Source of the DNA: an uncultured Pelagimonas sp. | GTDB taxonomy: Bacteria > Pseudomonadota > Alphaproteobacteria > Rhodobacterales > Rhodobacteraceae | Length of the DNA: 64,000 nucleotides | Reading direction: 5' to 3' | Assembly: GCA_947499735.1 (NCBI GenBank) | Contig: CANMPP010000002.1 | Span: 558,001-622,000, forward strand | Shown: in pieces, positions 1-64,000 of the stretch | How positions within the stretch are numbered: position 1 is the stretch's first letter | Layout: every line of letters starts with the position of its first letter | Translations under genes and position numbers: made by a program | The notes under the pieces: generated by a model | What the model was told of the DNA's origin: nothing | Seen by the model: the letters and a program-made list of their open reading frames with translations, nothing else | The model's database searches: none

Positions 1-936
1 CTGAAGAATAACGCCTATTTCGAAACTGGTATCGTACAGAACGAACTGCGCGCAGGTGTTGAGTTCATCCATAAAGATCGTGCGGATCAAACATCGGCAC
101 CTGGTGGTGTCGATGATCGTATCGCCGTGTTTGCTGTCAATGAAATGTCGATCGGCAACTTCACATTGACGCCTGCATTGCGCTTTGAACGTTCGCAGAT
201 CAACCCATATGACGAATCCAGCTATGACGAATACGACAATAGCGGTTGGATGGGTGGTTTGGCCCTGGCATATGAATTCGATAGCGGATTTGCCGTTTTT
301 GGGTCTTGGGCACATACCAAATCCCTGCCAATTCTCGACGATTTGGGGTCTTCAGACTACATGGAACAGCCTGAGCTGTCCGAAACCATCGAAATCGGTG
401 CATCTTATGCTGGGACAGATGTCTTTGGCGCAGGCGACAATTTGGCAATCCGTGGTAATGTCTATCAAACCAAGCTTTGGGATGTGACCAGCTATTCCGG
501 CGTTGATAGCGTTGCCGTCTTTGGTGTCGAGTTGGAAGCGTCTTACGCTGTGTCTAGCGGGTACTACGTTGAATTGAACGCGACGGCCGCGGATGGTTTC
601 GCTTGGGACAGTGACGGGGTCGTCGAAGATTTTGAGCGTGCACCAGCGAACCGTTACAACATGACGGTTGGTAAGAAATTTGATGATTTCTTGGATGTCA
701 GCTGGGAATATGTTGTCAGCACAAATCAATATGACTCATCTGGAGATGAGTTGGATGATGCAAGAGTTCATAACGTCCGCGCCACCATCCGCCCAGAAAG
801 CGGCGTTTTGGAAGGTACAGAAATTCGCTTGGGTCTCGAGAATGTCTTTGACGTTGAATACCAGACGCACTTGTCTTCGTCTTCGCGGTATCAGCCAGGT
901 CAGAATCTAAAGCTGACTGTCAGCACATTGTTCTGA
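1..936 (+). CDS. TonB-dependent receptor, C-terminal part (5' end outside window)
   Basis: The reading frame is open from the first base, so this is the last 311 residues of a larger outer-membrane receptor. The visible part is a run of alternating polar/aromatic beta-strands. It includes an 'ENVFDVEYQTH' segment, typical of the last barrel strands of TonB-dependent receptors, and it ends in Phe (LKLTVSTLF), the usual outer-membrane insertion signal. The plug domain and TonB box lie upstream of the window, so the ligand cannot be deduced; an iron complex is the usual case. A strong terminator follows 27 bp after the stop. The next gene on this strand is the DUF4856/imelysin-like gene about 3.3 kb away, beyond acnB. 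Confidence 0.9.
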   Translation: MKNNAYFETGIVQNELRAGVEFIHKDRADQTSAPGGVDDRIAVFAVNEMSIGNFTLTPALRFERSQINPYDESSYDEYDNSGWMGGLALAYEFDSGFAVFGSWAHTKSLPILDDLGSSDYMEQPELSETIEIGASYAGTDVFGAGDNLAIRGNVYQTKLWDVTSYSGVDSVAVFGVELEASYAVSSGYYVELNATAADGFAWDSDGVVEDFERAPANRYNMTVGKKFDDFLDVSWEYVVSTNQYDSSGDELDDARVHNVRATIRPESGVLEGTEIRLGLENVFDVEYQTHLSSSSRYQPGQNLKLTVSTLF

Positions 937-962
937 TCTGACCAAGATTTGAAATGATGAAA

Positions 963-992
963 CCCCGGGCCTTTGGTCCGGGGTTTTGTTTT
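963..992 (+). terminator. Rho-independent terminator of the TonB receptor gene
   Basis: Nine-bp arms CCCCGGGCC/GGTCCGGGG (one G-U pair) enclose a TTT loop and are followed by TTTTGTTTT. It lies 27 bp after the stop codon. Confidence 0.85.
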
Positions 993-1016
993 GGGCAGGA
1001 TACATATCCCAAACAT

Positions 1017-1047
1017 AAAAAAACGGCGCAGGAATGATCCCGCGCCG
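1017..1047 (-). terminator. Rho-independent terminator of acnB
   Basis: Reading on the minus strand, the arms CGGCGCGGGA/TCCTGCGCCG enclose a short loop and are followed by seven T. It starts 27 nt after the acnB stop codon and stands tail to tail with the preceding plus-strand terminator. Confidence 0.85.
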
Positions 1048-1073
1048 AAGTGGTGTGTTTCGTAAGCTAAGGT

Positions 1074-3866
1074 TTAGAAATGAACGGATGCGCCGCTCAT
1101 TGGCATGTTTTTGGGTGGTGCGAACTTGGTCAGATCGATGCCCTCAACCGCAGCTTTGTATTCTTCCAATGTTGGTGTGCGGCCCAGAATGGCGGACAGA
1201 ACAACAACCGGTGTTGATGCCAGCAAGGATTCACCTTTCTTTTCTGGCAAGTCAGCCACAACACGGCCTTGGAACAGGCGTGTGGAGGTTGCCAAAACAG
1301 TGTCGCCTTTGGCGGCTTTTTCTTGGTTGCCCATGCACAGGTTACAGCCCGGACGCTCGAGGTAGAGGACGTTCTCATACTCGGTACGCGCTTTTGCCTT
1401 TGGGGCGAAATCGTCGAATTCAAAACCGGAATATTTCTGTAGAACGTCCCAGTCACCTTCTTCCTTCAACTCATCAATGATGTTGTAGGTCGGTGCCGCA
1501 ACAACCAAAGGTGCCTTGAATTCGACCTTACCGGTCGCTTTTTCGAGGTTCTTCAGCATTTGGGCCACGATTTTCATATCGCCTTTATGCACCATGCAGG
1601 ATCCGACAAAGCCCAGATCCACGTCTTTTTCCGCCTTGTAGTAGGAAATCGGACGAATGGTGTCATGCGTGTAGCGCTTGGAAACATCGGCGTTGTTGAC
1701 ATCTGGGTCAGCAATCATCGGTTCGATGATTTCGTCCAGATCAACCACAACTTCTGCAAAGTAGTTTGCGTTGTCATCAGCCGTCAATGCTGTGCTGTCG
1801 CCAGACTGGATTGCTTTGATCCGTGCATCTGCCTTATCGATCAGGCCCTGCAGCGTTTGTGCTGCGTTATCCATGCCTTTGTCGATCATGATCTGGATAC
1901 GGCTTTTGGCCAGTTCCAGAGAGCCGATCAATGTCTCGTCATTGGAGATACAGATCGAGGCTTTCGCCTTCATTTCCGCAGTCCAGTCGGTGAAGGTAAA
2001 CGCTTGGTCCGCCAGAAGCGTGCCGATATGCACCTCGATCACGCGACCTTGGAACACGTTGTCGCCATGTTGGTCCAACATCTGCGCCTGTGTTGCGTGC
2101 ACAACATCGCGGAAATCCATGTGCTCGGCCATCTGGCCTTTGAACGTCACTTTCACGGATTCAGGGATCGGCATGGTGGCTTCGCCGGTCGCCAGTGCCA
2201 AAGCAACTGTACCAGAGTCCGCACCGAACGCGACGCCTTTGGACATACGCGTGTGGCTGTCGCCGCCGATGATGATGTCCCAGTCATCCACAGTGATGTC
2301 GTTCAACACTTTGTGGATAACGTCTGTCATCGCGTGATATTCGCCCTTGGGGTCACGCGCGGTGATCAGGCCGAAATTGTTCATGAACTTCATCAAGCGT
2401 GGGATGTTTGCCTGCGCTTTCAGATCCCAAACAGATGCTGTGTGACAGCCGGACTGATATGCGCCATCCAAGGAAGGGGAAATAACCGTTGCGGCCATTG
2501 CTTCCAATTCTTGGCTGGTCATCAGACCTGTTGTGTCCTGTGACCCAACGATGTTCACTTTCACGCGAACGTCGGAACCGGCATGCAGGACCTTGCCTGG
2601 TGTTGTGCCGCGTGCGTTCTTGTTGAAGATCTTTTCAACCGCTGTCAGGCCTTGGCCCTCAACGCTGATTTCGCGGTTCGCAGCAAAAGCAGATTTCAGT
2701 TCAACACCCAGCGCTTCACAGGCGAATGTTTGCAGTTTTTTACCAAAGACGATGGCATAGGAACCGCCTGCCTTCATGAATTCCACTTTTTGTGGTGTGA
2801 AGGAAGAAGACACATCCACCAGCTCTTCGCCTGTTTCAACGTTGTAGAGCTTCTTCTCTTTGGTGTTGATCTTCAGAACCGTGCCCGTTTCCACGGAATA
2901 GGCTTCTTCCAAGATCGGATCGCCATCATTGTTCAGGATCGGATTGCCGTCTTCATCGGTTTTCTTGACCCAGTTTTTCAGGTCGATGCCGATACCGCCG
3001 GTCACGCCAACTGTTGTCAGGAAGATCGGTGAAATGCCGTTCGTGCCTGCAACAACGGGCGCGATGTTGACGAATGGGACATAAGGGCTGGCCTGAATGC
3101 CGGTCCACAGCGCCACGTTGTTCACACCGGACATACGCGAGGATCCAACGCCCATTGTGCCTTTTTCAGCAATCAGCATGACGCGTTTGCCAGGGTGCTT
3201 CAATTTCAGCGCTTCGATCTCTTTCTGACCGGCCTCGGAAATCATGCATTTGCCGTGCAATTCACGGTCGGACCGCGAGTGTGCCTCTGCGCCGGGGGAC
3301 AGAAGGTCGGTTGAAATATCACCTTCGCCGGCAATATATGTGACAACTTCGATTTCTTCGTCGATTTCTGGCAGTTTGGTGAAGAATTCAGCCGCTGCAT
3401 AGCTTTTTAGAAGATCTGTTGCGATGGCGTTGCCAGCTTTATACGCGTCTTCCAGACGATCAGTATCGGCTTCGTATAGGAACACCTGCGTCTTTAGAAC
3501 TTCTGCCGCTTGCGTCGCAATAGCTGCATCATCGCCCAGTGCCAGATCCAGCAACATTTCAACGGACGGGCCGCCTTTCATATGCGACAGCAATTCGAAT
3601 GCGAAATCTGGTGTGATTTCTTCAACCGTTGCGGTGCCAAGAATGATCTCTTTTAGGAAGGCCGCCTTGGAACCCGCCGCGCTGGTTGTACCGGGCAGCG
3701 TGTTATAGATGAAGAATTGCAGTGAATCTGCACGATGCGCGTTTCCGATATCTTTGATCTGCGCAATGATTTCATCAACAAGAGCGCCGTCATCAATCGG
3801 CTTCGGGTTCAACCCTTGCTCTTTGCGTGTTTCGATTTCTTCTAGGTAGGCTGTGTACAAGCTCAT
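1074..3866 (-). CDS. acnB: Aconitate hydratase B (bifunctional 2-methylisocitrate dehydratase)
   Basis: Cytoplasmic [4Fe-4S] enzyme of the TCA cycle that interconverts citrate and isocitrate. The AcnB type can also hydrate 2-methyl-cis-aconitate. The 930-residue protein has the AcnB order, with an N-terminal HEAT-like domain, then the swivel domain (motif GTMGVGSSRMSGVNN) and then the catalytic domains. Cluster ligands are visible as GSCMVHKG (Cys near 757) and CNLCMGN (Cys 841 and 844). The length fits the longer alphaproteobacterial form rather than the 865-residue enterobacterial one. The gene stands alone with its own terminator. AcnB proteins in other bacteria can bind RNA when iron is low; nothing here tests that. 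Confidence 0.97.
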   Translation of the reverse strand: MSLYTAYLEEIETRKEQGLNPKPIDDGALVDEIIAQIKDIGNAHRADSLQFFIYNTLPGTTSAAGSKAAFLKEIILGTATVEEITPDFAFELLSHMKGGPSVEMLLDLALGDDAAIATQAAEVLKTQVFLYEADTDRLEDAYKAGNAIATDLLKSYAAAEFFTKLPEIDEEIEVVTYIAGEGDISTDLLSPGAEAHSRSDRELHGKCMISEAGQKEIEALKLKHPGKRVMLIAEKGTMGVGSSRMSGVNNVALWTGIQASPYVPFVNIAPVVAGTNGISPIFLTTVGVTGGIGIDLKNWVKKTDEDGNPILNNDGDPILEEAYSVETGTVLKINTKEKKLYNVETGEELVDVSSSFTPQKVEFMKAGGSYAIVFGKKLQTFACEALGVELKSAFAANREISVEGQGLTAVEKIFNKNARGTTPGKVLHAGSDVRVKVNIVGSQDTTGLMTSQELEAMAATVISPSLDGAYQSGCHTASVWDLKAQANIPRLMKFMNNFGLITARDPKGEYHAMTDVIHKVLNDITVDDWDIIIGGDSHTRMSKGVAFGADSGTVALALATGEATMPIPESVKVTFKGQMAEHMDFRDVVHATQAQMLDQHGDNVFQGRVIEVHIGTLLADQAFTFTDWTAEMKAKASICISNDETLIGSLELAKSRIQIMIDKGMDNAAQTLQGLIDKADARIKAIQSGDSTALTADDNANYFAEVVVDLDEIIEPMIADPDVNNADVSKRYTHDTIRPISYYKAEKDVDLGFVGSCMVHKGDMKIVAQMLKNLEKATGKVEFKAPLVVAAPTYNIIDELKEEGDWDVLQKYSGFEFDDFAPKAKARTEYENVLYLERPGCNLCMGNQEKAAKGDTVLATSTRLFQGRVVADLPEKKGESLLASTPVVVLSAILGRTPTLEEYKAAVEGIDLTKFAPPKNMPMSGASVHF

Positions 3867-4255
3867 GGCTGACCCGGTTGTTTAGTGTTTAAAGGCGCAT
3901 TCGCGGCTAAGCGGGAATCCCGCGTCTCTGCTGAATGATTTGCATGCAACGGTATACGAAGTGTGGATGAGATGCAAGATCAGACCCCCGAATGTCGCGG
4001 TTGATATATCCACATTTTTACCCATTGCGTTGTCGGCATAGGAACCATTTTACCGGTCAGCTGAACATGCCTCAAGCCGTGATCGGAAAACATTTTCACA
4101 AGGCGGCGGATAAAGGTCCCAACTGGCGGATTACGCAACGTTTTTGAATGATCAGGGTTATATTTTTTCAAGAAAGTGAGTTGACATGATGGTTAATTTC
4201 TTACTTAAACCCTCAGCGATAATGTTGATGTTAATTGTCAGGTTAGGAGGCCGAC
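3867..4255. other. 389-bp gap between acnB and the DUF4856 gene
   Basis: Divergent promoter region. The acnB side holds a 13-bp odd palindrome, GCGGGAATCCCGC (3911-3923), about 45 bp upstream of the acnB start. It is too tight for an RNA hairpin, so if real it would be a duplex DNA site. The right end has a TTGACA -35-like hexamer (4181-4186), an iron-rhodo-box-like sequence and a strong Shine-Dalgarno. Short reading frames in this gap lack a ribosome site and do not look coding. Confidence 0.5.
4226..4240 (+). promoter_or_regulatory. Candidate iron-rhodo-box upstream of the DUF4856 gene
   Basis: TGATGTTAATTGTCA matches the TGA-N9-TCA pattern described for iron-responsive operators of Rhodobacterales (iron-rhodo-box, linked to RirA/IscR-type regulators). 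It lies 16 bp before the start codon. The pattern has only six fixed bases, so chance matches are common. It is worth noting because the gene is imelysin-like and a TonB receptor gene is nearby. Confidence 0.35.
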
Positions 4256-5647
4256 ATGTTTCGTTCAAAATTGATGACAACCTCCCTTGTGGTATCGGTT
4301 GCGTTTTTGGCGCAATCGACTGCGGCGGACACGTATGGTCCGTTTCCAATTACACTGAAAGGCTATGAGGGGGATGCCACCAATTCTGTGTCCTATGGCG
4401 GTCAAATTGCGCGCCAGACACTAGAGCAAAGCCTAAAATCATTGGCCGCCAAGGGAGATGGCGGTGCAAATGCGGCTGAGCTGGAAAAGCAGATGCTGTC
4501 TTACTTCACGGGTCCTACCGCCGAACTGCCGATCATCGCGCCGGCGGGCAAAGATGGATTTCCGATTTTGCAAAAGACAGTTGGCGAATTGTCTGGCTCT
4601 GCGAACCTAGAAGGCAAGTTCTATAATGGCCTGATGCCTGCATGGGCGGGCAATATGACGGGTATCGATGTTGCAAAAGACATGATCGCCCGCGCTGCCG
4701 CATCAAAAGGTGGTTATGACGCCGAGAACGGTTTTGATTACCCTCAGCTGATTTCCAAATTCACAATGGGTGCGGTTCAGTACAGCCAAGCGGTTGACAA
4801 TTATTTGGACGAAAAACTGGCGGCAGACGTTAAGCCAAACAATCTGCCCTACAGCGATGGTGCGTCCTATACGGGCAAAGAACATTCTTGGGATGAGGCA
4901 TTCGGGTATTTCGGTGCACCGGCGCATGCCACATCTCTGGCACCTAAAGTGGCCTACAATGTTGCCAAGCTCGCTGACCTAGAGGCGGCAGATGCCAATG
5001 GGGATGGTGTTGTTGATCTGAAAACCGAAATGGTTTTTGGCCCGGCTTATTACGCGGCGGGTGCGGATACATCTGGTGCGACGAATTACCTGCCAACAAT
5101 CGTCAACGCCTATATCGGAGGTCGTGAGGTTATCACGGCTGCAGCCGGTGAAGCACTGACGGCTGAACAACTGGGCGAGCTGAAAGCCTATGCATCCACG
5201 ATCGAAGATGCTTGGGAAAATGTTCTGGCCGAAGCTGCATTTAAATATGCAGGATCTGTCTACAAAGACATCGCAACCATGAAAGACACAGCGGCCGAAG
5301 GCGACATCTATCGTACCTATGTCAAGCATTGGGGCGAGCTGAAAGGTTTCGCGATGGCGATCCAGTCTGGTCGTAAAAACCTAGGCGCGACAGCGGTAGA
5401 GCTGAACAAACTGATCGGCTACGGCCCGGTGACTGCGGACAATTCCTATGTCACAGGTGTTGATGCCGACGGCACCTTTATCCGTGATCGTCGCATGACA
5501 TGGTCTGATTACCAGCTGAACATGTTGAAGGTTCAAAAATTGCTGGACGAGCAGTTCTCGATCAAAGCGCGTAGCAACGATGTTTTGGCCGAACTGGATG
5601 CTTTGGCTGGCGCAGTAGATGCGGCAAGCAACGCAGAAACAGACTAA
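4256..5647 (+). CDS. DUF4856 / imelysin-like exported protein
   Basis: A 463-residue exported protein with an N-terminal signal peptide (about residues 1-24, MFRSKLM...AQSTAADT). The start is fixed by TTAGGAGG five bases before the ATG. Family-like segments are the early 'VSYGGQIARQTLEQ', the central 'KEHSWDEAFGYFG' and the late 'KHWGELKGFAMAIQ', which match my memory of DUF4856 proteins, a group resembling imelysin/EfeO iron-uptake proteins. An EF-hand-like loop, DANGDGVVDLKTE, near residue 245 could bind calcium. The substrate is unknown; periplasmic or surface iron handling is an inference from the family and from the TonB receptor nearby. A perfect stem-loop follows the gene before the sterol desaturase gene, which may be co-transcribed. 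Confidence 0.7.
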   Translation: MFRSKLMTTSLVVSVAFLAQSTAADTYGPFPITLKGYEGDATNSVSYGGQIARQTLEQSLKSLAAKGDGGANAAELEKQMLSYFTGPTAELPIIAPAGKDGFPILQKTVGELSGSANLEGKFYNGLMPAWAGNMTGIDVAKDMIARAAASKGGYDAENGFDYPQLISKFTMGAVQYSQAVDNYLDEKLAADVKPNNLPYSDGASYTGKEHSWDEAFGYFGAPAHATSLAPKVAYNVAKLADLEAADANGDGVVDLKTEMVFGPAYYAAGADTSGATNYLPTIVNAYIGGREVITAAAGEALTAEQLGELKAYASTIEDAWENVLAEAAFKYAGSVYKDIATMKDTAAEGDIYRTYVKHWGELKGFAMAIQSGRKNLGATAVELNKLIGYGPVTADNSYVTGVDADGTFIRDRRMTWSDYQLNMLKVQKLLDEQFSIKARSNDVLAELDALAGAVDAASNAETD

Positions 5648-5657
5648 AACGGTTCAA

Positions 5658-5682
5658 GGCAGCGCGGGTAAACCGCGCTGCC
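5658..5682 (+). terminator. Strong stem-loop after the DUF4856 gene
   Basis: Perfect 10-bp arms GGCAGCGCGG/CCGCGCTGCC with a 5-nt loop lie 10 bp after the stop. The tail is not T-rich, so this may be a partial terminator or an mRNA-stabilising hairpin that sets different levels of the two genes. Confidence 0.5.
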
Positions 5683-5695
5683 TGTCCCATTTGGT

Positions 5696-6706
5696 GTGCC
5701 CATGGATGAAGTAAACAGCCTTTCGGCCCTTTTGTCCCAATTGCCTGATTGGGGTGGCACATATCTGCACGATCTCAGTGCTGATTTCCTAAATGAAAGA
5801 AAACGTATCTTTTGGGGATACCTTGCGCTGTCAGCTGTGCTGGCGGTGCTTTTTCTGTTTTCGATGCGGGGATATGGCTGGCGTTCAGCGCTGGCTAGGG
5901 TTTTTGACAAGCGGGTGTTTTGGTCAGGGTCTGCCAAAGCGGATTACGTTATTTTCGCAGTCAACCGTGCGGTGTCTTTGCTTATCTCGCCGATGTTGCT
6001 GACGCAAAGTGCGGTTACGACGACTGTCTTTTTTGCCATGAGCGATCAAAGCGTGATTGGGTTTCAATCATTGGCTGGCTGGCCATCAGGTCTGATCATC
6101 GCACTGTATACTTTGGTTTTCTTCCTCGCGGATGATTTGTCCAAATATCTAATCCATCGCTGGATGCATCATTGGCCCGGGCTGTGGGCCTTTCACAAAG
6201 TGCACCATTCCGCAGAAACCATGACGCCCATAACGGTCTACCGTGTCCATCCGGTTGAGGGCATCCTTTATGGATTGCGCGGTGCATTGGTTGTTGGCTG
6301 CGTGATTGGCGTCTTCGCATTCCTGTTTGGGGCAGGGGCGCTTAGCCTATATACGCTGTTGGGCGTAAACGTGTTTGCCTTTTTCTTTAATGTTGCGGGC
6401 GCGAATTTGCGTCATTCCCATATCAACATCGCCTACTGGCCTTGGTTAGAGCGTGTCCTGATTTCGCCTGCCCAACACCAGCTGCATCATTCCACCGCGA
6501 CCCGTCATTTTGATCGCAACTTTGGCGCGATGTTGGCGATTTGGGATTGGATGTTTGGGTCTCTTCATTTGTCAGAGCCTGAGGAAGAACTGACGTTTGG
6601 TCTAAAGCCACACGAGGCCAGCGCAACGCGGATCGCTGACATTTATCTACGCCCTTTCCGTGATCTCTATCATATGGCGCGGCGTCGCTTGGTGCGAAAA
6701 TCCTAA
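5696..6706 (+). CDS. Sterol desaturase / fatty acid hydroxylase family membrane protein
   Basis: A 336-residue integral membrane di-iron enzyme of the fatty acid hydroxylase superfamily. Several hydrophobic segments lie between residues 35 and 230. Histidine clusters expected for the diiron site are present as HRWMHHWPGLWAFHKVHH (about residues 155-175) and HQLHHSTATRH (about 262-272). The substrate (sterol, hopanoid, carotenoid or fatty acid) cannot be told from sequence. It begins 49 bp after the DUF4856 gene. The frame opens with GTG at 5696, but ATG at 5702 is equally possible. The gene ends convergent with the subtilase gene. Confidence 0.85.
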   Translation: MPMDEVNSLSALLSQLPDWGGTYLHDLSADFLNERKRIFWGYLALSAVLAVLFLFSMRGYGWRSALARVFDKRVFWSGSAKADYVIFAVNRAVSLLISPMLLTQSAVTTTVFFAMSDQSVIGFQSLAGWPSGLIIALYTLVFFLADDLSKYLIHRWMHHWPGLWAFHKVHHSAETMTPITVYRVHPVEGILYGLRGALVVGCVIGVFAFLFGAGALSLYTLLGVNVFAFFFNVAGANLRHSHINIAYWPWLERVLISPAQHQLHHSTATRHFDRNFGAMLAIWDWMFGSLHLSEPEEELTFGLKPHEASATRIADIYLRPFRDLYHMARRRLVRKS

Positions 6707-6731
6707 GAAAGGGTGCGTAAAGCTCCCTTTC
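6707..6731. terminator. Possible bidirectional terminator
   Basis: GAAAGGG/CCCTTTC arms sit in the 41-bp gap between two convergent genes. The stem is only 7 bp with an 11-nt loop, so support is weak. Confidence 0.35.
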
Positions 6732-6747
6732 AAAGGCGTTTTAGACG

Positions 6748-7989
6748 TTAGGCAAAAAGAAAGTCATCCACAAAGCTGTCTGAATTTTCGATGAAATATG
6801 TCAGCGCAGCCTCTGCATCGGCGACAACATAACCATCTGCATCACTGTCGTCATATCCTGTCACCGCATCACCGGATTCTTGAAGGATAAAGAGGATCTC
6901 TTCATCGCTGAGTGTGTCTCCATTGATGTCTTCCGACGCTTCTTGCAGCAAGGCGGCTGTTGCGGCAATTGTGGGCGCAGAAAAACTGGTGCCACTGACC
7001 GTATATGTCGTGCCATCTAGCGCTTCGATTTCCCATTCTGTGCCATCGGCAAAGATATCTGTCAGGGTCTCGCTGGATTGTGTCCACGACGTTTCAGCCC
7101 CGTCATCATCGCTGGCAGAAACAGCAACAACGCTGTCATTGGCCGCAATCACGTTGATGCCATCGTCATAGGTTTCCCCAGAATTGCCTGCCGCGACGCT
7201 GACAAGGATGTCGGCGGAATCCAATGCGGCGAATTCGTCAGATAAAACGGTATAAACGTCGCTTGTGGTGTTGCCGGATGACAAGCTGATATTGACGGCG
7301 GCAATGTCGTAATAGTCAGACAGGTAAAGCGTATAGTCCAACGCCTCTTCCAGATCGGAGACGGATATATTGTCACCGTCATCATCCGAAATTTTCAGAT
7401 GGATGATCGAAACGTCAGACGCTGTTTGTGTCGCAACATCTGCCACCCAAGATCCATGGCTGTAGCTGCTATCAACGGATGCATCGCTGTCATTGGAGCC
7501 GGAAAAATCGTAGAAATACACGACAGAAGATTGATCATAATAGTAGGAAAATCCCGTATCGATGATCACGATGACTTGGCCCGCACCGGTGTAATCTGCC
7601 GCGGTTTTTGTGACCGTGTCCGTATCTGTTTCTTCTTCGTCGACCTCGTCGAAATAATTGGTGTCATCACTCTGTGTGGTTTGAGGCGTGCTGCGTGTAT
7701 TTTGCACAGCGCTGTTTTGCGTGGTGCGCGACGTTGTGATTGTCGTGTCGGTGTCGGGAAAATCTACGCCCGTCGTGCTGCGATCTGTCGAACCTGAAAA
7801 ATCCAAAGCGGTGCTTTGTTGATCTTGCAAGATCGCGTTTGCTTCCTTGGTGTCCTGAATTGTTTGCACAGGCGTTGATGTCATTGTGGATGTCGCATTG
7901 GCTTTGCTTGAGGTCGACGCACCCTTGTCAAACACGCCTGTGATCCCGGCGAATGTATTTGCCAAACTGTTTTGTTGTGTTGAAAACAT
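6748..7989 (-). CDS. S8 family (subtilisin-like) serine peptidase, acidic, probably secreted by type I system
   Basis: A 413-residue subtilase with a complete triad: Asp144 in VIIDTG, His178 in SYSHGSWVAD and Ser335 in SGTSFSAP, plus the oxyanion Asn269 in AAGNSG. Residues 1-125 are Thr/Ser/Gln-rich low-complexity sequence with no signal peptide. After the catalytic domain come two calcium-loop motifs, DINGDTLSDEE (354-364) and DSDADGYVVADAE (about 381-393), arranged like a dockerin repeat. The C-terminus is acidic then hydrophobic (SFVDDFLFA), as in type I secretion signals. The protein is strongly acidic throughout. Secretion through an ABC/T1SS route is inferred; no exporter genes are in the window. 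Confidence 0.85.
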   Translation of the reverse strand: MFSTQQNSLANTFAGITGVFDKGASTSSKANATSTMTSTPVQTIQDTKEANAILQDQQSTALDFSGSTDRSTTGVDFPDTDTTITTSRTTQNSAVQNTRSTPQTTQSDDTNYFDEVDEEETDTDTVTKTAADYTGAGQVIVIIDTGFSYYYDQSSVVYFYDFSGSNDSDASVDSSYSHGSWVADVATQTASDVSIIHLKISDDDGDNISVSDLEEALDYTLYLSDYYDIAAVNISLSSGNTTSDVYTVLSDEFAALDSADILVSVAAGNSGETYDDGINVIAANDSVVAVSASDDDGAETSWTQSSETLTDIFADGTEWEIEALDGTTYTVSGTSFSAPTIAATAALLQEASEDINGDTLSDEEILFILQESGDAVTGYDDSDADGYVVADAEAALTYFIENSDSFVDDFLFA

Positions 7990-8180
7990 TCAGTTTCTGC
8001 CTTTTCTTTATGATGGCCGTATGATGGCGCAGGAAAAGCGATAAGCAGGTTTTTTTAGTCGAATTCTCGAGCTGATAAACATGGTTAACGCTGCGTAATT
8101 CGTTTGGGATAAGCCGTAAGAGTAAAAGGTGTCTAAGGTTTAAAAATCTGCATATAAACTATTGTTTATGCGGAATGTAT

Positions 8181-8206
8181 ACGCGCGCGCCAACAATAGC
8201 GCGCGT
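8181..8206 (-). terminator. Stem-loop downstream of the DMGDH-like gene
   Basis: Perfect 8-bp arms ACGCGCGC/GCGCGCGT with a 10-nt loop lie 37 bp past the stop of the minus-strand oxidase gene. No T-run follows, so termination is only suggested. Confidence 0.4.
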
Positions 8207-8242
8207 GTTTGAATCGTTGTGGGGTGGGTCACCCGTTCAAGG

Positions 8243-10666
8243 TTAATTGCGAACCAATTTGTAATCAGGATCATACATATCTGGCGCAATCACTTTGGCA
8301 GTTACTGGCTGGCCGATCACCTCAACCGACAGCTTCGTTCCAATCGCTTCAAATCCAGGGGTTAAGAAACCCATCGCGATGTTCTTGCTCGTTCGATGCC
8401 CCCAATCGGCCGATGTGATTGTGCCAATGCACGTGCCGTCTGGGGCGAGAATGCTGTCGCCACCATGGGCAGGCGCATGGTTGCAATCCAGTTCCATTGT
8501 CACAAAGCAACGTCGCAGACCGCGTTCTTGTTGCGCAATCAAAGCGTCTTTGCCGATGAAGTCTGGTTTGTCCATTTTGGCAAATCGATCCAGCGCGCTT
8601 TCAAACGGGTTGAATTCAGTGATTAGGTCGGCCTTCCAATGGCGATACCCTTTTTCAAGGCGCATCGATTCAACGGCCCGCGCGCCAAACAGGGTCATGC
8701 CGAACTCTTCGCCTGCTTTGCGTAATGCCAGATAGGCCGCATACAGCTGGTTGTTCGGGACGTGGATTTCATAGGCCAATTCGCCAGAGAAGCTAACAGA
8801 CATCACAACCGCAGGTGCGATCCCGATAAAGGCTTCGCGTACAGAGAGCCATGGGAAAGCCTCTTTCGACCAATCCTCACGCGATACGGCGGATAAGACA
8901 TGCCGTGATTTCGGACCTGCTATGACAAGGATTGTGTAATCATTGGTCAGCGATTTGATCTGGATTGGGCTGTCCTCTGGCAGATGCTTTTGCAGCCAAT
9001 CCATGTCGTGATATTCTGATGCTGCGGCCGAGCCATACCAGATGCGATCGTCATCTAGATTGGCCAGTGTCGCCTCGCCTTTCACATCCCCCTTGTGATT
9101 GAGCATGTAGGTCAGCCCCACTTTGCCTGTTTTGCGGGGGATGCGGCTGCACATGATCGTGTCCAACCATTCACGTGCACCGGGGCCAGTGATTTCGAAA
9201 CGGTTGAAGCCATTGACCTCGGTCAAGCCGACAGTCGATTGCACGGCGGCGACCTCTTTGGCGACAACGTCAAAGGTTTCATTGAATTTGAAACTGTGGG
9301 TTTCGGTGAAATCGGCCGTGGGTTTGATGTAATCCATCCGCTCCCACCCATTCACGACGCCAAATTCCGCGCCCTCGGATGCAAGGATCGGAGTGATTGG
9401 CGTGGTTTTGGCTGGGCGGCCTGCTGGGCGGTGTTCATGGGGGAAATGGAAGCGGAATTCGTTTTGATAATCTTCTATCGCCTTCAGCGCGGTCAATTCC
9501 ACATTGGCATGGCCCGTGAAACGGCGGGGGTCGATGACCCATGTGTCATAGCAGGCTTCGCCGTGAACGATCTGTTGTGCCAATAGCCAGCCGTGACCGC
9601 CACCTTCGCCCAGACCTGCACGCAGACCGATAATACAGAACGCGTTGCGTTTTCCCGGGATAGGGCCAACCAATGGAGCACCGTCAATTGTATAGGTGAT
9701 TGGTCCGTTGACGATGGAATGAATTCCTGCTTCTGCCAGCGCAGGCATGCGTTCAAATGCGCCTTCCAACACATCCATGACGCGTTCCAAATCGTCAGGG
9801 CACAATGCGTTGACAAAGTTTGGATCGATTCCGTCCATCCCCCACGTCTTGCATTCCTGTTCGTAAAATCCGACCAGCAAGCCGTTCTTTTCCTGACGGC
9901 AGTAATAATCGCTGATCGGGCAGCGCAGCAGGGGCATACGTTTGTCCGACTCTTCGATCGCCTTGATCGTGTCGGTCAGGAAATACTGATGTTCCATCGA
10001 GGCCACAGGGTGATGAACCCCCATCATCGCACCGACTTCGTTCACGCGGTACCCGCAGGCGTTGACGACGATTTCACAAGTGATGTCGCCCTTTTCTGTA
10101 TGCACGGTCCAGCTGTCATCTTTGTGCTGTGTCAGGCCGGTCACTGGCGTATTGCGATACACTTCAGCACCGGCCAAACGCGCGCGTCTTGCCAAAGCCT
10201 GACAGAGCTGTGCAGGGTCAATATCGCCATCCAACGGATCCCAAAGTCCCCCCAGCAGATTTTCGGTCGAAACAAGGGGATGGCGGCGCGCGCATTCTTC
10301 GGCATCGATGACTTCGAACTCAACGCCCATGCCTTTCGCGACGCTTTGGAAATGGCGATAGCCATCCATCTGCGCCTCGGTGTTGGCCAAACGGATGCCG
10401 CCATCAGCATGGTGATAGTTGATCGGATATTCGGGGTCTTCCGCCAATTCTTTATACAGGTTGATGGAATGGGTTTTCAAACCAACCATGGTTTGGGTCG
10501 CGCCAAAATTGGTCACCTGCGCGGCTGAATGCCATGTGGTGCCCGACGTCAATTCATTGCGTTCAACCAGTACAACATCTGTCCAACCTTCTTGGGTCAG
10601 GTGGTAAAGTGTGGAACATCCGGCGATCCCGCCGCCGATCACAACAACACGGGTGTGCGATTTCAT
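8243..10666 (-). CDS. Dimethylglycine/sarcosine dehydrogenase-type FAD oxidoreductase with GcvT domain
   Basis: An 807-residue two-module enzyme. The N-terminal half is a DAO-type FAD oxidoreductase with the dinucleotide motif IGGGIAG (residues 10-16) and TTWHSA, whose His46 aligns with the histidine that binds FAD covalently in dimethylglycine dehydrogenase. The C-terminal half (about 430-800) is a GcvT-like aminomethyltransferase with a folate-binding fold. Family members demethylate N-methylated glycines and pass the one-carbon unit to tetrahydrofolate. Dimethylglycine, sarcosine or another N-methyl amine is the likely substrate; sequence alone does not separate them. The gene is divergent from a LysR regulator, and a 21-bp inverted repeat lies between them. 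Confidence 0.85.
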   Translation of the reverse strand: MKSHTRVVVIGGGIAGCSTLYHLTQEGWTDVVLVERNELTSGTTWHSAAQVTNFGATQTMVGLKTHSINLYKELAEDPEYPINYHHADGGIRLANTEAQMDGYRHFQSVAKGMGVEFEVIDAEECARRHPLVSTENLLGGLWDPLDGDIDPAQLCQALARRARLAGAEVYRNTPVTGLTQHKDDSWTVHTEKGDITCEIVVNACGYRVNEVGAMMGVHHPVASMEHQYFLTDTIKAIEESDKRMPLLRCPISDYYCRQEKNGLLVGFYEQECKTWGMDGIDPNFVNALCPDDLERVMDVLEGAFERMPALAEAGIHSIVNGPITYTIDGAPLVGPIPGKRNAFCIIGLRAGLGEGGGHGWLLAQQIVHGEACYDTWVIDPRRFTGHANVELTALKAIEDYQNEFRFHFPHEHRPAGRPAKTTPITPILASEGAEFGVVNGWERMDYIKPTADFTETHSFKFNETFDVVAKEVAAVQSTVGLTEVNGFNRFEITGPGAREWLDTIMCSRIPRKTGKVGLTYMLNHKGDVKGEATLANLDDDRIWYGSAAASEYHDMDWLQKHLPEDSPIQIKSLTNDYTILVIAGPKSRHVLSAVSREDWSKEAFPWLSVREAFIGIAPAVVMSVSFSGELAYEIHVPNNQLYAAYLALRKAGEEFGMTLFGARAVESMRLEKGYRHWKADLITEFNPFESALDRFAKMDKPDFIGKDALIAQQERGLRRCFVTMELDCNHAPAHGGDSILAPDGTCIGTITSADWGHRTSKNIAMGFLTPGFEAIGTKLSVEVIGQPVTAKVIAPDMYDPDYKLVRN

Positions 10667-10736
10667 ATTCGTGTCCTTTCAAATCTGTTGCGGCGACTAA
10701 TTTCAATTTGAAGGGGCGGGTCAATCACAGTTCCTG

Positions 10737-10757
10737 TTGTTCGAAAATAACGAACAA
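10737..10757. promoter_or_regulatory. Palindrome between the DMGDH-like gene and LysR (candidate LysR operator)
   Basis: Perfect arms TTGTTCG/CGAACAA with the AT-rich 7-bp centre AAAATAA. It contains the T-N11-A pattern of LysR-type boxes and lies in the 284-bp divergent promoter region. Confidence 0.55.
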
Positions 10758-10950
10758 GGTGGTTGAAAAAGGGGAATGCGGTGCTGGGTCTGAAATGATT
10801 TATTTCCTTTGTTTTGTAATGCTTTGAGGTGAATGATGGCGATATCTGTTCTGATGTCGTTCTGCCGCTTTACTGGGCATGTCCTTCTTGGCCTTGTTCA
10901 TTAATTCGAAACAGGGCAGGTTGCATCGATGCAAAGGGGTGGGACGTGCC

Positions 10951-11925
10951 ATGAATGGAAGCTTGGATTTTTCCCGTATCACGCTGCGGGGCTTGCGTAT
11001 TTTCGTGGCCCTTGAAGAACACAAATCCATTTCTTTGGCGGCTAAAAACCTATCGCTCAGCAAATCCAATATTTCCCAAGCGATTTCCGACCTGGAAAAA
11101 GGGTTGGGCATGCAGCTGTTTGATCGTCGCCAGCGTCCTGTATCCCTAACGCCATCCGGTCAATTGTTCAGTCATCATGCGCATCGCATTTTGTCGACGG
11201 TGTCAGAAGCAGAAACCGCTTTGGCCGAATTTAGCGCGCAAAGCTTACCTGTTCTGAACTTTGCAACAATCGACGATCTGGATGCGTCATTGGCACCCGT
11301 TGTGGCAACCGCGTTGCAGGCACAATTGCCGCGTAGTTTTATTTCGACGTTTTCGGGACGTTCTGATCAGGTCACTGCGCGACTTATGTCCCGTGAATCC
11401 GATATAGGCGTAACGGGAACCATTCCTGCGATGGTTCAGAAATTTCAGGTCCAACATTTGTATCGTGAACAATTTGTGCTGGTCATTGCCAAAGATCGGT
11501 ATCGTTCTACGCAGGATTGGCGCGAACAATTGACGGATCTGCCTTTTGTGCATTATTCCGACACAATGCCATTGGGGCAGTTGGTTGCAACCCATCTAAA
11601 GCGCATCGGCTTTGAAGGGCAGGGGAAGCATTCCTTTGAAACCAGCCGTTCGGTGATCGCAACAGTGGCGCGCCTGCAGGGATGGACGATCGCCACGCCG
11701 CTTAGCGTCCTAGATGCAAGTCGGTTCTTGGATCTGGTGGATCTGCATCCATTGCCGTTTGCAGGCCTGTCGCGAAACATATTCCTGATCAACCGGATCA
11801 ATGAGCTGGGCGGCGTGCCAGAGTTCTTAGCATCAAAGCTGCGGCAATTGCTGCAAGACGAATTGCTACCAGAATTCATCCAGATCGCACCGCATTTGGC
11901 AGATAAGTTGGAAATCGAGCGGTGA
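10951..11925 (+). CDS. LysR family transcriptional regulator
   Basis: A 324-residue regulator with an N-terminal winged helix-turn-helix at about residues 10-70 (ITLRGLRIFVALEEHKSISL, NLSLSKSNISQAISDLE) and a C-terminal periplasmic-binding-like effector domain. The frame continues upstream to 10879. ATG 10951 is preferred because it follows a GGGGTGGG purine run and gives a normal LysR N-terminus. It is divergent from the DMGDH-like gene, so it probably controls that gene and itself through the palindrome at 10737-10757. The effector is unknown. Confidence 0.85.
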   Translation: MNGSLDFSRITLRGLRIFVALEEHKSISLAAKNLSLSKSNISQAISDLEKGLGMQLFDRRQRPVSLTPSGQLFSHHAHRILSTVSEAETALAEFSAQSLPVLNFATIDDLDASLAPVVATALQAQLPRSFISTFSGRSDQVTARLMSRESDIGVTGTIPAMVQKFQVQHLYREQFVLVIAKDRYRSTQDWREQLTDLPFVHYSDTMPLGQLVATHLKRIGFEGQGKHSFETSRSVIATVARLQGWTIATPLSVLDASRFLDLVDLHPLPFAGLSRNIFLINRINELGGVPEFLASKLRQLLQDELLPEFIQIAPHLADKLEIER

Positions 11926-11999
11926 GACAATCTAGTGGTGTCTGCGTCGTTCAGATTTAATCATACAATAGAACGCCTTAGCGCAACTCTTTGTAAAAA

Positions 12000-12074
12000 T
12001 GGTGCCCGGGGGCGGAATCGAACCACCGACACGAGGATTTTCAATCCACTGCTCTACCCCTGAGCTACCCGGGC
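12000..12074 (-). tRNA. tRNA-Phe (GAA), CCA encoded
   Basis: On the minus strand the cloverleaf is complete: acceptor GCCCGGG/CCCGGGC, D-stem GCTC/GAGC, anticodon loop TTGAAAA giving GAA, and T-arm GGTGG-TTCGATT-CCGCC. CCA is encoded at 12002-12000. The anticodon stem has one T-T mismatch. Confidence 0.95.
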
Positions 12075-12224
12075 ACGGGTGAGGGCGTCGCCCTCGGGTG
12101 GAGGCGGTTTATCCCCGCTTGCTGGGGGTGTCCAGAGGGTTTTGCAAATAATTTACGCCAGATCGTCAGAAACTTTGATTTCCGCACCCACCATGTGTCG
12201 GCAACACACTCTTTAGCTGTGCCT

Positions 12225-13343
12225 TCACTGAAATCGCGCCATAAAATTGCGATCAATTCTGTCCTTCAGGTACCACAGACCGGGAACTGATAAGGACAGT
12301 CGCCCTCTTTGCGCGAGCGCCGCTTTGTCGCCTAATGAAATCAGTTTCAAAAAATCCTTTTGGGGCGCGAATGTTTGTAGTCGTCCCTTTTTGCCCAAAA
12401 CTGTTTGGATGTTGTTGAATAGAATTGGCGCTTGCCGCACGGCATAGACGCCAGCTTTCGCCCGTGGGGCGAAGGACATATGGGCGATATCCCCTGCAGC
12501 GAAGACCGAAGGATCAGAGCTTTGCAGGTGTTTGGAAACAGAGACGTAGCCATTCTCAAGCGCCAAATCACACTGACGTAGCCAATGTGGCGGAGGCGCC
12601 CCAGCACAAGTCAGGATAAATTCGGCCTCTAGCAAGCGGCCGTCGCCCAATATAACGGAATGATCGCAAACCTGTTGGATGCTGCAATGCTCGATTAGTG
12701 AAACATTATATGCTTTCAACCGCTGTCGCAGAAAGTTCGACGCTTTCGCCGGAAGGCCGGATAAGGCTTGGCTGCGATCTATTAGAAAGATTTCGGCGGG
12801 ACGCCCGGCCTGTTGTAAAGCAAAAGACATTGCCAGAGCCAATTCAACACCCGCAACACCTGCACCGATCACAGCTATGCGCGCAGGTCTATCTGAATGT
12901 AGAAAACGCTCCCATTCTTCGGAAAACGCCCCTAACGGCTTCGCAGGAACGGCGAATTCATTTGCCCCGGAGATATCAGGCACTGTGGAGCTAATACCAA
13001 TATTGAGAGAAGCCACATCATAAGCAATCGGGCCTTTGCCCGCGATCCGAACCTTTTTGCCCATAGGGTCTATGTGATCAACGGCTCCTATGATGAGCTC
13101 TGCACCCGCGCGATCAGCCAAAGCGGCCAAATCGATATCCAAGTCGCGTCTGGTATAATGACCTGCGATAAAACCCGGTAGCATCCCGGTGTAGGGCGCA
13201 TGAGTGGATGGATTGATTATGCGAACACGAACATCTGGCAGAGGGGATCGCGCCCATAGATCCAAAAACAGCGCATGTGTATGTCCGCCACCAATCAACA
13301 CAAGGTCTCGTGATTGAACGCTTTTCTGAGATTGTGATGCCAA
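12225..13343 (-). CDS. Pyridine nucleotide-disulfide oxidoreductase of the SelD-fused type, here without SelD
   Basis: A 372-residue FAD/NAD(P)-dependent oxidoreductase. FAD motif LIGGGHTHALF (residues 16-26), then 'PYTGMLPGFIAGHY' near residue 50, a second dinucleotide motif VIGAGVAGVELAL (about 155-167) and the late 'VFAAGDIAH'. These match my memory of the domain found fused to the N-terminus of selenophosphate synthase (SelD). The protein stops at RNFMARFQ, where the linker to SelD would begin, and no SelD sequence is seen in the 150 bp before tRNA-Phe. It may be a stand-alone version or a truncated fusion. The physiological substrate is unknown. Confidence 0.75.
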   Translation of the reverse strand: MASQSQKSVQSRDLVLIGGGHTHALFLDLWARSPLPDVRVRIINPSTHAPYTGMLPGFIAGHYTRRDLDIDLAALADRAGAELIIGAVDHIDPMGKKVRIAGKGPIAYDVASLNIGISSTVPDISGANEFAVPAKPLGAFSEEWERFLHSDRPARIAVIGAGVAGVELALAMSFALQQAGRPAEIFLIDRSQALSGLPAKASNFLRQRLKAYNVSLIEHCSIQQVCDHSVILGDGRLLEAEFILTCAGAPPPHWLRQCDLALENGYVSVSKHLQSSDPSVFAAGDIAHMSFAPRAKAGVYAVRQAPILFNNIQTVLGKKGRLQTFAPQKDFLKLISLGDKAALAQRGRLSLSVPGLWYLKDRIDRNFMARFQ

Positions 13344-13550
13344 AACCTACCCTCCGTTATGAAAGTATCGCGTTCAAGATGCGTCAGGCATCAACAAAAT
13401 GACATCCCTTAGAACCGTCCTAATGACAGTTTTGAAAAATTCTATCCGATTAGCGCATTTTCGCTCTTTTCCTGCCCGAGAAAAAACCCTAAATACTCTC
13501 CCACAGCGATTCGTCGCAACGAGGTCACCAACCAGACGACCTTGCAAAGT

Positions 13551-13626
13551 GCCCCTATAGCTCAGCTGGTAGAGCAACTGATTTGTAATCAGTAGGTCCG
13601 CGGTTCGAGTCCGTGTGGGGGCACCA
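13551..13626 (+). tRNA. tRNA-Thr (TGT), CCA encoded
   Basis: Complete cloverleaf: acceptor GCCCCTA/TGGGGGC, D-arm GCTC..GAGC, anticodon stem ACTGA/TCAGT around TTTGTAA (anticodon TGT), and a TTCGAGT T-loop. CCA is encoded at 13624-13626. Confidence 0.95.
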
Positions 13627-14020
13627 TTTTAAGAAGACTATGTGTCTCTTAATTCCTTTATTTCCCATTGGTTCGTAAGTGTATTGTTTGATCATTTTCA
13701 AACGATGATTTTTGGTGGCTAAACTCGTTGGGTCATGCGGCTCATTCTTGGAAAGCGTAGTGTTTGGAAGCTTCGGTTTATTTGTAGATATGCTGTTTTT
13801 AATGGTCAAAACTATCAGAGATGACGTGATTTTGTTGGGTTTGTGTCAAGAATTTCTACACATGATGGTCGTTTGTGTACAAGTTAGCATGCGATTTATA
13901 AGTCCGAATATGGTGGCTTGCTAAAGTCATATGCACGCCATTAAAAGGTGTAAGGCTGTTGCCATAGCGGACATCGCGGGATGCCAAGGCCATAGCAATG
14001 GTTCGAAGTTCTAACCACGA
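13627..14020. other. 394-bp gap after tRNA-Thr
   Basis: AT-rich sequence between tRNA-Thr and the RpiR regulator. I see no gene, integrase, repeat of the tRNA 3' end or clear promoter. A minus-strand frame running into the tRNA is the well-known false 'TDSNRGP' translation of antisense tRNA. Confidence 0.5.
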
Positions 14021-14908
14021 ATGGTGCTCGACTTGCAAAATAAAAGCCAAACCCGCGATCTTTTCACTCAAAACCTGTCTAGACACAAAGATAAATTGTC
14101 ACCGACAGGCAAGTCGGTCGCCGACTTTATTGACCAAAACAGACACAGTATCCTTGGACTTTCCGCTTTGGAAATTGGTTTGGAAACAGGAACGTCCGAT
14201 GCCACCGTCATTCGTAGCATACAAACACTGGGTTTTACCGGGCTGAGGGATCTGAAGGACACTTTACGACATTGGTTGGATGAAGCTGAATCCGCTGTAG
14301 AGAAGATGGCCAAAACAACGACAGATCTTGGTGACAATACGCAGTCGGCGATTGATTTTGTTGTCTCAAGCCAAATGGCGGCGCTTGAAGCGTTGGGAAG
14401 TGAAGAAAATAGGACCGAGGCCTCTAAAGCGGTTCAGCTGATCTGCGAGGCGACGGGCGTCGGTATATTTGGAATTGCAGCTTCGGGCATTGTTGCCACT
14501 TATGCAGCGCGTTTATTCACACGCTCAGGCATACCCAGCGTGGCCTTCAACCAAACAGGTGTGATGCTGCCGGAAAGCTTGCTGCAAATGCGAAGAGGGG
14601 ATGTTTTGGTCATGTTATTGCATGGTCGTGCCCATCGCGAAGCCCTTACTGCATTGGCTGAAGCAAAGCGGTTGGAGGTGCCTGTGATTATGATCCTCGG
14701 GCGTTCGGATGCGCCGCTGCGTTCAGAGGCAGCAGCAAGTTTGGTGTTGCCTCGGCAAAAAGCAGATAAGGTCGCTTTGCATTCGCAAACTTTGTTCGCG
14801 TTAGAGGCATTACATCTGGCGGTTTCTGCGGCAAATCCAAACCGCAGCATAGATACGTTGGATCGATTGATGACGATGCGAAACGAAGTGCGCCCGTTTT
14901 CTAGGTGA
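14021..14908 (+). CDS. MurR/RpiR family transcriptional regulator
   Basis: A 295-residue protein with an RpiR-type N-terminal helix-turn-helix at about residues 25-85 (SALEIGLETGTSDATVIRSIQTLGF) and a SIS phosphosugar-binding domain at about 125-270 (GVGIFGIAASGIVATYAARLF, VLVMLLHGRAHREAL). Such regulators usually sense sugar phosphates. This one lies 253 bp upstream of a siderophore receptor on the same strand, so a role in that gene's control is possible but unproven. The ribosome site is weak. Confidence 0.85.
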   Translation: MVLDLQNKSQTRDLFTQNLSRHKDKLSPTGKSVADFIDQNRHSILGLSALEIGLETGTSDATVIRSIQTLGFTGLRDLKDTLRHWLDEAESAVEKMAKTTTDLGDNTQSAIDFVVSSQMAALEALGSEENRTEASKAVQLICEATGVGIFGIAASGIVATYAARLFTRSGIPSVAFNQTGVMLPESLLQMRRGDVLVMLLHGRAHREALTALAEAKRLEVPVIMILGRSDAPLRSEAAASLVLPRQKADKVALHSQTLFALEALHLAVSAANPNRSIDTLDRLMTMRNEVRPFSR

Positions 14909-14974
14909 ATGGCTTAAAGAGTGTAGTAGTCAATTTTTCAGGATTAAAAAAACGTAAAAATCGGCTATTTTCTT

Positions 14975-15002
14975 TGAAATCGCACGGTATTTCAGGTGAA
15001 AT
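14975..15002 (+). promoter_or_regulatory. Alternating TGAAAT/ATTTCA hexamers upstream of the siderophore receptor
   Basis: TGAAAT (14975-14980), ATTTCA (14989-14994) and TGAAAT (14997-15002) form overlapping inverted repeats, and the 8-mer TGAAATCG is repeated 22 bp apart, about two helical turns. A regulator site is likely; which protein binds is unknown. Confidence 0.4.
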
Positions 15003-15161
15003 CGAAAGAAATCCTGTGGTTTTGTGCATTGGAATAGTTTCGTACGTTTTGCATGCTGTTGACTACTACATGTCAAAGACCCAAGAGATCTTGACCCAGG
15101 CGAATCCGCGATTTCGCGCTAGGCACTCTCATGAAAAATCCATCTAATTCCGGGGTCCAAA

Positions 15162-17294
15162 ATGTGGAAATCTCCACTTGGGTTGCGTGCGCAACTCATC
15201 TCCAGCTGTAAAATCAGCTTACCAATAATCTGCGTATGCTCTGCGGGCAATGCACAGGAAACGGCAGATTATCTGGGTGAACTTGTTTTGCATGGCCAAC
15301 AAGACACTTATTTCGAGCAAACGAATACAACAGCGCTGAAAACATCAACAAATGATGGCGAGACACCTTATGTCGTGTCGACCGCAAATGATGATTTGAT
15401 TTCAGATATTCGTGCGTCTCATCTTGATGATGTTTTCAACTACACCGTTGGTGTCAACCAATCGGCCTACACGGCAGACGGGTTTGTCATTCGCGGTTTT
15501 GATATTGATTTGAACAATATCAAAGTTGACGGCATGTCAGGTCTGACAACGCGATTTGGTTCACCTTCGACGGCGAATATTGAAACAGTCGAAGTGCTAA
15601 AAGGCCCAGCTTCTGTGTTGTACGGCAATATGGAAACCGGCGGCATGGTCAACCTGGTGACCAAGCAGCCAGAACGCGAATTTTCCGGCTCGTTCACGAC
15701 AGAAATGGAAAGCTTTGCGTCCGGTATCTCGGAATTCGGTGAAGACAATGGCCTGACCGCAACCTTGGACCTAACGGGGCCCCTTGGGAACAGCGACGAT
15801 TTGTTTTACCGTTTCATCGCAACAGGGAATTCCATCGATTCATTCCGCGATGGGATCAATAATGAAGAATACTACGTCTATTCCTCATTCCTGTGGGAAA
15901 TTGATGACAGCACGCGGCTAAGTTTCGGTGTCGAAGCTGGTAAGCAAACCGGTGACGCAGATTATGGTCTGGTTGCACTAAACAACGATATCGATACCGT
16001 CGCAAGCATCGACACCGTCTATCAGGATGAAGGTGATTACGACAATGATGAGGGTTATGCCCTCAGCGCACATCTGGAAAAAGATCTCGATAATGGCGGT
16101 CAGTTTAATTTCAAATGGCGCAGCACGTGGCACGTCGATGAACGTGAGTTGTTTGAAAACCGTACGGTGAATGATGACGATGAAACGCTGACGCGTCGCT
16201 ATCGTAATCAGAAAAACACGCGTGACTGGCATAGTTTTGACGCTTACCTGACACAGGATGCACAAACCGGATCTCTTGCGCATGAGCTGACTTTTGGTGT
16301 TGCCGGTGAATACCGCATGACCGACTTTGATCGCATCGCGCTTGGTGGCAATGCTGATGTGGATGTTGATGTTTACGACCCGGATACCGGTGATAGCACG
16401 GCCACGGCGACAGAAGGCAATCGCCGCATGACCGAATATTACAGCCTGGCCGCTTACGCGCAGGATAAACTGTCAGTGACCGATCGTTTGACCGTTGTTA
16501 TGTCGGGCCGCCTGAACAGAACCCAAATTGATTATTGGTGTCTGCGCGGATCATGTAACGATACCAATTCGACAGTGACATTTGACACTGTGGGCTCTCT
16601 TGGTGCCGTTTATATGCTGAATGATGCCTGGACGGCATATGCCAGCGCCGCACAAAGTTTCGACCCTTACACGGCTGAACGCGTTGATGAAGATGGCGAG
16701 GCATTGGACGCTGAAAGCTCTGTGCAGTTCGAAGCCGGGTTGCGCTATCAAATTCAAGACAAACTAAACGCAAGCCTCTCACTATACCACATTCGGAAAG
16801 ACAATGTGTCTGAATCGCTGGGCGGTGGTGTGTATGAAACCGTTGGTGAAGTTGAAAGCAAAGGCATCGAGTTGGACCTTCAATGGCAACCCGTTGCGCA
16901 TTGGCAGTTCAAAGCAGGCTACGCATATAACCAAAGCGAAGCTACAGAAGGTGAAGACGCAGGTTTGACACCGGCGCATACACCAGAAAACACGGCCTTC
17001 TTCTTTACGCGTTACAATGTGCCACAACCTGTATGGGGGGGTGATCTGGGGTTCTCCTTGGGAATGACCTACAGCGATGAGGTGAAAACCAATATCTCGG
17101 AAAGCACATCGGTTGTTCTGCCAAGCTACATGACCACCGATATCGGCATGTATTTCGATAAAGGCGCTTGGTCCACGTCGGTAGGCATCAGCAATCTGTT
17201 TGATGAAACCTACTACTATGGTGGTTCCACTGATGCGCGCATTTATGCGGGTGATCCACGCAAAGTGTCGCTGTCAATTAGTAGATCGTTCTAA
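15162..17294 (+). CDS. TonB-dependent siderophore receptor
   Basis: A 710-residue outer-membrane receptor. N-terminal signal with hydrophobic core LPIICVCSAGNA, a possible TonB box ELVLHG near residue 40, and a plug domain from about 65 to 190 with 'DGFVIRGFDIDLNNIKVDG' and 'IETVEVLKGPASVLYGNMETGGMVNLV'. The barrel follows and ends with DPRKVSLSISRSF (terminal Phe). The plug motifs are of the ferric siderophore (FhuE/FoxA-like) group. It would import an iron chelate across the outer membrane using TonB-ExbBD energy; none of those genes is in the window. Two terminator-like hairpins follow. Confidence 0.9.
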   Translation: MWKSPLGLRAQLISSCKISLPIICVCSAGNAQETADYLGELVLHGQQDTYFEQTNTTALKTSTNDGETPYVVSTANDDLISDIRASHLDDVFNYTVGVNQSAYTADGFVIRGFDIDLNNIKVDGMSGLTTRFGSPSTANIETVEVLKGPASVLYGNMETGGMVNLVTKQPEREFSGSFTTEMESFASGISEFGEDNGLTATLDLTGPLGNSDDLFYRFIATGNSIDSFRDGINNEEYYVYSSFLWEIDDSTRLSFGVEAGKQTGDADYGLVALNNDIDTVASIDTVYQDEGDYDNDEGYALSAHLEKDLDNGGQFNFKWRSTWHVDERELFENRTVNDDDETLTRRYRNQKNTRDWHSFDAYLTQDAQTGSLAHELTFGVAGEYRMTDFDRIALGGNADVDVDVYDPDTGDSTATATEGNRRMTEYYSLAAYAQDKLSVTDRLTVVMSGRLNRTQIDYWCLRGSCNDTNSTVTFDTVGSLGAVYMLNDAWTAYASAAQSFDPYTAERVDEDGEALDAESSVQFEAGLRYQIQDKLNASLSLYHIRKDNVSESLGGGVYETVGEVESKGIELDLQWQPVAHWQFKAGYAYNQSEATEGEDAGLTPAHTPENTAFFFTRYNVPQPVWGGDLGFSLGMTYSDEVKTNISESTSVVLPSYMTTDIGMYFDKGAWSTSVGISNLFDETYYYGGSTDARIYAGDPRKVSLSISRSF

Positions 17295-17314
17295 CGTGCC
17301 AAGTCTCAAATGAT

Positions 17315-17345
17315 GCTGGTGCTATAATGGCGTCAGCGTTTTTTT
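17315..17345 (+). terminator. First terminator after the siderophore receptor
   Basis: A 7-bp stem (17315-17321 with 17331-17337, two G-U pairs) and a 9-nt loop are followed by G and seven T. It lies 20 bp past the stop. Confidence 0.55.
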
Positions 17346-17422
17346 AATGCATTCTGGAACATCACGGCCTGACTTTAGGCTGTACCAAATTTAGGATTTC
17401 CGGGCGCTTGCGGACGCATTTT

Positions 17423-17461
17423 GCCTGCCCATCAGGTTTACAGATGGGCAGGCTTCTTTTT
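17423..17461 (+). terminator. Second, stronger terminator
   Basis: Perfect 11-bp arms GCCTGCCCATC/GATGGGCAGGC, a 9-nt loop and the tail TTCTTTTT. Only the plus strand has the T-run, so it is not the putA terminator. It ends 1 bp before the putA stop. Confidence 0.85.
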
Positions 17462-17462
17462 G

Positions 17463-20400
17463 CTATTGTGCCAAAAGGGCAGCGTTGCCGCCTGCTGCGG
17501 TGGTGTCGATGCATAAATGACGTTCATGGACGCAATATTGGGCCATTTGGTCTGTGGCGATCAAGGGGACAAGAGGGCCTTCGCGCTGGGCAAGTGCACA
17601 GCGTACTGATCGCAGGTCCGCCTCATCTGACCATAGGGCCACAGCATCAAAGCCCTGCAGGGTTGTCAAAGCCTCTCGTGGTAAGAAACCATCGAATGCC
17701 TCGCCTTCAGATGCACCAGGCGCGATTCCGATCGCGTGACAGCCATTTTCACGGGCGATGCTCATCTGTTGGCTCATGTCCTGAGGTGTCGGTCCCAAAC
17801 ATAAAACAGTGCCCTTTGGCAGTAGGGACCAGCGATTTGATTCTCCTGTCGGGCCGGGCAAGTCACGGGTTTCAAGCGCGGCGTGCCGATCTGGTGCTGC
17901 GGCGTTAAGGGCTTTCTGGACCTCTTGTGGGTCAATAGGCGCTGCGGTCGTCACAGATACCAACAGAAGGTTCGATTGTTTGAAGCGTGGAACATAGAGA
18001 GGTCCGCCCGCTTTTGGTCCTGTACCAGACAATCCTTCACCACCAAAGGGTTGCGATCCGACGATGGCGCCAATTTGATTGCGGTTCACGTAGAGATTTC
18101 CGGCCGTGATCCGTTTCGTGATGTGTTCAACGCGGTCGTCGATACGAGTGTGTAGTCCAAATGTTAGGCCATACCCGGTTGCATTGATTGAATCTATTAC
18201 AGCGTCCAATTCATCTGATTTGAACGTGCAGACATGTAAGACGGGGCCAAAGATTTCTTTGGTCAGATCCTGAATGCTGTCGATTTCAATCACTGTGGGG
18301 CCGAAGAAGTATCCTGTTTCCGGCGCTGTGATTTGTTTGAGAACGCGGCGTTGTTTGCGGGCTGCGTCCACGTGGGTCTGAATCCCCTGACGTGCCGTGT
18401 CCGAAATGATTGGTCCGATATCTGATGACATGTTCCACGGGTCGGATAATTCCAATTCATCCATCGCGCCATACAGCATGTCGAGAAATGGTTTTGCGAT
18501 ATCCTTTTGAACATACAGGACACGCAAGGCAGAACAACGTTGCCCTGCGGATTGGAATGCGGACGCGACGATGTCTTTTACGGCTTGTTCGGGCAGGGCG
18601 GTTGAATCCACGATCATGGCGTTTAACCCGCCGGTTTCCGCGATGAAAGTTGCGTCTGGTTTCAGCGTTTGGGCAGCATTTTTGTTGATCAACTGGGCGA
18701 CGCCTGTGGATCCTGTAAAACAGATGCCATTGATGCGCGTATCACTGGTGATCAGGGGCCCAATCTCTGATCCAATGCCGGGTACAAGCTGCAAGGCCGC
18801 GTCAGGAACCCCTGCTTGGCGCATCAAATTAACGGCAATACTGGCAGTCATTGGTGTTGGGTCCGCGGGTTTCGCGATCACACCATTTCCGGCTGCCAGA
18901 GCAGCAGCGATTTGGCCGGTGAAGATGGCTAAAGGAAAGTTCCAGGGCGAAATGCAGGTGAAGATGCCGCGTGCCTCTTGGTCGCCGTGACGAATGGCTT
19001 CGGCGGCATAATATCGCAAGAAATCCACGGCTTCGCGAATTTCAGCAACCGCATCCAGTGCGGTTTTTCCCGCTTCACGGCACAAAACGGCGAATAACTC
19101 GCCTGAATGTTCCTCATAGAGATCGGCGACCCGATTTAGAATTGCGCAGCGTTCGGTCGGTGTCGCGCTGTTCCATGGTTGCGCATGCATCAGTGCGGTT
19201 TCGATAAGCGCGGGCGTGGCCAGCGCAACTGTTCCGATTGCGTCGCTTGGATCGGCAGGGTTGAACACAGGCTGTTCCCCATCAAACACGGCCCCAGATG
19301 CCAGGATCGGTCCGGCGCGCCATTGATGGGTTTTGAATGTTTCACGCGCGGTGTGAAAGCGGTTCAAAGTGTCATGGTCGCGCAGATCCCAACCTTGGGA
19401 ATTGGGACGTTCCGGTTGGTATAGGTCTAGTGGTTTCAGGACAGGTGAAGGGGCGTCTTGGACAAGTTTGTCCAAGTGCACAAACGGATCCGCAGCAATT
19501 GTGGATGGGGCGACATTTTCGTCAACGATTTGATTGACGAAAGACGAATTCGCCCCGTTTTCCAACAGGCGACGCACCAGATAGGCCAGCAAATCGCTAT
19601 GGGCACCGACGGGGGCGTAGATCCGACAGCGTGTGTTTTCTTTGTCTTTGACCAGGTTGTGCAAAACCTCGCCCATGCCATGGAGGCGCTGGAATTCATA
19701 GGCTTGGCCGGGCTGTGCCATGTGCAAAATCGCGCTAACGGAATGTGCGTTATGGGTGGCAAATTGTGGATAGATCCGGTCGCTGTAATCCAGCAATTTC
19801 CGGGCGCAGCAAATATAGGACACATCCGTGGCTAATTTTTGGGTGTAAACGGGGAAATCCGGCAGGCCTTCTGTCTGTGCGACTTTGATTTCCGTGTCCC
19901 AATAAGCCCCTTTGACCAAGCGGACCATGATGGAGCGGTCCAAACGTTCGGCCAAATGGTACAGCCAATCAATGACATCAGGCGCGCGTTTTCCGTATGC
20001 TTGGACAACAACGCCAAAGCCATTCCAACCGGCAAAACGGGGATCGCTGAGCACGGCGTCGATCACGTCCAGAGACAGATCTAGACGATCTGCTTCTTCG
20101 GCGTCGATGTTTAATCCCATACCTGCGCTTTTGGCCATCAAGGCCAATTCGATGACGCGTGGAACCAGTTCCGACATGACGCGCGTTCTTTGGCTGACTT
20201 CATACCGAGGATGCAGGGCGGATAGCTTGATAGAGATGCCGGGATTGTCGCGAATATCCTCATGTGTTGCGTGGGCTGACAACTGCTGGATTGCATCTGC
20301 GTAGGCAACAAAGAAACCGCTGGCGTCCTTGGCGGTTAACGCGGCTTCCCCCAGCATGTCATAGGAATAGGTATACCCCTTATCTTCCATCGCTTTGCCG

Positions 20401-20948
20401 CGTTTGATCGCGTCTGAAATGGTCTGGCCCAAGACAAATTGGTGCCCCATGACTTTCATCGCTTGTTTCACAGCCGTGCGGATGACGGGTTCACCCAGCC
20501 GTTTGATTGCACCGTGCAATCGGTCTGCAATACCGTTTGATGCGCCGTCTTTTAGAACTTTGCCCGTCAGCATCAGTGCCCAAGTGGATGCATTCACGAG
20601 TGAAGAGCTGGATTTTCCCAGATGCTCGCCCCATTTGGACGGGGCAATTTTATCTTCGATCAGGTCATCTATTGTGGCGGCATCTGGTACGCGTAACAGG
20701 GCTTCTGCCAGGCACATCAATGCGACGCCTTCATCCGTGGATAGGCCATATTCAGCAAGAAAAACTTCCATAAGGCCCGGTTGCCCACTGGCGCGGATGT
20801 CGCGCACATAGCTTTCTGCGGTTGCGCAAATTGCGGTGCGTGCGGCCATGTCTAACCCGTGTTTTTGCACCAGATCTTTTAAAAGTTGCGTTTCGTCGGC
20901 GAGGTGATTGCTGCGCATTTGAGTGCGGATTTCGGGTAGGGAAGACAT
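17463..20948 (-). CDS. putA: Bifunctional proline dehydrogenase / L-glutamate gamma-semialdehyde dehydrogenase
   Basis: A 1161-residue enzyme that oxidises proline to glutamate in two steps (FAD proline dehydrogenase, then NAD P5C dehydrogenase) with internal channelling. The order is an N-terminal helical domain, the PRODH barrel (about residues 140-470) and the ALDH domain (about 560-1010) with catalytic Cys in SAGQRCSAL and Glu in IAETGGLNA, then a short C-terminal region. The N-terminus lacks the ribbon-helix-helix repressor domain of E. coli PutA, which fits control by the adjacent PutR. ATG at 20948 was chosen because it gives the usual start MSSLPEIRTQ and has AGG upstream. The open frame extends to 21077 but would run through the operator. 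Confidence 0.95.
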   Translation of the reverse strand: MSSLPEIRTQMRSNHLADETQLLKDLVQKHGLDMAARTAICATAESYVRDIRASGQPGLMEVFLAEYGLSTDEGVALMCLAEALLRVPDAATIDDLIEDKIAPSKWGEHLGKSSSSLVNASTWALMLTGKVLKDGASNGIADRLHGAIKRLGEPVIRTAVKQAMKVMGHQFVLGQTISDAIKRGKAMEDKGYTYSYDMLGEAALTAKDASGFFVAYADAIQQLSAHATHEDIRDNPGISIKLSALHPRYEVSQRTRVMSELVPRVIELALMAKSAGMGLNIDAEEADRLDLSLDVIDAVLSDPRFAGWNGFGVVVQAYGKRAPDVIDWLYHLAERLDRSIMVRLVKGAYWDTEIKVAQTEGLPDFPVYTQKLATDVSYICCARKLLDYSDRIYPQFATHNAHSVSAILHMAQPGQAYEFQRLHGMGEVLHNLVKDKENTRCRIYAPVGAHSDLLAYLVRRLLENGANSSFVNQIVDENVAPSTIAADPFVHLDKLVQDAPSPVLKPLDLYQPERPNSQGWDLRDHDTLNRFHTARETFKTHQWRAGPILASGAVFDGEQPVFNPADPSDAIGTVALATPALIETALMHAQPWNSATPTERCAILNRVADLYEEHSGELFAVLCREAGKTALDAVAEIREAVDFLRYYAAEAIRHGDQEARGIFTCISPWNFPLAIFTGQIAAALAAGNGVIAKPADPTPMTASIAVNLMRQAGVPDAALQLVPGIGSEIGPLITSDTRINGICFTGSTGVAQLINKNAAQTLKPDATFIAETGGLNAMIVDSTALPEQAVKDIVASAFQSAGQRCSALRVLYVQKDIAKPFLDMLYGAMDELELSDPWNMSSDIGPIISDTARQGIQTHVDAARKQRRVLKQITAPETGYFFGPTVIEIDSIQDLTKEIFGPVLHVCTFKSDELDAVIDSINATGYGLTFGLHTRIDDRVEHITKRITAGNLYVNRNQIGAIVGSQPFGGEGLSGTGPKAGGPLYVPRFKQSNLLLVSVTTAAPIDPQEVQKALNAAAPDRHAALETRDLPGPTGESNRWSLLPKGTVLCLGPTPQDMSQQMSIARENGCHAIGIAPGASEGEAFDGFLPREALTTLQGFDAVALWSDEADLRSVRCALAQREGPLVPLIATDQMAQYCVHERHLCIDTTAAGGNAALLAQ

Positions 20949-21024
20949 GATATTGAGCCTTGTTGCAGGGAGGGGTGGCGCCTGAGGGGCGATTGGTTTC
21001 AATATAGCTGGGTAGGCTGGGTCG

Positions 21025-21067
21025 TATTGACTTAATTGGCCAATTATGTAGTGATATTGACTAAATT
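21025..21067. promoter_or_regulatory. putA-putR divergent operator region
   Basis: TATTGACTTAATT (21025-21037) and TATTGACTAAATT (21055-21067) are near-identical direct repeats 30 bp apart. Between and partly over them lies the perfect 14-bp palindrome TAATTGGCCAATTA (21033-21046). This AT-rich array in the 150-bp divergent gap suits a cooperative Lrp-type regulator such as PutR. Confidence 0.6.
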
Positions 21068-21098
21068 TTTGACACATTATGGTCTAGGTGGTCTTCTC

Positions 21099-21566
21099 TT
21101 GGAAAATTTTGGTGAAATTGACCAAATGGATGAGCGCATCATTAGCGTTCTGTCGCGGGATGGTCGCATCACAATAACGGATTTGGCAAAGCAGCTGGGC
21201 ATGTCCAAAACGCCCTGCACCGTACGTGTGAACAGGTTGATCCGGGATGGCTATATTCTAGGGTTTCGTGCGGTTGTGTCGCATGAGAAATTGGACAAAA
21301 GCCATGTCGCTTTTGCAGAAGTCAAATTAAGCGACACAAAGGAAAAAGCGCTCGCCGCGTTCAATGCAGCTGTTATGAAAATCCCTGAGGTGGAACAATG
21401 CCATATGGTGGCGGGTCAGTTCGACTATCTGCTGAAAGTCAGGTCAAAAGACATCATTGAATATCGACGCGTGCTGGGTGAACAAATTTCGGCCCTGCCT
21501 TTCGTGGCATCCACATCGACCTATGTGACGATGGAGGCGGTCAAAGAGGTTGGATCTTGGATGTGA
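21099..21566 (+). CDS. putR: Lrp/AsnC family regulator PutR (proline-responsive activator of putA)
   Basis: A 155-residue Lrp-type regulator. N-terminal helix-turn-helix (EIDQMDERIISVLSRDGRI, LAKQLGMSKTPCTVRVNRL) followed by the RAM/AsnC ligand domain (VAGQFDYLLKVRSKDI). It is divergent from putA, the usual PutR arrangement in alphaproteobacteria, where it activates putA in response to proline. TTG at 21099 is preferred: TAGGTGG lies 7 bases before it and it preserves the 'EIDQMD' stretch typical of Lrp N-termini. The next in-frame ATG (21126) would remove that stretch. The 3' end overlaps the convergent sulfotransferase gene by 26 bp. Confidence 0.85.
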   Translation: MENFGEIDQMDERIISVLSRDGRITITDLAKQLGMSKTPCTVRVNRLIRDGYILGFRAVVSHEKLDKSHVAFAEVKLSDTKEKALAAFNAAVMKIPEVEQCHMVAGQFDYLLKVRSKDIIEYRRVLGEQISALPFVASTSTYVTMEAVKEVGSWM

Positions 21567-22620
21567 CATTGTCGGATATGTTCAGCCAGCCCCAGTTTTG
21601 CATGATCTGCTGTGTTGCCTGATTTCTGTCCCGGGTGTTCAATTGATCCAATACTGGGGTGATGTCCCGCTTTATGTTTTCATGGAACACATCGAAATAG
21701 GACAGGGTATTGCCGGGTGTCGGTTGGTTTGTTGACCTTTCAACATCTGCGCGTGTGACCGAGAGAATGTTGGTCCCAAAATGCGCGTCTGTATACGCAA
21801 GCGAATCCTCGAAACGTGACAGGATGCGTTCTTTATATTCGGGTGGTAGGATCAGTTTTGTGTCTGATAACCTGTTTTCAAACTCTTTGAACATTGGTGG
21901 GGCGGTGATGTCGTCGCCCAAAACATGCCTGCAATAGCGCGTGAATTTGCGTTTGTTTTTGGTGACGCCTTGTCGGGACTCGCTACTTATCTCTTGGACA
22001 TTATGGTGGTATCCTAAAAATGTCAGAGCATCAGAAACGGAATCGCCATTTTTCAGCTGATGGTAATCGCGAAACACAAAATCGACATTTGCATCCTCTA
22101 ATGCCGTGGCGATTTCTTTATAGTCAAAATGCAGATTCCATTTTTTGTATTTGTAATGACCGTCTTTCAGGATGGTGTTGAAGTATTTGGAAAACGGGGC
22201 TGCATGTTTGAAGAAAAGCAGCGTCATATACATTGATGTGAGATATTGAATAGGGTTGCGCAGATAGATCAGAAACGTGATGTCTTCCGTCCCAGATGCC
22301 TTAAGCATACGTACAAAACGGCGAAGCGCCCATCGGTTCGTGATGATGCTTTGAAAATCTTCGCTGGATAAAAACGTCACGGGTTTGTTTGTATCGCGTA
22401 TTCTGGTGACAGTGCGCTTTAGAAGCGGCAGGCTTTTTTTAGACCCTTTGCACAAATCTGACGCCAACCCGTGTGTCGAAACATTGCCCTTTTCTCCATT
22501 GAATAGGTAGATCCCAGCGTCCAGACATTCATTGTAGTGTTTGGCCAACCCCAATTGGATCGCCGTGGTGCCTGTTTTGTGCAGGCCACAATGGACGATA
22601 ATTTTACGAGATTTTTGCAT
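21541..22620 (-). CDS. Sulfotransferase family protein
   Basis: A 359-residue cytoplasmic sulfotransferase-like protein. The N-terminal PAPS phosphosulfate-binding loop is visible as IIVHCGLHKTGTTAIQLGL (residues 7-25), and 'VTFLSSEDF' near residue 80 is in the range of the 3'-phosphate site. Members transfer sulfate from PAPS to glycans or other acceptors. It opens the glycan locus, is divergent from the next glycosyltransferase (253 bp) and overlaps the 3' end of putR tail to tail. A glycan acceptor is inferred from the neighbours. Confidence 0.75.
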   Translation of the reverse strand: MQKSRKIIVHCGLHKTGTTAIQLGLAKHYNECLDAGIYLFNGEKGNVSTHGLASDLCKGSKKSLPLLKRTVTRIRDTNKPVTFLSSEDFQSIITNRWALRRFVRMLKASGTEDITFLIYLRNPIQYLTSMYMTLLFFKHAAPFSKYFNTILKDGHYKYKKWNLHFDYKEIATALEDANVDFVFRDYHQLKNGDSVSDALTFLGYHHNVQEISSESRQGVTKNKRKFTRYCRHVLGDDITAPPMFKEFENRLSDTKLILPPEYKERILSRFEDSLAYTDAHFGTNILSVTRADVERSTNQPTPGNTLSYFDVFHENIKRDITPVLDQLNTRDRNQATQQIMQNWGWLNISDNVTSKIQPL

Positions 22621-22873
22621 CTTGAAATGGAACCAATGTTATATCTACCCCCATAGGGTGCATATGTTTTAGCAAGATGTAAAACACCAAACATCCTATT
22701 TTGCATGATATGTTGCGTTGAGATGATCAATTTGCGGGGAATTTTTTTGAGAGAAGATCGGTTTTGCTGATAGAGGGCCGACCCGCAATAGACAGGTTTC
22801 GGAACGCATGTTATGGCAGTTAAGTAAGGGTTTAGCCTAAGAATTTTTAGTGTCTATGGGTGGATATGCTATA

Positions 22874-23683
22874 ATGGAATTAAACCGTCGTCCCGTTGCC
22901 TCTCTTTGGATTGGTGAGAAGCTACAATACCTCAATCAACTATGTTTGAAATCACATCTGATGCACGGGCATCCGGTGACATTGTACTGCACAGATATGG
23001 TGACGAATGCGCCCGAAGGTGTGGAAATTCGTCCGGCGTCTGAAATCATGGATATCGATATGAGCGTTGTCGAAGAGACGTCGGCGTCTTTTCTGTCCAA
23101 TGTGTTTCGCTATAAAATGATCCAAAAGACAGGTGCGGTTTGGATCGATTGTGATGCGTTCTGCCACAAACCTTTTCCGGATGAATGGGACCACATCTAT
23201 GCTGGTCACGGGATGCGTGGTGCCTTGAATTGCGGTGTCGTTGGTATCCCGCAACAGGGCGAGTTGATGGATCAGCTGTTGGATTACTATGACAACTTGC
23301 CGGACTATCCTGCGTGGTGGAACAAGAACCAACGCAAAAAGATGGATCGTTTGGACACGTCGATTCCATTGCCCGTTCGCATCTACAAGACAGAGCGCAC
23401 GGCGTTTGGACCGCAGGCCTTTACCTATTTTGCCCAGCAAACAGGTGACATCGAAAAGGCAATGACCAATGATGTGCTTTATCCTGTTCCGTTTCAATTG
23501 AACGACATTTTCTACGATCCGCATGGGCGCGTAGAAGGGTGGTTTAGCGAAAACACGGTCAGCGTGCATCTTTACACCAACGGGACCAAACCGTGGTGGC
23601 GTAAACACGTGCCGTTGAAAAATTCATATGCAGACCGCATGTGTGAATTGGTTGGGATCGATCCGGCCTTGGCGTTGGAATGA
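22874..23683 (+). CDS. Glycosyltransferase, capsular/GT32-like
   Basis: A 269-residue glycosyltransferase with the DXD-type motif VWIDCDAFC (about residues 92-100) that binds the metal-nucleotide sugar. The N-terminal 'ASLWIGEKLQYLNQLCLKSHLMHG' and the late 'SVHLYTNGTKPW' are features of GT32/alpha-1,4-galactosyltransferase-like capsular enzymes. The frame opens with GTG at 22850. ATG 22874 is preferred because GGTGGA lies 9 bases upstream and the protein then starts just before the conserved first strand. It is the first plus-strand gene of the glycan locus. Confidence 0.7.
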   Translation: MELNRRPVASLWIGEKLQYLNQLCLKSHLMHGHPVTLYCTDMVTNAPEGVEIRPASEIMDIDMSVVEETSASFLSNVFRYKMIQKTGAVWIDCDAFCHKPFPDEWDHIYAGHGMRGALNCGVVGIPQQGELMDQLLDYYDNLPDYPAWWNKNQRKKMDRLDTSIPLPVRIYKTERTAFGPQAFTYFAQQTGDIEKAMTNDVLYPVPFQLNDIFYDPHGRVEGWFSENTVSVHLYTNGTKPWWRKHVPLKNSYADRMCELVGIDPALALE

Positions 23684-23810
23684 TCTAAAGGGTGAGGCGT
23701 GAATTTTGCCATTCAGGTGATGATCACGTCGTATATGCCTTGTGCGGGCCCTGTGTGTCCTTGCGCAAATATATCATTTTTGAAGTGTAGATTGGCAAGA
23801 AGTTAGCGTT

Positions 23811-25610
23811 TTGACTTGTACCCTTAAAAAGCATGTCAGCCCCCATGGAACGGTTATGGCCGTGTCCATGATGAAGGATGAGGCACCGTATCTATTAGAA
23901 TGGTACGCGCATCATCTGGCGGTTGGGTTCACAGATATTCTTGTCTACACGAATGATTGCAGTGACGGCACGGATGATATGTTGATCCGGTTAGAAGAAC
24001 TGGGGCTGGGCTATCATCGTCGCAATGACATCCCGGAAGGGATCAAACCGCAACCGTCGGCCTTAAACTACGCACAGAACGAACCGGTGGTTGGCGCGGC
24101 GGACTGGGTGTTGGTGTTTGATGCTGACGAATTCCTATGCGTGAAACATGGCGACGGTACGCTGGATGGCATGATTTCGGAGGCCGAGGAAAAAGGCGCG
24201 AATGGAATTGTCATCACGTGGCGTATCTTTGGCTCTGGTTTTGTGGAAGATTGGTCTAGGGACCCGGTCACTGAACAATATCTCTACGCAGCGCCACCGC
24301 TTTGGAACAAGGGCTGGGGCGTCAAAACCCTGTTCAAATTTGACCCAGACTATTGGAAACTGGGAATCCACCGCCCGAAGATGAAGAACAAACATCTGCA
24401 AACGGATTATCCCGATACGGTGCTCTGGCTTAATGGGTCAGGTGAGCCAATGGAGGAGTATTTCAAATTCCGGGGGTGGCGATCTATTCGGCGAACGGTC
24501 GGCTATAACTGGGCGCAGATGAACCATTACGCGGTGAAAGGTGTCGACGCCTATGCGATCCGTAAATTCCGCGGAAATGTGAACAATAAGAAAGACAAAT
24601 ACAATTCGGACTATTGGGCGCTTCAGGATCGAAATGAGGTCAAAGATAATTCAATCCTGCGTCATTCCGCGAAACGTCAGGAAATCTTTGAAGAGCTTCT
24701 GAAAGATCCTGTTCTGAATAAATTGCATTTTGCCGCCCTCAAACGGGTCGAAGGCAAATTAGCAGATTACAAGCAAACCGATGCTTATGCCGAGATGAAG
24801 CGTGGGTTGATTGAGGCTGGCAAGATCCCGATCAATCGCGTTGTTGCGAAACCGCCCAAAGCGCGGGACCCGGCAAAAATTGCCGCCTTGATGAGCGACG
24901 TTGAAAAAAGTGCGTCAGATAAACCGAAAGAAGAACGCCGCAATCCGGTTGCGGATGGATGGCAGGATGATTTCTTGCCCCCCAACGTGTCTTTGCAAGA
25001 CAATCCGCATATGGAAATTGCCAGCAATCATAAGGTCATGATCCCGGCTGATGCGGGGGTGTTTGGCCCTGATGCCTTGGATTTGGTGGCGGCGGGGAAG
25101 TATGCGCGCCGTCATATGCGCAGCATCACGTATCAGGTGCAGCCGGGGGACCGTTTGTTGAATTTTGGTGGCGAGGCTGGCGTTGTCGTGATGCAAGCAT
25201 TGCTGACCGTGCCTAGTATCGTGACGATGGCCCAGCACAGTCGCAGCGATATCGCCCGTGTGAGCGCAGGGCTGGCGGAACGCAATGGTTTGATGGATAG
25301 CTCACGCTTGAAAATCACGGACGGGCCGTTGGTTATTGCCAGCGACGGTCCTGATGAGGCCACAGGTTTCTTTGCCTATGTGAATGATTTTCGCCCTACA
25401 GTGCTGCGTATTTGTGACCGTGAAATCACTCCTGCTGTGCTGGAAAAACTGAACCTACCGACGCTTCGGCGGATTCTATTGCCGTGGGAATTGTTTTGCG
25501 AGGATGCACCGCAAGAAGACTATATCGCGGCTTTGATGTTGGCGGGCTATGCGTTGAACATCAAATGGCAGGATCGCGGCATGTTGGTTTTTGATAAGAT
25601 ACTGAAATAA
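23811..25610 (+). CDS. Two-domain glycosyltransferase (family 2-like) with FkbM/methyltransferase-like tail
   Basis: A 599-residue protein. Residues about 15-330 form a family 2-like glycosyltransferase with 'MMKDEAPYLLEWYAHHLAVGF', 'VYTNDCSDGTDD' and the metal motif VFDADEF. After a charged linker (about 340-400), residues 410-599 resemble an FkbM-like or Rossmann methyltransferase domain (GDRLLNFGGEAGVVVMQALL), with conserved catalytic residues uncertain. A glycosyltransferase plus modifying domain in one chain suggests synthesis of a decorated sugar. The frame starts with TTG at 23811; ATG 23856 is the alternative. The gene lies 127 bp after the GT32-like gene. Confidence 0.7.
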   Translation: MTCTLKKHVSPHGTVMAVSMMKDEAPYLLEWYAHHLAVGFTDILVYTNDCSDGTDDMLIRLEELGLGYHRRNDIPEGIKPQPSALNYAQNEPVVGAADWVLVFDADEFLCVKHGDGTLDGMISEAEEKGANGIVITWRIFGSGFVEDWSRDPVTEQYLYAAPPLWNKGWGVKTLFKFDPDYWKLGIHRPKMKNKHLQTDYPDTVLWLNGSGEPMEEYFKFRGWRSIRRTVGYNWAQMNHYAVKGVDAYAIRKFRGNVNNKKDKYNSDYWALQDRNEVKDNSILRHSAKRQEIFEELLKDPVLNKLHFAALKRVEGKLADYKQTDAYAEMKRGLIEAGKIPINRVVAKPPKARDPAKIAALMSDVEKSASDKPKEERRNPVADGWQDDFLPPNVSLQDNPHMEIASNHKVMIPADAGVFGPDALDLVAAGKYARRHMRSITYQVQPGDRLLNFGGEAGVVVMQALLTVPSIVTMAQHSRSDIARVSAGLAERNGLMDSSRLKITDGPLVIASDGPDEATGFFAYVNDFRPTVLRICDREITPAVLEKLNLPTLRRILLPWELFCEDAPQEDYIAALMLAGYALNIKWQDRGMLVFDKILK

Positions 25611-25648
25611 CGCCGTCCAAACGCAGCCGATGATCGAAAGCCTTTGTT

Positions 25649-26740
25649 TTGCCTTCACTATATTCCTTAGATCCAAAGCAGACCCTGCGCGGCAAGATCG
25701 AGATCTTGGACAACGCCACGTTCATTCCATTGGACAATATTGCCAGGCCCAAACGAACCTTGCTGGGGGGCGTTTTAAGGGAGGATGGCAGTTATGTGGA
25801 AAATTCCAAATGCTACGTCGATCAAAATAGATCACCCACCCGCATTCCCAGCGAAAATCTGCGAAATATCGCGCAGTTTCGGTCTGGAAAATGGTTGTAT
25901 GGCGGACGGTTTGATACGCGTTTTGGTCATTTCTTGGTGGAAACGATTGCGCGGCTTTGGGCGTTGGATCATCTACCCTTTGATGTCGAAGGCGTGGTTT
26001 TTATGCAGGGAAGCGCGGCGCGCGCAGTTCGACCCAAACGCCGAGTTGCCAGTATGGCGCATCTGTTTGGTCTGATCCAAGATGTGCCAAAGCCGGAAAT
26101 CATCATACGCCCCGTGACATTTGAAACCCTTGTTGTGCCGCCACAAGGCTGCGGATCTGGTGAGCTAGGGGCAGGGTGCCCCGAGTTTCGGCACTTTATG
26201 CGATCACGTTTTTCTGCAACGCCTGATCCACACGGTTCTAAGCGTTTGTACATGTCACGTAGTGCGTTGGATGCGGCACCTGGGCAGGTGCTGTTTGAGC
26301 GCGACATAGAAACGGCCCTAGCCGCACAAGGATACAGGATTTTTCATCCTCAAGATCACGACATCGCTGAACAGATCGCGCAAATTCGTGCGGCTGATCA
26401 CATCGTTGGTGTCGAAGGATCCGCGTTTCATTTGGTGTCTTATGCTGCTCATGCCAATGCACAGATTGGAATGATCCGGCGTCGTCGTTTTGAAGGCGGT
26501 CCATTGGCGCATTGCCGTGGTTTCTTTCCAGATCAGACCCATGATTTAGATGCGTTGAGCTATAGTTTCACGGCTGAGGATAAGCCGCGCGAAATTGGAA
26601 ATGCTGTCTTGGATTTCCAGCGTCTCGAAACGCAGCTGAAAGAGACAGGGTTTGTTGATGCCAGTTTTTCACTGCCACATCACAATCAAAACGATGAAGA
26701 AAGAGAAATCGAACGGGTCAGGCAGCGCATTCTTGCATAG
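25649..26740 (+). CDS. Glycosyltransferase family 61 protein
   Basis: A 363-residue protein of the GT61 (DUF563) family. Signature segments are 'FDTRFGHFLVETIARLWALDHL' near residue 90, 'KRLYMSRSAL' near 195 and 'DHIVGVEGSAFHLVSYA' near 255-270. No signal peptide or membrane segment is seen. It is related to the C-terminal half of the 676-residue fusion at 29074-31104. A TTG codon at 25649 gives the listed start, 38 bp after the preceding gene, with which it is probably co-transcribed. It ends 12 bp from the convergent gene. Confidence 0.8.
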   Translation: MPSLYSLDPKQTLRGKIEILDNATFIPLDNIARPKRTLLGGVLREDGSYVENSKCYVDQNRSPTRIPSENLRNIAQFRSGKWLYGGRFDTRFGHFLVETIARLWALDHLPFDVEGVVFMQGSAARAVRPKRRVASMAHLFGLIQDVPKPEIIIRPVTFETLVVPPQGCGSGELGAGCPEFRHFMRSRFSATPDPHGSKRLYMSRSALDAAPGQVLFERDIETALAAQGYRIFHPQDHDIAEQIAQIRAADHIVGVEGSAFHLVSYAAHANAQIGMIRRRRFEGGPLAHCRGFFPDQTHDLDALSYSFTAEDKPREIGNAVLDFQRLETQLKETGFVDASFSLPHHNQNDEEREIERVRQRILA

Positions 26741-26752
26741 ATCTGTCGTGCC

Positions 26753-27652
26753 TCAGAAAACCTGACCGAAGCGTTCGGGTAGAAGATAAAGGGAATCCCC
26801 TTGGAAACGCCCTAACACGTATTGATTGGCGTATTTTTGACGCTGCTTTGCGAGGGCAGAGCGGACATGGGGCAATGCAATGTCCTCGCCTTTGAATTCG
26901 TAATTCGTGATGATGCGGTTGTATTGATTTAACACATCGTCCCACGGGTGTTTTTTTTCAAAATCCGGATTTTCCTGCTTTGCGATCTCAACGACTTGCT
27001 TCTTTTGTTCCGCTCGTGCCTCCAGCCGGGGAAGATCAAAGAAATTCAGATGCAGTAGGTACAGATCAGGATCCATGTGCCGGATGCCAAGATTGTTGCG
27101 GTGCCCACCCGGTCCGAATGCGGCCGGGGCGCCAATCAAACAGGGTTTGCTATAGTTGCGGCTGGGATAGAAATGCCGACGTCGCGACAATATCGTGCCG
27201 GAATCCCCATCGGTGATCTGATCGGGCTCCTTGTTTGGCATGTGAACAATTTGCAGACCCAAAGGGCAGATATTCAATGGTGCCGTACGCTTTTGGGGGT
27301 ATTGCGATGACAGATAGGGCAACAGGCCTGATGCCTTATCCGGATCAACGATCAGGATTTCGTCGACATCACTGACCAAGGCCCAGTTGTAAAACTCTAA
27401 CAAACCAGACGCGATTTGGCCCATCATCCGCCAACGCCTGCGGTCAAATTTTGTCATATTGGGATCGCGGGGCACATTGATGACATTCGCGTCTGGTGCA
27501 ATGTCACGATGTTTGGGATCATTGCCATGGGACAGGATGAATAGGTTTTCCGCACCAATTTGCTGGCTGTAATACCGATACCAGCGCTCTAGGAAAAAGT
27601 AGTCTGAATAGACCATGGTCACGGCGCAGAGCGGTTTTTTCGTGCTGTCCAT
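26753..27652 (-). CDS. Glycosyltransferase family 2-like protein
   Basis: A 299-residue cytoplasmic glycosyltransferase-like protein beginning 'LCAVTMVYSDYFFLERWYRYYSQQIG' and carrying the metal-binding motif SDVDEILIVD (about residues 93-102). A later 'GGHRNN' and 'LHLNFFDLPRLEAR' fit the group that resembles family 92 and family 2 enzymes of capsule loci. It is the downstream gene of the minus-strand set that starts at the hydrolase-GT61 fusion and the sulfatase (49-bp gap). Confidence 0.7.
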   Translation of the reverse strand: MDSTKKPLCAVTMVYSDYFFLERWYRYYSQQIGAENLFILSHGNDPKHRDIAPDANVINVPRDPNMTKFDRRRWRMMGQIASGLLEFYNWALVSDVDEILIVDPDKASGLLPYLSSQYPQKRTAPLNICPLGLQIVHMPNKEPDQITDGDSGTILSRRRHFYPSRNYSKPCLIGAPAAFGPGGHRNNLGIRHMDPDLYLLHLNFFDLPRLEARAEQKKQVVEIAKQENPDFEKKHPWDDVLNQYNRIITNYEFKGEDIALPHVRSALAKQRQKYANQYVLGRFQGDSLYLLPERFGQVF

Positions 27653-27701
27653 TCTGTTTCTCTTTCAATCAATCTTGTATCGGCGTCTTTATAGTATGTT
27701 C

Positions 27702-29036
27702 TCAAGCAGCAGCATTGATATCAAACCCGTAGTCTAGGCAGCAGGCGATCAAGTCTTGATACATCATATCAAAGTCGGGATGTTCTGGGCCCAAATCATG
27801 CTGTTGCCAGGGGTCGTCGATAAGGTTGTAGAGCTGGGTGCTGCCATCATCATAACGGATGATACGGTAATCGCCTTTTCGCATGCCCACATTATCGTAG
27901 AGAAAGGTGGGAACCCCGCGATCGGGTTGTGATTGCCCATCCATAAGGGGGGTCAAAGACTGACCGGTCAAATTCAGATCGGGTGCAGACAGCCCAGCCA
28001 TGTCTAAAATGGTGGGGCCCACATCCAGCAGGGCAACAGGATCGTCAATAACACGTGCGTCCGGGCGTGTTGGATCGTAAATAATCAATGGCACTCGGGC
28101 GACGGTTTCCCAAAGGGTGGTTTTACGATACAGGTTTCGGTCCCCTAGGTGAAAACCGTGATCAGACAGGATCACCAGGATTGTATTTTCGGCATGGGTC
28201 GAGTTTTGGAGCGCGTCCCAGACCCGTCCTAAGTGATAGTCGCCGTGGCTGAGGGCCGAGAAATAATTGCGTACACTGCGTTTCCACCAGCCCAGATTGC
28301 CCTTCGCGAGAAACGGGCTTTCCTCGAAACGTTCTGGGAATAAATGATTGTCATCGAACCCGCTTGACCAGTCTGGTGGACGTTCAAAATTTCGTACATT
28401 GTACATCTCTTTGAAACGGGCAGGGGTCACGTGCGGGCCGTGGGGGCTAAAAAAACCGACCTCTCGATAAAAGGGCGCTTCTTGATCATAGGTGTTTAAA
28501 AAATCGATCGCTGACTCTGCAGCTTCATAATCATAAAAGGTGACATCATCCTTTGGGTCCGTGGTCGCCCAACCTTTGCGATGCCCCCCATAGCTTTTCA
28601 GTTCGATATCTTTGGGGATTTTCATGTCCCCATTGAAACGTTTGCGACCATCCGAATAGAGCTGACGGTGGATCGGAGGTGGCAACATGCCATTGTCACT
28701 GTGATAGACTTTGCCCCCAGATGAACAATAATACCCATTCTTTTTGAAGGTGGATGGCCATATTTCTGATGGTTCGACGCGATCAAAAAGGAACGTCTTA
28801 TTGGTGAAAATACCGGTTTCATGAGGGGCTTTGCCAGACATGAAACTGGATCGGGATGGGCCGCAAATTGGGGCTTGGCAATAAGCCGATTTGAAAACAG
28901 AAGAGTGCGCACAAATCCGATCTAGATTGGGCGTCAGCAATGGTTCTTTGAATGCCGTCTTAAAGGGCCAATAGGACACGCAGTCATCGAAGCTGAACAA
29001 CAATATATTTTTTGTTTTTTGCGTCATATCTGTCAT
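27702..29036 (-). CDS. Type I sulfatase (choline/iduronate sulfatase-like)
   Basis: A 444-residue sulfatase of the alkaline phosphatase superfamily. The formylglycine site is CGPSR with Cys58, and the metal-binding Asp pair is D17-D18. 'DHGFHLGDRNLY' near residue 295 is the conserved His-Asp metal motif. No signal peptide is visible, so it is predicted to be cytoplasmic unless the start is wrong; many sulfatases of this group that act on polymers are exported. Its place beside a sulfotransferase and glycosyltransferases suggests trimming or recycling of a sulfated sugar. Cys58 must be oxidised by a formylglycine-generating enzyme, which is not in the window. Confidence 0.85.
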   Translation of the reverse strand: MTDMTQKTKNILLFSFDDCVSYWPFKTAFKEPLLTPNLDRICAHSSVFKSAYCQAPICGPSRSSFMSGKAPHETGIFTNKTFLFDRVEPSEIWPSTFKKNGYYCSSGGKVYHSDNGMLPPPIHRQLYSDGRKRFNGDMKIPKDIELKSYGGHRKGWATTDPKDDVTFYDYEAAESAIDFLNTYDQEAPFYREVGFFSPHGPHVTPARFKEMYNVRNFERPPDWSSGFDDNHLFPERFEESPFLAKGNLGWWKRSVRNYFSALSHGDYHLGRVWDALQNSTHAENTILVILSDHGFHLGDRNLYRKTTLWETVARVPLIIYDPTRPDARVIDDPVALLDVGPTILDMAGLSAPDLNLTGQSLTPLMDGQSQPDRGVPTFLYDNVGMRKGDYRIIRYDDGSTQLYNLIDDPWQQHDLGPEHPDFDMMYQDLIACCLDYGFDINAAA

Positions 29037-29073
29037 CCGTTTTGCGGCGTTCCTCGGGCGCTAAGTGTACCGA

Positions 29074-31104
29074 CTAAGTGCCCACTACGCTAAGATTGCC
29101 ATCTCTTGACTGTATTGCGGTCTCGACCATTTTTGCGTGTTCTGTCTCGCTTGGGAGGTCCGGCGTGAATTCTTTTGGAACAAAACCGAAGACTTTCAGC
29201 CCTTCAAAGAGGTTGGCGAAATCCAATTCGCCGATGGATCGGAAATCAACGCGGCCTCGTCGGTTAGACGACCAATTTGTGCTCAAAGCATCTATAACCT
29301 TTATACGCATCCCACAAAAGCCGCGGAACTGTTGGTCGTAATCACCAACATTTGCGGTGGATCTGCGTTTTATGACGGTGACATCTGATCCCGGCTGCAA
29401 AACAAAAGGGACTAAGTGTAACGCGGAACCATCTAGGGCAACGATGTGGCGCGCTGATTTGTATTTAGCAAGCTGCTCAGATATCGAATGGCGCTGCGGG
29501 TGAAAAATTTCGTACCCTAAACTTGCGAGATTTCTTTCAATGACCTCTTCACCAATGACACCACCGCGTTGTGACGTAAGTTTTGAACGCGAAATATAGA
29601 GTTTTTCGGATCCTGCATTGTCGGCCACGCTGCGCAACCGAGAGCGAATAAAGTCCCGATAGGCCGGTGACCCGCCATATCGTTTGCCCCAACCAAATCC
29701 AAGTTCGGGCACGATCAGGCGTTCGACCTTCAAACTGGAACCGAATGATTGAACCGGTATGTCGATGCCAAGCAAGTTATAGAACTCGCTATAGTTTTTG
29801 ATTAGGTTGTGTTGGCCGGGTTTGGCGGTGCCAAATGGGATATAAAGGATGCTGGCCGGGTTTTGCTCTAAATGGTCCAGCGCCCATAATCTGGCAGTTG
29901 ATTCAAACAGGAAGTGGCCGAAGTGGCCCCGGAAATGACCTGCAAACAAATGTGTGCCTGCCAATTCTTGAACTTCCGCGCTTTGATCTAGGGGTGGACA
30001 GCTGGTTGTCAGGTTTTCTTGCAACCATGCTGTTGATAGTTTGACCCAGTCCTTGTTGCGATTGAGAACGCCAAATTGACCCGGCGGGCTATCTGCGTGT
30101 TGTGGCACAACATAGGCATCATTCAGAAACTCTATGTGCCCCTTAAACGGTGGCGTAAGTTGCGGGTGATCTATCTGTTGAACACGATCTGCGTTCTCTG
30201 CCAATTTGGTCCGTATATTTTTGCGCAGCCGGTTTAAGTAACGGGTTATGCGTGGATCGTCAGGTTTCAAACGGCGTGCTGCAGCCAGAGTGAGTTTTAG
30301 ATGCCCGGCCTTGACCGAAACACCAAAAATTTCGCGCAACCATTTTAATTGGCTGCGTCGCGGGCGGATAAGGCGGTGGTATTCGGCGGGATCAAATTGA
30401 TTTTCAGCAACGCGCTTAAATATGATGGGTAGCGCGCCAATTGATTTGAGCATCCGTATCGCTTGATGCCCCATAAAAGGTGCGCGCAATTGGGTCACAT
30501 TGTCGCCGGTTAAGCGCGCAGCATGTGCTTTGTCCTCGGGGACAAATGGGTCGTAAATGATTGTGACATCAGATGCGGTGTCAAAAGATCCAGCGGCATC
30601 ACGGAAATCTCGGGATTTCCAGTCGTAGCGACGCTGTGCACCTTTATATCTTTTGTCAAAAGGCACAATTCTTGGGGCAAGAGTACTTTGAGGGCTAAAG
30701 GTCAAAACGGCAGCACCCGGAACCAACTTTGCATAAGTCAGCGCCGCGAAACCGCCCATTGAAGCGCCAATGAACACAATTCTGCGAAATCCCTCGAACA
30801 ACCCTGCCTCGCGTAATTCTGTCAAAATGCGCGGCGTGTCTTCGTTGCGGTACCAATCCTTACGATGCGCGATTAGGCCGAGGACGGAATATCCGTGCTT
30901 CTTTACGTTGCCATAAAACCAAGGGTGGGGCAGTTCATGTTCACCGACGGTTGCGAGGTTGTAAAACGAGACAATCAAGATGTCTGAGTGACGTTCAAAC
31001 CATGCATCCACATGTTCGCCTTTGAGAAAAAATGCCTCTGCCGACGCGCAATCATGCGTTGATGTGATTTCCGTAGGCCGTGTGATCGGTGGGACAGAAG
31101 ACAT
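29074..31104 (-). CDS. Fusion of alpha/beta-hydrolase-like domain and GT61 glycosyltransferase
   Basis: A 676-residue protein. Residues about 30-240 look like an alpha/beta-hydrolase, with the nucleophile elbow GASMGG (Ser115), a candidate Asp185 in IIYDPFVPED and His213 in FMGHQ. Residues about 240-320 are basic and possibly helical. Residues about 330-640 are GT61: 'HFRGHFGHFLFESTARLWALDHL', 'KLYISRSKL' and 'ARHIVALDGSALHLVPF'. The GT61 half closely parallels the separate GT61 protein encoded at 25649. Deacylation of, or acyl transfer to, a sugar coupled to glycosyl transfer is an inference. It begins the minus-strand set, 36 bp ahead of the sulfatase. Confidence 0.75.
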   Translation of the reverse strand: MSSVPPITRPTEITSTHDCASAEAFFLKGEHVDAWFERHSDILIVSFYNLATVGEHELPHPWFYGNVKKHGYSVLGLIAHRKDWYRNEDTPRILTELREAGLFEGFRRIVFIGASMGGFAALTYAKLVPGAAVLTFSPQSTLAPRIVPFDKRYKGAQRRYDWKSRDFRDAAGSFDTASDVTIIYDPFVPEDKAHAARLTGDNVTQLRAPFMGHQAIRMLKSIGALPIIFKRVAENQFDPAEYHRLIRPRRSQLKWLREIFGVSVKAGHLKLTLAAARRLKPDDPRITRYLNRLRKNIRTKLAENADRVQQIDHPQLTPPFKGHIEFLNDAYVVPQHADSPPGQFGVLNRNKDWVKLSTAWLQENLTTSCPPLDQSAEVQELAGTHLFAGHFRGHFGHFLFESTARLWALDHLEQNPASILYIPFGTAKPGQHNLIKNYSEFYNLLGIDIPVQSFGSSLKVERLIVPELGFGWGKRYGGSPAYRDFIRSRLRSVADNAGSEKLYISRSKLTSQRGGVIGEEVIERNLASLGYEIFHPQRHSISEQLAKYKSARHIVALDGSALHLVPFVLQPGSDVTVIKRRSTANVGDYDQQFRGFCGMRIKVIDALSTNWSSNRRGRVDFRSIGELDFANLFEGLKVFGFVPKEFTPDLPSETEHAKMVETAIQSRDGNLSVVGT

Positions 31105-31349
31105 GATTTACGTAATACTTCTCAACAAAATTTTCCGGCAAGAACCGCGAAAACGCGCTCACACATACTCGGCCAGTTTACGAATTAAGACTCTGTTAGT
31201 CTTTGATCTTTGTCAAGTCTGCGCCAATTCCAAAGAATATGGGTTTACCAACGCTTGTTCGAAGAAACATACCTTATATGTCTGCAGTGAAGCATCGGGT
31301 AGGTGACTTGCCCATGAGGCGTGATCTGTATGTTCGACTGCTTATAGGC

Positions 31350-32129
31350 TTATGGTTTTTCAAATGCCGACTGAATGGCATCTAGGAATATTGATCCTAA
31401 AAGCGTGTTCCCATGCAAAACATCATGGTTTGGTTGCACCGTTTTAGCGTTTAAGCGCATGGCACCGCGGGTATATTTAAGAGCCGTCAGAAACCCCTTT
31501 GCTATTGTAATGCTCGGTTGCTGCAATTGCGTCGTGTTGTTCAGGGATGAAAATGCTTGTTCACAAGCTTGGTGCAGAAATTTGGGCAACACATGACCAC
31601 GTCTCTGGCGGTGCAGACGGTGAAATAGGGGGTATTTTTCGGTATCTTCCAGAATAGACACTGCAGGCAGCGGTTGCGGCATAAAGAATATGGGTGTTTG
31701 GCAGTTCTGTCGTATCAATGATGCGATCTTAAACGCTTCACTTACTAAACATTCTTCTTTCAAACCCGCGACAAGCGCCGCAGGTGAAAATAAGGGGCGA
31801 CTACCGAGCTGAGGCGGGTGTCCCGTGCTTTCAGTCACACATAAGTCATGTGTTTGTAGAAAACGTAGTGCCGTAAAAATCGAAATACTCATCCCTGCTA
31901 TGATGATCGCGTCAAGCGTTTTCAGATCTATATGATCGGGCATTTCAAGCTTCAGCATCCGTTCACTGAGTTCAGCGCTTTGAGAGGTGAGGATGCCGTT
32001 CTCAATCTTAATATCGTGATCGCAGAGGCCTGGCTGGGCCATGACCAACGGAGCTTGAAAATGCGCACTTTCTTTACAGGCCATCATCAGCATCGCGGCA
32101 TGTGAATTTCCCAATATGCAAATCTTCAT
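31350..32129 (-). CDS. SGNH-like hydrolase, partner of GSCFA protein
   Basis: A 259-residue protein starting MKICILGNSHAAM. The GNSH block resembles the first SGNH-hydrolase block, with Ser as nucleophile, and the late 'NHDVLHGN' may supply the Asp-His block. I do not recognise a named family. ATG 32129 overlaps the stop of the GSCFA gene as ATGA, so translation is coupled and this start is well supported. Polysaccharide O-acyl group transfer or removal is a reasonable guess from its partner and locus. Confidence 0.6.
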   Translation of the reverse strand: MKICILGNSHAAMLMMACKESAHFQAPLVMAQPGLCDHDIKIENGILTSQSAELSERMLKLEMPDHIDLKTLDAIIIAGMSISIFTALRFLQTHDLCVTESTGHPPQLGSRPLFSPAALVAGLKEECLVSEAFKIASLIRQNCQTPIFFMPQPLPAVSILEDTEKYPLFHRLHRQRRGHVLPKFLHQACEQAFSSLNNTTQLQQPSITIAKGFLTALKYTRGAMRLNAKTVQPNHDVLHGNTLLGSIFLDAIQSAFEKP

Positions 32130-33193
32130 GCCCGTAAGGCCTGTGTCGCGTAGGTCTCTAGAAACGCCTCTTCGCAAATTGCAACGATTTCTGGCGCCTC
32201 ATCGGGTGCATCTGTTTCTTTTGCCGGGGGGTAAGTGGCGTTGTCGCGCACTAAGTCCCTATATGCGCCAAAGAAGACGGACATGACCGTATCTACACCT
32301 TGATCTGTGACGTTGCGAAGGTTTTCATGGAAAAAACGGGCACCAAAAGGTGTGCCGGTGATGATTTCAAAACTCGGGAAATAGTCCGTCATGGGGTCTT
32401 GAAACGCAATTTCGCCAGCCACCGCGCGTAAGATGGATTTCGAATGGGTCGTTGCCTGCAAAACGTGGTGACCGGATGCCGTGGCGGTCAAAGGAACAGG
32501 TGAAACTGTTAGGATAATTTTTAGCGCTGGATTGATGTCACGCATAAGATCAATGGCCATCATGAGATCTTGCAGACAGTCATCGTAGGATAGATTTAGA
32601 AACCCATGCTGATCATGGCTATACTGACCTGCGATGGTTCCCGGCGCTGTCGGGTAGACGAGCCCGGAGGCGACATCGCACCAAGTTTCGGTCAAGCCAA
32701 GGGTGAAAATAAAGACATCTGAACGTGCAAACACATCAATGACGCGGCAAAGATGATCTTTGCGCATCCTTCTGGCCAGATCGAGACTATCTAATCCCTG
32801 CGGCTCAACATTCGGGCGTAAACCGTCAACCCATCGAGAATCAGTTGTGAAAAATGATGCGTCATGCAGTTGGTTTTGCATGGCGTCTTGCAAAAGCTGA
32901 AGCAGCTGTCTGGGCGTATAGATATTTCCGTAGCGAGCAGAAAATAGCGAATATCCAAATTTTTGTGCAACTTCGATTTGCATCCGGGCGGGAGCAGGTT
33001 CCGTATCAACCAAATTCAGGTTTGAAGAACGAATGTAACGCCCAATGTTTTGCGCAAAACAGCTGCCTGCAGTGCCTACATGCATGCCAGTTTCTAGATC
33101 AAACTTTGGTCGATAGATGTCTTCCAACAGAAACTGGGGGGTTTCGCGACAGGATCGCCAAAAGGCGCGCATTTCCAATTGAGAGTAGGGCAT
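32126..33193 (-). CDS. GSCFA domain-containing protein
   Basis: A 355-residue protein with the name-giving motif HVGTAGSCFAQNIGRYI at about residues 38-54, then 'YGNIYTPRQLLQLLQ' and 'VFIFTLGLTETWCD'. The GSCFA family is related to SGNH hydrolases and is often found in polysaccharide loci; its activity is not established as far as I know. No signal peptide is visible. It is coupled by a 4-bp overlap to the downstream SGNH-like gene. Its promoter must lie in the 471-bp gap upstream, shared with the SMR-like gene. Confidence 0.85.
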   Translation of the reverse strand: MPYSQLEMRAFWRSCRETPQFLLEDIYRPKFDLETGMHVGTAGSCFAQNIGRYIRSSNLNLVDTEPAPARMQIEVAQKFGYSLFSARYGNIYTPRQLLQLLQDAMQNQLHDASFFTTDSRWVDGLRPNVEPQGLDSLDLARRMRKDHLCRVIDVFARSDVFIFTLGLTETWCDVASGLVYPTAPGTIAGQYSHDQHGFLNLSYDDCLQDLMMAIDLMRDINPALKIILTVSPVPLTATASGHHVLQATTHSKSILRAVAGEIAFQDPMTDYFPSFEIITGTPFGARFFHENLRNVTDQGVDTVMSVFFGAYRDLVRDNATYPPAKETDAPDEAPEIVAICEEAFLETYATQALRA

Positions 33194-33664
33194 AAAAAGA
33201 CACTCATTAAACTGGGGGCATCTTAAAAAAACACAATAGCGCCCCGGAACATCGTTTATTTTGGTGCATATATCTTAAGAATTGCTTTTTGGAGCGGCCA
33301 TCTGATGCGCAGGCTCAACCCGCCTTGGCATCGCGCGCATCGATACAGTTTTAATAAAATCCGCGATTGAAAAGACGGGCTTAGTTGCTGCGTAAAACAC
33401 TTGTTTACAGGGTTTGTGTTTATTTTGTTTCGCATTTGTTCGGTTTTTGTTCGAAATGTTGAGCCATCCTGCCGATGTGCGAAAGACGTGCAAATGTATC
33501 GTGGATTTAGGTGTTCGCCGCACCCTATTAACCAAATTTTAACAGCGTACGCAGGGTTAAGAAGGGCAAAGCGATTATGTGGTTTTTTCGATGTGAGGCA
33601 GGAACACAGAGCGCCTCGGAGAGGTTCAAAACCTTAAGCCTTAAACGGAAAAAAGGATAATATC
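33194..33664. other. 471-bp divergent gap with a CtrA box
   Basis: Separates the GSCFA gene (minus) from the SMR-like gene (plus). The left part (33194-33480) is AT-rich with no recognisable feature. The right part holds a perfect CtrA-type box at 33528-33543 and a further TTAA half-site in GGTTAAGAAG (around 33555). AAAAAAGGA (33649-33657) is the ribosome site of the next gene. No convincing gene was found. Confidence 0.5.
33528..33543. promoter_or_regulatory. CtrA-type box upstream of the SMR-like gene
   Basis: TTAACCAAATTTTAAC is an exact TTAA-N7-TTAAC, the full CtrA consensus. It lies 121 bp upstream of the GTG start at 33665. Confidence 0.65.
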
Positions 33665-33991
33665 GTGAAGAGCTTACTGATACTTGGGGCAATCGTTCTA
33701 CTGACAATTTTGGGTGATTACGCTCTGAAATATGCCTCACTTAAGATGTCACCGTTTGCATCGACCTGGTTCGCCGGCGGCGCGTTCCTTTATGGAATGA
33801 CGGCGATTGGTTGGGTTGCTTTGATGCGCAGCCATGATCTTGCGCAAATTGCAGTGCTTTATAGCGCCGCGACGATCGTGGCATTGACTTTGGTCGGGAT
33901 CGTTTCCTTCGGCGAAATGCTTTCCGGAAAACAGGTGGTCGGTCTTTTGGCTGCTTTATTATCCGTCGTGCTCATGGAAGCCGAAGCCTAA
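33665..33991 (+). CDS. SMR/EamA-like small membrane protein
   Basis: A 108-residue hydrophobic protein with about four membrane segments: LLILGAIVLLTILGDYALKYA, STWFAGGAFLYGMTAIGWVAL, IAVLYSAATIVALTLVGIVSF and VVGLLAALLSVVLM. Size and layout fit small multidrug resistance or half-EamA transporters, but the usual SMR Glu in helix 1 is not evident (an Asp, in LGD, is there instead). It starts with GTG after AAAAAAGGA. It heads a three-gene plus-strand set with the SET and GGDEF-EAL genes. The substrate is unknown. Confidence 0.65.
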   Translation: MKSLLILGAIVLLTILGDYALKYASLKMSPFASTWFAGGAFLYGMTAIGWVALMRSHDLAQIAVLYSAATIVALTLVGIVSFGEMLSGKQVVGLLAALLSVVLMEAEA

Positions 33992-34005
33992 CTTCTAAAG
34001 ATACG

Positions 34006-34021
34006 TTAATCCACAATTAAC
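34006..34021. promoter_or_regulatory. CtrA-type box immediately upstream of the SET gene
   Basis: TTAATCCACAATTAAC is an exact TTAA-N7-TTAAC. It ends 14 bp before the ATG at 34036, so a protein bound there would cover the likely promoter or leader of the SET gene. Confidence 0.65.
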
Positions 34022-34035
34022 CAAGGACGAAGACA

Positions 34036-34428
34036 ATGCTAATTGTTAACCACAAAGTTCAGCCGAGTGAAATTCATGGTTTGGGTGTTTTTACATTGGA
34101 ACCGATCAAGGCGGGGACAGTTGTTTGGAGGTTCGATCCTATGTTTGATGTGGAACTATCTGAAGAGTTCGTAGCGAAACTGTCCCATGAGGACGCTGAA
34201 ACCGTCTTTCACCATGCGGAATACATAGCGGAAAAACGCGTATTCCGGTTAGGTAATGACGGCGACATATTCATGAACCACTGCGACTTTCCCAGTTTGC
34301 GAGACGATGGCGATGTTATGATCGCGGCGCGAGACATGAAAGCAGGTGAAGAATTGACTTGTAACTATTCCGACGTTCGCGTCGTCGGATATGAAGAGGA
34401 AACCGCATATCAAATGGCCGCCGAATGA
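34036..34428 (+). CDS. SET domain-containing protein (lysine methyltransferase-like)
   Basis: A 130-residue protein made up almost entirely of a SET domain. SAM-binding start 'IHGLGVFTLEPIKAG' (13-27), the pseudoknot strand FMNHCD (79-84) with Asn81-His82, and 'GEELTCNYSD' (104-113) with the catalytic-type Tyr111. Pre-SET and post-SET zinc cysteines are absent. It would methylate lysine on a protein partner; the target is unknown. The start is supported by AAGGACGAAGACA-ATG. Its stop overlaps the start of the c-di-GMP enzyme as ATGA, implying coupled translation. A CtrA box lies just upstream. Confidence 0.85.
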   Translation: MLIVNHKVQPSEIHGLGVFTLEPIKAGTVVWRFDPMFDVELSEEFVAKLSHEDAETVFHHAEYIAEKRVFRLGNDGDIFMNHCDFPSLRDDGDVMIAARDMKAGEELTCNYSDVRVVGYEEETAYQMAAE

Positions 34429-36617
34429 CCCGTAGCTCCCTCCCGCGCCAGATCGTCTTTCTCGTCTTTGCCGTCCTTGTGGCGGTTCTGGCAACACTTT
34501 GGATTTCGCTCTATTCTGTTCGGGAGGCAATGGACCTCGATGCCGCGGATGAATCCCAACGCCGTATGAGCGGTAGGATGAACGCACTTCAAGAAGAAGT
34601 GTCCCTGATAGCGAGTGACTATCACAATTGGACTGACGTTTTCATTAATGTGCGGGATCTGGACTATGACCGATTGGCGTCTAATTATGGAATTACTGCC
34701 GAACGTGGCGATGTTTTCCAATATGCAGAAATGTTTGACGGACCGTTTCCCAATTCTGTAGCGTGGATTGCTGGAAATGGGCTGGCTCCTCAAAACGGCT
34801 TTATTGATATTAGAACCAAAAACCAGCTGAGAAAGCGGGTGCAAGAACTGGATTTTGATGAACGGCAAACTCTAAATTTCTTCGAGTTCCGGGATCAAAA
34901 CCTCATAACGTTTAGCAGCTCATATTTGCTGCCAGAAGACGATGACATGCTCTCGGACCTACGCCCTGAGGATCAAGCCATCGCGGTTATCGGTCGGATT
35001 CTGTCCGAGGAAAGATTAAATAAGATTGCGAATGAATTCGCGATGCAGAATTTGGAAGTCGTTCCGTCACCGTCTAACAAGCCAGACGTTGTGCGTCTCT
35101 CTGTAGCGGGCGTATTTGATGAACCGGTTGCCTGGATCGAATGGCGCCCGCCTGTGCCAGGGACCGTTCTATTCTGGAAGATGGTTCCCATCATGGCAGC
35201 TGTAAGCTTGCTTTTTGTTGGGGCTTCCTACTGGGGCGCGCGGGTTCTACGAGACAAAGCATCTAGCCTGATTGCAAAAGAGGCTGTTTCTTTTGACCAA
35301 GCGCGTACAGATGTACTGACAGGGTTGCCAAACAGATTTTCACTTCGTGAGCATCTTGAAAAAGTTACTTTAGACCGAGAAAAAAATTGCGCGGTTTTAG
35401 CGTTGGATCTGGATAGATTTAAACAAATCAATGATACTGTTGGCCATGTCGGTGGCGATCTTTTCCTTGAAACTTTCGGCCGCAGACTGGCCCGCTTGAT
35501 AGATGAGAATACGTTTATTGCTCGATTGGGAGGCGATGAATTCGTATTGGTTTTTTCAGCGTTTTCGGGGCTGAATGAGATTGTTGAAGCAAAATGTTTA
35601 GAACTCGACAGCCTTTGCCAGCGTCCAATTTCTTGCAGTGGTGTTCAGTTCGATGTTTTGACCGCCAAAGGTCTGTCCTTGATGCAGGCCATTGATATGC
35701 GCGCAGAAGAACTATTGCGACGGGCTGATCGGGCTATGTACGCAGCGAAAACACGGGGTACGCAAGAGGTCGTTTCTTACGACCAAGACATGGAAAGTAA
35801 GGATCGTGAGTTCAAAGTCATTGAAACTCGTTTGAGACGCGCGCTCGCAGATAAAGACGGTTTTTATATTGATTACCAGCCCATCGTGTCGGCCGATGAT
35901 AGAGAGATCGGTACACGTTTTGAGGCACTAGCCCGTTGGTATGACAAGGATCTTGGGCAGGTAAGCCCCGAACAGTTTATCTCAGTAGCCGAGAATACTG
36001 GCCTAATTTATAAATTAGGTTGGCATTTGCTGGACCTAATTTGCAGGGACATAAAGCAGTTGGGGGGATGTCATGTTGGCGTCAACGTGTCTCCGCTACA
36101 ACTTATGACGCCTGGTTTTGGCAATCTATTTGCCGCGCGCGTTGCTGAAAACGGCGTAACTCCGGATATGATTGAAGTAGAGGTCACTGAACAGATTGCT
36201 GTTCGGGACGATGTTACCATCGCTCAGGAACTTAAGATTCTGCGAGAATATGGGTTCCGCTTGGCATTAGACGACTTTGGAACCGGATATTCGTCCATTG
36301 GTTATTTGACGCGCATGCAGTTCGATGTGTTAAAAATTGATAGATCCTTCGGCCAACTAAATGGAAAAAATGAGCAATTATTAAGAATAGTTCGCTCGAT
36401 CGTTAGCCTGGCGCATTCAATGGATTTGAAGATTGTTGCCGAGGGTATCGAAGAAGAAGAGGACGCGCAAATTTTTAACCAACTTGGGTGCGACTTTTTA
36501 CAAGGCTATCATATTGCGCGACCTTCTTCGCTTTCAGCGTTTAGTGAACCAAAGGCGGGGGCGGATGTGTTTGAGGAAACGGGGGAATTAACGGATTTCG
36601 TTCCAGCGACCTTATAA
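34425..36617 (+). CDS. CHASE4-GGDEF-EAL c-di-GMP enzyme
   Basis: A 730-residue inner-membrane signalling protein. TM1 (about residues 8-28), a periplasmic CHASE4-like sensor (about 35-240, with 'IASDYHNWTDVF'), TM2 (about 245-268), GGDEF (about 285-440) and EAL (about 460-705). The diguanylate cyclase motif RLGGDEFVLVF is intact. RLID precedes it but is not at the usual I-site spacing. The phosphodiesterase motifs FEALARW, NVSPLQL, EVTEQIA and LDDFGTGYSS are intact, so both activities are possible. It is coupled to the SET gene by a 4-bp overlap. The sensed signal is unknown. Confidence 0.95.
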   Translation: MTRSSLPRQIVFLVFAVLVAVLATLWISLYSVREAMDLDAADESQRRMSGRMNALQEEVSLIASDYHNWTDVFINVRDLDYDRLASNYGITAERGDVFQYAEMFDGPFPNSVAWIAGNGLAPQNGFIDIRTKNQLRKRVQELDFDERQTLNFFEFRDQNLITFSSSYLLPEDDDMLSDLRPEDQAIAVIGRILSEERLNKIANEFAMQNLEVVPSPSNKPDVVRLSVAGVFDEPVAWIEWRPPVPGTVLFWKMVPIMAAVSLLFVGASYWGARVLRDKASSLIAKEAVSFDQARTDVLTGLPNRFSLREHLEKVTLDREKNCAVLALDLDRFKQINDTVGHVGGDLFLETFGRRLARLIDENTFIARLGGDEFVLVFSAFSGLNEIVEAKCLELDSLCQRPISCSGVQFDVLTAKGLSLMQAIDMRAEELLRRADRAMYAAKTRGTQEVVSYDQDMESKDREFKVIETRLRRALADKDGFYIDYQPIVSADDREIGTRFEALARWYDKDLGQVSPEQFISVAENTGLIYKLGWHLLDLICRDIKQLGGCHVGVNVSPLQLMTPGFGNLFAARVAENGVTPDMIEVEVTEQIAVRDDVTIAQELKILREYGFRLALDDFGTGYSSIGYLTRMQFDVLKIDRSFGQLNGKNEQLLRIVRSIVSLAHSMDLKIVAEGIEEEEDAQIFNQLGCDFLQGYHIARPSSLSAFSEPKAGADVFEETGELTDFVPATL

Positions 36618-36747
36618 GGTCATAAGGTTTCACTTGAACTTGTCCTGTTTTTCTGCTATGGCACTCGCCCGTTTGAAATACCTTTGGTTCGAAAGTGACC
36701 GTACTCTCTGATCCTGAATTTTAAGGCTTTTTATGCCTTAGGCTCGC

Positions 36748-37299
36748 TTATGCGCGGCGGGCCGCTTTTAACAATTGCACCGCCCGAGCGAGGCCTATGA
36801 TAAGCATCATAAGTACAGCCAGGGTTGTCAGAGTGGATTTTGCAATTGTGGCCACGCTTGTGGCATGCACAAGCAGCGTTGAAACATCGGGCCAGCTCCA
36901 AATCATAGCAACAATCCCTATATTTTCGGCATAATCAAACAGACCACCACCGATTGATAAAACCATGCCTGTAAGGACCAACCTGCGACCTGACAGATGC
37001 TGCCCCAGCCAGAAAATAGTTGCAATCAAAGTCAGCGTAAGCAGAGCTGGATATAATGTATCTAGAGCGATCTGGTGGCTAAGATAATAGCTGCGGCCCT
37101 CGACACCCAGTGCTTCAAGAAGTGTAGCAGCCTCGCTGGGTCCATAGCCAGCAGGGCGCATGTCAAACGCGGGCAACCCTGAGACTGCTTCGATATGGGC
37201 CAGCGTGATATTCGTCATCACGGCATAGATGGATGCACTGAGCAACCCGGCTCCGGCCGCAATTGATCCGGGGTATTTTGAGAGAATTCTTACCAGCAT
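36748..37299 (-). CDS. Conserved four-TM membrane protein, function unknown
   Basis: A 183-residue membrane protein I do not recognise by name. Hydrophobic segments lie at about residues 10-32, 85-105, 112-130 and 150-175. Between the first and second is an extracytoplasmic loop with 'FDMRPAGYGPSEAATLLEALGVEGRSYYL'. ATG 37299 is chosen because AAGGAG lies 8 bases upstream; the frame itself extends to 37344. The gene is divergent from the Crp/Fnr regulator, with an FNR-geometry palindrome in the 79-bp gap, so it is probably that regulator's target. Confidence 0.7.
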   Translation of the reverse strand: MLVRILSKYPGSIAAGAGLLSASIYAVMTNITLAHIEAVSGLPAFDMRPAGYGPSEAATLLEALGVEGRSYYLSHQIALDTLYPALLTLTLIATIFWLGQHLSGRRLVLTGMVLSIGGGLFDYAENIGIVAMIWSWPDVSTLLVHATSVATIAKSTLTTLAVLMMLIIGLARAVQLLKAARRA

Positions 37300-37353
37300 T
37301 TTGTAAACTCCTTGAACTTGTGCAACACATGCGCGGAAAGCCAAACAGCCGCA

Positions 37354-37367
37354 TTATCATTTGATAA
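37354..37367. promoter_or_regulatory. FNR-geometry palindrome between the Crp/Fnr gene and the membrane protein gene
   Basis: TTATCATTTGATAA is a perfect 14-bp palindrome with the 5-N4-5 spacing of Crp/Fnr sites (half-site TTATC instead of TTGAT). It ends 11 bp before the regulator's start and its centre is about 61 bp from the start of the divergent gene. Confidence 0.55.
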
Positions 37368-37378
37368 GGTACACATAG

Positions 37379-37951
37379 ATGGATTTACGGACGCTTCTAA
37401 GACAGTCACCTGATCTGACGGATGGTGATTGCGTGGATGTATTGATGTCTCATTGTAGGTCGCAGTGCGTGAAAAAAGCTGTGTACCTTACTCAGCAAGA
37501 GGAACCTGGCAATGATGAATTCATTCTTTTGGACGGGTGCTTGACGAGCAGTATTTGCGACAGGGATGGCAAAGAGGTGTGCGTTGGATTTTACGTAGGG
37601 CCCTGCATTGTCACACCAAATATCGCCCGCACGCGGGATGGAGCGTCACTCGTATCCATTGCCGCAACCACGGATGCCTCACTTGCGAGAATTGACAGCG
37701 ACCTACTTTCAGATCTGATGCTTACATCTGAACCTATTCGAAATTGGGCCAACGCTATTTTGAGGGATGCGCTAAGCCGGAAAGTGGACCGAGAATGGTG
37801 CCTTGCCGCTTTGGGCGGGGCCGAACGGCTCAGCTGGTTTCGCCAGGAATTTCCGGGCTATGAAAACATCTTCACCCATGCATTGATTGCATCATTCTTG
37901 GGGATCACTCCCGTCACAATGAGCCGTTTACGCGCTAGCGAAAAATACTAA
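37379..37951 (+). CDS. Cysteine-rich Crp/Fnr family regulator
   Basis: A 190-residue regulator. An N-terminal cyclic-nucleotide-binding-like barrel ('DEFILLDGCLTSSICDRDGKEVCVGFYVGP', about residues 46-75) and a C-terminal Crp-type helix-turn-helix at about 165-190 (THALIASFLGITPVTMSRLR). It is shorter than most Crp/Fnr proteins. Eight cysteines are present (18, 26, 30, 54, 60, 68, 76, 141). The N-terminal C18-x7-C26-x3-C30 does not match the classic FNR cluster spacing but could hold a metal, Fe-S cluster or redox switch. The neighbouring nsrR and hmp genes hint at NO or oxygen sensing. Confidence 0.75.
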   Translation: MDLRTLLRQSPDLTDGDCVDVLMSHCRSQCVKKAVYLTQQEEPGNDEFILLDGCLTSSICDRDGKEVCVGFYVGPCIVTPNIARTRDGASLVSIAATTDASLARIDSDLLSDLMLTSEPIRNWANAILRDALSRKVDREWCLAALGGAERLSWFRQEFPGYENIFTHALIASFLGITPVTMSRLRASEKY

Positions 37952-38090
37952 TGGAATGCAGCCATTTCTGTGTGGTGTGACATCGGGCAAGCAGGGCATG
38001 TTCTTGATCCAAACGTCATTTCTGAATTCTGTGTTGCGTTGAACAGATCCCATGGGTCGTCGGCCGGAAATCCGGGAAGAAGAACCGACC

Positions 38091-38525
38091 TCATACAGCT
38101 TTGCGTCCGCCAACCTGCAGTGGTGACAAAATAGTATCCGCATCTGCCAAAAGATCACTCAGGCGGTACTTCATCAAAACGGCCTCAAAGGCCTGTGCGG
38201 CTTCACACAAGACCCCTGCCAATTTGCAATGGCCCACCAAGAGACAGGTCGAGCAATCGACCATGTCCATCCCTTCGCCCATTGCCCGCACGACATCCCC
38301 AACCCGAATCTCTGCAGGGTCTTTTCCGATCCGAATTCCACCTGAACGCCCTCGTGTGCTTTCTATGAAACCGGCTGCGACCAATTCGCTGACGATTTTC
38401 ATCAATGAGCTGGCGGGTAAATCGTAGATGCGACGAAGCGTCTCGATATCATACATCTCGTCTTTTTTATTACTGAGGAAAATCAACACCCTAAGCGCAT
38501 AATCCGTTTTTAGGTTTAGCTTCAT
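38091..38525 (-). CDS. nsrR: Rrf2 family NO-sensing repressor NsrR
   Basis: A 144-residue Rrf2-type regulator with an N-terminal winged helix ('KTDYALRVLIFLSN', 'LPASSLMKIVSELVAAGFIESTRGRSGGI') and a cysteine cluster region C91-x2-C94-x5-C100 plus C107. Three cysteines in this area fit the [Fe-S] ligands of NsrR, though the first gap is shorter than in E. coli (C91, C96, C102). Divergence from hmp and the NsrR-like palindrome between them support repression of hmp until NO damages the cluster. Confidence 0.85.
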   Translation of the reverse strand: MKLNLKTDYALRVLIFLSNKKDEMYDIETLRRIYDLPASSLMKIVSELVAAGFIESTRGRSGGIRIGKDPAEIRVGDVVRAMGEGMDMVDCSTCLLVGHCKLAGVLCEAAQAFEAVLMKYRLSDLLADADTILSPLQVGGRKAV

Positions 38526-38595
38526 TCAAGCCCCCTTCGCTTCAGCGATTTCGCGTTTAATATTCTTTTTGCTTGAATGTTTCAATTCATCCCGC

Positions 38596-38620
38596 AATCA
38601 TTCATTTAGAATGAATCATT
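38596..38620. promoter_or_regulatory. NsrR operator in the nsrR-hmp gap
   Basis: Arms AATCATTCATT (38596-38606) and AATGAATCATT (38610-38620) around TAG are inverted with one mismatch, giving 11-bp arms and 3-bp spacing as in NsrR sites. It lies 24 bp before the hmp start. Confidence 0.7.
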
Positions 38621-38643
38621 TAGGAAGCACCAAAGGCCCCCCA

Positions 38644-39819
38644 ATGACCTCACAACTCTCTGAAGAAACCAAAGCCATTGTCACCGGGACCGTTCCTGTC
38701 CTTGAAGTCCATGGCGGCGCAATTGTCGAAACAATGTATGGGCATTTGCTGGCCGACCCGGACATGCGCAGCCTGTTCAATCAGACCCACCAAACGGGCA
38801 GTTCGCCACAGCATGCGGCGCTTGCTCAGGCGATATTGGGGTATGCAAAAAATATCAATAACTTGGGTGTTCTTGGCCCCGTCGTAGATCGCATTGTAAA
38901 CAAACATGTTGGGCTGCAAATCCAACCTGATCATTACAGTCACGTTGCAGATGCTCTGTTACGGGCAATCAGTGATGTGCTGGGTGAGGCTGCAACGGAC
39001 GATATTCTGGCGGCCTGGGGGGAAGCCTATTGGTTCCTTGCCAACCTATTGATCGACACCGAGGCGAAGATGTACCAGCAGATCGCAGATGCCCCTGGTG
39101 GTTGGTTTGGTTGGCGAAATTTTTGCATCGCAGAGATTCGAAACGAAAGCGACATTATCAAATCCTTTGTTTTGCGCCCGGAAGATGGCCAGCCCGTGGT
39201 GCGTCACAAACCCGGCCAATACCTGTCCTTCGCATTCGATTTGCCAGACACTGGTCCCGCTCGGCGGAATTATTCGATTTCTTGTGCACCCAATGATGAC
39301 CACTATCGCATTACTGTCAAACATCAGCCCGGCGGAACCGTCAGCAGCTGGTTGCATCAGGCAGCACAAACTGGCGATATCTTGAAAATCAGCGCGCCAG
39401 CCGGTGAATTTTTCCTAGAATCTAAGGAAAACGAAGTGGTCCTTTTGTCGGCCGGGGTTGGCCTGACCCCCATGATCTCTATGCTGGAAAGCCTGAAAGG
39501 CAGTGGCCGAAACACCACTTTCATACATGCAACACAGAATGGCAAAACGCATGCGATGGGCGCACATAGTCAGGCTCTGGCATCTCGATCTGTGGTGTTT
39601 TACGAGGCTCCCGAAGGTGGCGATACCTATGATGAAAGCGGTCGTATCACCGGAGGCTGGATCGTGAAGAATACCAATCTCACGCTGTCGGACTACTATA
39701 TTTGTGGCCCGTCAGACTTTATGGCTATGGCCATCAAAGCCCTGCGCGAGGCAGGCGTGAATATGGAACGCATCCACTATGAATTCTTCGGTCCAGCCGA
39801 AGATCTTGATGTGGCCTAG
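38644..39819 (+). CDS. hmp: Flavohaemoglobin / nitric oxide dioxygenase
   Basis: A 391-residue cytoplasmic enzyme that turns NO plus O2 into nitrate using NAD(P)H. An N-terminal globin (about 1-140) with proximal His in 'VNKHVGLQIQPDHY', an FAD domain (about 150-255) with 'RRNYSISCAPND', and an NAD domain (about 265-390) with 'LLSAGVGLTPMISML' and the terminal 'YEFFGP'. The frame extends upstream to 38569, but ATG 38644 gives the family N-terminus (MTSQLSEETKAIV) and keeps the NsrR site in the promoter. A strong terminator follows. Confidence 0.93.
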   Translation: MTSQLSEETKAIVTGTVPVLEVHGGAIVETMYGHLLADPDMRSLFNQTHQTGSSPQHAALAQAILGYAKNINNLGVLGPVVDRIVNKHVGLQIQPDHYSHVADALLRAISDVLGEAATDDILAAWGEAYWFLANLLIDTEAKMYQQIADAPGGWFGWRNFCIAEIRNESDIIKSFVLRPEDGQPVVRHKPGQYLSFAFDLPDTGPARRNYSISCAPNDDHYRITVKHQPGGTVSSWLHQAAQTGDILKISAPAGEFFLESKENEVVLLSAGVGLTPMISMLESLKGSGRNTTFIHATQNGKTHAMGAHSQALASRSVVFYEAPEGGDTYDESGRITGGWIVKNTNLTLSDYYICGPSDFMAMAIKALREAGVNMERIHYEFFGPAEDLDVA

Positions 39820-39825
39820 GAGCAG

Positions 39826-39853
39826 AAAGTCGGGCTTATCCAGCCCGACTTTT
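39826..39853 (+). terminator. Rho-independent terminator of hmp
   Basis: Perfect 11-bp arms AAAGTCGGGCT/AGCCCGACTTT with a 5-nt loop, ending in a short T run. It lies 6 bp after the hmp stop. Being flanked by A and T runs, it could also serve the convergent copper operon. Confidence 0.8.
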
Positions 39854-39940
39854 CACAATCTGTTCGGGATTTTCATGAACAGATCGCATTCTAGCATAGC
39901 CATCAATCGCTGCAGATCACGACGGGCTGGTCAAAGTGTG

Positions 39941-41248
39941 TTACACAACCTCTACCCATGTTTTCATCCCGCCAACTTGATGGCTCAGCATGTGGCAATG
40001 CAACATCCATTTACCAGGGTTGTCGAAGACACAAAGGATGTCTTGGGTCTCTGCTGCTTGCACAAGGCTCGTATCACGCAGATCCCCGAGGCTGCCGTCA
40101 TCCTGCACCTCGTAAAAATGGTGACCGTGCAGATGGATGCCATGTGGAAAGCTTGTGCCATTCACAAGACGGATCCGTGCGGTTTCACCACGCTGGAAAC
40201 GGGCAAAGGGCGTGGGCTGGAGATCTGATAGATCGTTGAAGGCCCAGATATTGTCACCACCATGTCTGCCGCCCATGGCACCGCCCTGCATGGTCAGGAC
40301 CAGATCTTGTGTGACCTCGCCCGGTTGCGGCACATCGTTTGGCGGTAGCGTAGGGATCGGATTCGCGCGCGGTTCTATGTCGCCATCAATCTCTATTTGG
40401 CCCAACAGATAGTTGCCCCCTTGTGTTGCCATCGCAATCTCTAGCTTGGTTTCGATATCTGCGATGACATCGACACGCTGCGCAGGGGCAAGGTCGATGG
40501 TTTCAAATTCCCGTGGTGACGCAAGCGGCATGCCATCAAGGGCAACAATTTTGCCATTTAGCCCGGACAGGTTAAGCGGAAAAACCCTATCAGTGGCTGT
40601 GTTGATCATCCGCAGACGAATACGTTCCCCTTTCTTAAGGGATGTATCAGGCAAAAAGGCCCGTGCAAAATTACCCATTCGACCCGCATGGGCCACATCA
40701 TGCGTTGTGGCGAAATCGTCTGTTAATTGTCCGGTCTGATCCAGCCGCCAATCTGCCAGAATTGCGGTGATGTCGTGATCGACATCCGGCGGGCTGGCCT
40801 CGGTCACGATCAAAGGCCCCATCAGGCCGCGTGCCACCTGTTCATGCGACAGATAATGTGAATGATACCAGAAACTGCCCGCATCCGGGGGGGCGAATTG
40901 GTAGCTGTGGGTGTTGTCTGGATCGACAATGTCCTGTGTCAGAACAGGCACCCCATCCATTGCATTTTGCAAACGGATACCATGCCAATGCACAGCTGTG
41001 CCTTCATCCAGATGGTTGCGCAACAGAACTTGTAGCTGCTGGCCTTGCTGCACCCGGATTTCTGGCCCAGGCAACCCAGCATTAAAGCCGAAAGCGCGTG
41101 TCGCAGAATATTCACCAGCAGGCAGAATCTGTGCTTCAACGGGTTCCGCAATCAGTTCGAAGTGATCCCGTGCATGTGAAGCGGTTGGAAGAATAGCTGC
41201 CGCACTTGCGGTCAAAAGAAAATCTCGCCGGTTCATGATAGGCCTCAT
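39941..41248 (-). CDS. Multicopper oxidase, Tat-exported (copper tolerance)
   Basis: A 435-residue periplasmic multicopper oxidase. The Tat signal NRRDFLLTASAAAIL is at residues 5-19. All four copper motifs are present: HWHG (about 85), WYHSH (about 127), HGIHLHGHHF (about 367-376) and HCHMLSHQVGGM (about 420-431), the last with an axial Met for the type 1 site. It is the last gene of the copper operon and its listed start overlaps the copD stop as ATGA; ATG 41236 would start directly at the Tat motif. A role in oxidising Cu(I), as CueO/CopA-type enzymes do, is inferred from the operon. Confidence 0.88.
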   Translation of the reverse strand: MRPIMNRRDFLLTASAAAILPTASHARDHFELIAEPVEAQILPAGEYSATRAFGFNAGLPGPEIRVQQGQQLQVLLRNHLDEGTAVHWHGIRLQNAMDGVPVLTQDIVDPDNTHSYQFAPPDAGSFWYHSHYLSHEQVARGLMGPLIVTEASPPDVDHDITAILADWRLDQTGQLTDDFATTHDVAHAGRMGNFARAFLPDTSLKKGERIRLRMINTATDRVFPLNLSGLNGKIVALDGMPLASPREFETIDLAPAQRVDVIADIETKLEIAMATQGGNYLLGQIEIDGDIEPRANPIPTLPPNDVPQPGEVTQDLVLTMQGGAMGGRHGGDNIWAFNDLSDLQPTPFARFQRGETARIRLVNGTSFPHGIHLHGHHFYEVQDDGSLGDLRDTSLVQAAETQDILCVFDNPGKWMLHCHMLSHQVGGMKTWVEVV

Positions 41249-42129
41249 TTTGGAAGCGTGAGCACACTGGTCAGCGTTGCAGTCGCTGCAAACACCGCCA
41301 GAATGACTGTTGTTTCTATTTGAATTGCCCGCGCCAAATGGCGGGCAGCATTGGTGTTTCCTGCCTGCATGGCGGGAACGAAGCGGAGCTTATTTGCCGC
41401 CGCGAGTGTAAGAACCATTGCAACAAGCGCGATCTTGGTGATCAGAGCAAGGCCGTAACCTGTGCTGGTCAAAGCAGTCAGATTACCCGTTAGCATCCAG
41501 CCCATGACGAGGCCCGCCAACACCAAGGCCGGGACGATGATCATTGCGGCGCGGCCAAATTGATGCCCCAGCTGTGCTGCGTGATGCAAGTGTTCTGACG
41601 CACGTGATAGTCGATACAAAGGCGGCAGAACGCCGATCCAAAACGCGATACCGGTTAGGTGAAGCAACAAAAGCAGATGCATGCGGGTTTCACCACGGTC
41701 AGTGACATGTCCGATTTGGGCAAAAGACCATAGCAATACCAATCCACCGGCAAGTGCGATCCATTGTCCGATGCTGAGGCCGAGGCGGGGTATCAACAGC
41801 CCAATAATCATCAATATAGCCCCGGCGATCCGATGCAAAAGCGTGTCTCCAACAGATGTGTCCCACAAAAGACCCAGCATCTCAGGATCTGTCATCCCAT
41901 CAATCCCACCGGTCAGTGCGCCGCCGCGCAGCATAAAGCCTAAGATCGAAGCGATCAGCGCCAGAACCGCCAGCAGGATGGTTTGCTGTCTCATCTTTTC
42001 GGCCAGACAAGCCGTTGTGCTGGCAAAGGCGATCCGCGTGATCACCAGCCCGGTCGCCCCCAATGCGCCTATATATAGCAGGAATTTCGTCAGGATCGCG
42101 GCCTGACCCCAAATGTCTGGCATGCTCAT
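41245..42129 (-). CDS. copD: Copper resistance protein CopD family
   Basis: A 294-residue inner-membrane protein with about eight transmembrane helices spread over its length and the CopD-like 'LLLLHLTGIAFWIGVLPPLYRLS' segment near residues 155-175. CopD works with CopC in copper handling across the inner membrane. It overlaps copC by 4 bp upstream and the multicopper oxidase gene by 4 bp downstream, so the three are translationally coupled. Confidence 0.85.
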   Translation of the reverse strand: MSMPDIWGQAAILTKFLLYIGALGATGLVITRIAFASTTACLAEKMRQQTILLAVLALIASILGFMLRGGALTGGIDGMTDPEMLGLLWDTSVGDTLLHRIAGAILMIIGLLIPRLGLSIGQWIALAGGLVLLWSFAQIGHVTDRGETRMHLLLLLHLTGIAFWIGVLPPLYRLSRASEHLHHAAQLGHQFGRAAMIIVPALVLAGLVMGWMLTGNLTALTSTGYGLALITKIALVAMVLTLAAANKLRFVPAMQAGNTNAARHLARAIQIETTVILAVFAATATLTSVLTLPK

Positions 42130-42473
42130 TTGACCGTAAACATGAATTCGCCCTGCATCACATGGCCATCAATCCCGAGCCCGCGCCATTCTATCCGGTA
42201 GGCACCAGCTCCCATACTTTCCAGAGGAAGCGTGAAACTGCGATCAAAGCTTTTCTGATCACCGAGGTCGAGTTGCACCGAAGGGTGATCTGCATGGGTC
42301 ACCTCAACCTGCGTCAGACGAATGTCATCCGCAAAGTTCAAACTGACCTCGGTCGGAGCCTGCGCAATGAGGGCACCATTTTCAGGCACTGTCGTATCAA
42401 CGCGGGAATGGGCAAGGGCACCGCTAGAAAGCGTTGCAAGCAGAGCGAGAAGAGCAAATTTGTTCATAGTCAT
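42126..42473 (-). CDS. copC: Periplasmic copper-binding protein CopC
   Basis: A 115-residue protein with a signal peptide (1-21, cleavage after SSGALA). The mature chain would start with His22, the N-terminal Cu(II) ligand of CopC. 'STVPENGALIAQAP'-like and 'DGHVMQGEFMF' segments match the family, the latter supplying a second His. The Met-rich Cu(I) loop of the Pseudomonas protein is not seen, so this is probably a Cu(II)-only type. It overlaps copD by 4 bp and starts 5 bp after the cytochrome c stop. Confidence 0.88.
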   Translation of the reverse strand: MTMNKFALLALLATLSSGALAHSRVDTTVPENGALIAQAPTEVSLNFADDIRLTQVEVTHADHPSVQLDLGDQKSFDRSFTLPLESMGAGAYRIEWRGLGIDGHVMQGEFMFTVK

Positions 42474-42478
42474 ATTCC

Positions 42479-42910
42479 TTAGTTTATCCCGTTGGCGCGC
42501 TGAATTTCGCGAATGTAGTCAATCACCATGGCGACATCCCCACGTGTCAGGCCAGCAACCGGGGGCATATTGCCAAATTTCCAATGATGCGCAGGCACGC
42601 CATGTGCGACCGCGCGTTGAAAACTTTCGTCTCCATGATGGCTGGGTTCATAGGTTTTGTGAATAAGCGGCGGTCCGGCCACGGTGTTGCCTACACCCTG
42701 AGGGCCATGGCATGCAGCACAGATGTTTTCAAAAATGTTTTGACCTATAGCCGCATTGCCGCTGATCTGTGGCATATCGATTGAGACGATTGCCGTGCCA
42801 CTGACCTTGCTGGATGGAACAGCTTTTTGATCAGGTGCCGATCGAAGAAAAGTAAAAATGGCGGCGACAGCTACGGCGCTTGCGCCCAGGATCAGGTGTT
42901 TATGGTTCAC
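42479..42910 (-). CDS. Membrane-anchored cytochrome c
   Basis: A 143-residue class I cytochrome c. An N-terminal hydrophobic segment (ILGASAVAVAAIFTFL) serves as anchor or signal, the haem motif CAACH is near residue 65, and the probable axial Met is in GNMPPVAGL near 117. It could pass electrons from the multicopper oxidase or Cu(I) oxidation. It sits in the copper operon between the small Cys/His protein gene and copC. Confidence 0.85.
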   Translation of the reverse strand: MNHKHLILGASAVAVAAIFTFLRSAPDQKAVPSSKVSGTAIVSIDMPQISGNAAIGQNIFENICAACHGPQGVGNTVAGPPLIHKTYEPSHHGDESFQRAVAHGVPAHHWKFGNMPPVAGLTRGDVAMVIDYIREIQRANGIN

Positions 42911-43009
42911 GTTGTTGTCCTAATATGCTGAATGAAGCGTCAAACGCCCAACTGCGCGTGGCCGATGATTTTTGGGACCGACGTCTTGGGCAAAATTCGA
43001 TATGCTTAT

Positions 43010-43357
43010 TCAGATGTTAGGCGGTCGTTCCGGTGTCCTGGCCCAATCCACAGCAGCAAGCTGCCCGATCTGGTCCCAAGAAACGGGTTGAAGAGCAATA
43101 GGATGCGCCAGCTGCGGATAATCGGTCAGCGCAACCGCCTGACAAAAGATCTGATCGCAGCAGTTATGTGTCATTTGATTGCCATCAGGGCCTTCATGGG
43201 CATGGCCAGCCAGATCAGTATCGCCATTTGGTACATGATCAAGGCATTGCGCGCCAACACAATCAGGACCTCCCGCATGCGCAGCGCTCTCGATCAGGAG
43301 GGTGATCAAGAGAATGGCAATCAGCGCGATTGCAAGTATGCGGCGAACTCGTCTCAC
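43010..43357 (-). CDS. Small exported Cys/His-rich protein, CopL/DUF2946-like layout
   Basis: A 115-residue protein with a clear signal peptide (RILAIALIAILLITLLIESAAHA) followed by a metal-binding-looking stretch: Cys33, Cys38, HAH, 'HNCCDQIFC'. The C-terminus ends in a Pro/Arg-rich tail (RTPERPPNI). Signal, central Cys/His cluster and a tail of this kind resemble the CopL/DUF2946 group found in copper operons, but similarity is too low to name it with confidence. Periplasmic copper binding is inferred. Confidence 0.55.
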   Translation of the reverse strand: MRRVRRILAIALIAILLITLLIESAAHAGGPDCVGAQCLDHVPNGDTDLAGHAHEGPDGNQMTHNCCDQIFCQAVALTDYPQLAHPIALQPVSWDQIGQLAAVDWARTPERPPNI

Positions 43358-43420
43358 ATCAAAAACCTAGCCTAGGGTCGTATATGTTACAACTGGCACA
43401 AACGCAGGGCTGCTGCGTCG

Positions 43421-44170
43421 TCATAATGTGACCAACATCCATATCGCCATACCGACCATCATCAGGTTTTCTGTAAGAGATATAAAGCCAAGCGGCACTT
43501 TACTGTCCCCGCCAACACAGGCGCATTTTAGCTCACGCTTGTCGATATAAACCGCTTTAAATACGCTGACAGCACCGATGCCAGCAACGATCAGAGCAGA
43601 CGGCGCCGCAAGCCATGTCAGAACGCCGGCCATCATCAAAAGCCCCGCACCAGTTTCGATGAATGGGTATACATATCCATAGCGAACCCATCGTTGCGCC
43701 AGAAGATCATAGTTGAGGAACATCGTCGCAAAGCGTTCCACATCTTGCAGTTTTTGAAGCCCTAGAAGCACCATGGAGATTGAGATGAAAAACTCAATCG
43801 TACGACCGGTGAAAACAGTTCCAAGGCTCAGCCAAGCCACAGCAATGGCCAGCAAAGCCGCGATAGAAAACAAGGCAATGACCGGCTGGTAGGTTGTGCT
43901 GTCCTTGGCCTTTGTGGGCTGTCCAAGATGGGTGCGCAGATCGTCATAGCCGCCAATGCGTATATCATCGATAAAAATCTGTGGTGTCGTCTTCACCCCA
44001 TGTTCGGCCTTAAAGGTATCGACCTCTGCGCGGCTGGTGAGGTGCCTGTCATCGACAACAAAGTGCCCCCGTTCCAGCAGGTCTTTCGCTTTCAGGCCAT
44101 AGGGGCACATATGATCGGTCATCACCATTCGGTAGAGCGTCGCATGTTTCTGCATATTATCTTTTGGCAT
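43421..44170 (-). CDS. Glutaredoxin-MauE/DoxX fusion membrane protein
   Basis: A 249-residue protein. Residues about 10-85 are a glutaredoxin-like domain with the monothiol active site MCPYG (Cys22) and the cis-Pro motif TTPQIFIDD. Residues about 95-249 form a four-helix MauE/DoxX-like membrane domain ending with a conserved 'ELKCACVGGDSKVPLGF' loop. It is the first gene of the copper operon, with AAAGGA 9 bases before the ATG and the CueR-type promoter further up. A role in thiol redox or copper delivery during stress is inferred. Confidence 0.8.
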   Translation of the reverse strand: MPKDNMQKHATLYRMVMTDHMCPYGLKAKDLLERGHFVVDDRHLTSRAEVDTFKAEHGVKTTPQIFIDDIRIGGYDDLRTHLGQPTKAKDSTTYQPVIALFSIAALLAIAVAWLSLGTVFTGRTIEFFISISMVLLGLQKLQDVERFATMFLNYDLLAQRWVRYGYVYPFIETGAGLLMMAGVLTWLAAPSALIVAGIGAVSVFKAVYIDKRELKCACVGGDSKVPLGFISLTENLMMVGMAIWMLVTL

Positions 44171-44224
44171 CGGCTACATCCTTTGGGCGTTCGCGCGGGG
44201 TGGTCTTGTATTTATGTTGATGGC

Positions 44225-44255
44225 AACTTAATCTTTCCAGTAACTGGAAGGTCAA
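44225..44255 (-). promoter_or_regulatory. CueR-type promoter/operator of the copper operon
   Basis: On the minus strand: -35 TTGACC (44255-44250), a 19-bp spacer, and -10-like TAAGTT (44230-44225). The spacer carries the inverted repeat TTCCAG-TTA-CTGGAA. Long 19-bp spacing with a centred dyad is the hallmark of MerR-family promoters, and this dyad is the CueR/HmrR type. Confidence 0.85.
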
Positions 44256-44266
44256 GGAAGATCGTC

Positions 44267-44650
44267 ATGAATATTTCAGCCGCCGCAAAGGCCGCGGGAT
44301 TGCCTGTGAAAACAGTGCGTTACTATGCTGACATCGATTTGGTGGATGCGCCTGCGCGGTCTGAAGCAGGATACAGAACCTATGACGAAGCATCGGTTCG
44401 AAAGCTGTCTTTTATTCGAAGGTCTCGGGAATTCGGCTTTAGCATTGAAGAATGTCGCGAACTTTTGGGTCTCTACCAAGACAGGGACCGCACCAGCGCC
44501 GAGGTAAAACGCATCGCCTCAAAGAAGTTGCAGGAGATCGAGGAAAAGCAAAGAGAGCTGCAATCCTTGCACGATGAACTGGCGCATCTCGTCCATTCCT
44601 GCCGCGGAGACCAACGACCCGATTGCCCGATTATGGATTATCTAGGATGA
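44267..44650 (+). CDS. cueR: MerR family copper-responsive regulator CueR/HmrR
   Basis: A 127-residue MerR regulator. N-terminal winged helix (NISAAAKAAGLPVKTVRYYADIDLV), dimer coiled coil (about 80-108) and a metal loop with Cys112 and Cys120 (C-x7-C), the same positions as the Cu(I) ligands of E. coli CueR. ATG 44267 is chosen because it gives the standard MerR start and leaves the operator upstream; the frame is open further up by chance. It is divergent from the copper operon it should activate. Confidence 0.92.
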   Translation: MNISAAAKAAGLPVKTVRYYADIDLVDAPARSEAGYRTYDEASVRKLSFIRRSREFGFSIEECRELLGLYQDRDRTSAEVKRIASKKLQEIEEKQRELQSLHDELAHLVHSCRGDQRPDCPIMDYLG

Positions 44651-44878
44651 TCGCCTATTTGACGAATGACATCCATCGAAGGCAGGTCGATGCTGATGCC
44701 GCCATGCGACGCCTCTTGCAGAGTTGGCTACGATCAAAGCTGCGTTAAATACTGCATGGTCTCCCACTTGGTTTTGCGAAATCATGCATAGAAATGAGAA
44801 CCTCTTGGCATTCATCAAAAAACGTGGAAGTCGTAAATGCCAGAAAGATGGACGCAATGGTCAGGAAGCGGAACAGAG

Positions 44879-45568
44879 ATGAAAGCCACCTATAAAGACG
44901 TCAAGTCGGACATTCTGGCAAAGATTGTGAATGGTGACTGGGCTCCTGGTGATTTGGTTCCGAATGAAATGGATCTTGCGACGACTTATGGATGCGCTCG
45001 GGCGACAGTGAACCGGGCTATGCGTGAATTGGCAGAAGATGGTATCATTGAAAGGCGCCGCAAGGCAGGTACGCGCGTCCGCATGACGCGTGCCCGTCAA
45101 GCCAAGTTTGATATTCCCATCTTGCGAAACGAAATCGAAGCGCTCAATGCCGAGTACCGATATTCTTTGGTATCCAGCGAAATCGCGCCCTCTCCAGACT
45201 GGTTGCGCGCGCGTCTCCAACTATCGGGGACAACAGATGTGTTGCATCTTGTGTGCATGCATTATGCGGATGGATATCCCTATCAATACGAAGATCGTTG
45301 GATCAATCTTGATGCCTTGCCGCAGGCACGAGATATGGATTTTTCTGAACTTGGGCCAAATGAATGGCTGCTAAGCGAGACACCATTTTCAGATGCAGAG
45401 ATTAGTTTTTCTGCTGCTTTGGCGGATCAGGGGCTTACGGATTTTTTGGAATGTGGTGTCGGAGATCCGGTTTTCACTGTTGAAAGGTCTACTTGGCTTG
45501 CAGGGCAGGCCGTGACCTATGTTCGGATGTCCCACAAACCCGGGCATCGGATGACGACCCGGTATTGA
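44879..45568 (+). CDS. hutC: GntR family histidine-utilisation repressor HutC
   Basis: A 229-residue GntR/HutC-type regulator with an N-terminal winged helix ('ATYKDVKSDILAKIVNGDWAPGDLVPNE', 'YGCARATVNRAMRELAEDGI') and a C-terminal UTRA effector domain. HutC proteins release their operators when urocanate builds up. The frame opens at ATG 44837; ATG 44879 is preferred because it sits right before the conserved first helix, with AGGAAG upstream. It is convergent with hutU. No copy of the hutF-side palindrome was seen before hutC itself. Confidence 0.88.
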   Translation: MKATYKDVKSDILAKIVNGDWAPGDLVPNEMDLATTYGCARATVNRAMRELAEDGIIERRRKAGTRVRMTRARQAKFDIPILRNEIEALNAEYRYSLVSSEIAPSPDWLRARLQLSGTTDVLHLVCMHYADGYPYQYEDRWINLDALPQARDMDFSELGPNEWLLSETPFSDAEISFSAALADQGLTDFLECGVGDPVFTVERSTWLAGQAVTYVRMSHKPGHRMTTRY

Positions 45569-45600
45569 TGTAACAATTCCGGCAAACATTCTGGGGAGAG

Positions 45601-45620
45601 GGCGGGCTTGATCGCCCGCC
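45601..45620 (+). terminator. Stem-loop after hutC
   Basis: Perfect 7-bp GGCGGGC/GCCCGCC arms with a 6-nt loop lie in the 59-bp gap between convergent hutC and hutU. The tail GATTTGTT is only weakly T-rich. Confidence 0.45.
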
Positions 45621-45627
45621 GATTTGT

Positions 45628-47298
45628 TCAATCAAGAATGCCCGGTAAATTCAAACCGTGTTCACGCGCGCAGTCTTTCGCCATGTCATAACCTGCATCC
45701 GCATGGCGCATGACGCCTGTGGCAGGGTCATTCCACAGAACACGGGAAATGCGACGGTCTGCATCTTCTGACCCATCACAGCAAATCACTATGCCTGAAT
45801 GCTGGGAAAAGCCCATGCCGACACCACCACCGTGATGCAGCGACACCCACGTTGCGCCAGATGCAGTGTTGAGCAACGCGTTCAGTAATGGCCAATCGGA
45901 CACCGCATCGGACCCGTCCAACATGCTTTCGGTTTCGCGGTTGGGGGACGCAACTGAACCGGAATCCAGATGATCGCGGCCGATCACAATCGGAGCACTG
46001 AGTTCGCCATTGCGCACCATTTCGTTGAAAGCCAAACCCAGTTTGTGGCGAATGCCAAGGCCGACCCAGCAAATACGTGCAGGCAAGCCTTGGAATGCAA
46101 TCCGTTCCCGCGCCATATCAAGCCAGTTGTGCAGGTGCTTGTCCTCTGACAGGATTTCTTTGACCTTGGCGTCTGTTTTGTAGATGTCTTCTGGATCACC
46201 AGACAGGGCCGCCCAGCGGAAGGGGCCAATACCGCGACAGAAAAGCGGGCGGATATAGGCCGGAACGAAGCCCGGGAAATCAAACGCGTTTTCCAAACCT
46301 TCTTCCAAAGCAACCTGACGGATGTTGTTGCCATAGTCGAATGTTGGCACGCCCATTTTTTGGAATTCGATCATCGCTTCCACATGCACTTTCATCGATG
46401 CACGGGCGGCGATTTCGACGGCTTTTGGATCGCTTTCGCGTTTCTCTTTCCACTGCGCCATTGTCCAGCCTTGCGGCAGGTAGCCGTTGATCGGGTCATG
46501 GGCGGATGTCTGGTCTGTCACCATGTCTGGGCGCACGCCGCGTTTTGCGAGTTCTGCAAAGACATCTGCGGCATTTCCCAAAAGGCCCACGGATTTGGCT
46601 TCGCCCGCAGCGGTCCATTTGTCGATCAGGGCCAAGGCTTCGTCGAGCGTTTCAGCCTTTTCGTCCACGTATCGGGTCCGTAGACGGAAATCGATGCTAT
46701 CTTGGTTGCATTCAACGGCCAAACAACAGGCACCCGCCATGACTGCGGCCAGCGGCTGCGCGCCGCCCATACCGCCCAAGCCGCCGGTCAAAACCCATTT
46801 GCCTGTCAGGTCGCCATTGTAATGCTGGCGACCTGCTTCGACGAATGTTTCGTATGTCCCTTGCACGATGCCTTGGCTGCCGATGTAGATCCACGATCCG
46901 GCCGTCATTTGGCCGTACATCGCCAGCCCTTTTTTATCGAGCTCGTTAAAGTGATCCCAATTGGCCCAATGCGGCACGAGGTTTGAGTTTGCGATCAAAA
47001 CACGCGGCGCATCTTTGTGGGTTTGGAACACGCCAACAGGTTTGCCCGATTGCACCATAAGGGTTTGGTCTTCCTCAAGGTTTTTGAGGCTCTCAACAAT
47101 GAGGTCGAAATCCTTCCACGTCCGCGCCGCACGACCGATCCCGCCGTACACCACCAGCTCATGCGGGTTTTCGGCCACATCGGGGTGTAGGTTGTTCATC
47201 AACATGCGCATTGGCGCTTCGGTCAGCCAGCTTTTGGCAGTGATCTCGGTGCCCGTGGCAGGAAAAATGTCACGGGTGTTTTTGCGCGGATCGGTCAT
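45628..47298 (-). CDS. hutU: Urocanate hydratase
   Basis: A 556-residue NAD-dependent enzyme converting urocanate to 4-imidazolone-5-propanoate, the second step of histidine degradation. Family segments: '[20 protein letters not shown]', '[20 protein letters not shown]' (NAD site, about 165-185), '[20 protein letters not shown]' and '[13 protein letters not shown]' near residue 495. Length is typical. It is the last gene of hutI-H-G-U and overlaps hutG by 4 bp. Confidence 0.97.
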
Positions 47299-48095
47299 GA
47301 TTTGCCTTTCAGTGTCCGGGCCAAACCGGTCAATTTTGTCAAAATGGATGTGAGGAGCGGGCGCAGCTTCGCAGCTTTTTCGTCGTCATAGGTCCATGGG
47401 CTGGTCTCGGAGGTCAGATAAGTGCTTTGGGCCAGTTCCATTTGGATGGCGTGTAGACCTTCTGAGGGCCGACCATAGTGACGCGTTGTCCAACCGCCCT
47501 TAAACCGACCATTGGTGACCGACGAATACCCCTGTGCAGCAGCGCAAATATCCTGAGTGGTCTTTTCAATGGTCGGATCACATGTCGTGCCGAGATTTGT
47601 GCCAATGTTGAAATCAGGCAGCCTACCGTCAAACAGAAACGGAATGTCCGAGCGGATCGAATGACAATCATACAGCATGGCGAACCCGTGCAGGCGTTTG
47701 ACCCGGTCCAATTCGGTCTCAAGTGCTGCGTGATAGGGGACATGAAATGCGGCCCGACGAGTTTCAATCGCTGCGGCGTCTGGTGCATTTGTCCAAATGC
47801 TATGACCATCAAAATCGGTCAGTGGCACAAGCCCAGTGGTGTTTTGTCCGGGATACAGGGATATGCCGGACGGGTCACGATTTGCATCCACAACATAACG
47901 ATGGAACGTGGCGCGCACGCTGGTGGTATCGGGCAATAGGCCTTCATACAGCGTGTGAATATGCCAATCCGTGTCATCCAGCCCGCGCCCACGTTCGTTG
48001 AGATCCGCCAGAACATCATCAGGAACATAGGTTCCCGTATGGGGCAGACCCAGAACGATCGGGCTGTCGCCTTGAACGATTTCGACCGGCGTCAT
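47295..48095 (-). CDS. hutG: N-formylglutamate deformylase
   Basis: A 266-residue metallohydrolase that splits N-formyl-L-glutamate into formate and glutamate, the last step of the HutF branch. Key segments are '[12 protein letters not shown]' (about 14-25), 'DANRDPSG' and '[26 protein letters not shown]' (about 137-162), which supply metal and substrate ligands. Overlaps of 4 bp on both sides couple it to hutH and hutU. Presence of hutF in the locus fits this type of HutG rather than formimidoylglutamase. Confidence 0.93.
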
Positions 48096-49630
48096 GTCGA
48101 CAGCTCCGGCATGTCGATGCCCGCTGCAGTTACAACGTCACCAGATGCGATAAGCGCAGCCGCACGTTCCAGATCAGGCGCGAGATAGCGATCATCGCCT
48201 AGGGTTTCGACGTCTTGGCGCAGCCGGGCAATGACGTTTTGCAACGTGTCGCTTGTGGTCAAGGGGGCGCGGAAATCAATCCCTTGCGCTGCGCAAAGCA
48301 GTTCAACCCCCAAAATGCGCGTCAGGTTGTCATTCATGGCCCCCAAACGACGGGCCCCATGTGCTGCCATGCTGACATGGTCTTCTTGGTTGGCAGAGGT
48401 TGGCGTGCTGTCGGTCACACATGGGTTGGCCAGATGTTTGTTTTCACTCATCAAGGCGGCGGTGGTGACTTCGGCAATCATATAGCCACTGTTCAGACCC
48501 GGATTGGGTGTCAGGAAGGGGGGTAGATTGAAGCTGAGCACCGGATCGACGATCAGTGCGACGCGCCTTTGCGCGATGGCCCCAATTTCGGCAATGGCCA
48601 ATGCAATCATGTCTGCGGCGAACCCAACAGGTTCCGCATGGAAATTGCCGCCTGATACGATCACATCTGCGTCGATCAGGACCAGGGGGTTGTCGGTGGC
48701 GGCATTTGCTTCAATTTCCAGCGAACGCGCCGCCATGCGCAACACATCCATGGCCGCACCTGTCACCTGTGGTTGGCAGCGGATGCAATAGGGGTCTTGG
48801 ACCCGTGCATCGTCCACCACATGACTGTCGCGAATTTCAGATCCTGCCAATAGGGCACGCATTGTTTCACCCGCTTGGATCTGCCCCAGATGGCCACGCA
48901 ATGTATGGATTTCCGGCTGCAAAGGTGCCGTTGATCCCATGATTGCGTCTGTGGATAGGGCTGACGTGACAAGCGCGGAATGCGCTGCACGCCATGCGCC
49001 AAACAATCCTGCAATGGCAAATGCGGTGGAAAACTGCGTGCCATTGATCAATGCCAAGCCTTCTTTGGGGCCCAGTTCCACTGGTGTCAAACCTGCGGCG
49101 GCCAAAGCCTTGCCGCCTGACATCACGTGGCCTTCGAATTCGGCCTCACCATGTCCCATCATGGCCGCAGCCATATGGGCCAGCGGGGCCAGATCGCCGG
49201 ACGCCCCGACAGACCCCTGCGCGGGAATGACCGGTGTCACCCCTTTTGCCAGCATCCCTTCAAGCAAGGTGACGACCTCTAGTCGCACACCGGATGCGCC
49301 ACGCCCAAGGCTGAGCAATTTCAGTGCCATCAGCAGGCGCGCATGACGGCGCGAGATTGCAGGGCCAACGCCGCAGCAATGGGAGAGGATCAGGTTGCGC
49401 TGAAGCGTTGCGGTATCCTTGGCTTCGATCTTGACCGAGGCTAGTTTTCCAAAGCCCGTGTTGACGCCATAAACGGCATCCGTTCCCGCCACGGCCTTGG
49501 CGATCCGGGAATGGGCCAGCTCGATTGCGGGATGGCTGGCCGGATCAAGACGCACGGCGGCTTCGTTCCAATATATGTCGGCCAGATCATCCAAAGTGAC
49601 GGCGCCGGGAGACAGGGTTAGGGTGGTCAC
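48092..49630 (-). CDS. hutH: Histidine ammonia-lyase
   Basis: A 512-residue lyase that removes ammonia from histidine to give urocanate. The autocatalytic MIO cofactor arises from Ala143-Ser144-Gly145 in [12 protein letters not shown]. '[11 protein letters not shown]' near residue 54 holds the catalytic Tyr. 'QEDHVSMA' is near residue 415. Length is typical. It overlaps hutI and hutG by 4 bp each. Confidence 0.97.
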
Positions 49631-50844
49631 AATGTGCCTCCGAAAATGCGGGAATGAAGTGGGTTGAACCCGATCCGATAGGACAGTTCAGCAGGGTGTT
49701 TGACGTCCCAGACCGCCATGTCAGCGCGCATGCCGACGGCAAGTGTTCCTGCGTCCTGTAGGCCCAAGGCACGAGCCGCGTTTTGGGTGACGCCGCGCAG
49801 GGTTTCGTCGGGCGTCATTCGAAATAGGGTGCAGCCCATATTCATGGTCAGCAGTAGCGAATTTAGCGGAGCGGTTCCGGGATTCAAATCCGTCGCAAGC
49901 GCCATAGGCACATCATGTTTGCGCAACAGGTCAATGGGCGGGGCTTGGGTTTCGCGCAATGTGTAGAATGCGCCGGGTAGGATAACGGCAATTGTGCCTG
50001 CATCCTTCATCGCCTTTACGCCGTCTTCATCCAGATATTCGATGTGATCCGCTGACATCGCGCCATAGCTGGCAGCCAATTTAGCACCGCCAAGGTTGGA
50101 CAATTGTTCTGCATGCAGTTTGGTTGGCAGGCCCAGTTCTTGGGCCACATCAAACACCCGCGCGATTTGATCAGGTTGAAAGGCGATGCCTTCGCAAAAC
50201 CCATCCACCGCATCAACCAACCCTTCGGCATGCGCCGCACGCAGGGTTGGAATACAAACGTCATGGATGTAATCATCATCGCGGCCGGCATATTCCGTGG
50301 GTGTCGCATGGGCACCAAGGAAGGTTGTTTTTACGCGAATAGGGCGATGTTCGGCTATCGCACGGGCGACACGCAACATACGCAGTTCGGTGTCTCGGTC
50401 CAACCCATAGCCGGATTTCACTTCAATGCAGGTGACGCCTTCGGATATCAAAACATCCACGCGACGCAATGCGTCTGTCAAAAGCTCGCCTTCAGATGCG
50501 GCGCGTGTCGCATTTACCGTCGACACGATCCCACCGCCAGCGCGTGCGACCTCTTCATAACTGGCACCGTTTAGTCGCATTTCGAATTCTGCAGCGCGGT
50601 CACCGCCATGTACAATATGCGTGTGACAATCAATCAAACCAGGGGTGACAAGGCGTCCACCAAGATCGGTCTGAGGATGCGTTTTATAGCCATCAGGAAG
50701 CTCGGAAACAGGCCCAAGCCAATCGATCAGCCCATCCACAACCACAATCGCGGCATCCTTGATCAAACCGTATGCGGCCTCTGATTCCCCTAATGTCGCA
50801 AGGTTGAGATGGGAAAAGACCATGTTATTTTTCGGCATTTTCAT
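49627..50844 (-). CDS. hutI: Imidazolonepropionase
   Basis: A 405-residue amidohydrolase that opens 4-imidazolone-5-propanoate to formimidoylglutamate. The metal motif is [18 protein letters not shown] (about 69-86), and later segments include '[12 protein letters not shown]', 'KLHAEQLSN' and 'ATDLNPGT'. It is the first gene of the minus-strand hut operon, so its promoter is next to the 16-bp HutC-type palindrome. Several in-frame ATG codons lie at the start; ATG 50838 has a slightly better ribosome site. Confidence 0.95.
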
Positions 50845-50890
50845 TCCGATATAGTTGAGAACACTCTTTTAACGTATGTAAAAATATGCT

Positions 50891-50906
50891 TTATGTCTAG
50901 ACATAA
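50891..50906. promoter_or_regulatory. HutC operator between hutI and hutF
   Basis: TTATGTCTAGACATAA is a perfect 16-bp palindrome in the divergent hutI-hutF gap, of the TGT-TA-ACA type bound by GntR/HutC proteins. It ends 2 bp before the hutF ribosome site, so binding would block both directions. Confidence 0.75.
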
Positions 50907-50917
50907 TGGAGGTTAAG

Positions 50918-52279
50918 ATGATTTTTGCAAAACAAGCGATGCTTTCAACCGGATGGGCGTCTGGGGTGCGTCTGACCGTGGCGCAGGGCCAGATTGCGAA
51001 AATTGAAACAGACCAGCAGGCCCGCCCCGCAGATGTGGTGGTCGATACGCTTTTGCCGGCTTTGGGAAATTTGCACAGTCACAGCTTTCAACGCGCCATG
51101 GCTGGCATGACCGAATATCGCATGGCGGGTAGGGATAGTTTCTGGACATGGCGCGACCTGATGTACCGGTTCACCGCGCATTTAACCCCTAAACAGGTCG
51201 AGGCGATCGCGGCCTTCGTTTTCTTGGAAATGCAAGAGGCGGGCTTTGCCAGCGTGGGTGAATTCCACTATCTGCACCACCAGCCGGGTGGTACGCCTTA
51301 TGATGATCTGGGAGAGCTATCGTCGCGCATTGCCGCCGCCGCGGATATCACTGGTATAGGCCTAACCCATTTACCGGTCCTATATACATATGGCGGGGCA
51401 GGGCAGGTGCCGCTTGAGGCGGGGCAGGCACGGTTTGGCAACTCGGTCGATCGTTTCAACGCATTGGTTGACCGTGCAGAACACGCTGTCGGGGCATTAC
51501 CTGATGATTGTTGTGTGGGTATTGCACCGCATTCTCTGCGGGCCACATCGTCAGATGATTTGCAGGCTGTTTTGGCAGCGCGGCGCGCTGGGCCAATCCA
51601 TATTCACATCGCAGAACAACCCAAGGAAGTGACTAACATTCGGGCGTGGCTGGGTGCGCGCCCGGTTGAGTGGTTGTTGCAAAATGCCGGAGTGGACGCA
51701 GATTGGTGCCTGATCCACGCTACGCATATGAGCGACACCGAAACGGAAGATATGGCCAAATCCGGTGCAGTTGCTGGCCTTTGCCCAATTACCGAAGCAA
51801 ACCTGGGCGATGGGCCCTTCAACGGGCCATCATATTTAAACCATGGTGGCGCATTTGGCGTTGGGTCAGATTCTAATGTGTTGATCTCATTAACTGAAGA
51901 GCTGCGTACATTGGAATATTCCCAACGTCTGCGTGACATTGCCCGCAATGTGATGGTCGTTGGCGAAGGATCTGTCGGTGAAACGCTCTATTCCGGTGCT
52001 GCAAAGGGCGGGGCGCAGGCTTTGGGCCGTCAGGCGGGCGAAATTTCGGTCGGTAAACTTGCGGATCTGGTCGCCATTGATAGCACCTCATCCGCGCTAT
52101 GCGCATTGCGCCAAGATCAAATTCTTGACGGTTTGGTGTTTGCCGCAAAAGATACCATCGTGACCGATGTTTGGTCCGCAGGCCGGCACGCAGTGCGATC
52201 AGGTCGCCACATCAAACGTGATGAGATTACCGCAGCTTATCAATCTGCTATGCGTAACCTAATGGCGTCTGCTTTGTAG
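50918..52279 (+). CDS. hutF: Formimidoylglutamate deiminase
   Basis: A 453-residue amidohydrolase that deiminates N-formimidoyl-L-glutamate to N-formylglutamate and ammonia, feeding HutG. The zinc motif LPALGNLHSHSFQRAM is near residue 50, followed by 'GIAPHSLRA', 'HIHIAEQPKEV' and the late 'VGSDSNVLIS'. An upstream ATG (50906) is in frame, but GGAGG (50908-50912) sits 5 bases before ATG 50918, which therefore is the likely start. It is divergent from hutI and shares the operator with it. Confidence 0.95.
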   Translation: MIFAKQAMLSTGWASGVRLTVAQGQIAKIETDQQARPADVVVDTLLPALGNLHSHSFQRAMAGMTEYRMAGRDSFWTWRDLMYRFTAHLTPKQVEAIAAFVFLEMQEAGFASVGEFHYLHHQPGGTPYDDLGELSSRIAAAADITGIGLTHLPVLYTYGGAGQVPLEAGQARFGNSVDRFNALVDRAEHAVGALPDDCCVGIAPHSLRATSSDDLQAVLAARRAGPIHIHIAEQPKEVTNIRAWLGARPVEWLLQNAGVDADWCLIHATHMSDTETEDMAKSGAVAGLCPITEANLGDGPFNGPSYLNHGGAFGVGSDSNVLISLTEELRTLEYSQRLRDIARNVMVVGEGSVGETLYSGAAKGGAQALGRQAGEISVGKLADLVAIDSTSSALCALRQDQILDGLVFAAKDTIVTDVWSAGRHAVRSGRHIKRDEITAAYQSAMRNLMASAL

Positions 52280-52409
52280 ATACATCTAACGATATTGCGC
52301 GTGATCCCATCAGTGTTGTTTCAGATTACATCAACCAAAGGGCTCGATCTTAGAATTTGCATCGGTTTTTTCTACGACCCGTAACAGCCAAATTGACCTA
52401 ACATTTCCA

Positions 52410-53309
52410 TCAAACCATCTCTGCAATGCAATGTTGTAGGAACGCTGCGCAAGCACGTCGTTTCATCGCGCCTTTTGCCGACAGGACACCAACCTCGATC
52501 GGTGGGACCTTGCTGTGTAGAGGGATGAAAACCAATGGCTTTCCATCGGGTGCATGTGTGCCAACAGGGCGGAAATTGACAATCGAATACCCAAACCCAT
52601 TCGCAACAAGGCTGCGTGCCACGGCCATGTCTTTGGTACGTTCCGTGATCAAGGGCTTCACGGACGTCGTATTGAAGAAAGACAGGAAATAGTCTGAACT
52701 CAGCGGCAGATCCAGCAGGACCATCGCGTGATTTGCCAGATCCTGTATTGTCAGAGTGTTGCGATCTGATAGCGGGTGATCTGGCGCCAGCATGACCAGA
52801 GGTGGCAGTGTTTTGATCGGGTGGAATTCCAGATCTGCGGGCACGTCGATTGCATAGCTGAGGCTTAAATCGATCTCAGCACGTCGCAGCGCTGCAAAAA
52901 TATCTGGCTGCGTCAATTCAGACTGGCTGAGAGTGACCGCAGGGTGTTGTGCTTCAAAGCTGCGGCGTAATTTTGGTACAACAATCTGCGCAAAGGTCAC
53001 GAGACATCCCAGGCGCAAGGGTCCTTGGATCATCTCGGATGCCGTTCCGGCAAGGCGTGTCAGTTCTGATGCCTCGAATAGGATTTTATTCGCCTGTTCG
53101 GCCAAGCTGCGTCCAGCTTCGGTCAGGGATAGTCCCTGCGCACGTTGCCGCACAAACAGCACGGTACCCAGTTCTTCCTCAAGCTGGGTCAGAGCGGTCG
53201 AAATGGATGGCGAAGAGACGTTCAGCACGCGACTGGCCGCAGCAATGCTGCCTGTGTCCGCCGCGCAGGTGAAGTATTCTAGCTGCCTCAGAGTGAATCG
53301 CGTTTGCAT
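52410..53309 (-). CDS. LysR family regulator of the Rieske/FMO operon
   Basis: A 299-residue LysR-type regulator. N-terminal helix-turn-helix (TLRQLEYFTCAADTGSIAAASRVLNVSSPSISTALTQLE, about 5-45) and an effector domain (about 92-295). It lies 31 bp after the DUF1028 gene on the same strand, at the end of the six-gene operon, and so is likely autoregulated. The candidate operator is the 21-bp palindrome upstream of the first gene, nearly 5 kb away. Confidence 0.85.
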   Translation of the reverse strand: MQTRFTLRQLEYFTCAADTGSIAAASRVLNVSSPSISTALTQLEEELGTVLFVRQRAQGLSLTEAGRSLAEQANKILFEASELTRLAGTASEMIQGPLRLGCLVTFAQIVVPKLRRSFEAQHPAVTLSQSELTQPDIFAALRRAEIDLSLSYAIDVPADLEFHPIKTLPPLVMLAPDHPLSDRNTLTIQDLANHAMVLLDLPLSSDYFLSFFNTTSVKPLITERTKDMAVARSLVANGFGYSIVNFRPVGTHAPDGKPLVFIPLHSKVPPIEVGVLSAKGAMKRRACAAFLQHCIAEMV

Positions 53310-53340
53310 ATGCTATTGGTGACCAAGGCGCAGAATGGTG

Positions 53341-54015
53341 TCAATCATCCCCCGGTACACCGTATGAAGGGGCATCACGCGGGTCGATGGCGCGCTGGAT
53401 ATAGGCATCCAATTGTGGCTTATAAACCTCCCACGCGGTCGCGATAGCCTCGATCGGGCAATCTTCTGTCCAATCGCAGCGCAGATCGGCAACGGGCCAA
53501 GGCACGTTGTCCACAATCTTCATGCCCGCCGAATGCACCGGTCCAGCCTCGCCCCCTGCGGCCAATCCCGCCCGCATAGCCGCGATCAACCTATCGCCAA
53601 TATGCCCTTTACTGGTCGTAAAACCGGCGACAATAGCGGCAGGCACACCGTCATTGGCCAGTAGATTGCCGCCCGACGCAACATCAGGTCCTTGGGCCTG
53701 CGTCCAAATGCCCAAAGAATTTGGACCTGAATGGATCGCGGTAGCGCCATCGGCATCAATTGCCAAAACCTGTCGATATTCAATGAACTTTCCTTGGGAT
53801 TGTATGCGCGCAATGGCCTCTGATGCGGACATTCCGTCCTGCATTAGATCCAGCCCCAGCGGGCCAAGCGTTGGGTCTGTCACGTTCTGCGAGGCAACAG
53901 CGCCAACACCCGCACGTGCATAGGAGCAGCGTGCAGCAACTGCAGGCGATGACGATGCTATCGCAACCCCGAACATGCCGGTTTCGGCGCAACGGGCGAT
54001 TAGTGAAAATGTCAT
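53341..54015 (-). CDS. DUF1028 domain-containing protein (Ntn-hydrolase-like)
   Basis: A 224-residue protein that fills the DUF1028 family from end to end: 'MTFSLIARCAETGMFGVAIASSSPAVAARC' start, 'GVGAVASQNVTDPTLGPLGLDLM' and 'ASGGNLLAND'. The family is proposed to have an Ntn-hydrolase fold; an N-terminal Thr2 after Met removal could be the nucleophile. Its substrate is not established; it often lies beside RidA-like and amino-acid catabolism genes. It overlaps the RidA-like gene by 4 bp. Confidence 0.85.
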   Translation of the reverse strand: MTFSLIARCAETGMFGVAIASSSPAVAARCSYARAGVGAVASQNVTDPTLGPLGLDLMQDGMSASEAIARIQSQGKFIEYRQVLAIDADGATAIHSGPNSLGIWTQAQGPDVASGGNLLANDGVPAAIVAGFTTSKGHIGDRLIAAMRAGLAAGGEAGPVHSAGMKIVDNVPWPVADLRCDWTEDCPIEAIATAWEVYKPQLDAYIQRAIDPRDAPSYGVPGDD

Positions 54016-54431
54016 GCAGGGATTACCGCCGTGCCATCGATTTCAACCAGCCATTCAGGTCGTGCAAGCGCCTGCACGACCAGTCCTGTCGACACAGGAT
54101 GCACGCCTTTGATATATTCGCCCATGGTGCGATAGACGGCTTCGCGATGGCGGACGTCTGTGATGTAGACAACCACTTTGACCAGATGACTGATATCGCC
54201 GCCGGCCTCTTCGATCAATTGGGTGATATTTTGCATGACCTTGTGGGTCTGCTCGACCGGATCGTGGCTGTTGATATTGGCCGCGTCATCCAGGTTCTGT
54301 GGACATTGCCCGCGCAGCCAGACGATCCTGCCAGAGGCTTCGGTCACGACGGCCTGACACAGATCATTGTCGAGGTTTTGTTCGGGATATGTGTCTGACG
54401 TGTTGAACTTGCGGATGCGGGTATGGGCCAT
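54012..54431 (-). CDS. RidA family protein lacking the catalytic Arg
   Basis: A 139-residue YjgF/RidA-fold protein ('IVWLRGQCPQNLDDA', 'QNITQLIEEAGGDISHLVKVVVYITD'). In deaminating RidA the C-terminal motif is PxRS with Arg105; here it reads HPVSTGLVV, so the Arg is replaced and classical enamine/imine deaminase activity is doubtful. Such Arg-less Rid subgroups exist and have mostly unknown roles. Overlap with DUF1028 and a 9-bp gap to the Rieske gene show it belongs to the operon. Confidence 0.85.
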   Translation of the reverse strand: MAHTRIRKFNTSDTYPEQNLDNDLCQAVVTEASGRIVWLRGQCPQNLDDAANINSHDPVEQTHKVMQNITQLIEEAGGDISHLVKVVVYITDVRHREAVYRTMGEYIKGVHPVSTGLVVQALARPEWLVEIDGTAVIPA

Positions 54432-54440
54432 AGGGGTTCC

Positions 54441-55538
54441 TTACATTCGGTCTTGTGCGGCAAGCCATAGCTGAAAATCACGTATGGTGCCTTCGTAATC
54501 ATCCTCTGCCAGCGGGCCGGACAGGGCGTGTTCGGAAGCAAGCGCAATTTGCATGCGTTCCAGTTTTTCCCGATCTTCTTGATTGACCTTTTCCCAAAGC
54601 GCAATGCGCTGGGCAACCGTGTCATCATCAAGGTCAGTGCCATAGGTGGACAAGGTCCATTTGACCCTGATTTGGCCTGCATTCATCGGAAAAATACTGA
54701 TGGATACCAATAGGCTGGCGGCCTGACTGACAACTTGTGTCGGGAACAGTGCGAACAAGGTAGACCGCAATCGTTCGTCCTGCGTCAGGTTGGGTGCCCC
54801 CATGCCACGGGACGGGATAGATTTGGGATAGTTCGCTGCATAAGATGTAAAACCGTCTCCACTTTCCAGCTTTCGCGCAAGACCTGTGGGCGTATAGCTG
54901 TGCAGCGTCTGCGGGTGTACGACGGATAGGTGATAGCCTTCCATGAAATTTTCAACGAGGCATTTCCAATTGGTGTTCCAAACCTCTTCCGCGACATGGG
55001 CGATACGGAAACGTTCACTGTCGTAATTGGCAAGCAGCCCATCAAGGGCGGGATACGAAAACGGTTCCGCGTCCCCATCTAGGTTCACGTAAATAAACCC
55101 TTGCCACAACTGCATGTTATGGCGGTGTAACGCACAGTTTTTGGCATCAAAACCCGCATTCTTCATCCGGGCGGCACGCAGCAGGCCACCGTCCAAATCG
55201 TATGACCACGCGTGATAGGAACACACGAACCGTTTTGTGTTGCCACTGCCTTCGGCCAAGGGCATCCCGCGGTGACGGCACACGTTGGCCAGTACCGCAA
55301 TATGATCGTCCGCTTGCCGCACCACGATCAGCGGTTCGTTCAGAAGCTGAACACTGAAGAAATCCCCGACATTGGGGATTTCATCTGCGCGGCCAAGGCA
55401 ATGCCAACCGCGCCGCAAGACTGTTGCTGTTTCCCGGTCAAACTGATCTTGCGAGCAATAGAACGCCCCGGGCATCGTCATCGGGCGATCCGCTGGAAGG
55501 GCTGCAATACCTTGTAATTGCTCAGACAGAGACGCCAT
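54441..55538 (-). CDS. Rieske non-haem iron oxygenase, alpha subunit (first)
   Basis: A 365-residue Rieske oxygenase. [2Fe-2S] ligands: CRH at about residues 87-89 and CSYH about 18 residues further on. The mononuclear iron site is carried by 'VENFMEGYHLSVVHP' (about 193-207), with His-x4-His. Members of the GbcA/stachydrine demethylase-like subgroup remove N-methyl groups from quaternary amines; the EN-x2-EGYH motif looks close to this subgroup but substrate cannot be assigned. No reductase subunit gene is adjacent. It follows the second Rieske gene by 2 bp. Confidence 0.85.
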   Translation of the reverse strand: MASLSEQLQGIAALPADRPMTMPGAFYCSQDQFDRETATVLRRGWHCLGRADEIPNVGDFFSVQLLNEPLIVVRQADDHIAVLANVCRHRGMPLAEGSGNTKRFVCSYHAWSYDLDGGLLRAARMKNAGFDAKNCALHRHNMQLWQGFIYVNLDGDAEPFSYPALDGLLANYDSERFRIAHVAEEVWNTNWKCLVENFMEGYHLSVVHPQTLHSYTPTGLARKLESGDGFTSYAANYPKSIPSRGMGAPNLTQDERLRSTLFALFPTQVVSQAASLLVSISIFPMNAGQIRVKWTLSTYGTDLDDDTVAQRIALWEKVNQEDREKLERMQIALASEHALSGPLAEDDYEGTIRDFQLWLAAQDRM

Positions 55539-55540
55539 GA

Positions 55541-56707
55541 TCAGGATCCTTTTGCAATATTCGGTTGGAACGAGGTGTCCATTTTGCTCATCAAATATTG
55601 TGCGAAGTCGAAATTCGGGCGTTCCAAATGCGACAGGTGCCCCGGCGCGGCCCCATCTGCGGATAATCCGCGATAGACCTTTTCGGTACAGCCTCGATCC
55701 TCGACATTGACTTCGTCCAACAGTGTCTTGAGATCCACTAGGTTTTGCTGTGCCTCTGCATCATTTTTGTAATCATCAGACATGCCACCGCCAAAGCGGA
55801 TTTGCACCTGACCTGTCCCTTTCGGGTGAAGGCTAAGATACCAAAAATATCCCGGTGTCAGGGTGATCAGCAAGCTTGGATAGATGGCCAGCAAAAATGT
55901 CGTCCGGCGTTCATCCCCGTGCAAACGATCATTGCTTGGATGCGCCATAGCGATGCGCAACGTATCATCCTTTAGGATCGTATGATAGTTGAATGCCTTG
56001 CGTCCGGGGGGGCAGATCATATCGTCCAGTTTGGACAATCCCCCAATCGTGCCCGCATGACAAACCGGCAAATGATAGCTTTCCATGAAATTTTCAGCCA
56101 ACACTTTCCAATTGGTGTCCCATTCATGTTCTTCAAAAAAGGTCTCTGTGTAGTTCGTCATGTCGTAGCCTGCGATAAGGTCTTCGACCTCGCGCAGTTC
56201 GTCAGCAACCGGCGGTGCTTTGGGATTGAGGGTGATGAACACCCAGCCAAGCCAGTCTTCACAGGCAATGTCAGGTAGGCTGTAGTGGTCCTTGCAGAAT
56301 GCTTTGTTGCCCTTCATGGCAGGTGCACCACGCAAGCTGCCATCTAGACCATAGGTCCATGCATGATAGGGGCAGACAATGGATTTGGTATTGCCACGCC
56401 CGTGTAGCAATGTGGACATACGGTGGCGGCAAACGTTGGAATAGGCCCGTAAAACGTTATCTCTGTCGCGCAAAACAATAACGGGCTGACCGGCCAATTC
56501 GCATGTCATATAGTCACCGGACTTGGCCAAGGCGCTGGCGCGCCCGACGCAAAACCACGATGTCTTGAACACGTTTTCCAGCTCAGATTCGAGGAATGTC
56601 TCGGACGTGTACACCGTGGGCGGCATCGCGCGTGCTTCTTCAAAGGGCGTGGACACGTTATCGCGCAAAGCGTCGATTGGGTTTTGGACAGGCGTGGCTA
56701 TGTTCAT
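55541..56707 (-). CDS. Rieske non-haem iron oxygenase, alpha subunit (second)
   Basis: A 388-residue Rieske oxygenase paralogous to the neighbour. Cluster ligands: CRH (about 93-95) and CPYH. Iron site in 'LAENFMESYHLPVCHAG' (about 200-216), His-x4-His. Two different alpha subunits in tandem suggest either two successive oxidations (for example two demethylations) or a hetero-oligomer. A ferredoxin/reductase would be needed and is not encoded here. It starts 16 bp after the FMO-like gene. Confidence 0.85.
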   Translation of the reverse strand: MNIATPVQNPIDALRDNVSTPFEEARAMPPTVYTSETFLESELENVFKTSWFCVGRASALAKSGDYMTCELAGQPVIVLRDRDNVLRAYSNVCRHRMSTLLHGRGNTKSIVCPYHAWTYGLDGSLRGAPAMKGNKAFCKDHYSLPDIACEDWLGWVFITLNPKAPPVADELREVEDLIAGYDMTNYTETFFEEHEWDTNWKVLAENFMESYHLPVCHAGTIGGLSKLDDMICPPGRKAFNYHTILKDDTLRIAMAHPSNDRLHGDERRTTFLLAIYPSLLITLTPGYFWYLSLHPKGTGQVQIRFGGGMSDDYKNDAEAQQNLVDLKTLLDEVNVEDRGCTEKVYRGLSADGAAPGHLSHLERPNFDFAQYLMSKMDTSFQPNIAKGS

Positions 56708-56723
56708 TGTTTTGCTTCCATGT

Positions 56724-57980
56724 TCAGGCCGGCTTGGGACGATATTCGCGGTAGCTGCGTTGGATTTCTATCTGATCTGCGACATAGGCTGCGTCGTGCC
56801 AGACACCCCAGATAAACGAGGATCCGCGCCGTGATTGCCAAGGAAGACCTAGAAAATACAGCCCCGGTTCCGGTGAAACGCCGCGTTGATGATAGGGCGC
56901 ACCCTTGGCATCAATGGCATGAGGCAGGTCGATCCACGAAAAATCTTGTGTATATCCCGTTGCCCAAATGACGTTGGTGATATTTGCCTTGGCAAGGTCC
57001 AGTTCACGTAACGGATGGGTCAGGCAATCGGGATCATTCGGCAGCATATGTGCGTCCGGTTCTGCTGGCAGATCAAGGCCAAACCGGTCGATATAGGTAT
57101 CGGCCTGTTTCAACATATCAAGGTAGTTTGCGTCACCGGCGGCGATGTTATCGGCCAAATCACTGTCAATCAGCAGCTGACCATTGTCGTAGCCTGACGC
57201 GCGACCCAATAATGTCATGCCAGCATGTGCCAACCTGCGGAAATCCACGGTCTCCCCGCCACGTGCACCGCTAACAGAGATCGTGACATGTTCCGCTCCT
57301 GGTGCTTTAGCGGCCGCATCCCAAAGGCCCAGAACACCCAACCACCAGCAAAAATCGCGCCCGCGATATGCGCGTGGCGGGCGATCATGTGGCCCTACGC
57401 AAAGATACACTTTACGTCCGGATCGTTGCAGTTCGTCTGCGATTTGGCCACCGGATGACCCGGCTCCCACGACCAGCACAGCCCCCTCGGGCAATTGATC
57501 CGGGTTGCGATACTGGGCCGAATGAATTTGCGCCACATTTTCTGTATCGGGAATGATCTTGGGAAACACCGGGTGATGAAAAGCCCCGGTCGCCGCAATG
57601 ACATTTTGCGCTGCGATTTTGCCTTGTGATGTCTCGACCATAAATCCGGACCGCCCCTTGGTGCGGGTCACGGATGTGACGTCAACACCCGTGCGGATGG
57701 GCGCTTTATGCGCGTTTGCAAATCCCACAAGAGCATCGGCGATTTCGCCCTTTGGTGGAAAAGCATCAGGGCCCGATTGGGGGAACTGCATGCCTGGGAA
57801 ACAATCGTGCCAGGCAGGGCCATTCGCAACCAGTGAATCCCAACGCCGCGTGCGCCAGCTTTCGGCAACGCGGTCCTTTTCCAAGACAATATGGGGGATA
57901 CTATGGCGTGTAAGATGCGCGCTGGCTGCAATTCCGGCCTGACCTGCACCAACAACAAGCGTATCAATGGATTCGACCAT
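56724..57980 (-). CDS. Flavin-containing monooxygenase-like NAD(P)/FAD oxidoreductase
   Basis: A 418-residue flavoprotein. FAD motif VVGAGQAGIAASAHL (residues 9-23), then 'ESWRTRRWDSLVANGPAWHDCFPGM', an FMO-type 'QIHSAQYRNP' near 153-162 and the NADP motif VVGAGSSGGQIADEL (about 170-184). It is the first gene of the operon. It could oxygenate an N or S atom of the same substrate handled by the Rieske enzymes, or, less likely, supply electrons to them. Confidence 0.8.
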   Translation of the reverse strand: MVESIDTLVVGAGQAGIAASAHLTRHSIPHIVLEKDRVAESWRTRRWDSLVANGPAWHDCFPGMQFPQSGPDAFPPKGEIADALVGFANAHKAPIRTGVDVTSVTRTKGRSGFMVETSQGKIAAQNVIAATGAFHHPVFPKIIPDTENVAQIHSAQYRNPDQLPEGAVLVVGAGSSGGQIADELQRSGRKVYLCVGPHDRPPRAYRGRDFCWWLGVLGLWDAAAKAPGAEHVTISVSGARGGETVDFRRLAHAGMTLLGRASGYDNGQLLIDSDLADNIAAGDANYLDMLKQADTYIDRFGLDLPAEPDAHMLPNDPDCLTHPLRELDLAKANITNVIWATGYTQDFSWIDLPHAIDAKGAPYHQRGVSPEPGLYFLGLPWQSRRGSSFIWGVWHDAAYVADQIEIQRSYREYRPKPA

Positions 57981-58610
57981 AGTTGTATTCTCCCACTGCG
58001 ACAGGGGGATGCTACAAACACTGCATTGTTTATAAAGGTCTTAATCTCTGGGTTCTTCTTAGGGATAGCCTAAGAAGGGGGCGTTATCTGATCCTTATTG
58101 GTGTTCGTGGAGCGGTCATCAAGTTACCCTGTCTTGCGGGTGTGCCATTCCACGTTGAAAATGTTGTTTGACTTTGGGGTAGATCGATTTCGGCTCCAAA
58201 TCGTAGTTCCGTTTATTGGACCCAGCACTATGTTTCTAAGTCTTTGTATGAATTATGATATCAAGTGAGAGGTAGGAGTTTACGTTTGGCAGGTGCCATT
58301 AAACCGCGACAGGTCCACTCAGTGGGCTGTTCTACGCTGCCTGATTCCACCCATCGCGCTGCTGGAAGTTTTCGTAAGATTGAGGGGCGGAGTTGGTATG
58401 GTCATTTTGCGTACTATGCTAACGGGCGCAAGGTGCGGGAAGACGACATAAGCTGCAGGTGCGAACTGAGCGCTCATTCTGGGAAAGCGAGGCTGTTGTA
58501 TTGCTTCAGCGAGAGGTCGGACTGGTTGAATAAATCAAATTATGGTTCAAGTTTGGCAACAAGTTCGGCTTATCTTAAGTACGGCTCACACAGATGATTC
58601 CGTACAATTG
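57981..58610. other. 630-bp gap upstream of the Rieske/FMO operon
   Basis: The left part is the operon's promoter region and holds a 21-bp palindrome (58056-58076). The rest (58100-58610) shows no recognisable protein, repeat or RNA. A plus-strand frame at 58265-58597 (110 codons) has no similarity I can recognise and no good ribosome site; it may be decayed sequence. Confidence 0.45.
58056..58076. promoter_or_regulatory. LysR-type palindrome upstream of the Rieske/FMO operon
   Basis: Perfect 8-bp arms TTCTTAGG/CCTAAGAA with a 5-bp centre GATAG. It contains T-N11-A and is centred 86 bp upstream of the first gene, the usual distance of LysR recognition sites. Confidence 0.65.
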
Positions 58611-59525
58611 CTAACTCACCAATGTCGAAAGTGGTATGATGCCAAGCGACAGTATCGTTTGCCATGTGAGAATATCTGCGTATGCCTGCGCATTGCCGCC
58701 CATTTGTTTTGCCACGACATATCCGTTCGAAGCTGAGGGCACACAAAAGACCAAGAGAATTACAGCGGTTTCAAGCCTGTTGCAGTCCGCACCCCACGCT
58801 ACGCCATAAGCAAGCAGCGGCATCAAAACGGGTCGCACGAGCACTCCAAGACAGAGGAGTGGGGATTTTACGAACAACCTTTCGAACCGGATTGCCGCAC
58901 CCACCGAAATCAGTGCAAGGCCCAATGCGGCGCGCCCAATTAGGTTTAGTGTCTCCACCAGAGGAGATGGTATTGGCATGCTCAAAAGATTGACCACCAG
59001 CCCAAGAGCGCATGCCTGCACAAATGGATTTTTTAGAACAGACATAACCACATTCTTAGGCGTAGTTTTTGCTGTACCGAACCGAGCCATCGCGATGATC
59101 AAAGCAATATTGATGACGGGGATGAGTGCGGCCATACACGCGGCGACCAACGCATAGCCCTGCGCCCCAAGCACAAGCTCTGCCGCCGCCAACGCGATGA
59201 AAGCATTCCAACGTGTCGATGATTGCAACAGGGTCGTAAAGTCGGGGTCGGGCAAGCGCTGTTGCCCTATCCAAAATCGCAGAGAAAATATCAGCGCTAC
59301 GCTGAGTGCAAGCACCACATAGCAGCTTAAAACCACGGATCTGATTTGTGCAAAATCCAGTTCAGATAGGGCAATGGATTTGAACAACAGCGCTGGAAAC
59401 AGCAGTCGAAAACAAAGCTGTTCAATACCTTCCCAACCTTGTGGTGAGAGCCATTTCAACCGCTCAACAGCGTAGCCCACCGCCATGGTCAACATGATGG
59501 GAAATGTTGCAAGGAGAGCCATCAC
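58611..59525 (-). CDS. AEC family (auxin efflux carrier-like) transporter
   Basis: A 304-residue permease with about ten membrane helices and a central break. Typical segments: 'LSPQGWEGIEQLCFRLLFPALLFKSIA' in the N-terminal half and 'LLVFCVPSASNGYVVAKQMGG' near residue 260. AEC proteins move organic acids or similar small anions. It lies 30 bp after the UPF0261 gene on the same strand and probably closes that operon. Confidence 0.85.
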   Translation of the reverse strand: MMALLATFPIMLTMAVGYAVERLKWLSPQGWEGIEQLCFRLLFPALLFKSIALSELDFAQIRSVVLSCYVVLALSVALIFSLRFWIGQQRLPDPDFTTLLQSSTRWNAFIALAAAELVLGAQGYALVAACMAALIPVINIALIIAMARFGTAKTTPKNVVMSVLKNPFVQACALGLVVNLLSMPIPSPLVETLNLIGRAALGLALISVGAAIRFERLFVKSPLLCLGVLVRPVLMPLLAYGVAWGADCNRLETAVILLVFCVPSASNGYVVAKQMGGNAQAYADILTWQTILSLGIIPLSTLVS

Positions 59526-59555
59526 CGCATGCCTCTTTCACTGCGCGCATTGCGT

Positions 59556-60779
59556 TTAAATGGTTCCGGCTTCACGCCAACTGTCAAAGATCGCAAGCGC
59601 GGCCTCACTGAAAGAAGCGTCATTGATATGTGCATCCACAACAGCGATTTCGCAGCTTGCCTGCGCCTTTATTTCATTAAGGAACGCGCCCAACCCGACC
59701 TCGTCATGGAGTTCTGCGCCGGTGCGATCCCATTCTCCGCAGCCGCCCGACGGGAGCATCAAAACAGTTTTGCCCTTTGCTTTGGCAAGTTGAATGGCAT
59801 GGGCGCGTGCGACTTCGCAGCGTTCATCTGTGTTCAAAACGACTGAGGTGATGAGGCGATTATGTGCATGTTGGGGATGCTCTTGCCAACGGTCATCAAG
59901 CGGTCGCCACCCCACGAAATCGACCAAATCATAACATCCTGGCGCCACAATCTGCGGCGTTCCCGCCATCCCTGCGCCGGTCAACCGGTCGGGACCTGCT
60001 GTGATTGAGGACCCAAAAACCTCGTTGCCGAGTTCTTGTGTGCAAAAGTCGAAAACGCAGGCAAAATCACCCTGCGCGGCAAGGGCTTCAAACGCCCGCC
60101 CTCCCATACCCGTGGCATGACAAACAGCGACCTCATAGCCGCGCGCTTCCAGCGCTGGTTTCAGATGCACCATATAACGCAGCGCGTTTTTGCCGAGGCT
60201 GGTCATCCCAATCAACGGTGCGCCGGTGCGTGGTATCACCGCTTGAGCGGCCCCCAGAACTGCGCCCGCTGCTTGGCTGAGCGAGGCTTTGCAAACGGAA
60301 TTCAGCCCATAAAGCCCGCCAGCCCAAAGGATCATCTGCACATCCGGTGCAAGCCTGTCTGGCGGGATCATATGAGAAAACGAGACGGTCGAAACGATGT
60401 ATTTGGGCACCCCAATAGGAAGGGCCGCAGTGACGTCAAGCGCTAGATCTGTCCCCATAGAACCGCCCAGAACCAGAACGCCGTCAAATGCACCCTCACG
60501 CCACAATTTCAATGTAAGCGCGGTTGCCCCTTTGGCCATGGCCTGCATAGCTTGGTTTTCGTCGTTCAGGGCGATGATTGCGTCAATCGTTGTACCTGCG
60601 GCGGCCACGACGTCATGTTTTGTATGATCGCAGGGGATGTTTGGATCTCCTAGGACACTGACATCCATGGTGACGATCCGGCCACCTTGGCCAAGGATCG
60701 TCTCGCCAATGAAACGCAGCTCATCATCCTTAGTATCATAGGTGCCGATGACCAGAATGGTCTTGGGAACATCTGTCAT
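59556..60779 (-). CDS. UPF0261 / Tm-1-like ATP-binding domain protein
   Basis: A 407-residue protein starting MTDVPKTILVIGTYDTKDDEL. 'VLVLGGSMGTDLALDVTAALPIGVPKYIVSTVSFS' (about 105-140) and 'APGCYDLVDFVGW' are typical UPF0261 segments. The family shares the fold of the Tm-1 plant virus resistance protein and binds ATP; its metabolic role is not settled. ATG 60779 overlaps the aldehyde dehydrogenase stop as ATGA and is preferred to the ATG four codons upstream. The TIM-barrel protein often paired with this family is absent. Confidence 0.85.
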   Translation of the reverse strand: MTDVPKTILVIGTYDTKDDELRFIGETILGQGGRIVTMDVSVLGDPNIPCDHTKHDVVAAAGTTIDAIIALNDENQAMQAMAKGATALTLKLWREGAFDGVLVLGGSMGTDLALDVTAALPIGVPKYIVSTVSFSHMIPPDRLAPDVQMILWAGGLYGLNSVCKASLSQAAGAVLGAAQAVIPRTGAPLIGMTSLGKNALRYMVHLKPALEARGYEVAVCHATGMGGRAFEALAAQGDFACVFDFCTQELGNEVFGSSITAGPDRLTGAGMAGTPQIVAPGCYDLVDFVGWRPLDDRWQEHPQHAHNRLITSVVLNTDERCEVARAHAIQLAKAKGKTVLMLPSGGCGEWDRTGAELHDEVGLGAFLNEIKAQASCEIAVVDAHINDASFSEAALAIFDSWREAGTI

Positions 60780-62260
60780 AGGGCCATCCATGCGGTTTTG
60801 AGCTCGACGTATTTTTCCAGCGCGTGCATCGACTTATCGACGCCGTTACCAGATTGCTTCATTCCGCCCATGGGTACGGTCACATCCGGTCCGCCGTAAG
60901 TGTTCACATGAACCACACCTGCACGAATAGCGCGGGTCATTTTGTGCGCGCGCGATAGGTTGGATGTCCAGACGCCTGCGGCAAGACCATAGTCAGTGGC
61001 ATTGGCAAGGCGCGTGGCCTCAGCTTCGTCTTTGAACGCAGTCACAGTCAAAACTGGGCCGAAGACTTCTTTTTGAAACAGGGCGTCGCTGGCTTTGACA
61101 TTGCTGACAACTGTTGGCGACATGTAAAATCCGCCGGTTTCCGCAAGGATTTTGGAACCGCCAATCAGAACCTCACCACCCTCGCTGAGGGCTGTTTCAA
61201 CGAGAGATAGGTTTTGATCAAGCTGGCGCGCGGAATTCACCGCGCCAATCTGATTGCCTAGATCAAGCGGGTCCCCAACTTTCAGGGACTTGGCCTGTTT
61301 GATAACGGCAGCGACAAAATCATCGTGGATGCCGTCTTCCACGAGCAAACGCGCACCCGCGACACAGACCTGTCCTGAATTACGGAAAATCCCCATGGCG
61401 GTGACCAAGGCGGCCTGGTCTAAATTTGGTGCGTCGGCAAAAACCACATTGGGGGATTTGCCGCCAAGTTCGAGATAAACGCGCTTCATATTGGAGCGCG
61501 CGGAATATTCCATCAAACGCCGTCCAACGCCGCCGGAGCCGGTAAAGACCAGGACATCCACATCCATCGACAGACCCATAGCTTCGCCGACAACGGTCCC
61601 TTCGCCTGTGACGATGTTCAGTACGCCATCGGGCAGCCCGGCCTCATGGGCTAGTTCGACCAAACGCAGAAGCGAAAGCGACGCAGTTTCCGCTGGTTTC
61701 ACAACCACGGAATTGCCGGTGGCCAGCGCTGGCCCTAGTTTCCATGCGCCAATCATCAGCGGGAAGTTCCACGGAATGATCGCGCCGACCACGCCAACCG
61801 GTTCCTTATGGACGAGACCTAAGATCCCATCAGGTGTTGGCGCAATCTCGCCATAGATCTTGTCGATGGCTTCGGCATAATAACGAATGGTCGCTGCGGC
61901 CGAACGTGGCTCGGCGTTGATCGCCATGCCAATCTCGGTACCATTGTCACGTACACCCAATACCGCCAGCTCAAGCGCATTGGCTTCAATCAGATCGGCC
62001 CATTTATGCATGATCCGTTTGCGCTGCGCAGGAGCCATGGCAGACCAGCGCCCATCTTCAAACGCAGCCCGCGAAGCAGCAATGGCCGCGTCCATATCTT
62101 CGGCTGTGCCCTTTGCCATTGTGGTTAGGATGCTGCCGTCAATGGGTGAGATCACATCCATCGTGCCTCCATCCGAAGTAGGTACTGACTGACCGTTGAT
62201 GAGATGCGTACGCGGTGAAAGCGCAATATCGCGCAACGCGTCAATTTGTGTTTGTTCCAT
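60776..62260 (-). CDS. Aldehyde dehydrogenase
   Basis: A 494-residue NAD(P)-dependent aldehyde dehydrogenase. 'GAIIPWNFPLMIGAWKLGPALATGNSVVVKPAE' (about 158-190), the general-base Glu in LELGGKSPN (about 262-270) and the nucleophile Cys in NSGQVCVAG (about 296-304). It resembles the PuuC/betaine-aldehyde group, but the substrate is not determined. It is coupled to UPF0261 and lies 5 bp after TctA, which suggests oxidation of an aldehyde derived from the imported compound. Confidence 0.9.
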   Translation of the reverse strand: MEQTQIDALRDIALSPRTHLINGQSVPTSDGGTMDVISPIDGSILTTMAKGTAEDMDAAIAASRAAFEDGRWSAMAPAQRKRIMHKWADLIEANALELAVLGVRDNGTEIGMAINAEPRSAAATIRYYAEAIDKIYGEIAPTPDGILGLVHKEPVGVVGAIIPWNFPLMIGAWKLGPALATGNSVVVKPAETASLSLLRLVELAHEAGLPDGVLNIVTGEGTVVGEAMGLSMDVDVLVFTGSGGVGRRLMEYSARSNMKRVYLELGGKSPNVVFADAPNLDQAALVTAMGIFRNSGQVCVAGARLLVEDGIHDDFVAAVIKQAKSLKVGDPLDLGNQIGAVNSARQLDQNLSLVETALSEGGEVLIGGSKILAETGGFYMSPTVVSNVKASDALFQKEVFGPVLTVTAFKDEAEATRLANATDYGLAAGVWTSNLSRAHKMTRAIRAGVVHVNTYGGPDVTVPMGGMKQSGNGVDKSMHALEKYVELKTAWMAL

Positions 62261-62265
62261 AAGGC

Positions 62266-63783
62266 TTACCGAATTTGTGTGTCGTGAAGGTCGTGGTCAG
62301 CGTCTTTCTGGTTCGCCTGCCAGTCACGCACCAAGGCGCGCATATGCAGCCCCAGAACCAGAAGGATGACTATGAAGATGATGAATGCGATAGGGCGGTC
62401 GATCATATCAAAGGGGGTTTTAACCCGCGCCATAGCTGCGCGCAGTTTGACCTCCATAATTCCGCCCAAAACCATGCCCAAAACAATAGGCACAATCGGT
62501 AAGTTCAAGCGTTTCAGAACCAGTCCTAAAACCCCAAAACCTGCCGCCATCATACAGTCACTCAGCGAATTGCGCAGGGAATAGACGCCCACAAAGGAAA
62601 GCATAAGGATGATCACACCCAGCAGGCGTGTAGGAACCTGAATGATCTTGGTCATGAGGTTGGTGGCCGAAATCAGGAACAGAACCACAATCACATTAAG
62701 GATAATCAGTGCGAGGTAGAGCGCATAGACAAAATCGATATTGTTCTGAAACAGCGCCGGGCCAGGAATGACATTGTGGACGTAGAAGACCGACAGCATC
62801 ATGGCAGTTAAGGCTTCACCGGGAATGCCGAGCGCTAAGAGAGGGATCATCGCCGCCGCAGGAACTGCGTTATTTGCAGCCTCGGACGCCACTAGTCCTT
62901 CGGGAGAACCATTACCAAAGCTGTCTGGGTCTTTCGAAGTCTTCTGCGCGTAGGTGTAACTCATGAACTGGGCGGTGAATTCGCCAACGCCCGGCACCAT
63001 ACCCATTATGACGCCAAAGCCTGAGGCCACAGTCGCAATACGCTTGTGTTTCAGAAGCTCCTTAAAACCCCCAAACAAGCTGCCCGAAACGGGCTGTGGC
63101 TTTGGGCTGTCGTCTGGCTCTACCAACAAGAAGAACGCCTGCGACAGAGCAAAGAGCCCAAGCACCACGACGATCAGATTTACGCCCGAGGACAGGAATG
63201 TCATGCCAAATGTATAGCGCTGCGTATAGGTGATCGCATCCAAACCCACGGTCTGCAAGAACACACCAAACATCGCCAGCATTCCCGCCGCCATGACCTG
63301 CCCACGATAAGCCAGAACCACCAGTATGATTCCCAAAAGCGCGGCTAGGAAAATTTCACGGCTGCCAAACTGCGGCGCGACCCAGGCCAGCAATGGGGTG
63401 AGTAGGATAAGGCAAAGAATACCGAAAATCCCGCCCCAAAACGACGCAGAATACGCCAAAGATACCGCCCGATGGGCCTGGCCGCGCAGGGTCATCGGGT
63501 AGCCATCGCTCGCGGTTAGCGCATTCACCGCCGTCCCGGGCGTATTGATCAAAACAGCAGGCAATGCGCCGCCATACATGGATGAACCATAGATGCCCAA
63601 CAAAACCGTCAGGCCGACGATTGGATCTAGAGAGAATGTTGCAGGCAATAAAATTGCGATTGCGACGGCGGGCCCCACCCCGGGGATGGCACCAATAATC
63701 ACGCCTCCTATAGAGCCAGCAAACAGTGCGATCACCACATCCCAACGTGCCAGTAATGCAGCACCAGCTAGTATATTTTCCAT
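62266..63783 (-). CDS. tctA: Tripartite tricarboxylate transporter, large membrane subunit TctA
   Basis: A 505-residue inner-membrane protein with about twelve helices. Signature repeats 'GAIPGVGPAVAIAILLPATF' (about 32-51), 'YGSSMYGGALPAVLINTPGTA' (about 66-86) and 'GMVPGVGEFTAQFMSY' (about 262-277) with 'LLALGIPGEALTAMML'. It works with TctB and a periplasmic TctC to import carboxylates using an ion gradient. No TctC gene is inside the window; it may lie past 64000. Confidence 0.92.
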   Translation of the reverse strand: MENILAGAALLARWDVVIALFAGSIGGVIIGAIPGVGPAVAIAILLPATFSLDPIVGLTVLLGIYGSSMYGGALPAVLINTPGTAVNALTASDGYPMTLRGQAHRAVSLAYSASFWGGIFGILCLILLTPLLAWVAPQFGSREIFLAALLGIILVVLAYRGQVMAAGMLAMFGVFLQTVGLDAITYTQRYTFGMTFLSSGVNLIVVVLGLFALSQAFFLLVEPDDSPKPQPVSGSLFGGFKELLKHKRIATVASGFGVIMGMVPGVGEFTAQFMSYTYAQKTSKDPDSFGNGSPEGLVASEAANNAVPAAAMIPLLALGIPGEALTAMMLSVFYVHNVIPGPALFQNNIDFVYALYLALIILNVIVVLFLISATNLMTKIIQVPTRLLGVIILMLSFVGVYSLRNSLSDCMMAAGFGVLGLVLKRLNLPIVPIVLGMVLGGIMEVKLRAAMARVKTPFDMIDRPIAFIIFIVILLVLGLHMRALVRDWQANQKDADHDLHDTQIR

Positions 63784-63795
63784 GAGTTATGTCCG

Positions 63796-64000
63796 TTAAA
63801 AATAGGCGATCATGAACAGGCGCAGCCCGTCCGGCAAATATTCATAGATCTGCCCCGCAGGGAGTTTGACCTGCAAGAGCGTCTTAAACAGCACGACTGT
63901 TGCAAGCCCCACTAAAGCAATGGCCCCCAGCACGACTTTGCTGCGATAGCCTGCGCGCAACGCAAGCAAAGCAGCGAAGGCGAGCGTCGCTGGAAGGTAG
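63796..64000 (-). CDS. tctB: TctB, small membrane subunit, C-terminal part (5' end beyond the window)
   Basis: The minus-strand frame from the window edge to TAA at 63796 gives 67 residues: 'LAFAALLALRAGYRSKVVLGAIALVGLATVVLFKTLLQVKLPAGQ...LRLFMIAYF'. Two hydrophobic helices and the late 'VKLPAG' are usual for the end of TctB. It lies 12 bp before tctA on the same strand. Too short to be included among longer frames, but supported by position and motif. Confidence 0.8.
   Translation of the reverse strand, partial: YLPATLAFAALLALRAGYRSKVVLGAIALVGLATVVLFKTLLQVKLPAGQIYEYLPDGLRLFMIAYF

Follow-up and report, generated by a model that had tools for sequence, protein, structure and literature searches.

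A rare SMR-SET-GGDEF/EAL operon of Rhodobacteraceae with a possible role for a co-translated SET protein in c-di-GMP control

Genes and sites of the locus

The window analyzed here is a stretch of 64,000 nucleotides (contig positions 558001–622000) from the 3.77 Mb genome of an uncultured Pelagimonas sp., and on its plus strand an SMR-like gene, a SET gene and a GGDEF/EAL gene follow one another in this order (Table 1). A preliminary description had reported two exact TTAA-N7-TTAAC boxes (33528–33543 and 34006–34021), the second lying 14 bp before a gene for a 130-residue SET protein, and an ATGA overlap between this gene and the GGDEF/EAL gene. All of these features were found where they had been placed, so the observation is confirmed, and the interpretation given with it, a possible link of lysine methylation to c-di-GMP control, is partly supported by the results below. 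The second box is palindromic (GTTAA-N7-TTAAC), with a minus-strand match at 34005–34020.

Table 1. Features of the SMR-SET-GGDEF/EAL locus (positions within the window)
Feature	Position	Strand	Remark
TTAA-N7-TTAAC box	33528..33543	+	Exact match; starts 137 bases 5' of the SMR-like gene
SMR-like small membrane protein, 108 aa, GTG start	33665..33991	+	Profile scores below Pfam cut-offs
GTTAA-N7-TTAAC footprint, CtrA-type site (predicted)	34005..34021	+	-31 to -15 of the SET ATG
AAGGA, likely SET ribosome binding site	34023..34027	+	Read off the sequence
SET-domain protein, 130 aa; HGLGVF, FMNHCDFP and ELTCNY motifs	34036..34428	+	PF00856
ATGA stop/start overlap of SET and GGDEF/EAL genes	34425..34428	+	Sequence
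Membrane GGDEF/EAL protein, 730 aa	34425..36617	+	PF00990, PF00563
N-terminal sensor region, residues 1-275, type unnamed	34425..35249	+	Part of the GGDEF/EAL protein

The first gene lies where it had been described, but its assignment to the SMR family holds only below the Pfam cut-offs. The encoded protein has its length and a weak profile match in common with small multidrug resistance proteins (PF00893), while falling short of the family threshold (Multi_Drug_Res, 12.6 of 23.7 bits; EamA, 13.3 of 28.2 bits), and it appears to lack the membrane glutamate that EmrE carries. At one other locus (L020, Rhodobacter maris JA276) the SMR-like protein is 68% identical; this strain has the complete operon together with the footprint described below.

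Protein-methylating enzymes of the SET type are familiar chiefly from animals and plants. The protein encoded by the second gene matches the SET profile (PF00856) with 43.1 bits against a gathering cut-off of 22.4 (E 6.4e-11), and a profile match to the SET domain chain of KMT2A was obtained as well (E 1.4e-7). GxG-like, NHxxxP and ELxxxY patterns, which we take to be the SET active-site motifs, are present in all 13 operonic SET proteins considered below. Profile family, size and active-site patterns are the same as in bacterial small SET proteins (PF00856; SET domain-containing protein-lysine N-methyltransferase), from which the protein differs in being co-translated with a c-di-GMP enzyme. 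Judging by these sequence features it is probably a lysine methyltransferase; an AlphaFold model built from 4 sequences was too poor to use (pLDDT 42.1).

The third gene encodes an enzyme with the domain order and motifs of membrane GGDEF-EAL diguanylate cyclases/phosphodiesterases, both domains scoring over their cut-offs (PF00990, 1.8e-31; PF00563, 1.1e-61; GGDEF at residues 294-446, EAL at residues 469-700) and both sets of catalytic motifs being intact. Among the 13 operonic enzymes, all EAL patterns sought were matched in 12, and the remaining one (L115) deviates at three patterns with the N, E, D and Q residues kept there. The GGDEF motif is degenerate (GGSEF or GGSTF) in three of the 13. 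Since EAL is kept and GGDEF is not always so, c-di-GMP breakdown is the likelier retained activity, and the enzyme probably acts mainly as a c-di-GMP phosphodiesterase. The CHASE4 label given earlier to its sensor region is not supported, as PF05228 had no match in the window protein at E ≤ 5; in the enzyme of the Paracoccus locus (L023) CHASE4 stays below its cut-off (20.3 of 26.2 bits). A search for solved relatives of the sensor region found none at E ≤ 10, and its AlphaFold model, made from 3 sequences, was likewise too poor to use (pLDDT 52.3).

Distribution and inheritance of the gene set

The close SET group was defined as proteins scoring at least 114.3 bits to the window SET and corresponds to one side of a branch of the SET tree (82/87); the nearest protein outside it (95.7 bits, genome G083) has no adjoining GGDEF/EAL enzyme. 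The group amounts to 13 loci in four lineages: the Rhodobacter maris genus (7 of 18 genomes), the genus of an uncultured relative (4 of 14 genomes), one Paracoccus plasmid and the window itself. Two copies are plasmid-borne, and a SET match on a Palleronia plasmid, equal in length to contig 4 of G462, was entered together with that contig as one locus. Conservation of the SET-GGDEF/EAL pair in relatives had been set as a test of the original proposal, and a GGDEF/EAL gene follows SET in 13/13 loci. The two genes overlap in 12 of them, by 4 bases (n = 5) or 1 base (n = 7), and in the Paracoccus locus the annotated genes are separated by 38 bases. The SMR-like gene precedes SET in nine loci and is missing from the other four.

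A tree built from 22 GGDEF/EAL proteins sets the 13 operonic enzymes off as one clade from the 9 others (100/100). Its main groups recur in the SET tree, with the window and Rhodobacter together, the second genus apart and Paracoccus outermost. Unlike other membrane GGDEF-EAL enzymes, the window enzyme thus belongs to a clade of its own, and it reaches no NCBIfam equivalog cut-off among the 25 families listed. Purifying selection within the two genera, from which all pairs were drawn, was shown for all three genes, dN/dS reaching ~0.31 at most in the nine pairs compared for SET and the enzyme and in the seven compared for the SMR-like gene.

The operon is rare. With one genome taken from each of 394 genera of the family it was found in a single genus, that of the window genome, and relatives of the sensor region occurred in 18 of these genomes; SET relatives of any kind were found in 10 of 149 genomes. 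Among 14 distant SET loci, one (L053, G363) adjoins a GGDEF/EAL relative (divergent), and another (L044, G083) adjoins an SMR-like gene, without such an enzyme. L053 was left uncounted as support for the pairing because its SET sits on a very long branch. Seen from the other side, the best 29 SMR-like loci besides that of the window include one with a SET gene within ~1.5 kb in either direction (G083). The operon is real and conserved as well as rare, and the gene pair is no accident.

Of the 66 clade-specific columns of the enzyme 43 lie in the sensor region, and among the 23 cytoplasmic ones two are lysines (window residues 390 and 415), which are no more than candidate sites for methylation by SET. 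With clade-specific lysines so few, it is a serious possibility, if short of a probable one, that SET and the enzyme belong to one pathway in which the substrate of SET is some other protein (flagellin, pilin, a ribosomal or a CtrA-pathway protein) and co-expression only coordinates the two outputs. Linkage and overlap require nothing beyond co-expression, and some distant relatives of SET have no such enzyme beside them. What speaks against a target elsewhere is the constant association of the close SET group with one enzyme clade (13/13), which favours the enzyme as the direct partner.

The conserved footprint and the CtrA-type boxes

In 7 of the 13 loci the sequence GT[TA]AA-N7-TTAAC occupies precisely positions -31 to -15 relative to the SET start codon, these loci belonging to three lineages and including operons with and without the SMR-like gene. 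Across the 60 bases upstream of the ATG, the only invariant columns of these seven are -31, -30, -28, -27 and -19 to -15, and the spacer sequence varies. When the seven upstream stretches were shuffled (20000 rounds), no round placed the motif at a shared offset in even two of them. The seven loci had been selected for having the motif, so what counts is that the offset is single and that no further column is invariant. The compared pairs among the six footprint-bearing relatives have a dS of ~1 or more. The footprint is absent from six loci (L110-L113, L115 and L023), that is, from four close Rhodobacter relatives, one locus of the second genus and Paracoccus. From its fit to the enzyme tree we infer an old site that was lost at least twice.

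The boxes had been expected to be conserved in relatives, and this holds in part. The SET box is in place in the seven loci, but both halves read TTAA in the window only, the first half being TAAA in the six others. On the SMR side, a full box recurs in one of the eight other loci with an SMR-like gene, the Paracoccus locus, where it lies 105 bases 5' of that gene; the seven Rhodobacter loci have no such box within 400 bases 5' of theirs. The variant TAAACG-N5-TTAAC has 13 matches in 9 genomes, six of them before these SET genes and none of the other seven tied to CtrA. A ComF-like gene near a variant site in G436, with a like place in G434, was considered as a further CtrA target, comF regulation by CtrA being reported in the title of a reference, and was dropped because both matches sit within coding regions, the one in G436 inside a BioC-like methyltransferase with conserved protein letters.

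CtrA itself is encoded in the genome (NF045991, 428.6 bits, over the curated cut-off of 350). TTAA-N7-TTAAC has 3 matches in the window, where 0.13 would be expected (100 dinucleotide shuffles gave 2 at most), and in the whole genome 36 matches at 29 places, 7 of them palindromic. The raw frequency is no argument, given that the reversed control pattern occurs more often (67 matches). What stands out is the 7-base spacing, which accounts for 36 of 128 matches to TTAA-N(2..12)-TTAAC and is enriched over other spacings, unlike in the reversed control (67 of 612). Away from the window region there are 27 places; with ORFs of at least 100 aa called crudely, 22 of them fall outside ORFs, one lies wholly inside an ORF and four overlap an ORF end by 4 to 9 bases. 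One box stands 43 bases 5' of an ORF for a CckA-like kinase (its top NCBIfam models are CckA, far under their cut-offs with 219.2 of 1000 bits, 485 residues being compared), and another, palindromic, is flanked by a transglycosylase gene on one side and a GGDEF gene on the other. The ctrA locus (3672 bases) holds no exact box, and its one-mismatch matches are at chance level (2 versus 1.38 expected).

The encoded regulator and the box before the CckA-like ORF speak for the proposed control by CtrA, whereas a simple CtrA-activated SET promoter is not supported. According to the sections available of PMC6180460, CtrA of C. crescentus activates from sites near -35 and represses through half-sites over -10, and in five R. 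sphaeroides promoters 12–33 bases separate the start site from the ATG. The SET box, with only 14 bases between its end and the ATG, is too near to serve readily as a -35 site, and on the simplest reading repression or blocking would fit the SET-proximal box better than activation by CtrA.

This position, wrong for CtrA activation, also lends some weight to the view that the element at -31 to -15 is not a CtrA site at all. A role at the RNA or translation level is conceivable because the distance to the ATG is exactly constant in the seven loci, another regulator might bind there, and the first half is TAAA in six of the seven. Geometry, spacing and the TTAAC half nevertheless fit CtrA, N7 is enriched in the genome and not in the reversed control, and the copy in the window is a full site with perfect palindromic symmetry, so that we consider a non-CtrA element rather unlikely. 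More doubtful is activation of the operon by CtrA from the box at 33528, with the second box secondary: the window and the Paracoccus locus do have a full box ahead of the SMR-like gene, but the seven Rhodobacter loci have none there and 4/13 operons do without the SMR-like gene altogether.

A possible feedback loop and its significance

A working scheme can be drawn in which phosphorylated CtrA bound at 34005–34021 would block transcription into SET and the enzyme gene. A fall in CtrA activity would then lead to both proteins being produced in matched amounts, and SET may set the output of the enzyme by methylating a lysine on it or on its direct partner. The loop would be closed by CckA, whose phosphatase activity is thought to be enhanced by c-di-GMP (PMC9143464, in the part available): a lower c-di-GMP level would shift CckA towards its kinase activity and restore CtrA, giving negative feedback. 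We advance only tentatively this overall reading of SMR-SET-GGDEF/EAL as a c-di-GMP operon whose enzyme, mainly a phosphodiesterase, is tuned by the co-translated SET protein within a CtrA feedback loop. Its strictest form, in which SET directly controls the c-di-GMP phosphodiesterase by methylating it, we would call unlikely as it stands, and SET methylation of the c-di-GMP enzyme is offered as a fair hypothesis rather than as a result. Least plausible is that SET travels as a passenger of a mobile cassette, functionally unlinked to the enzyme, for despite the sporadic distribution (1/394 genera) and two plasmid copies the gene order is the same over deep divergence, the overlap is kept in 12/13 loci, and SET is under purifying selection with its motifs in 13/13.

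The operon is apparently undescribed so far. A literature search at the level of titles and beginnings of abstracts, with subscription journals thinly covered, showed no pairing of SET with a c-di-GMP enzyme among the papers listed, and in the searched text of a survey of alphaproteobacterial c-di-GMP genes (PMC9756655) the whole words SET, methyltransferase and CHASE4 do not occur. Among the nearest known systems are the CtrA-controlled c-di-GMP enzymes of Rhodobacter capsulatus, in which several such enzymes are regulated by CtrA (PMC9143464), and of Dinoroseobacter shibae, members of the same bacterial order; the accessible portions of the reports (PMC9143464, PMC6473078) mention no methyltransferase partner, and the site in the operon described here is unsuited to activation. 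Bacterial SET proteins are described, in the titles and abstracts of the papers listed, mainly as acting on host chromatin.

To our knowledge, what SET proteins do inside bacteria themselves is mostly open. The co-translated and co-inherited enzyme provides a named candidate target for a bacterial SET protein, and since the activity of this partner is easily followed (through c-di-GMP, motility, biofilm or gene transfer), the role of SET becomes testable. If methylation does tune the enzyme, the circuit that joins CtrA and c-di-GMP in Rhodobacterales would gain a protein mark, and a lysine methylation mark of eukaryotic type would serve the control of a bacterial second messenger.

Upstream regions of four Rhodobacter operons

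The SET footprint, GT[TA]AA-N7-TTAAC at -31 to -15 of the SET start codon, was absent from four related Rhodobacter loci (L110-L113), which have TCTTAACCTTAACGTG in common approximately 50 bases upstream of the SMR-like gene.

SET genes at two other loci

At the locus of the nearest SET gene outside the close group (L044, genome G083), an SMR-like gene lies directly 3' of the SET gene, and no GGDEF/EAL relative was found nearby in the 12 kb examined. On a Hyphomonadaceae contig (L021), two ORFs come after a distant SET gene: one is transporter-like, and the other, judged by eye, looks like a RimK-type ligase carrying a protease-like part at its N terminus.

Further genes in the window and its genome

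Genes for an Rrf2-type regulator, a flavohaemoglobin-like globin/flavin reductase and a multicopper oxidase were located near the operon. Elsewhere in the same genome (G000), a palindromic CtrA-type box has a gene for a peptidoglycan transglycosylase on one side and a GGDEF gene on the other, the latter being a second c-di-GMP gene of this genome close to such a box.

Coordinates of the additional features
Feature	Position	Genome position
SET and SMR-like genes	L044:5932-6695	
SET, transporter-like and RimK-like ORFs	L021:992-4440	
Regulator, globin/flavin reductase and oxidase genes	window 38091-41248	
Palindromic CtrA-type box	L104:1500-1516	G000:C4:156879-156895
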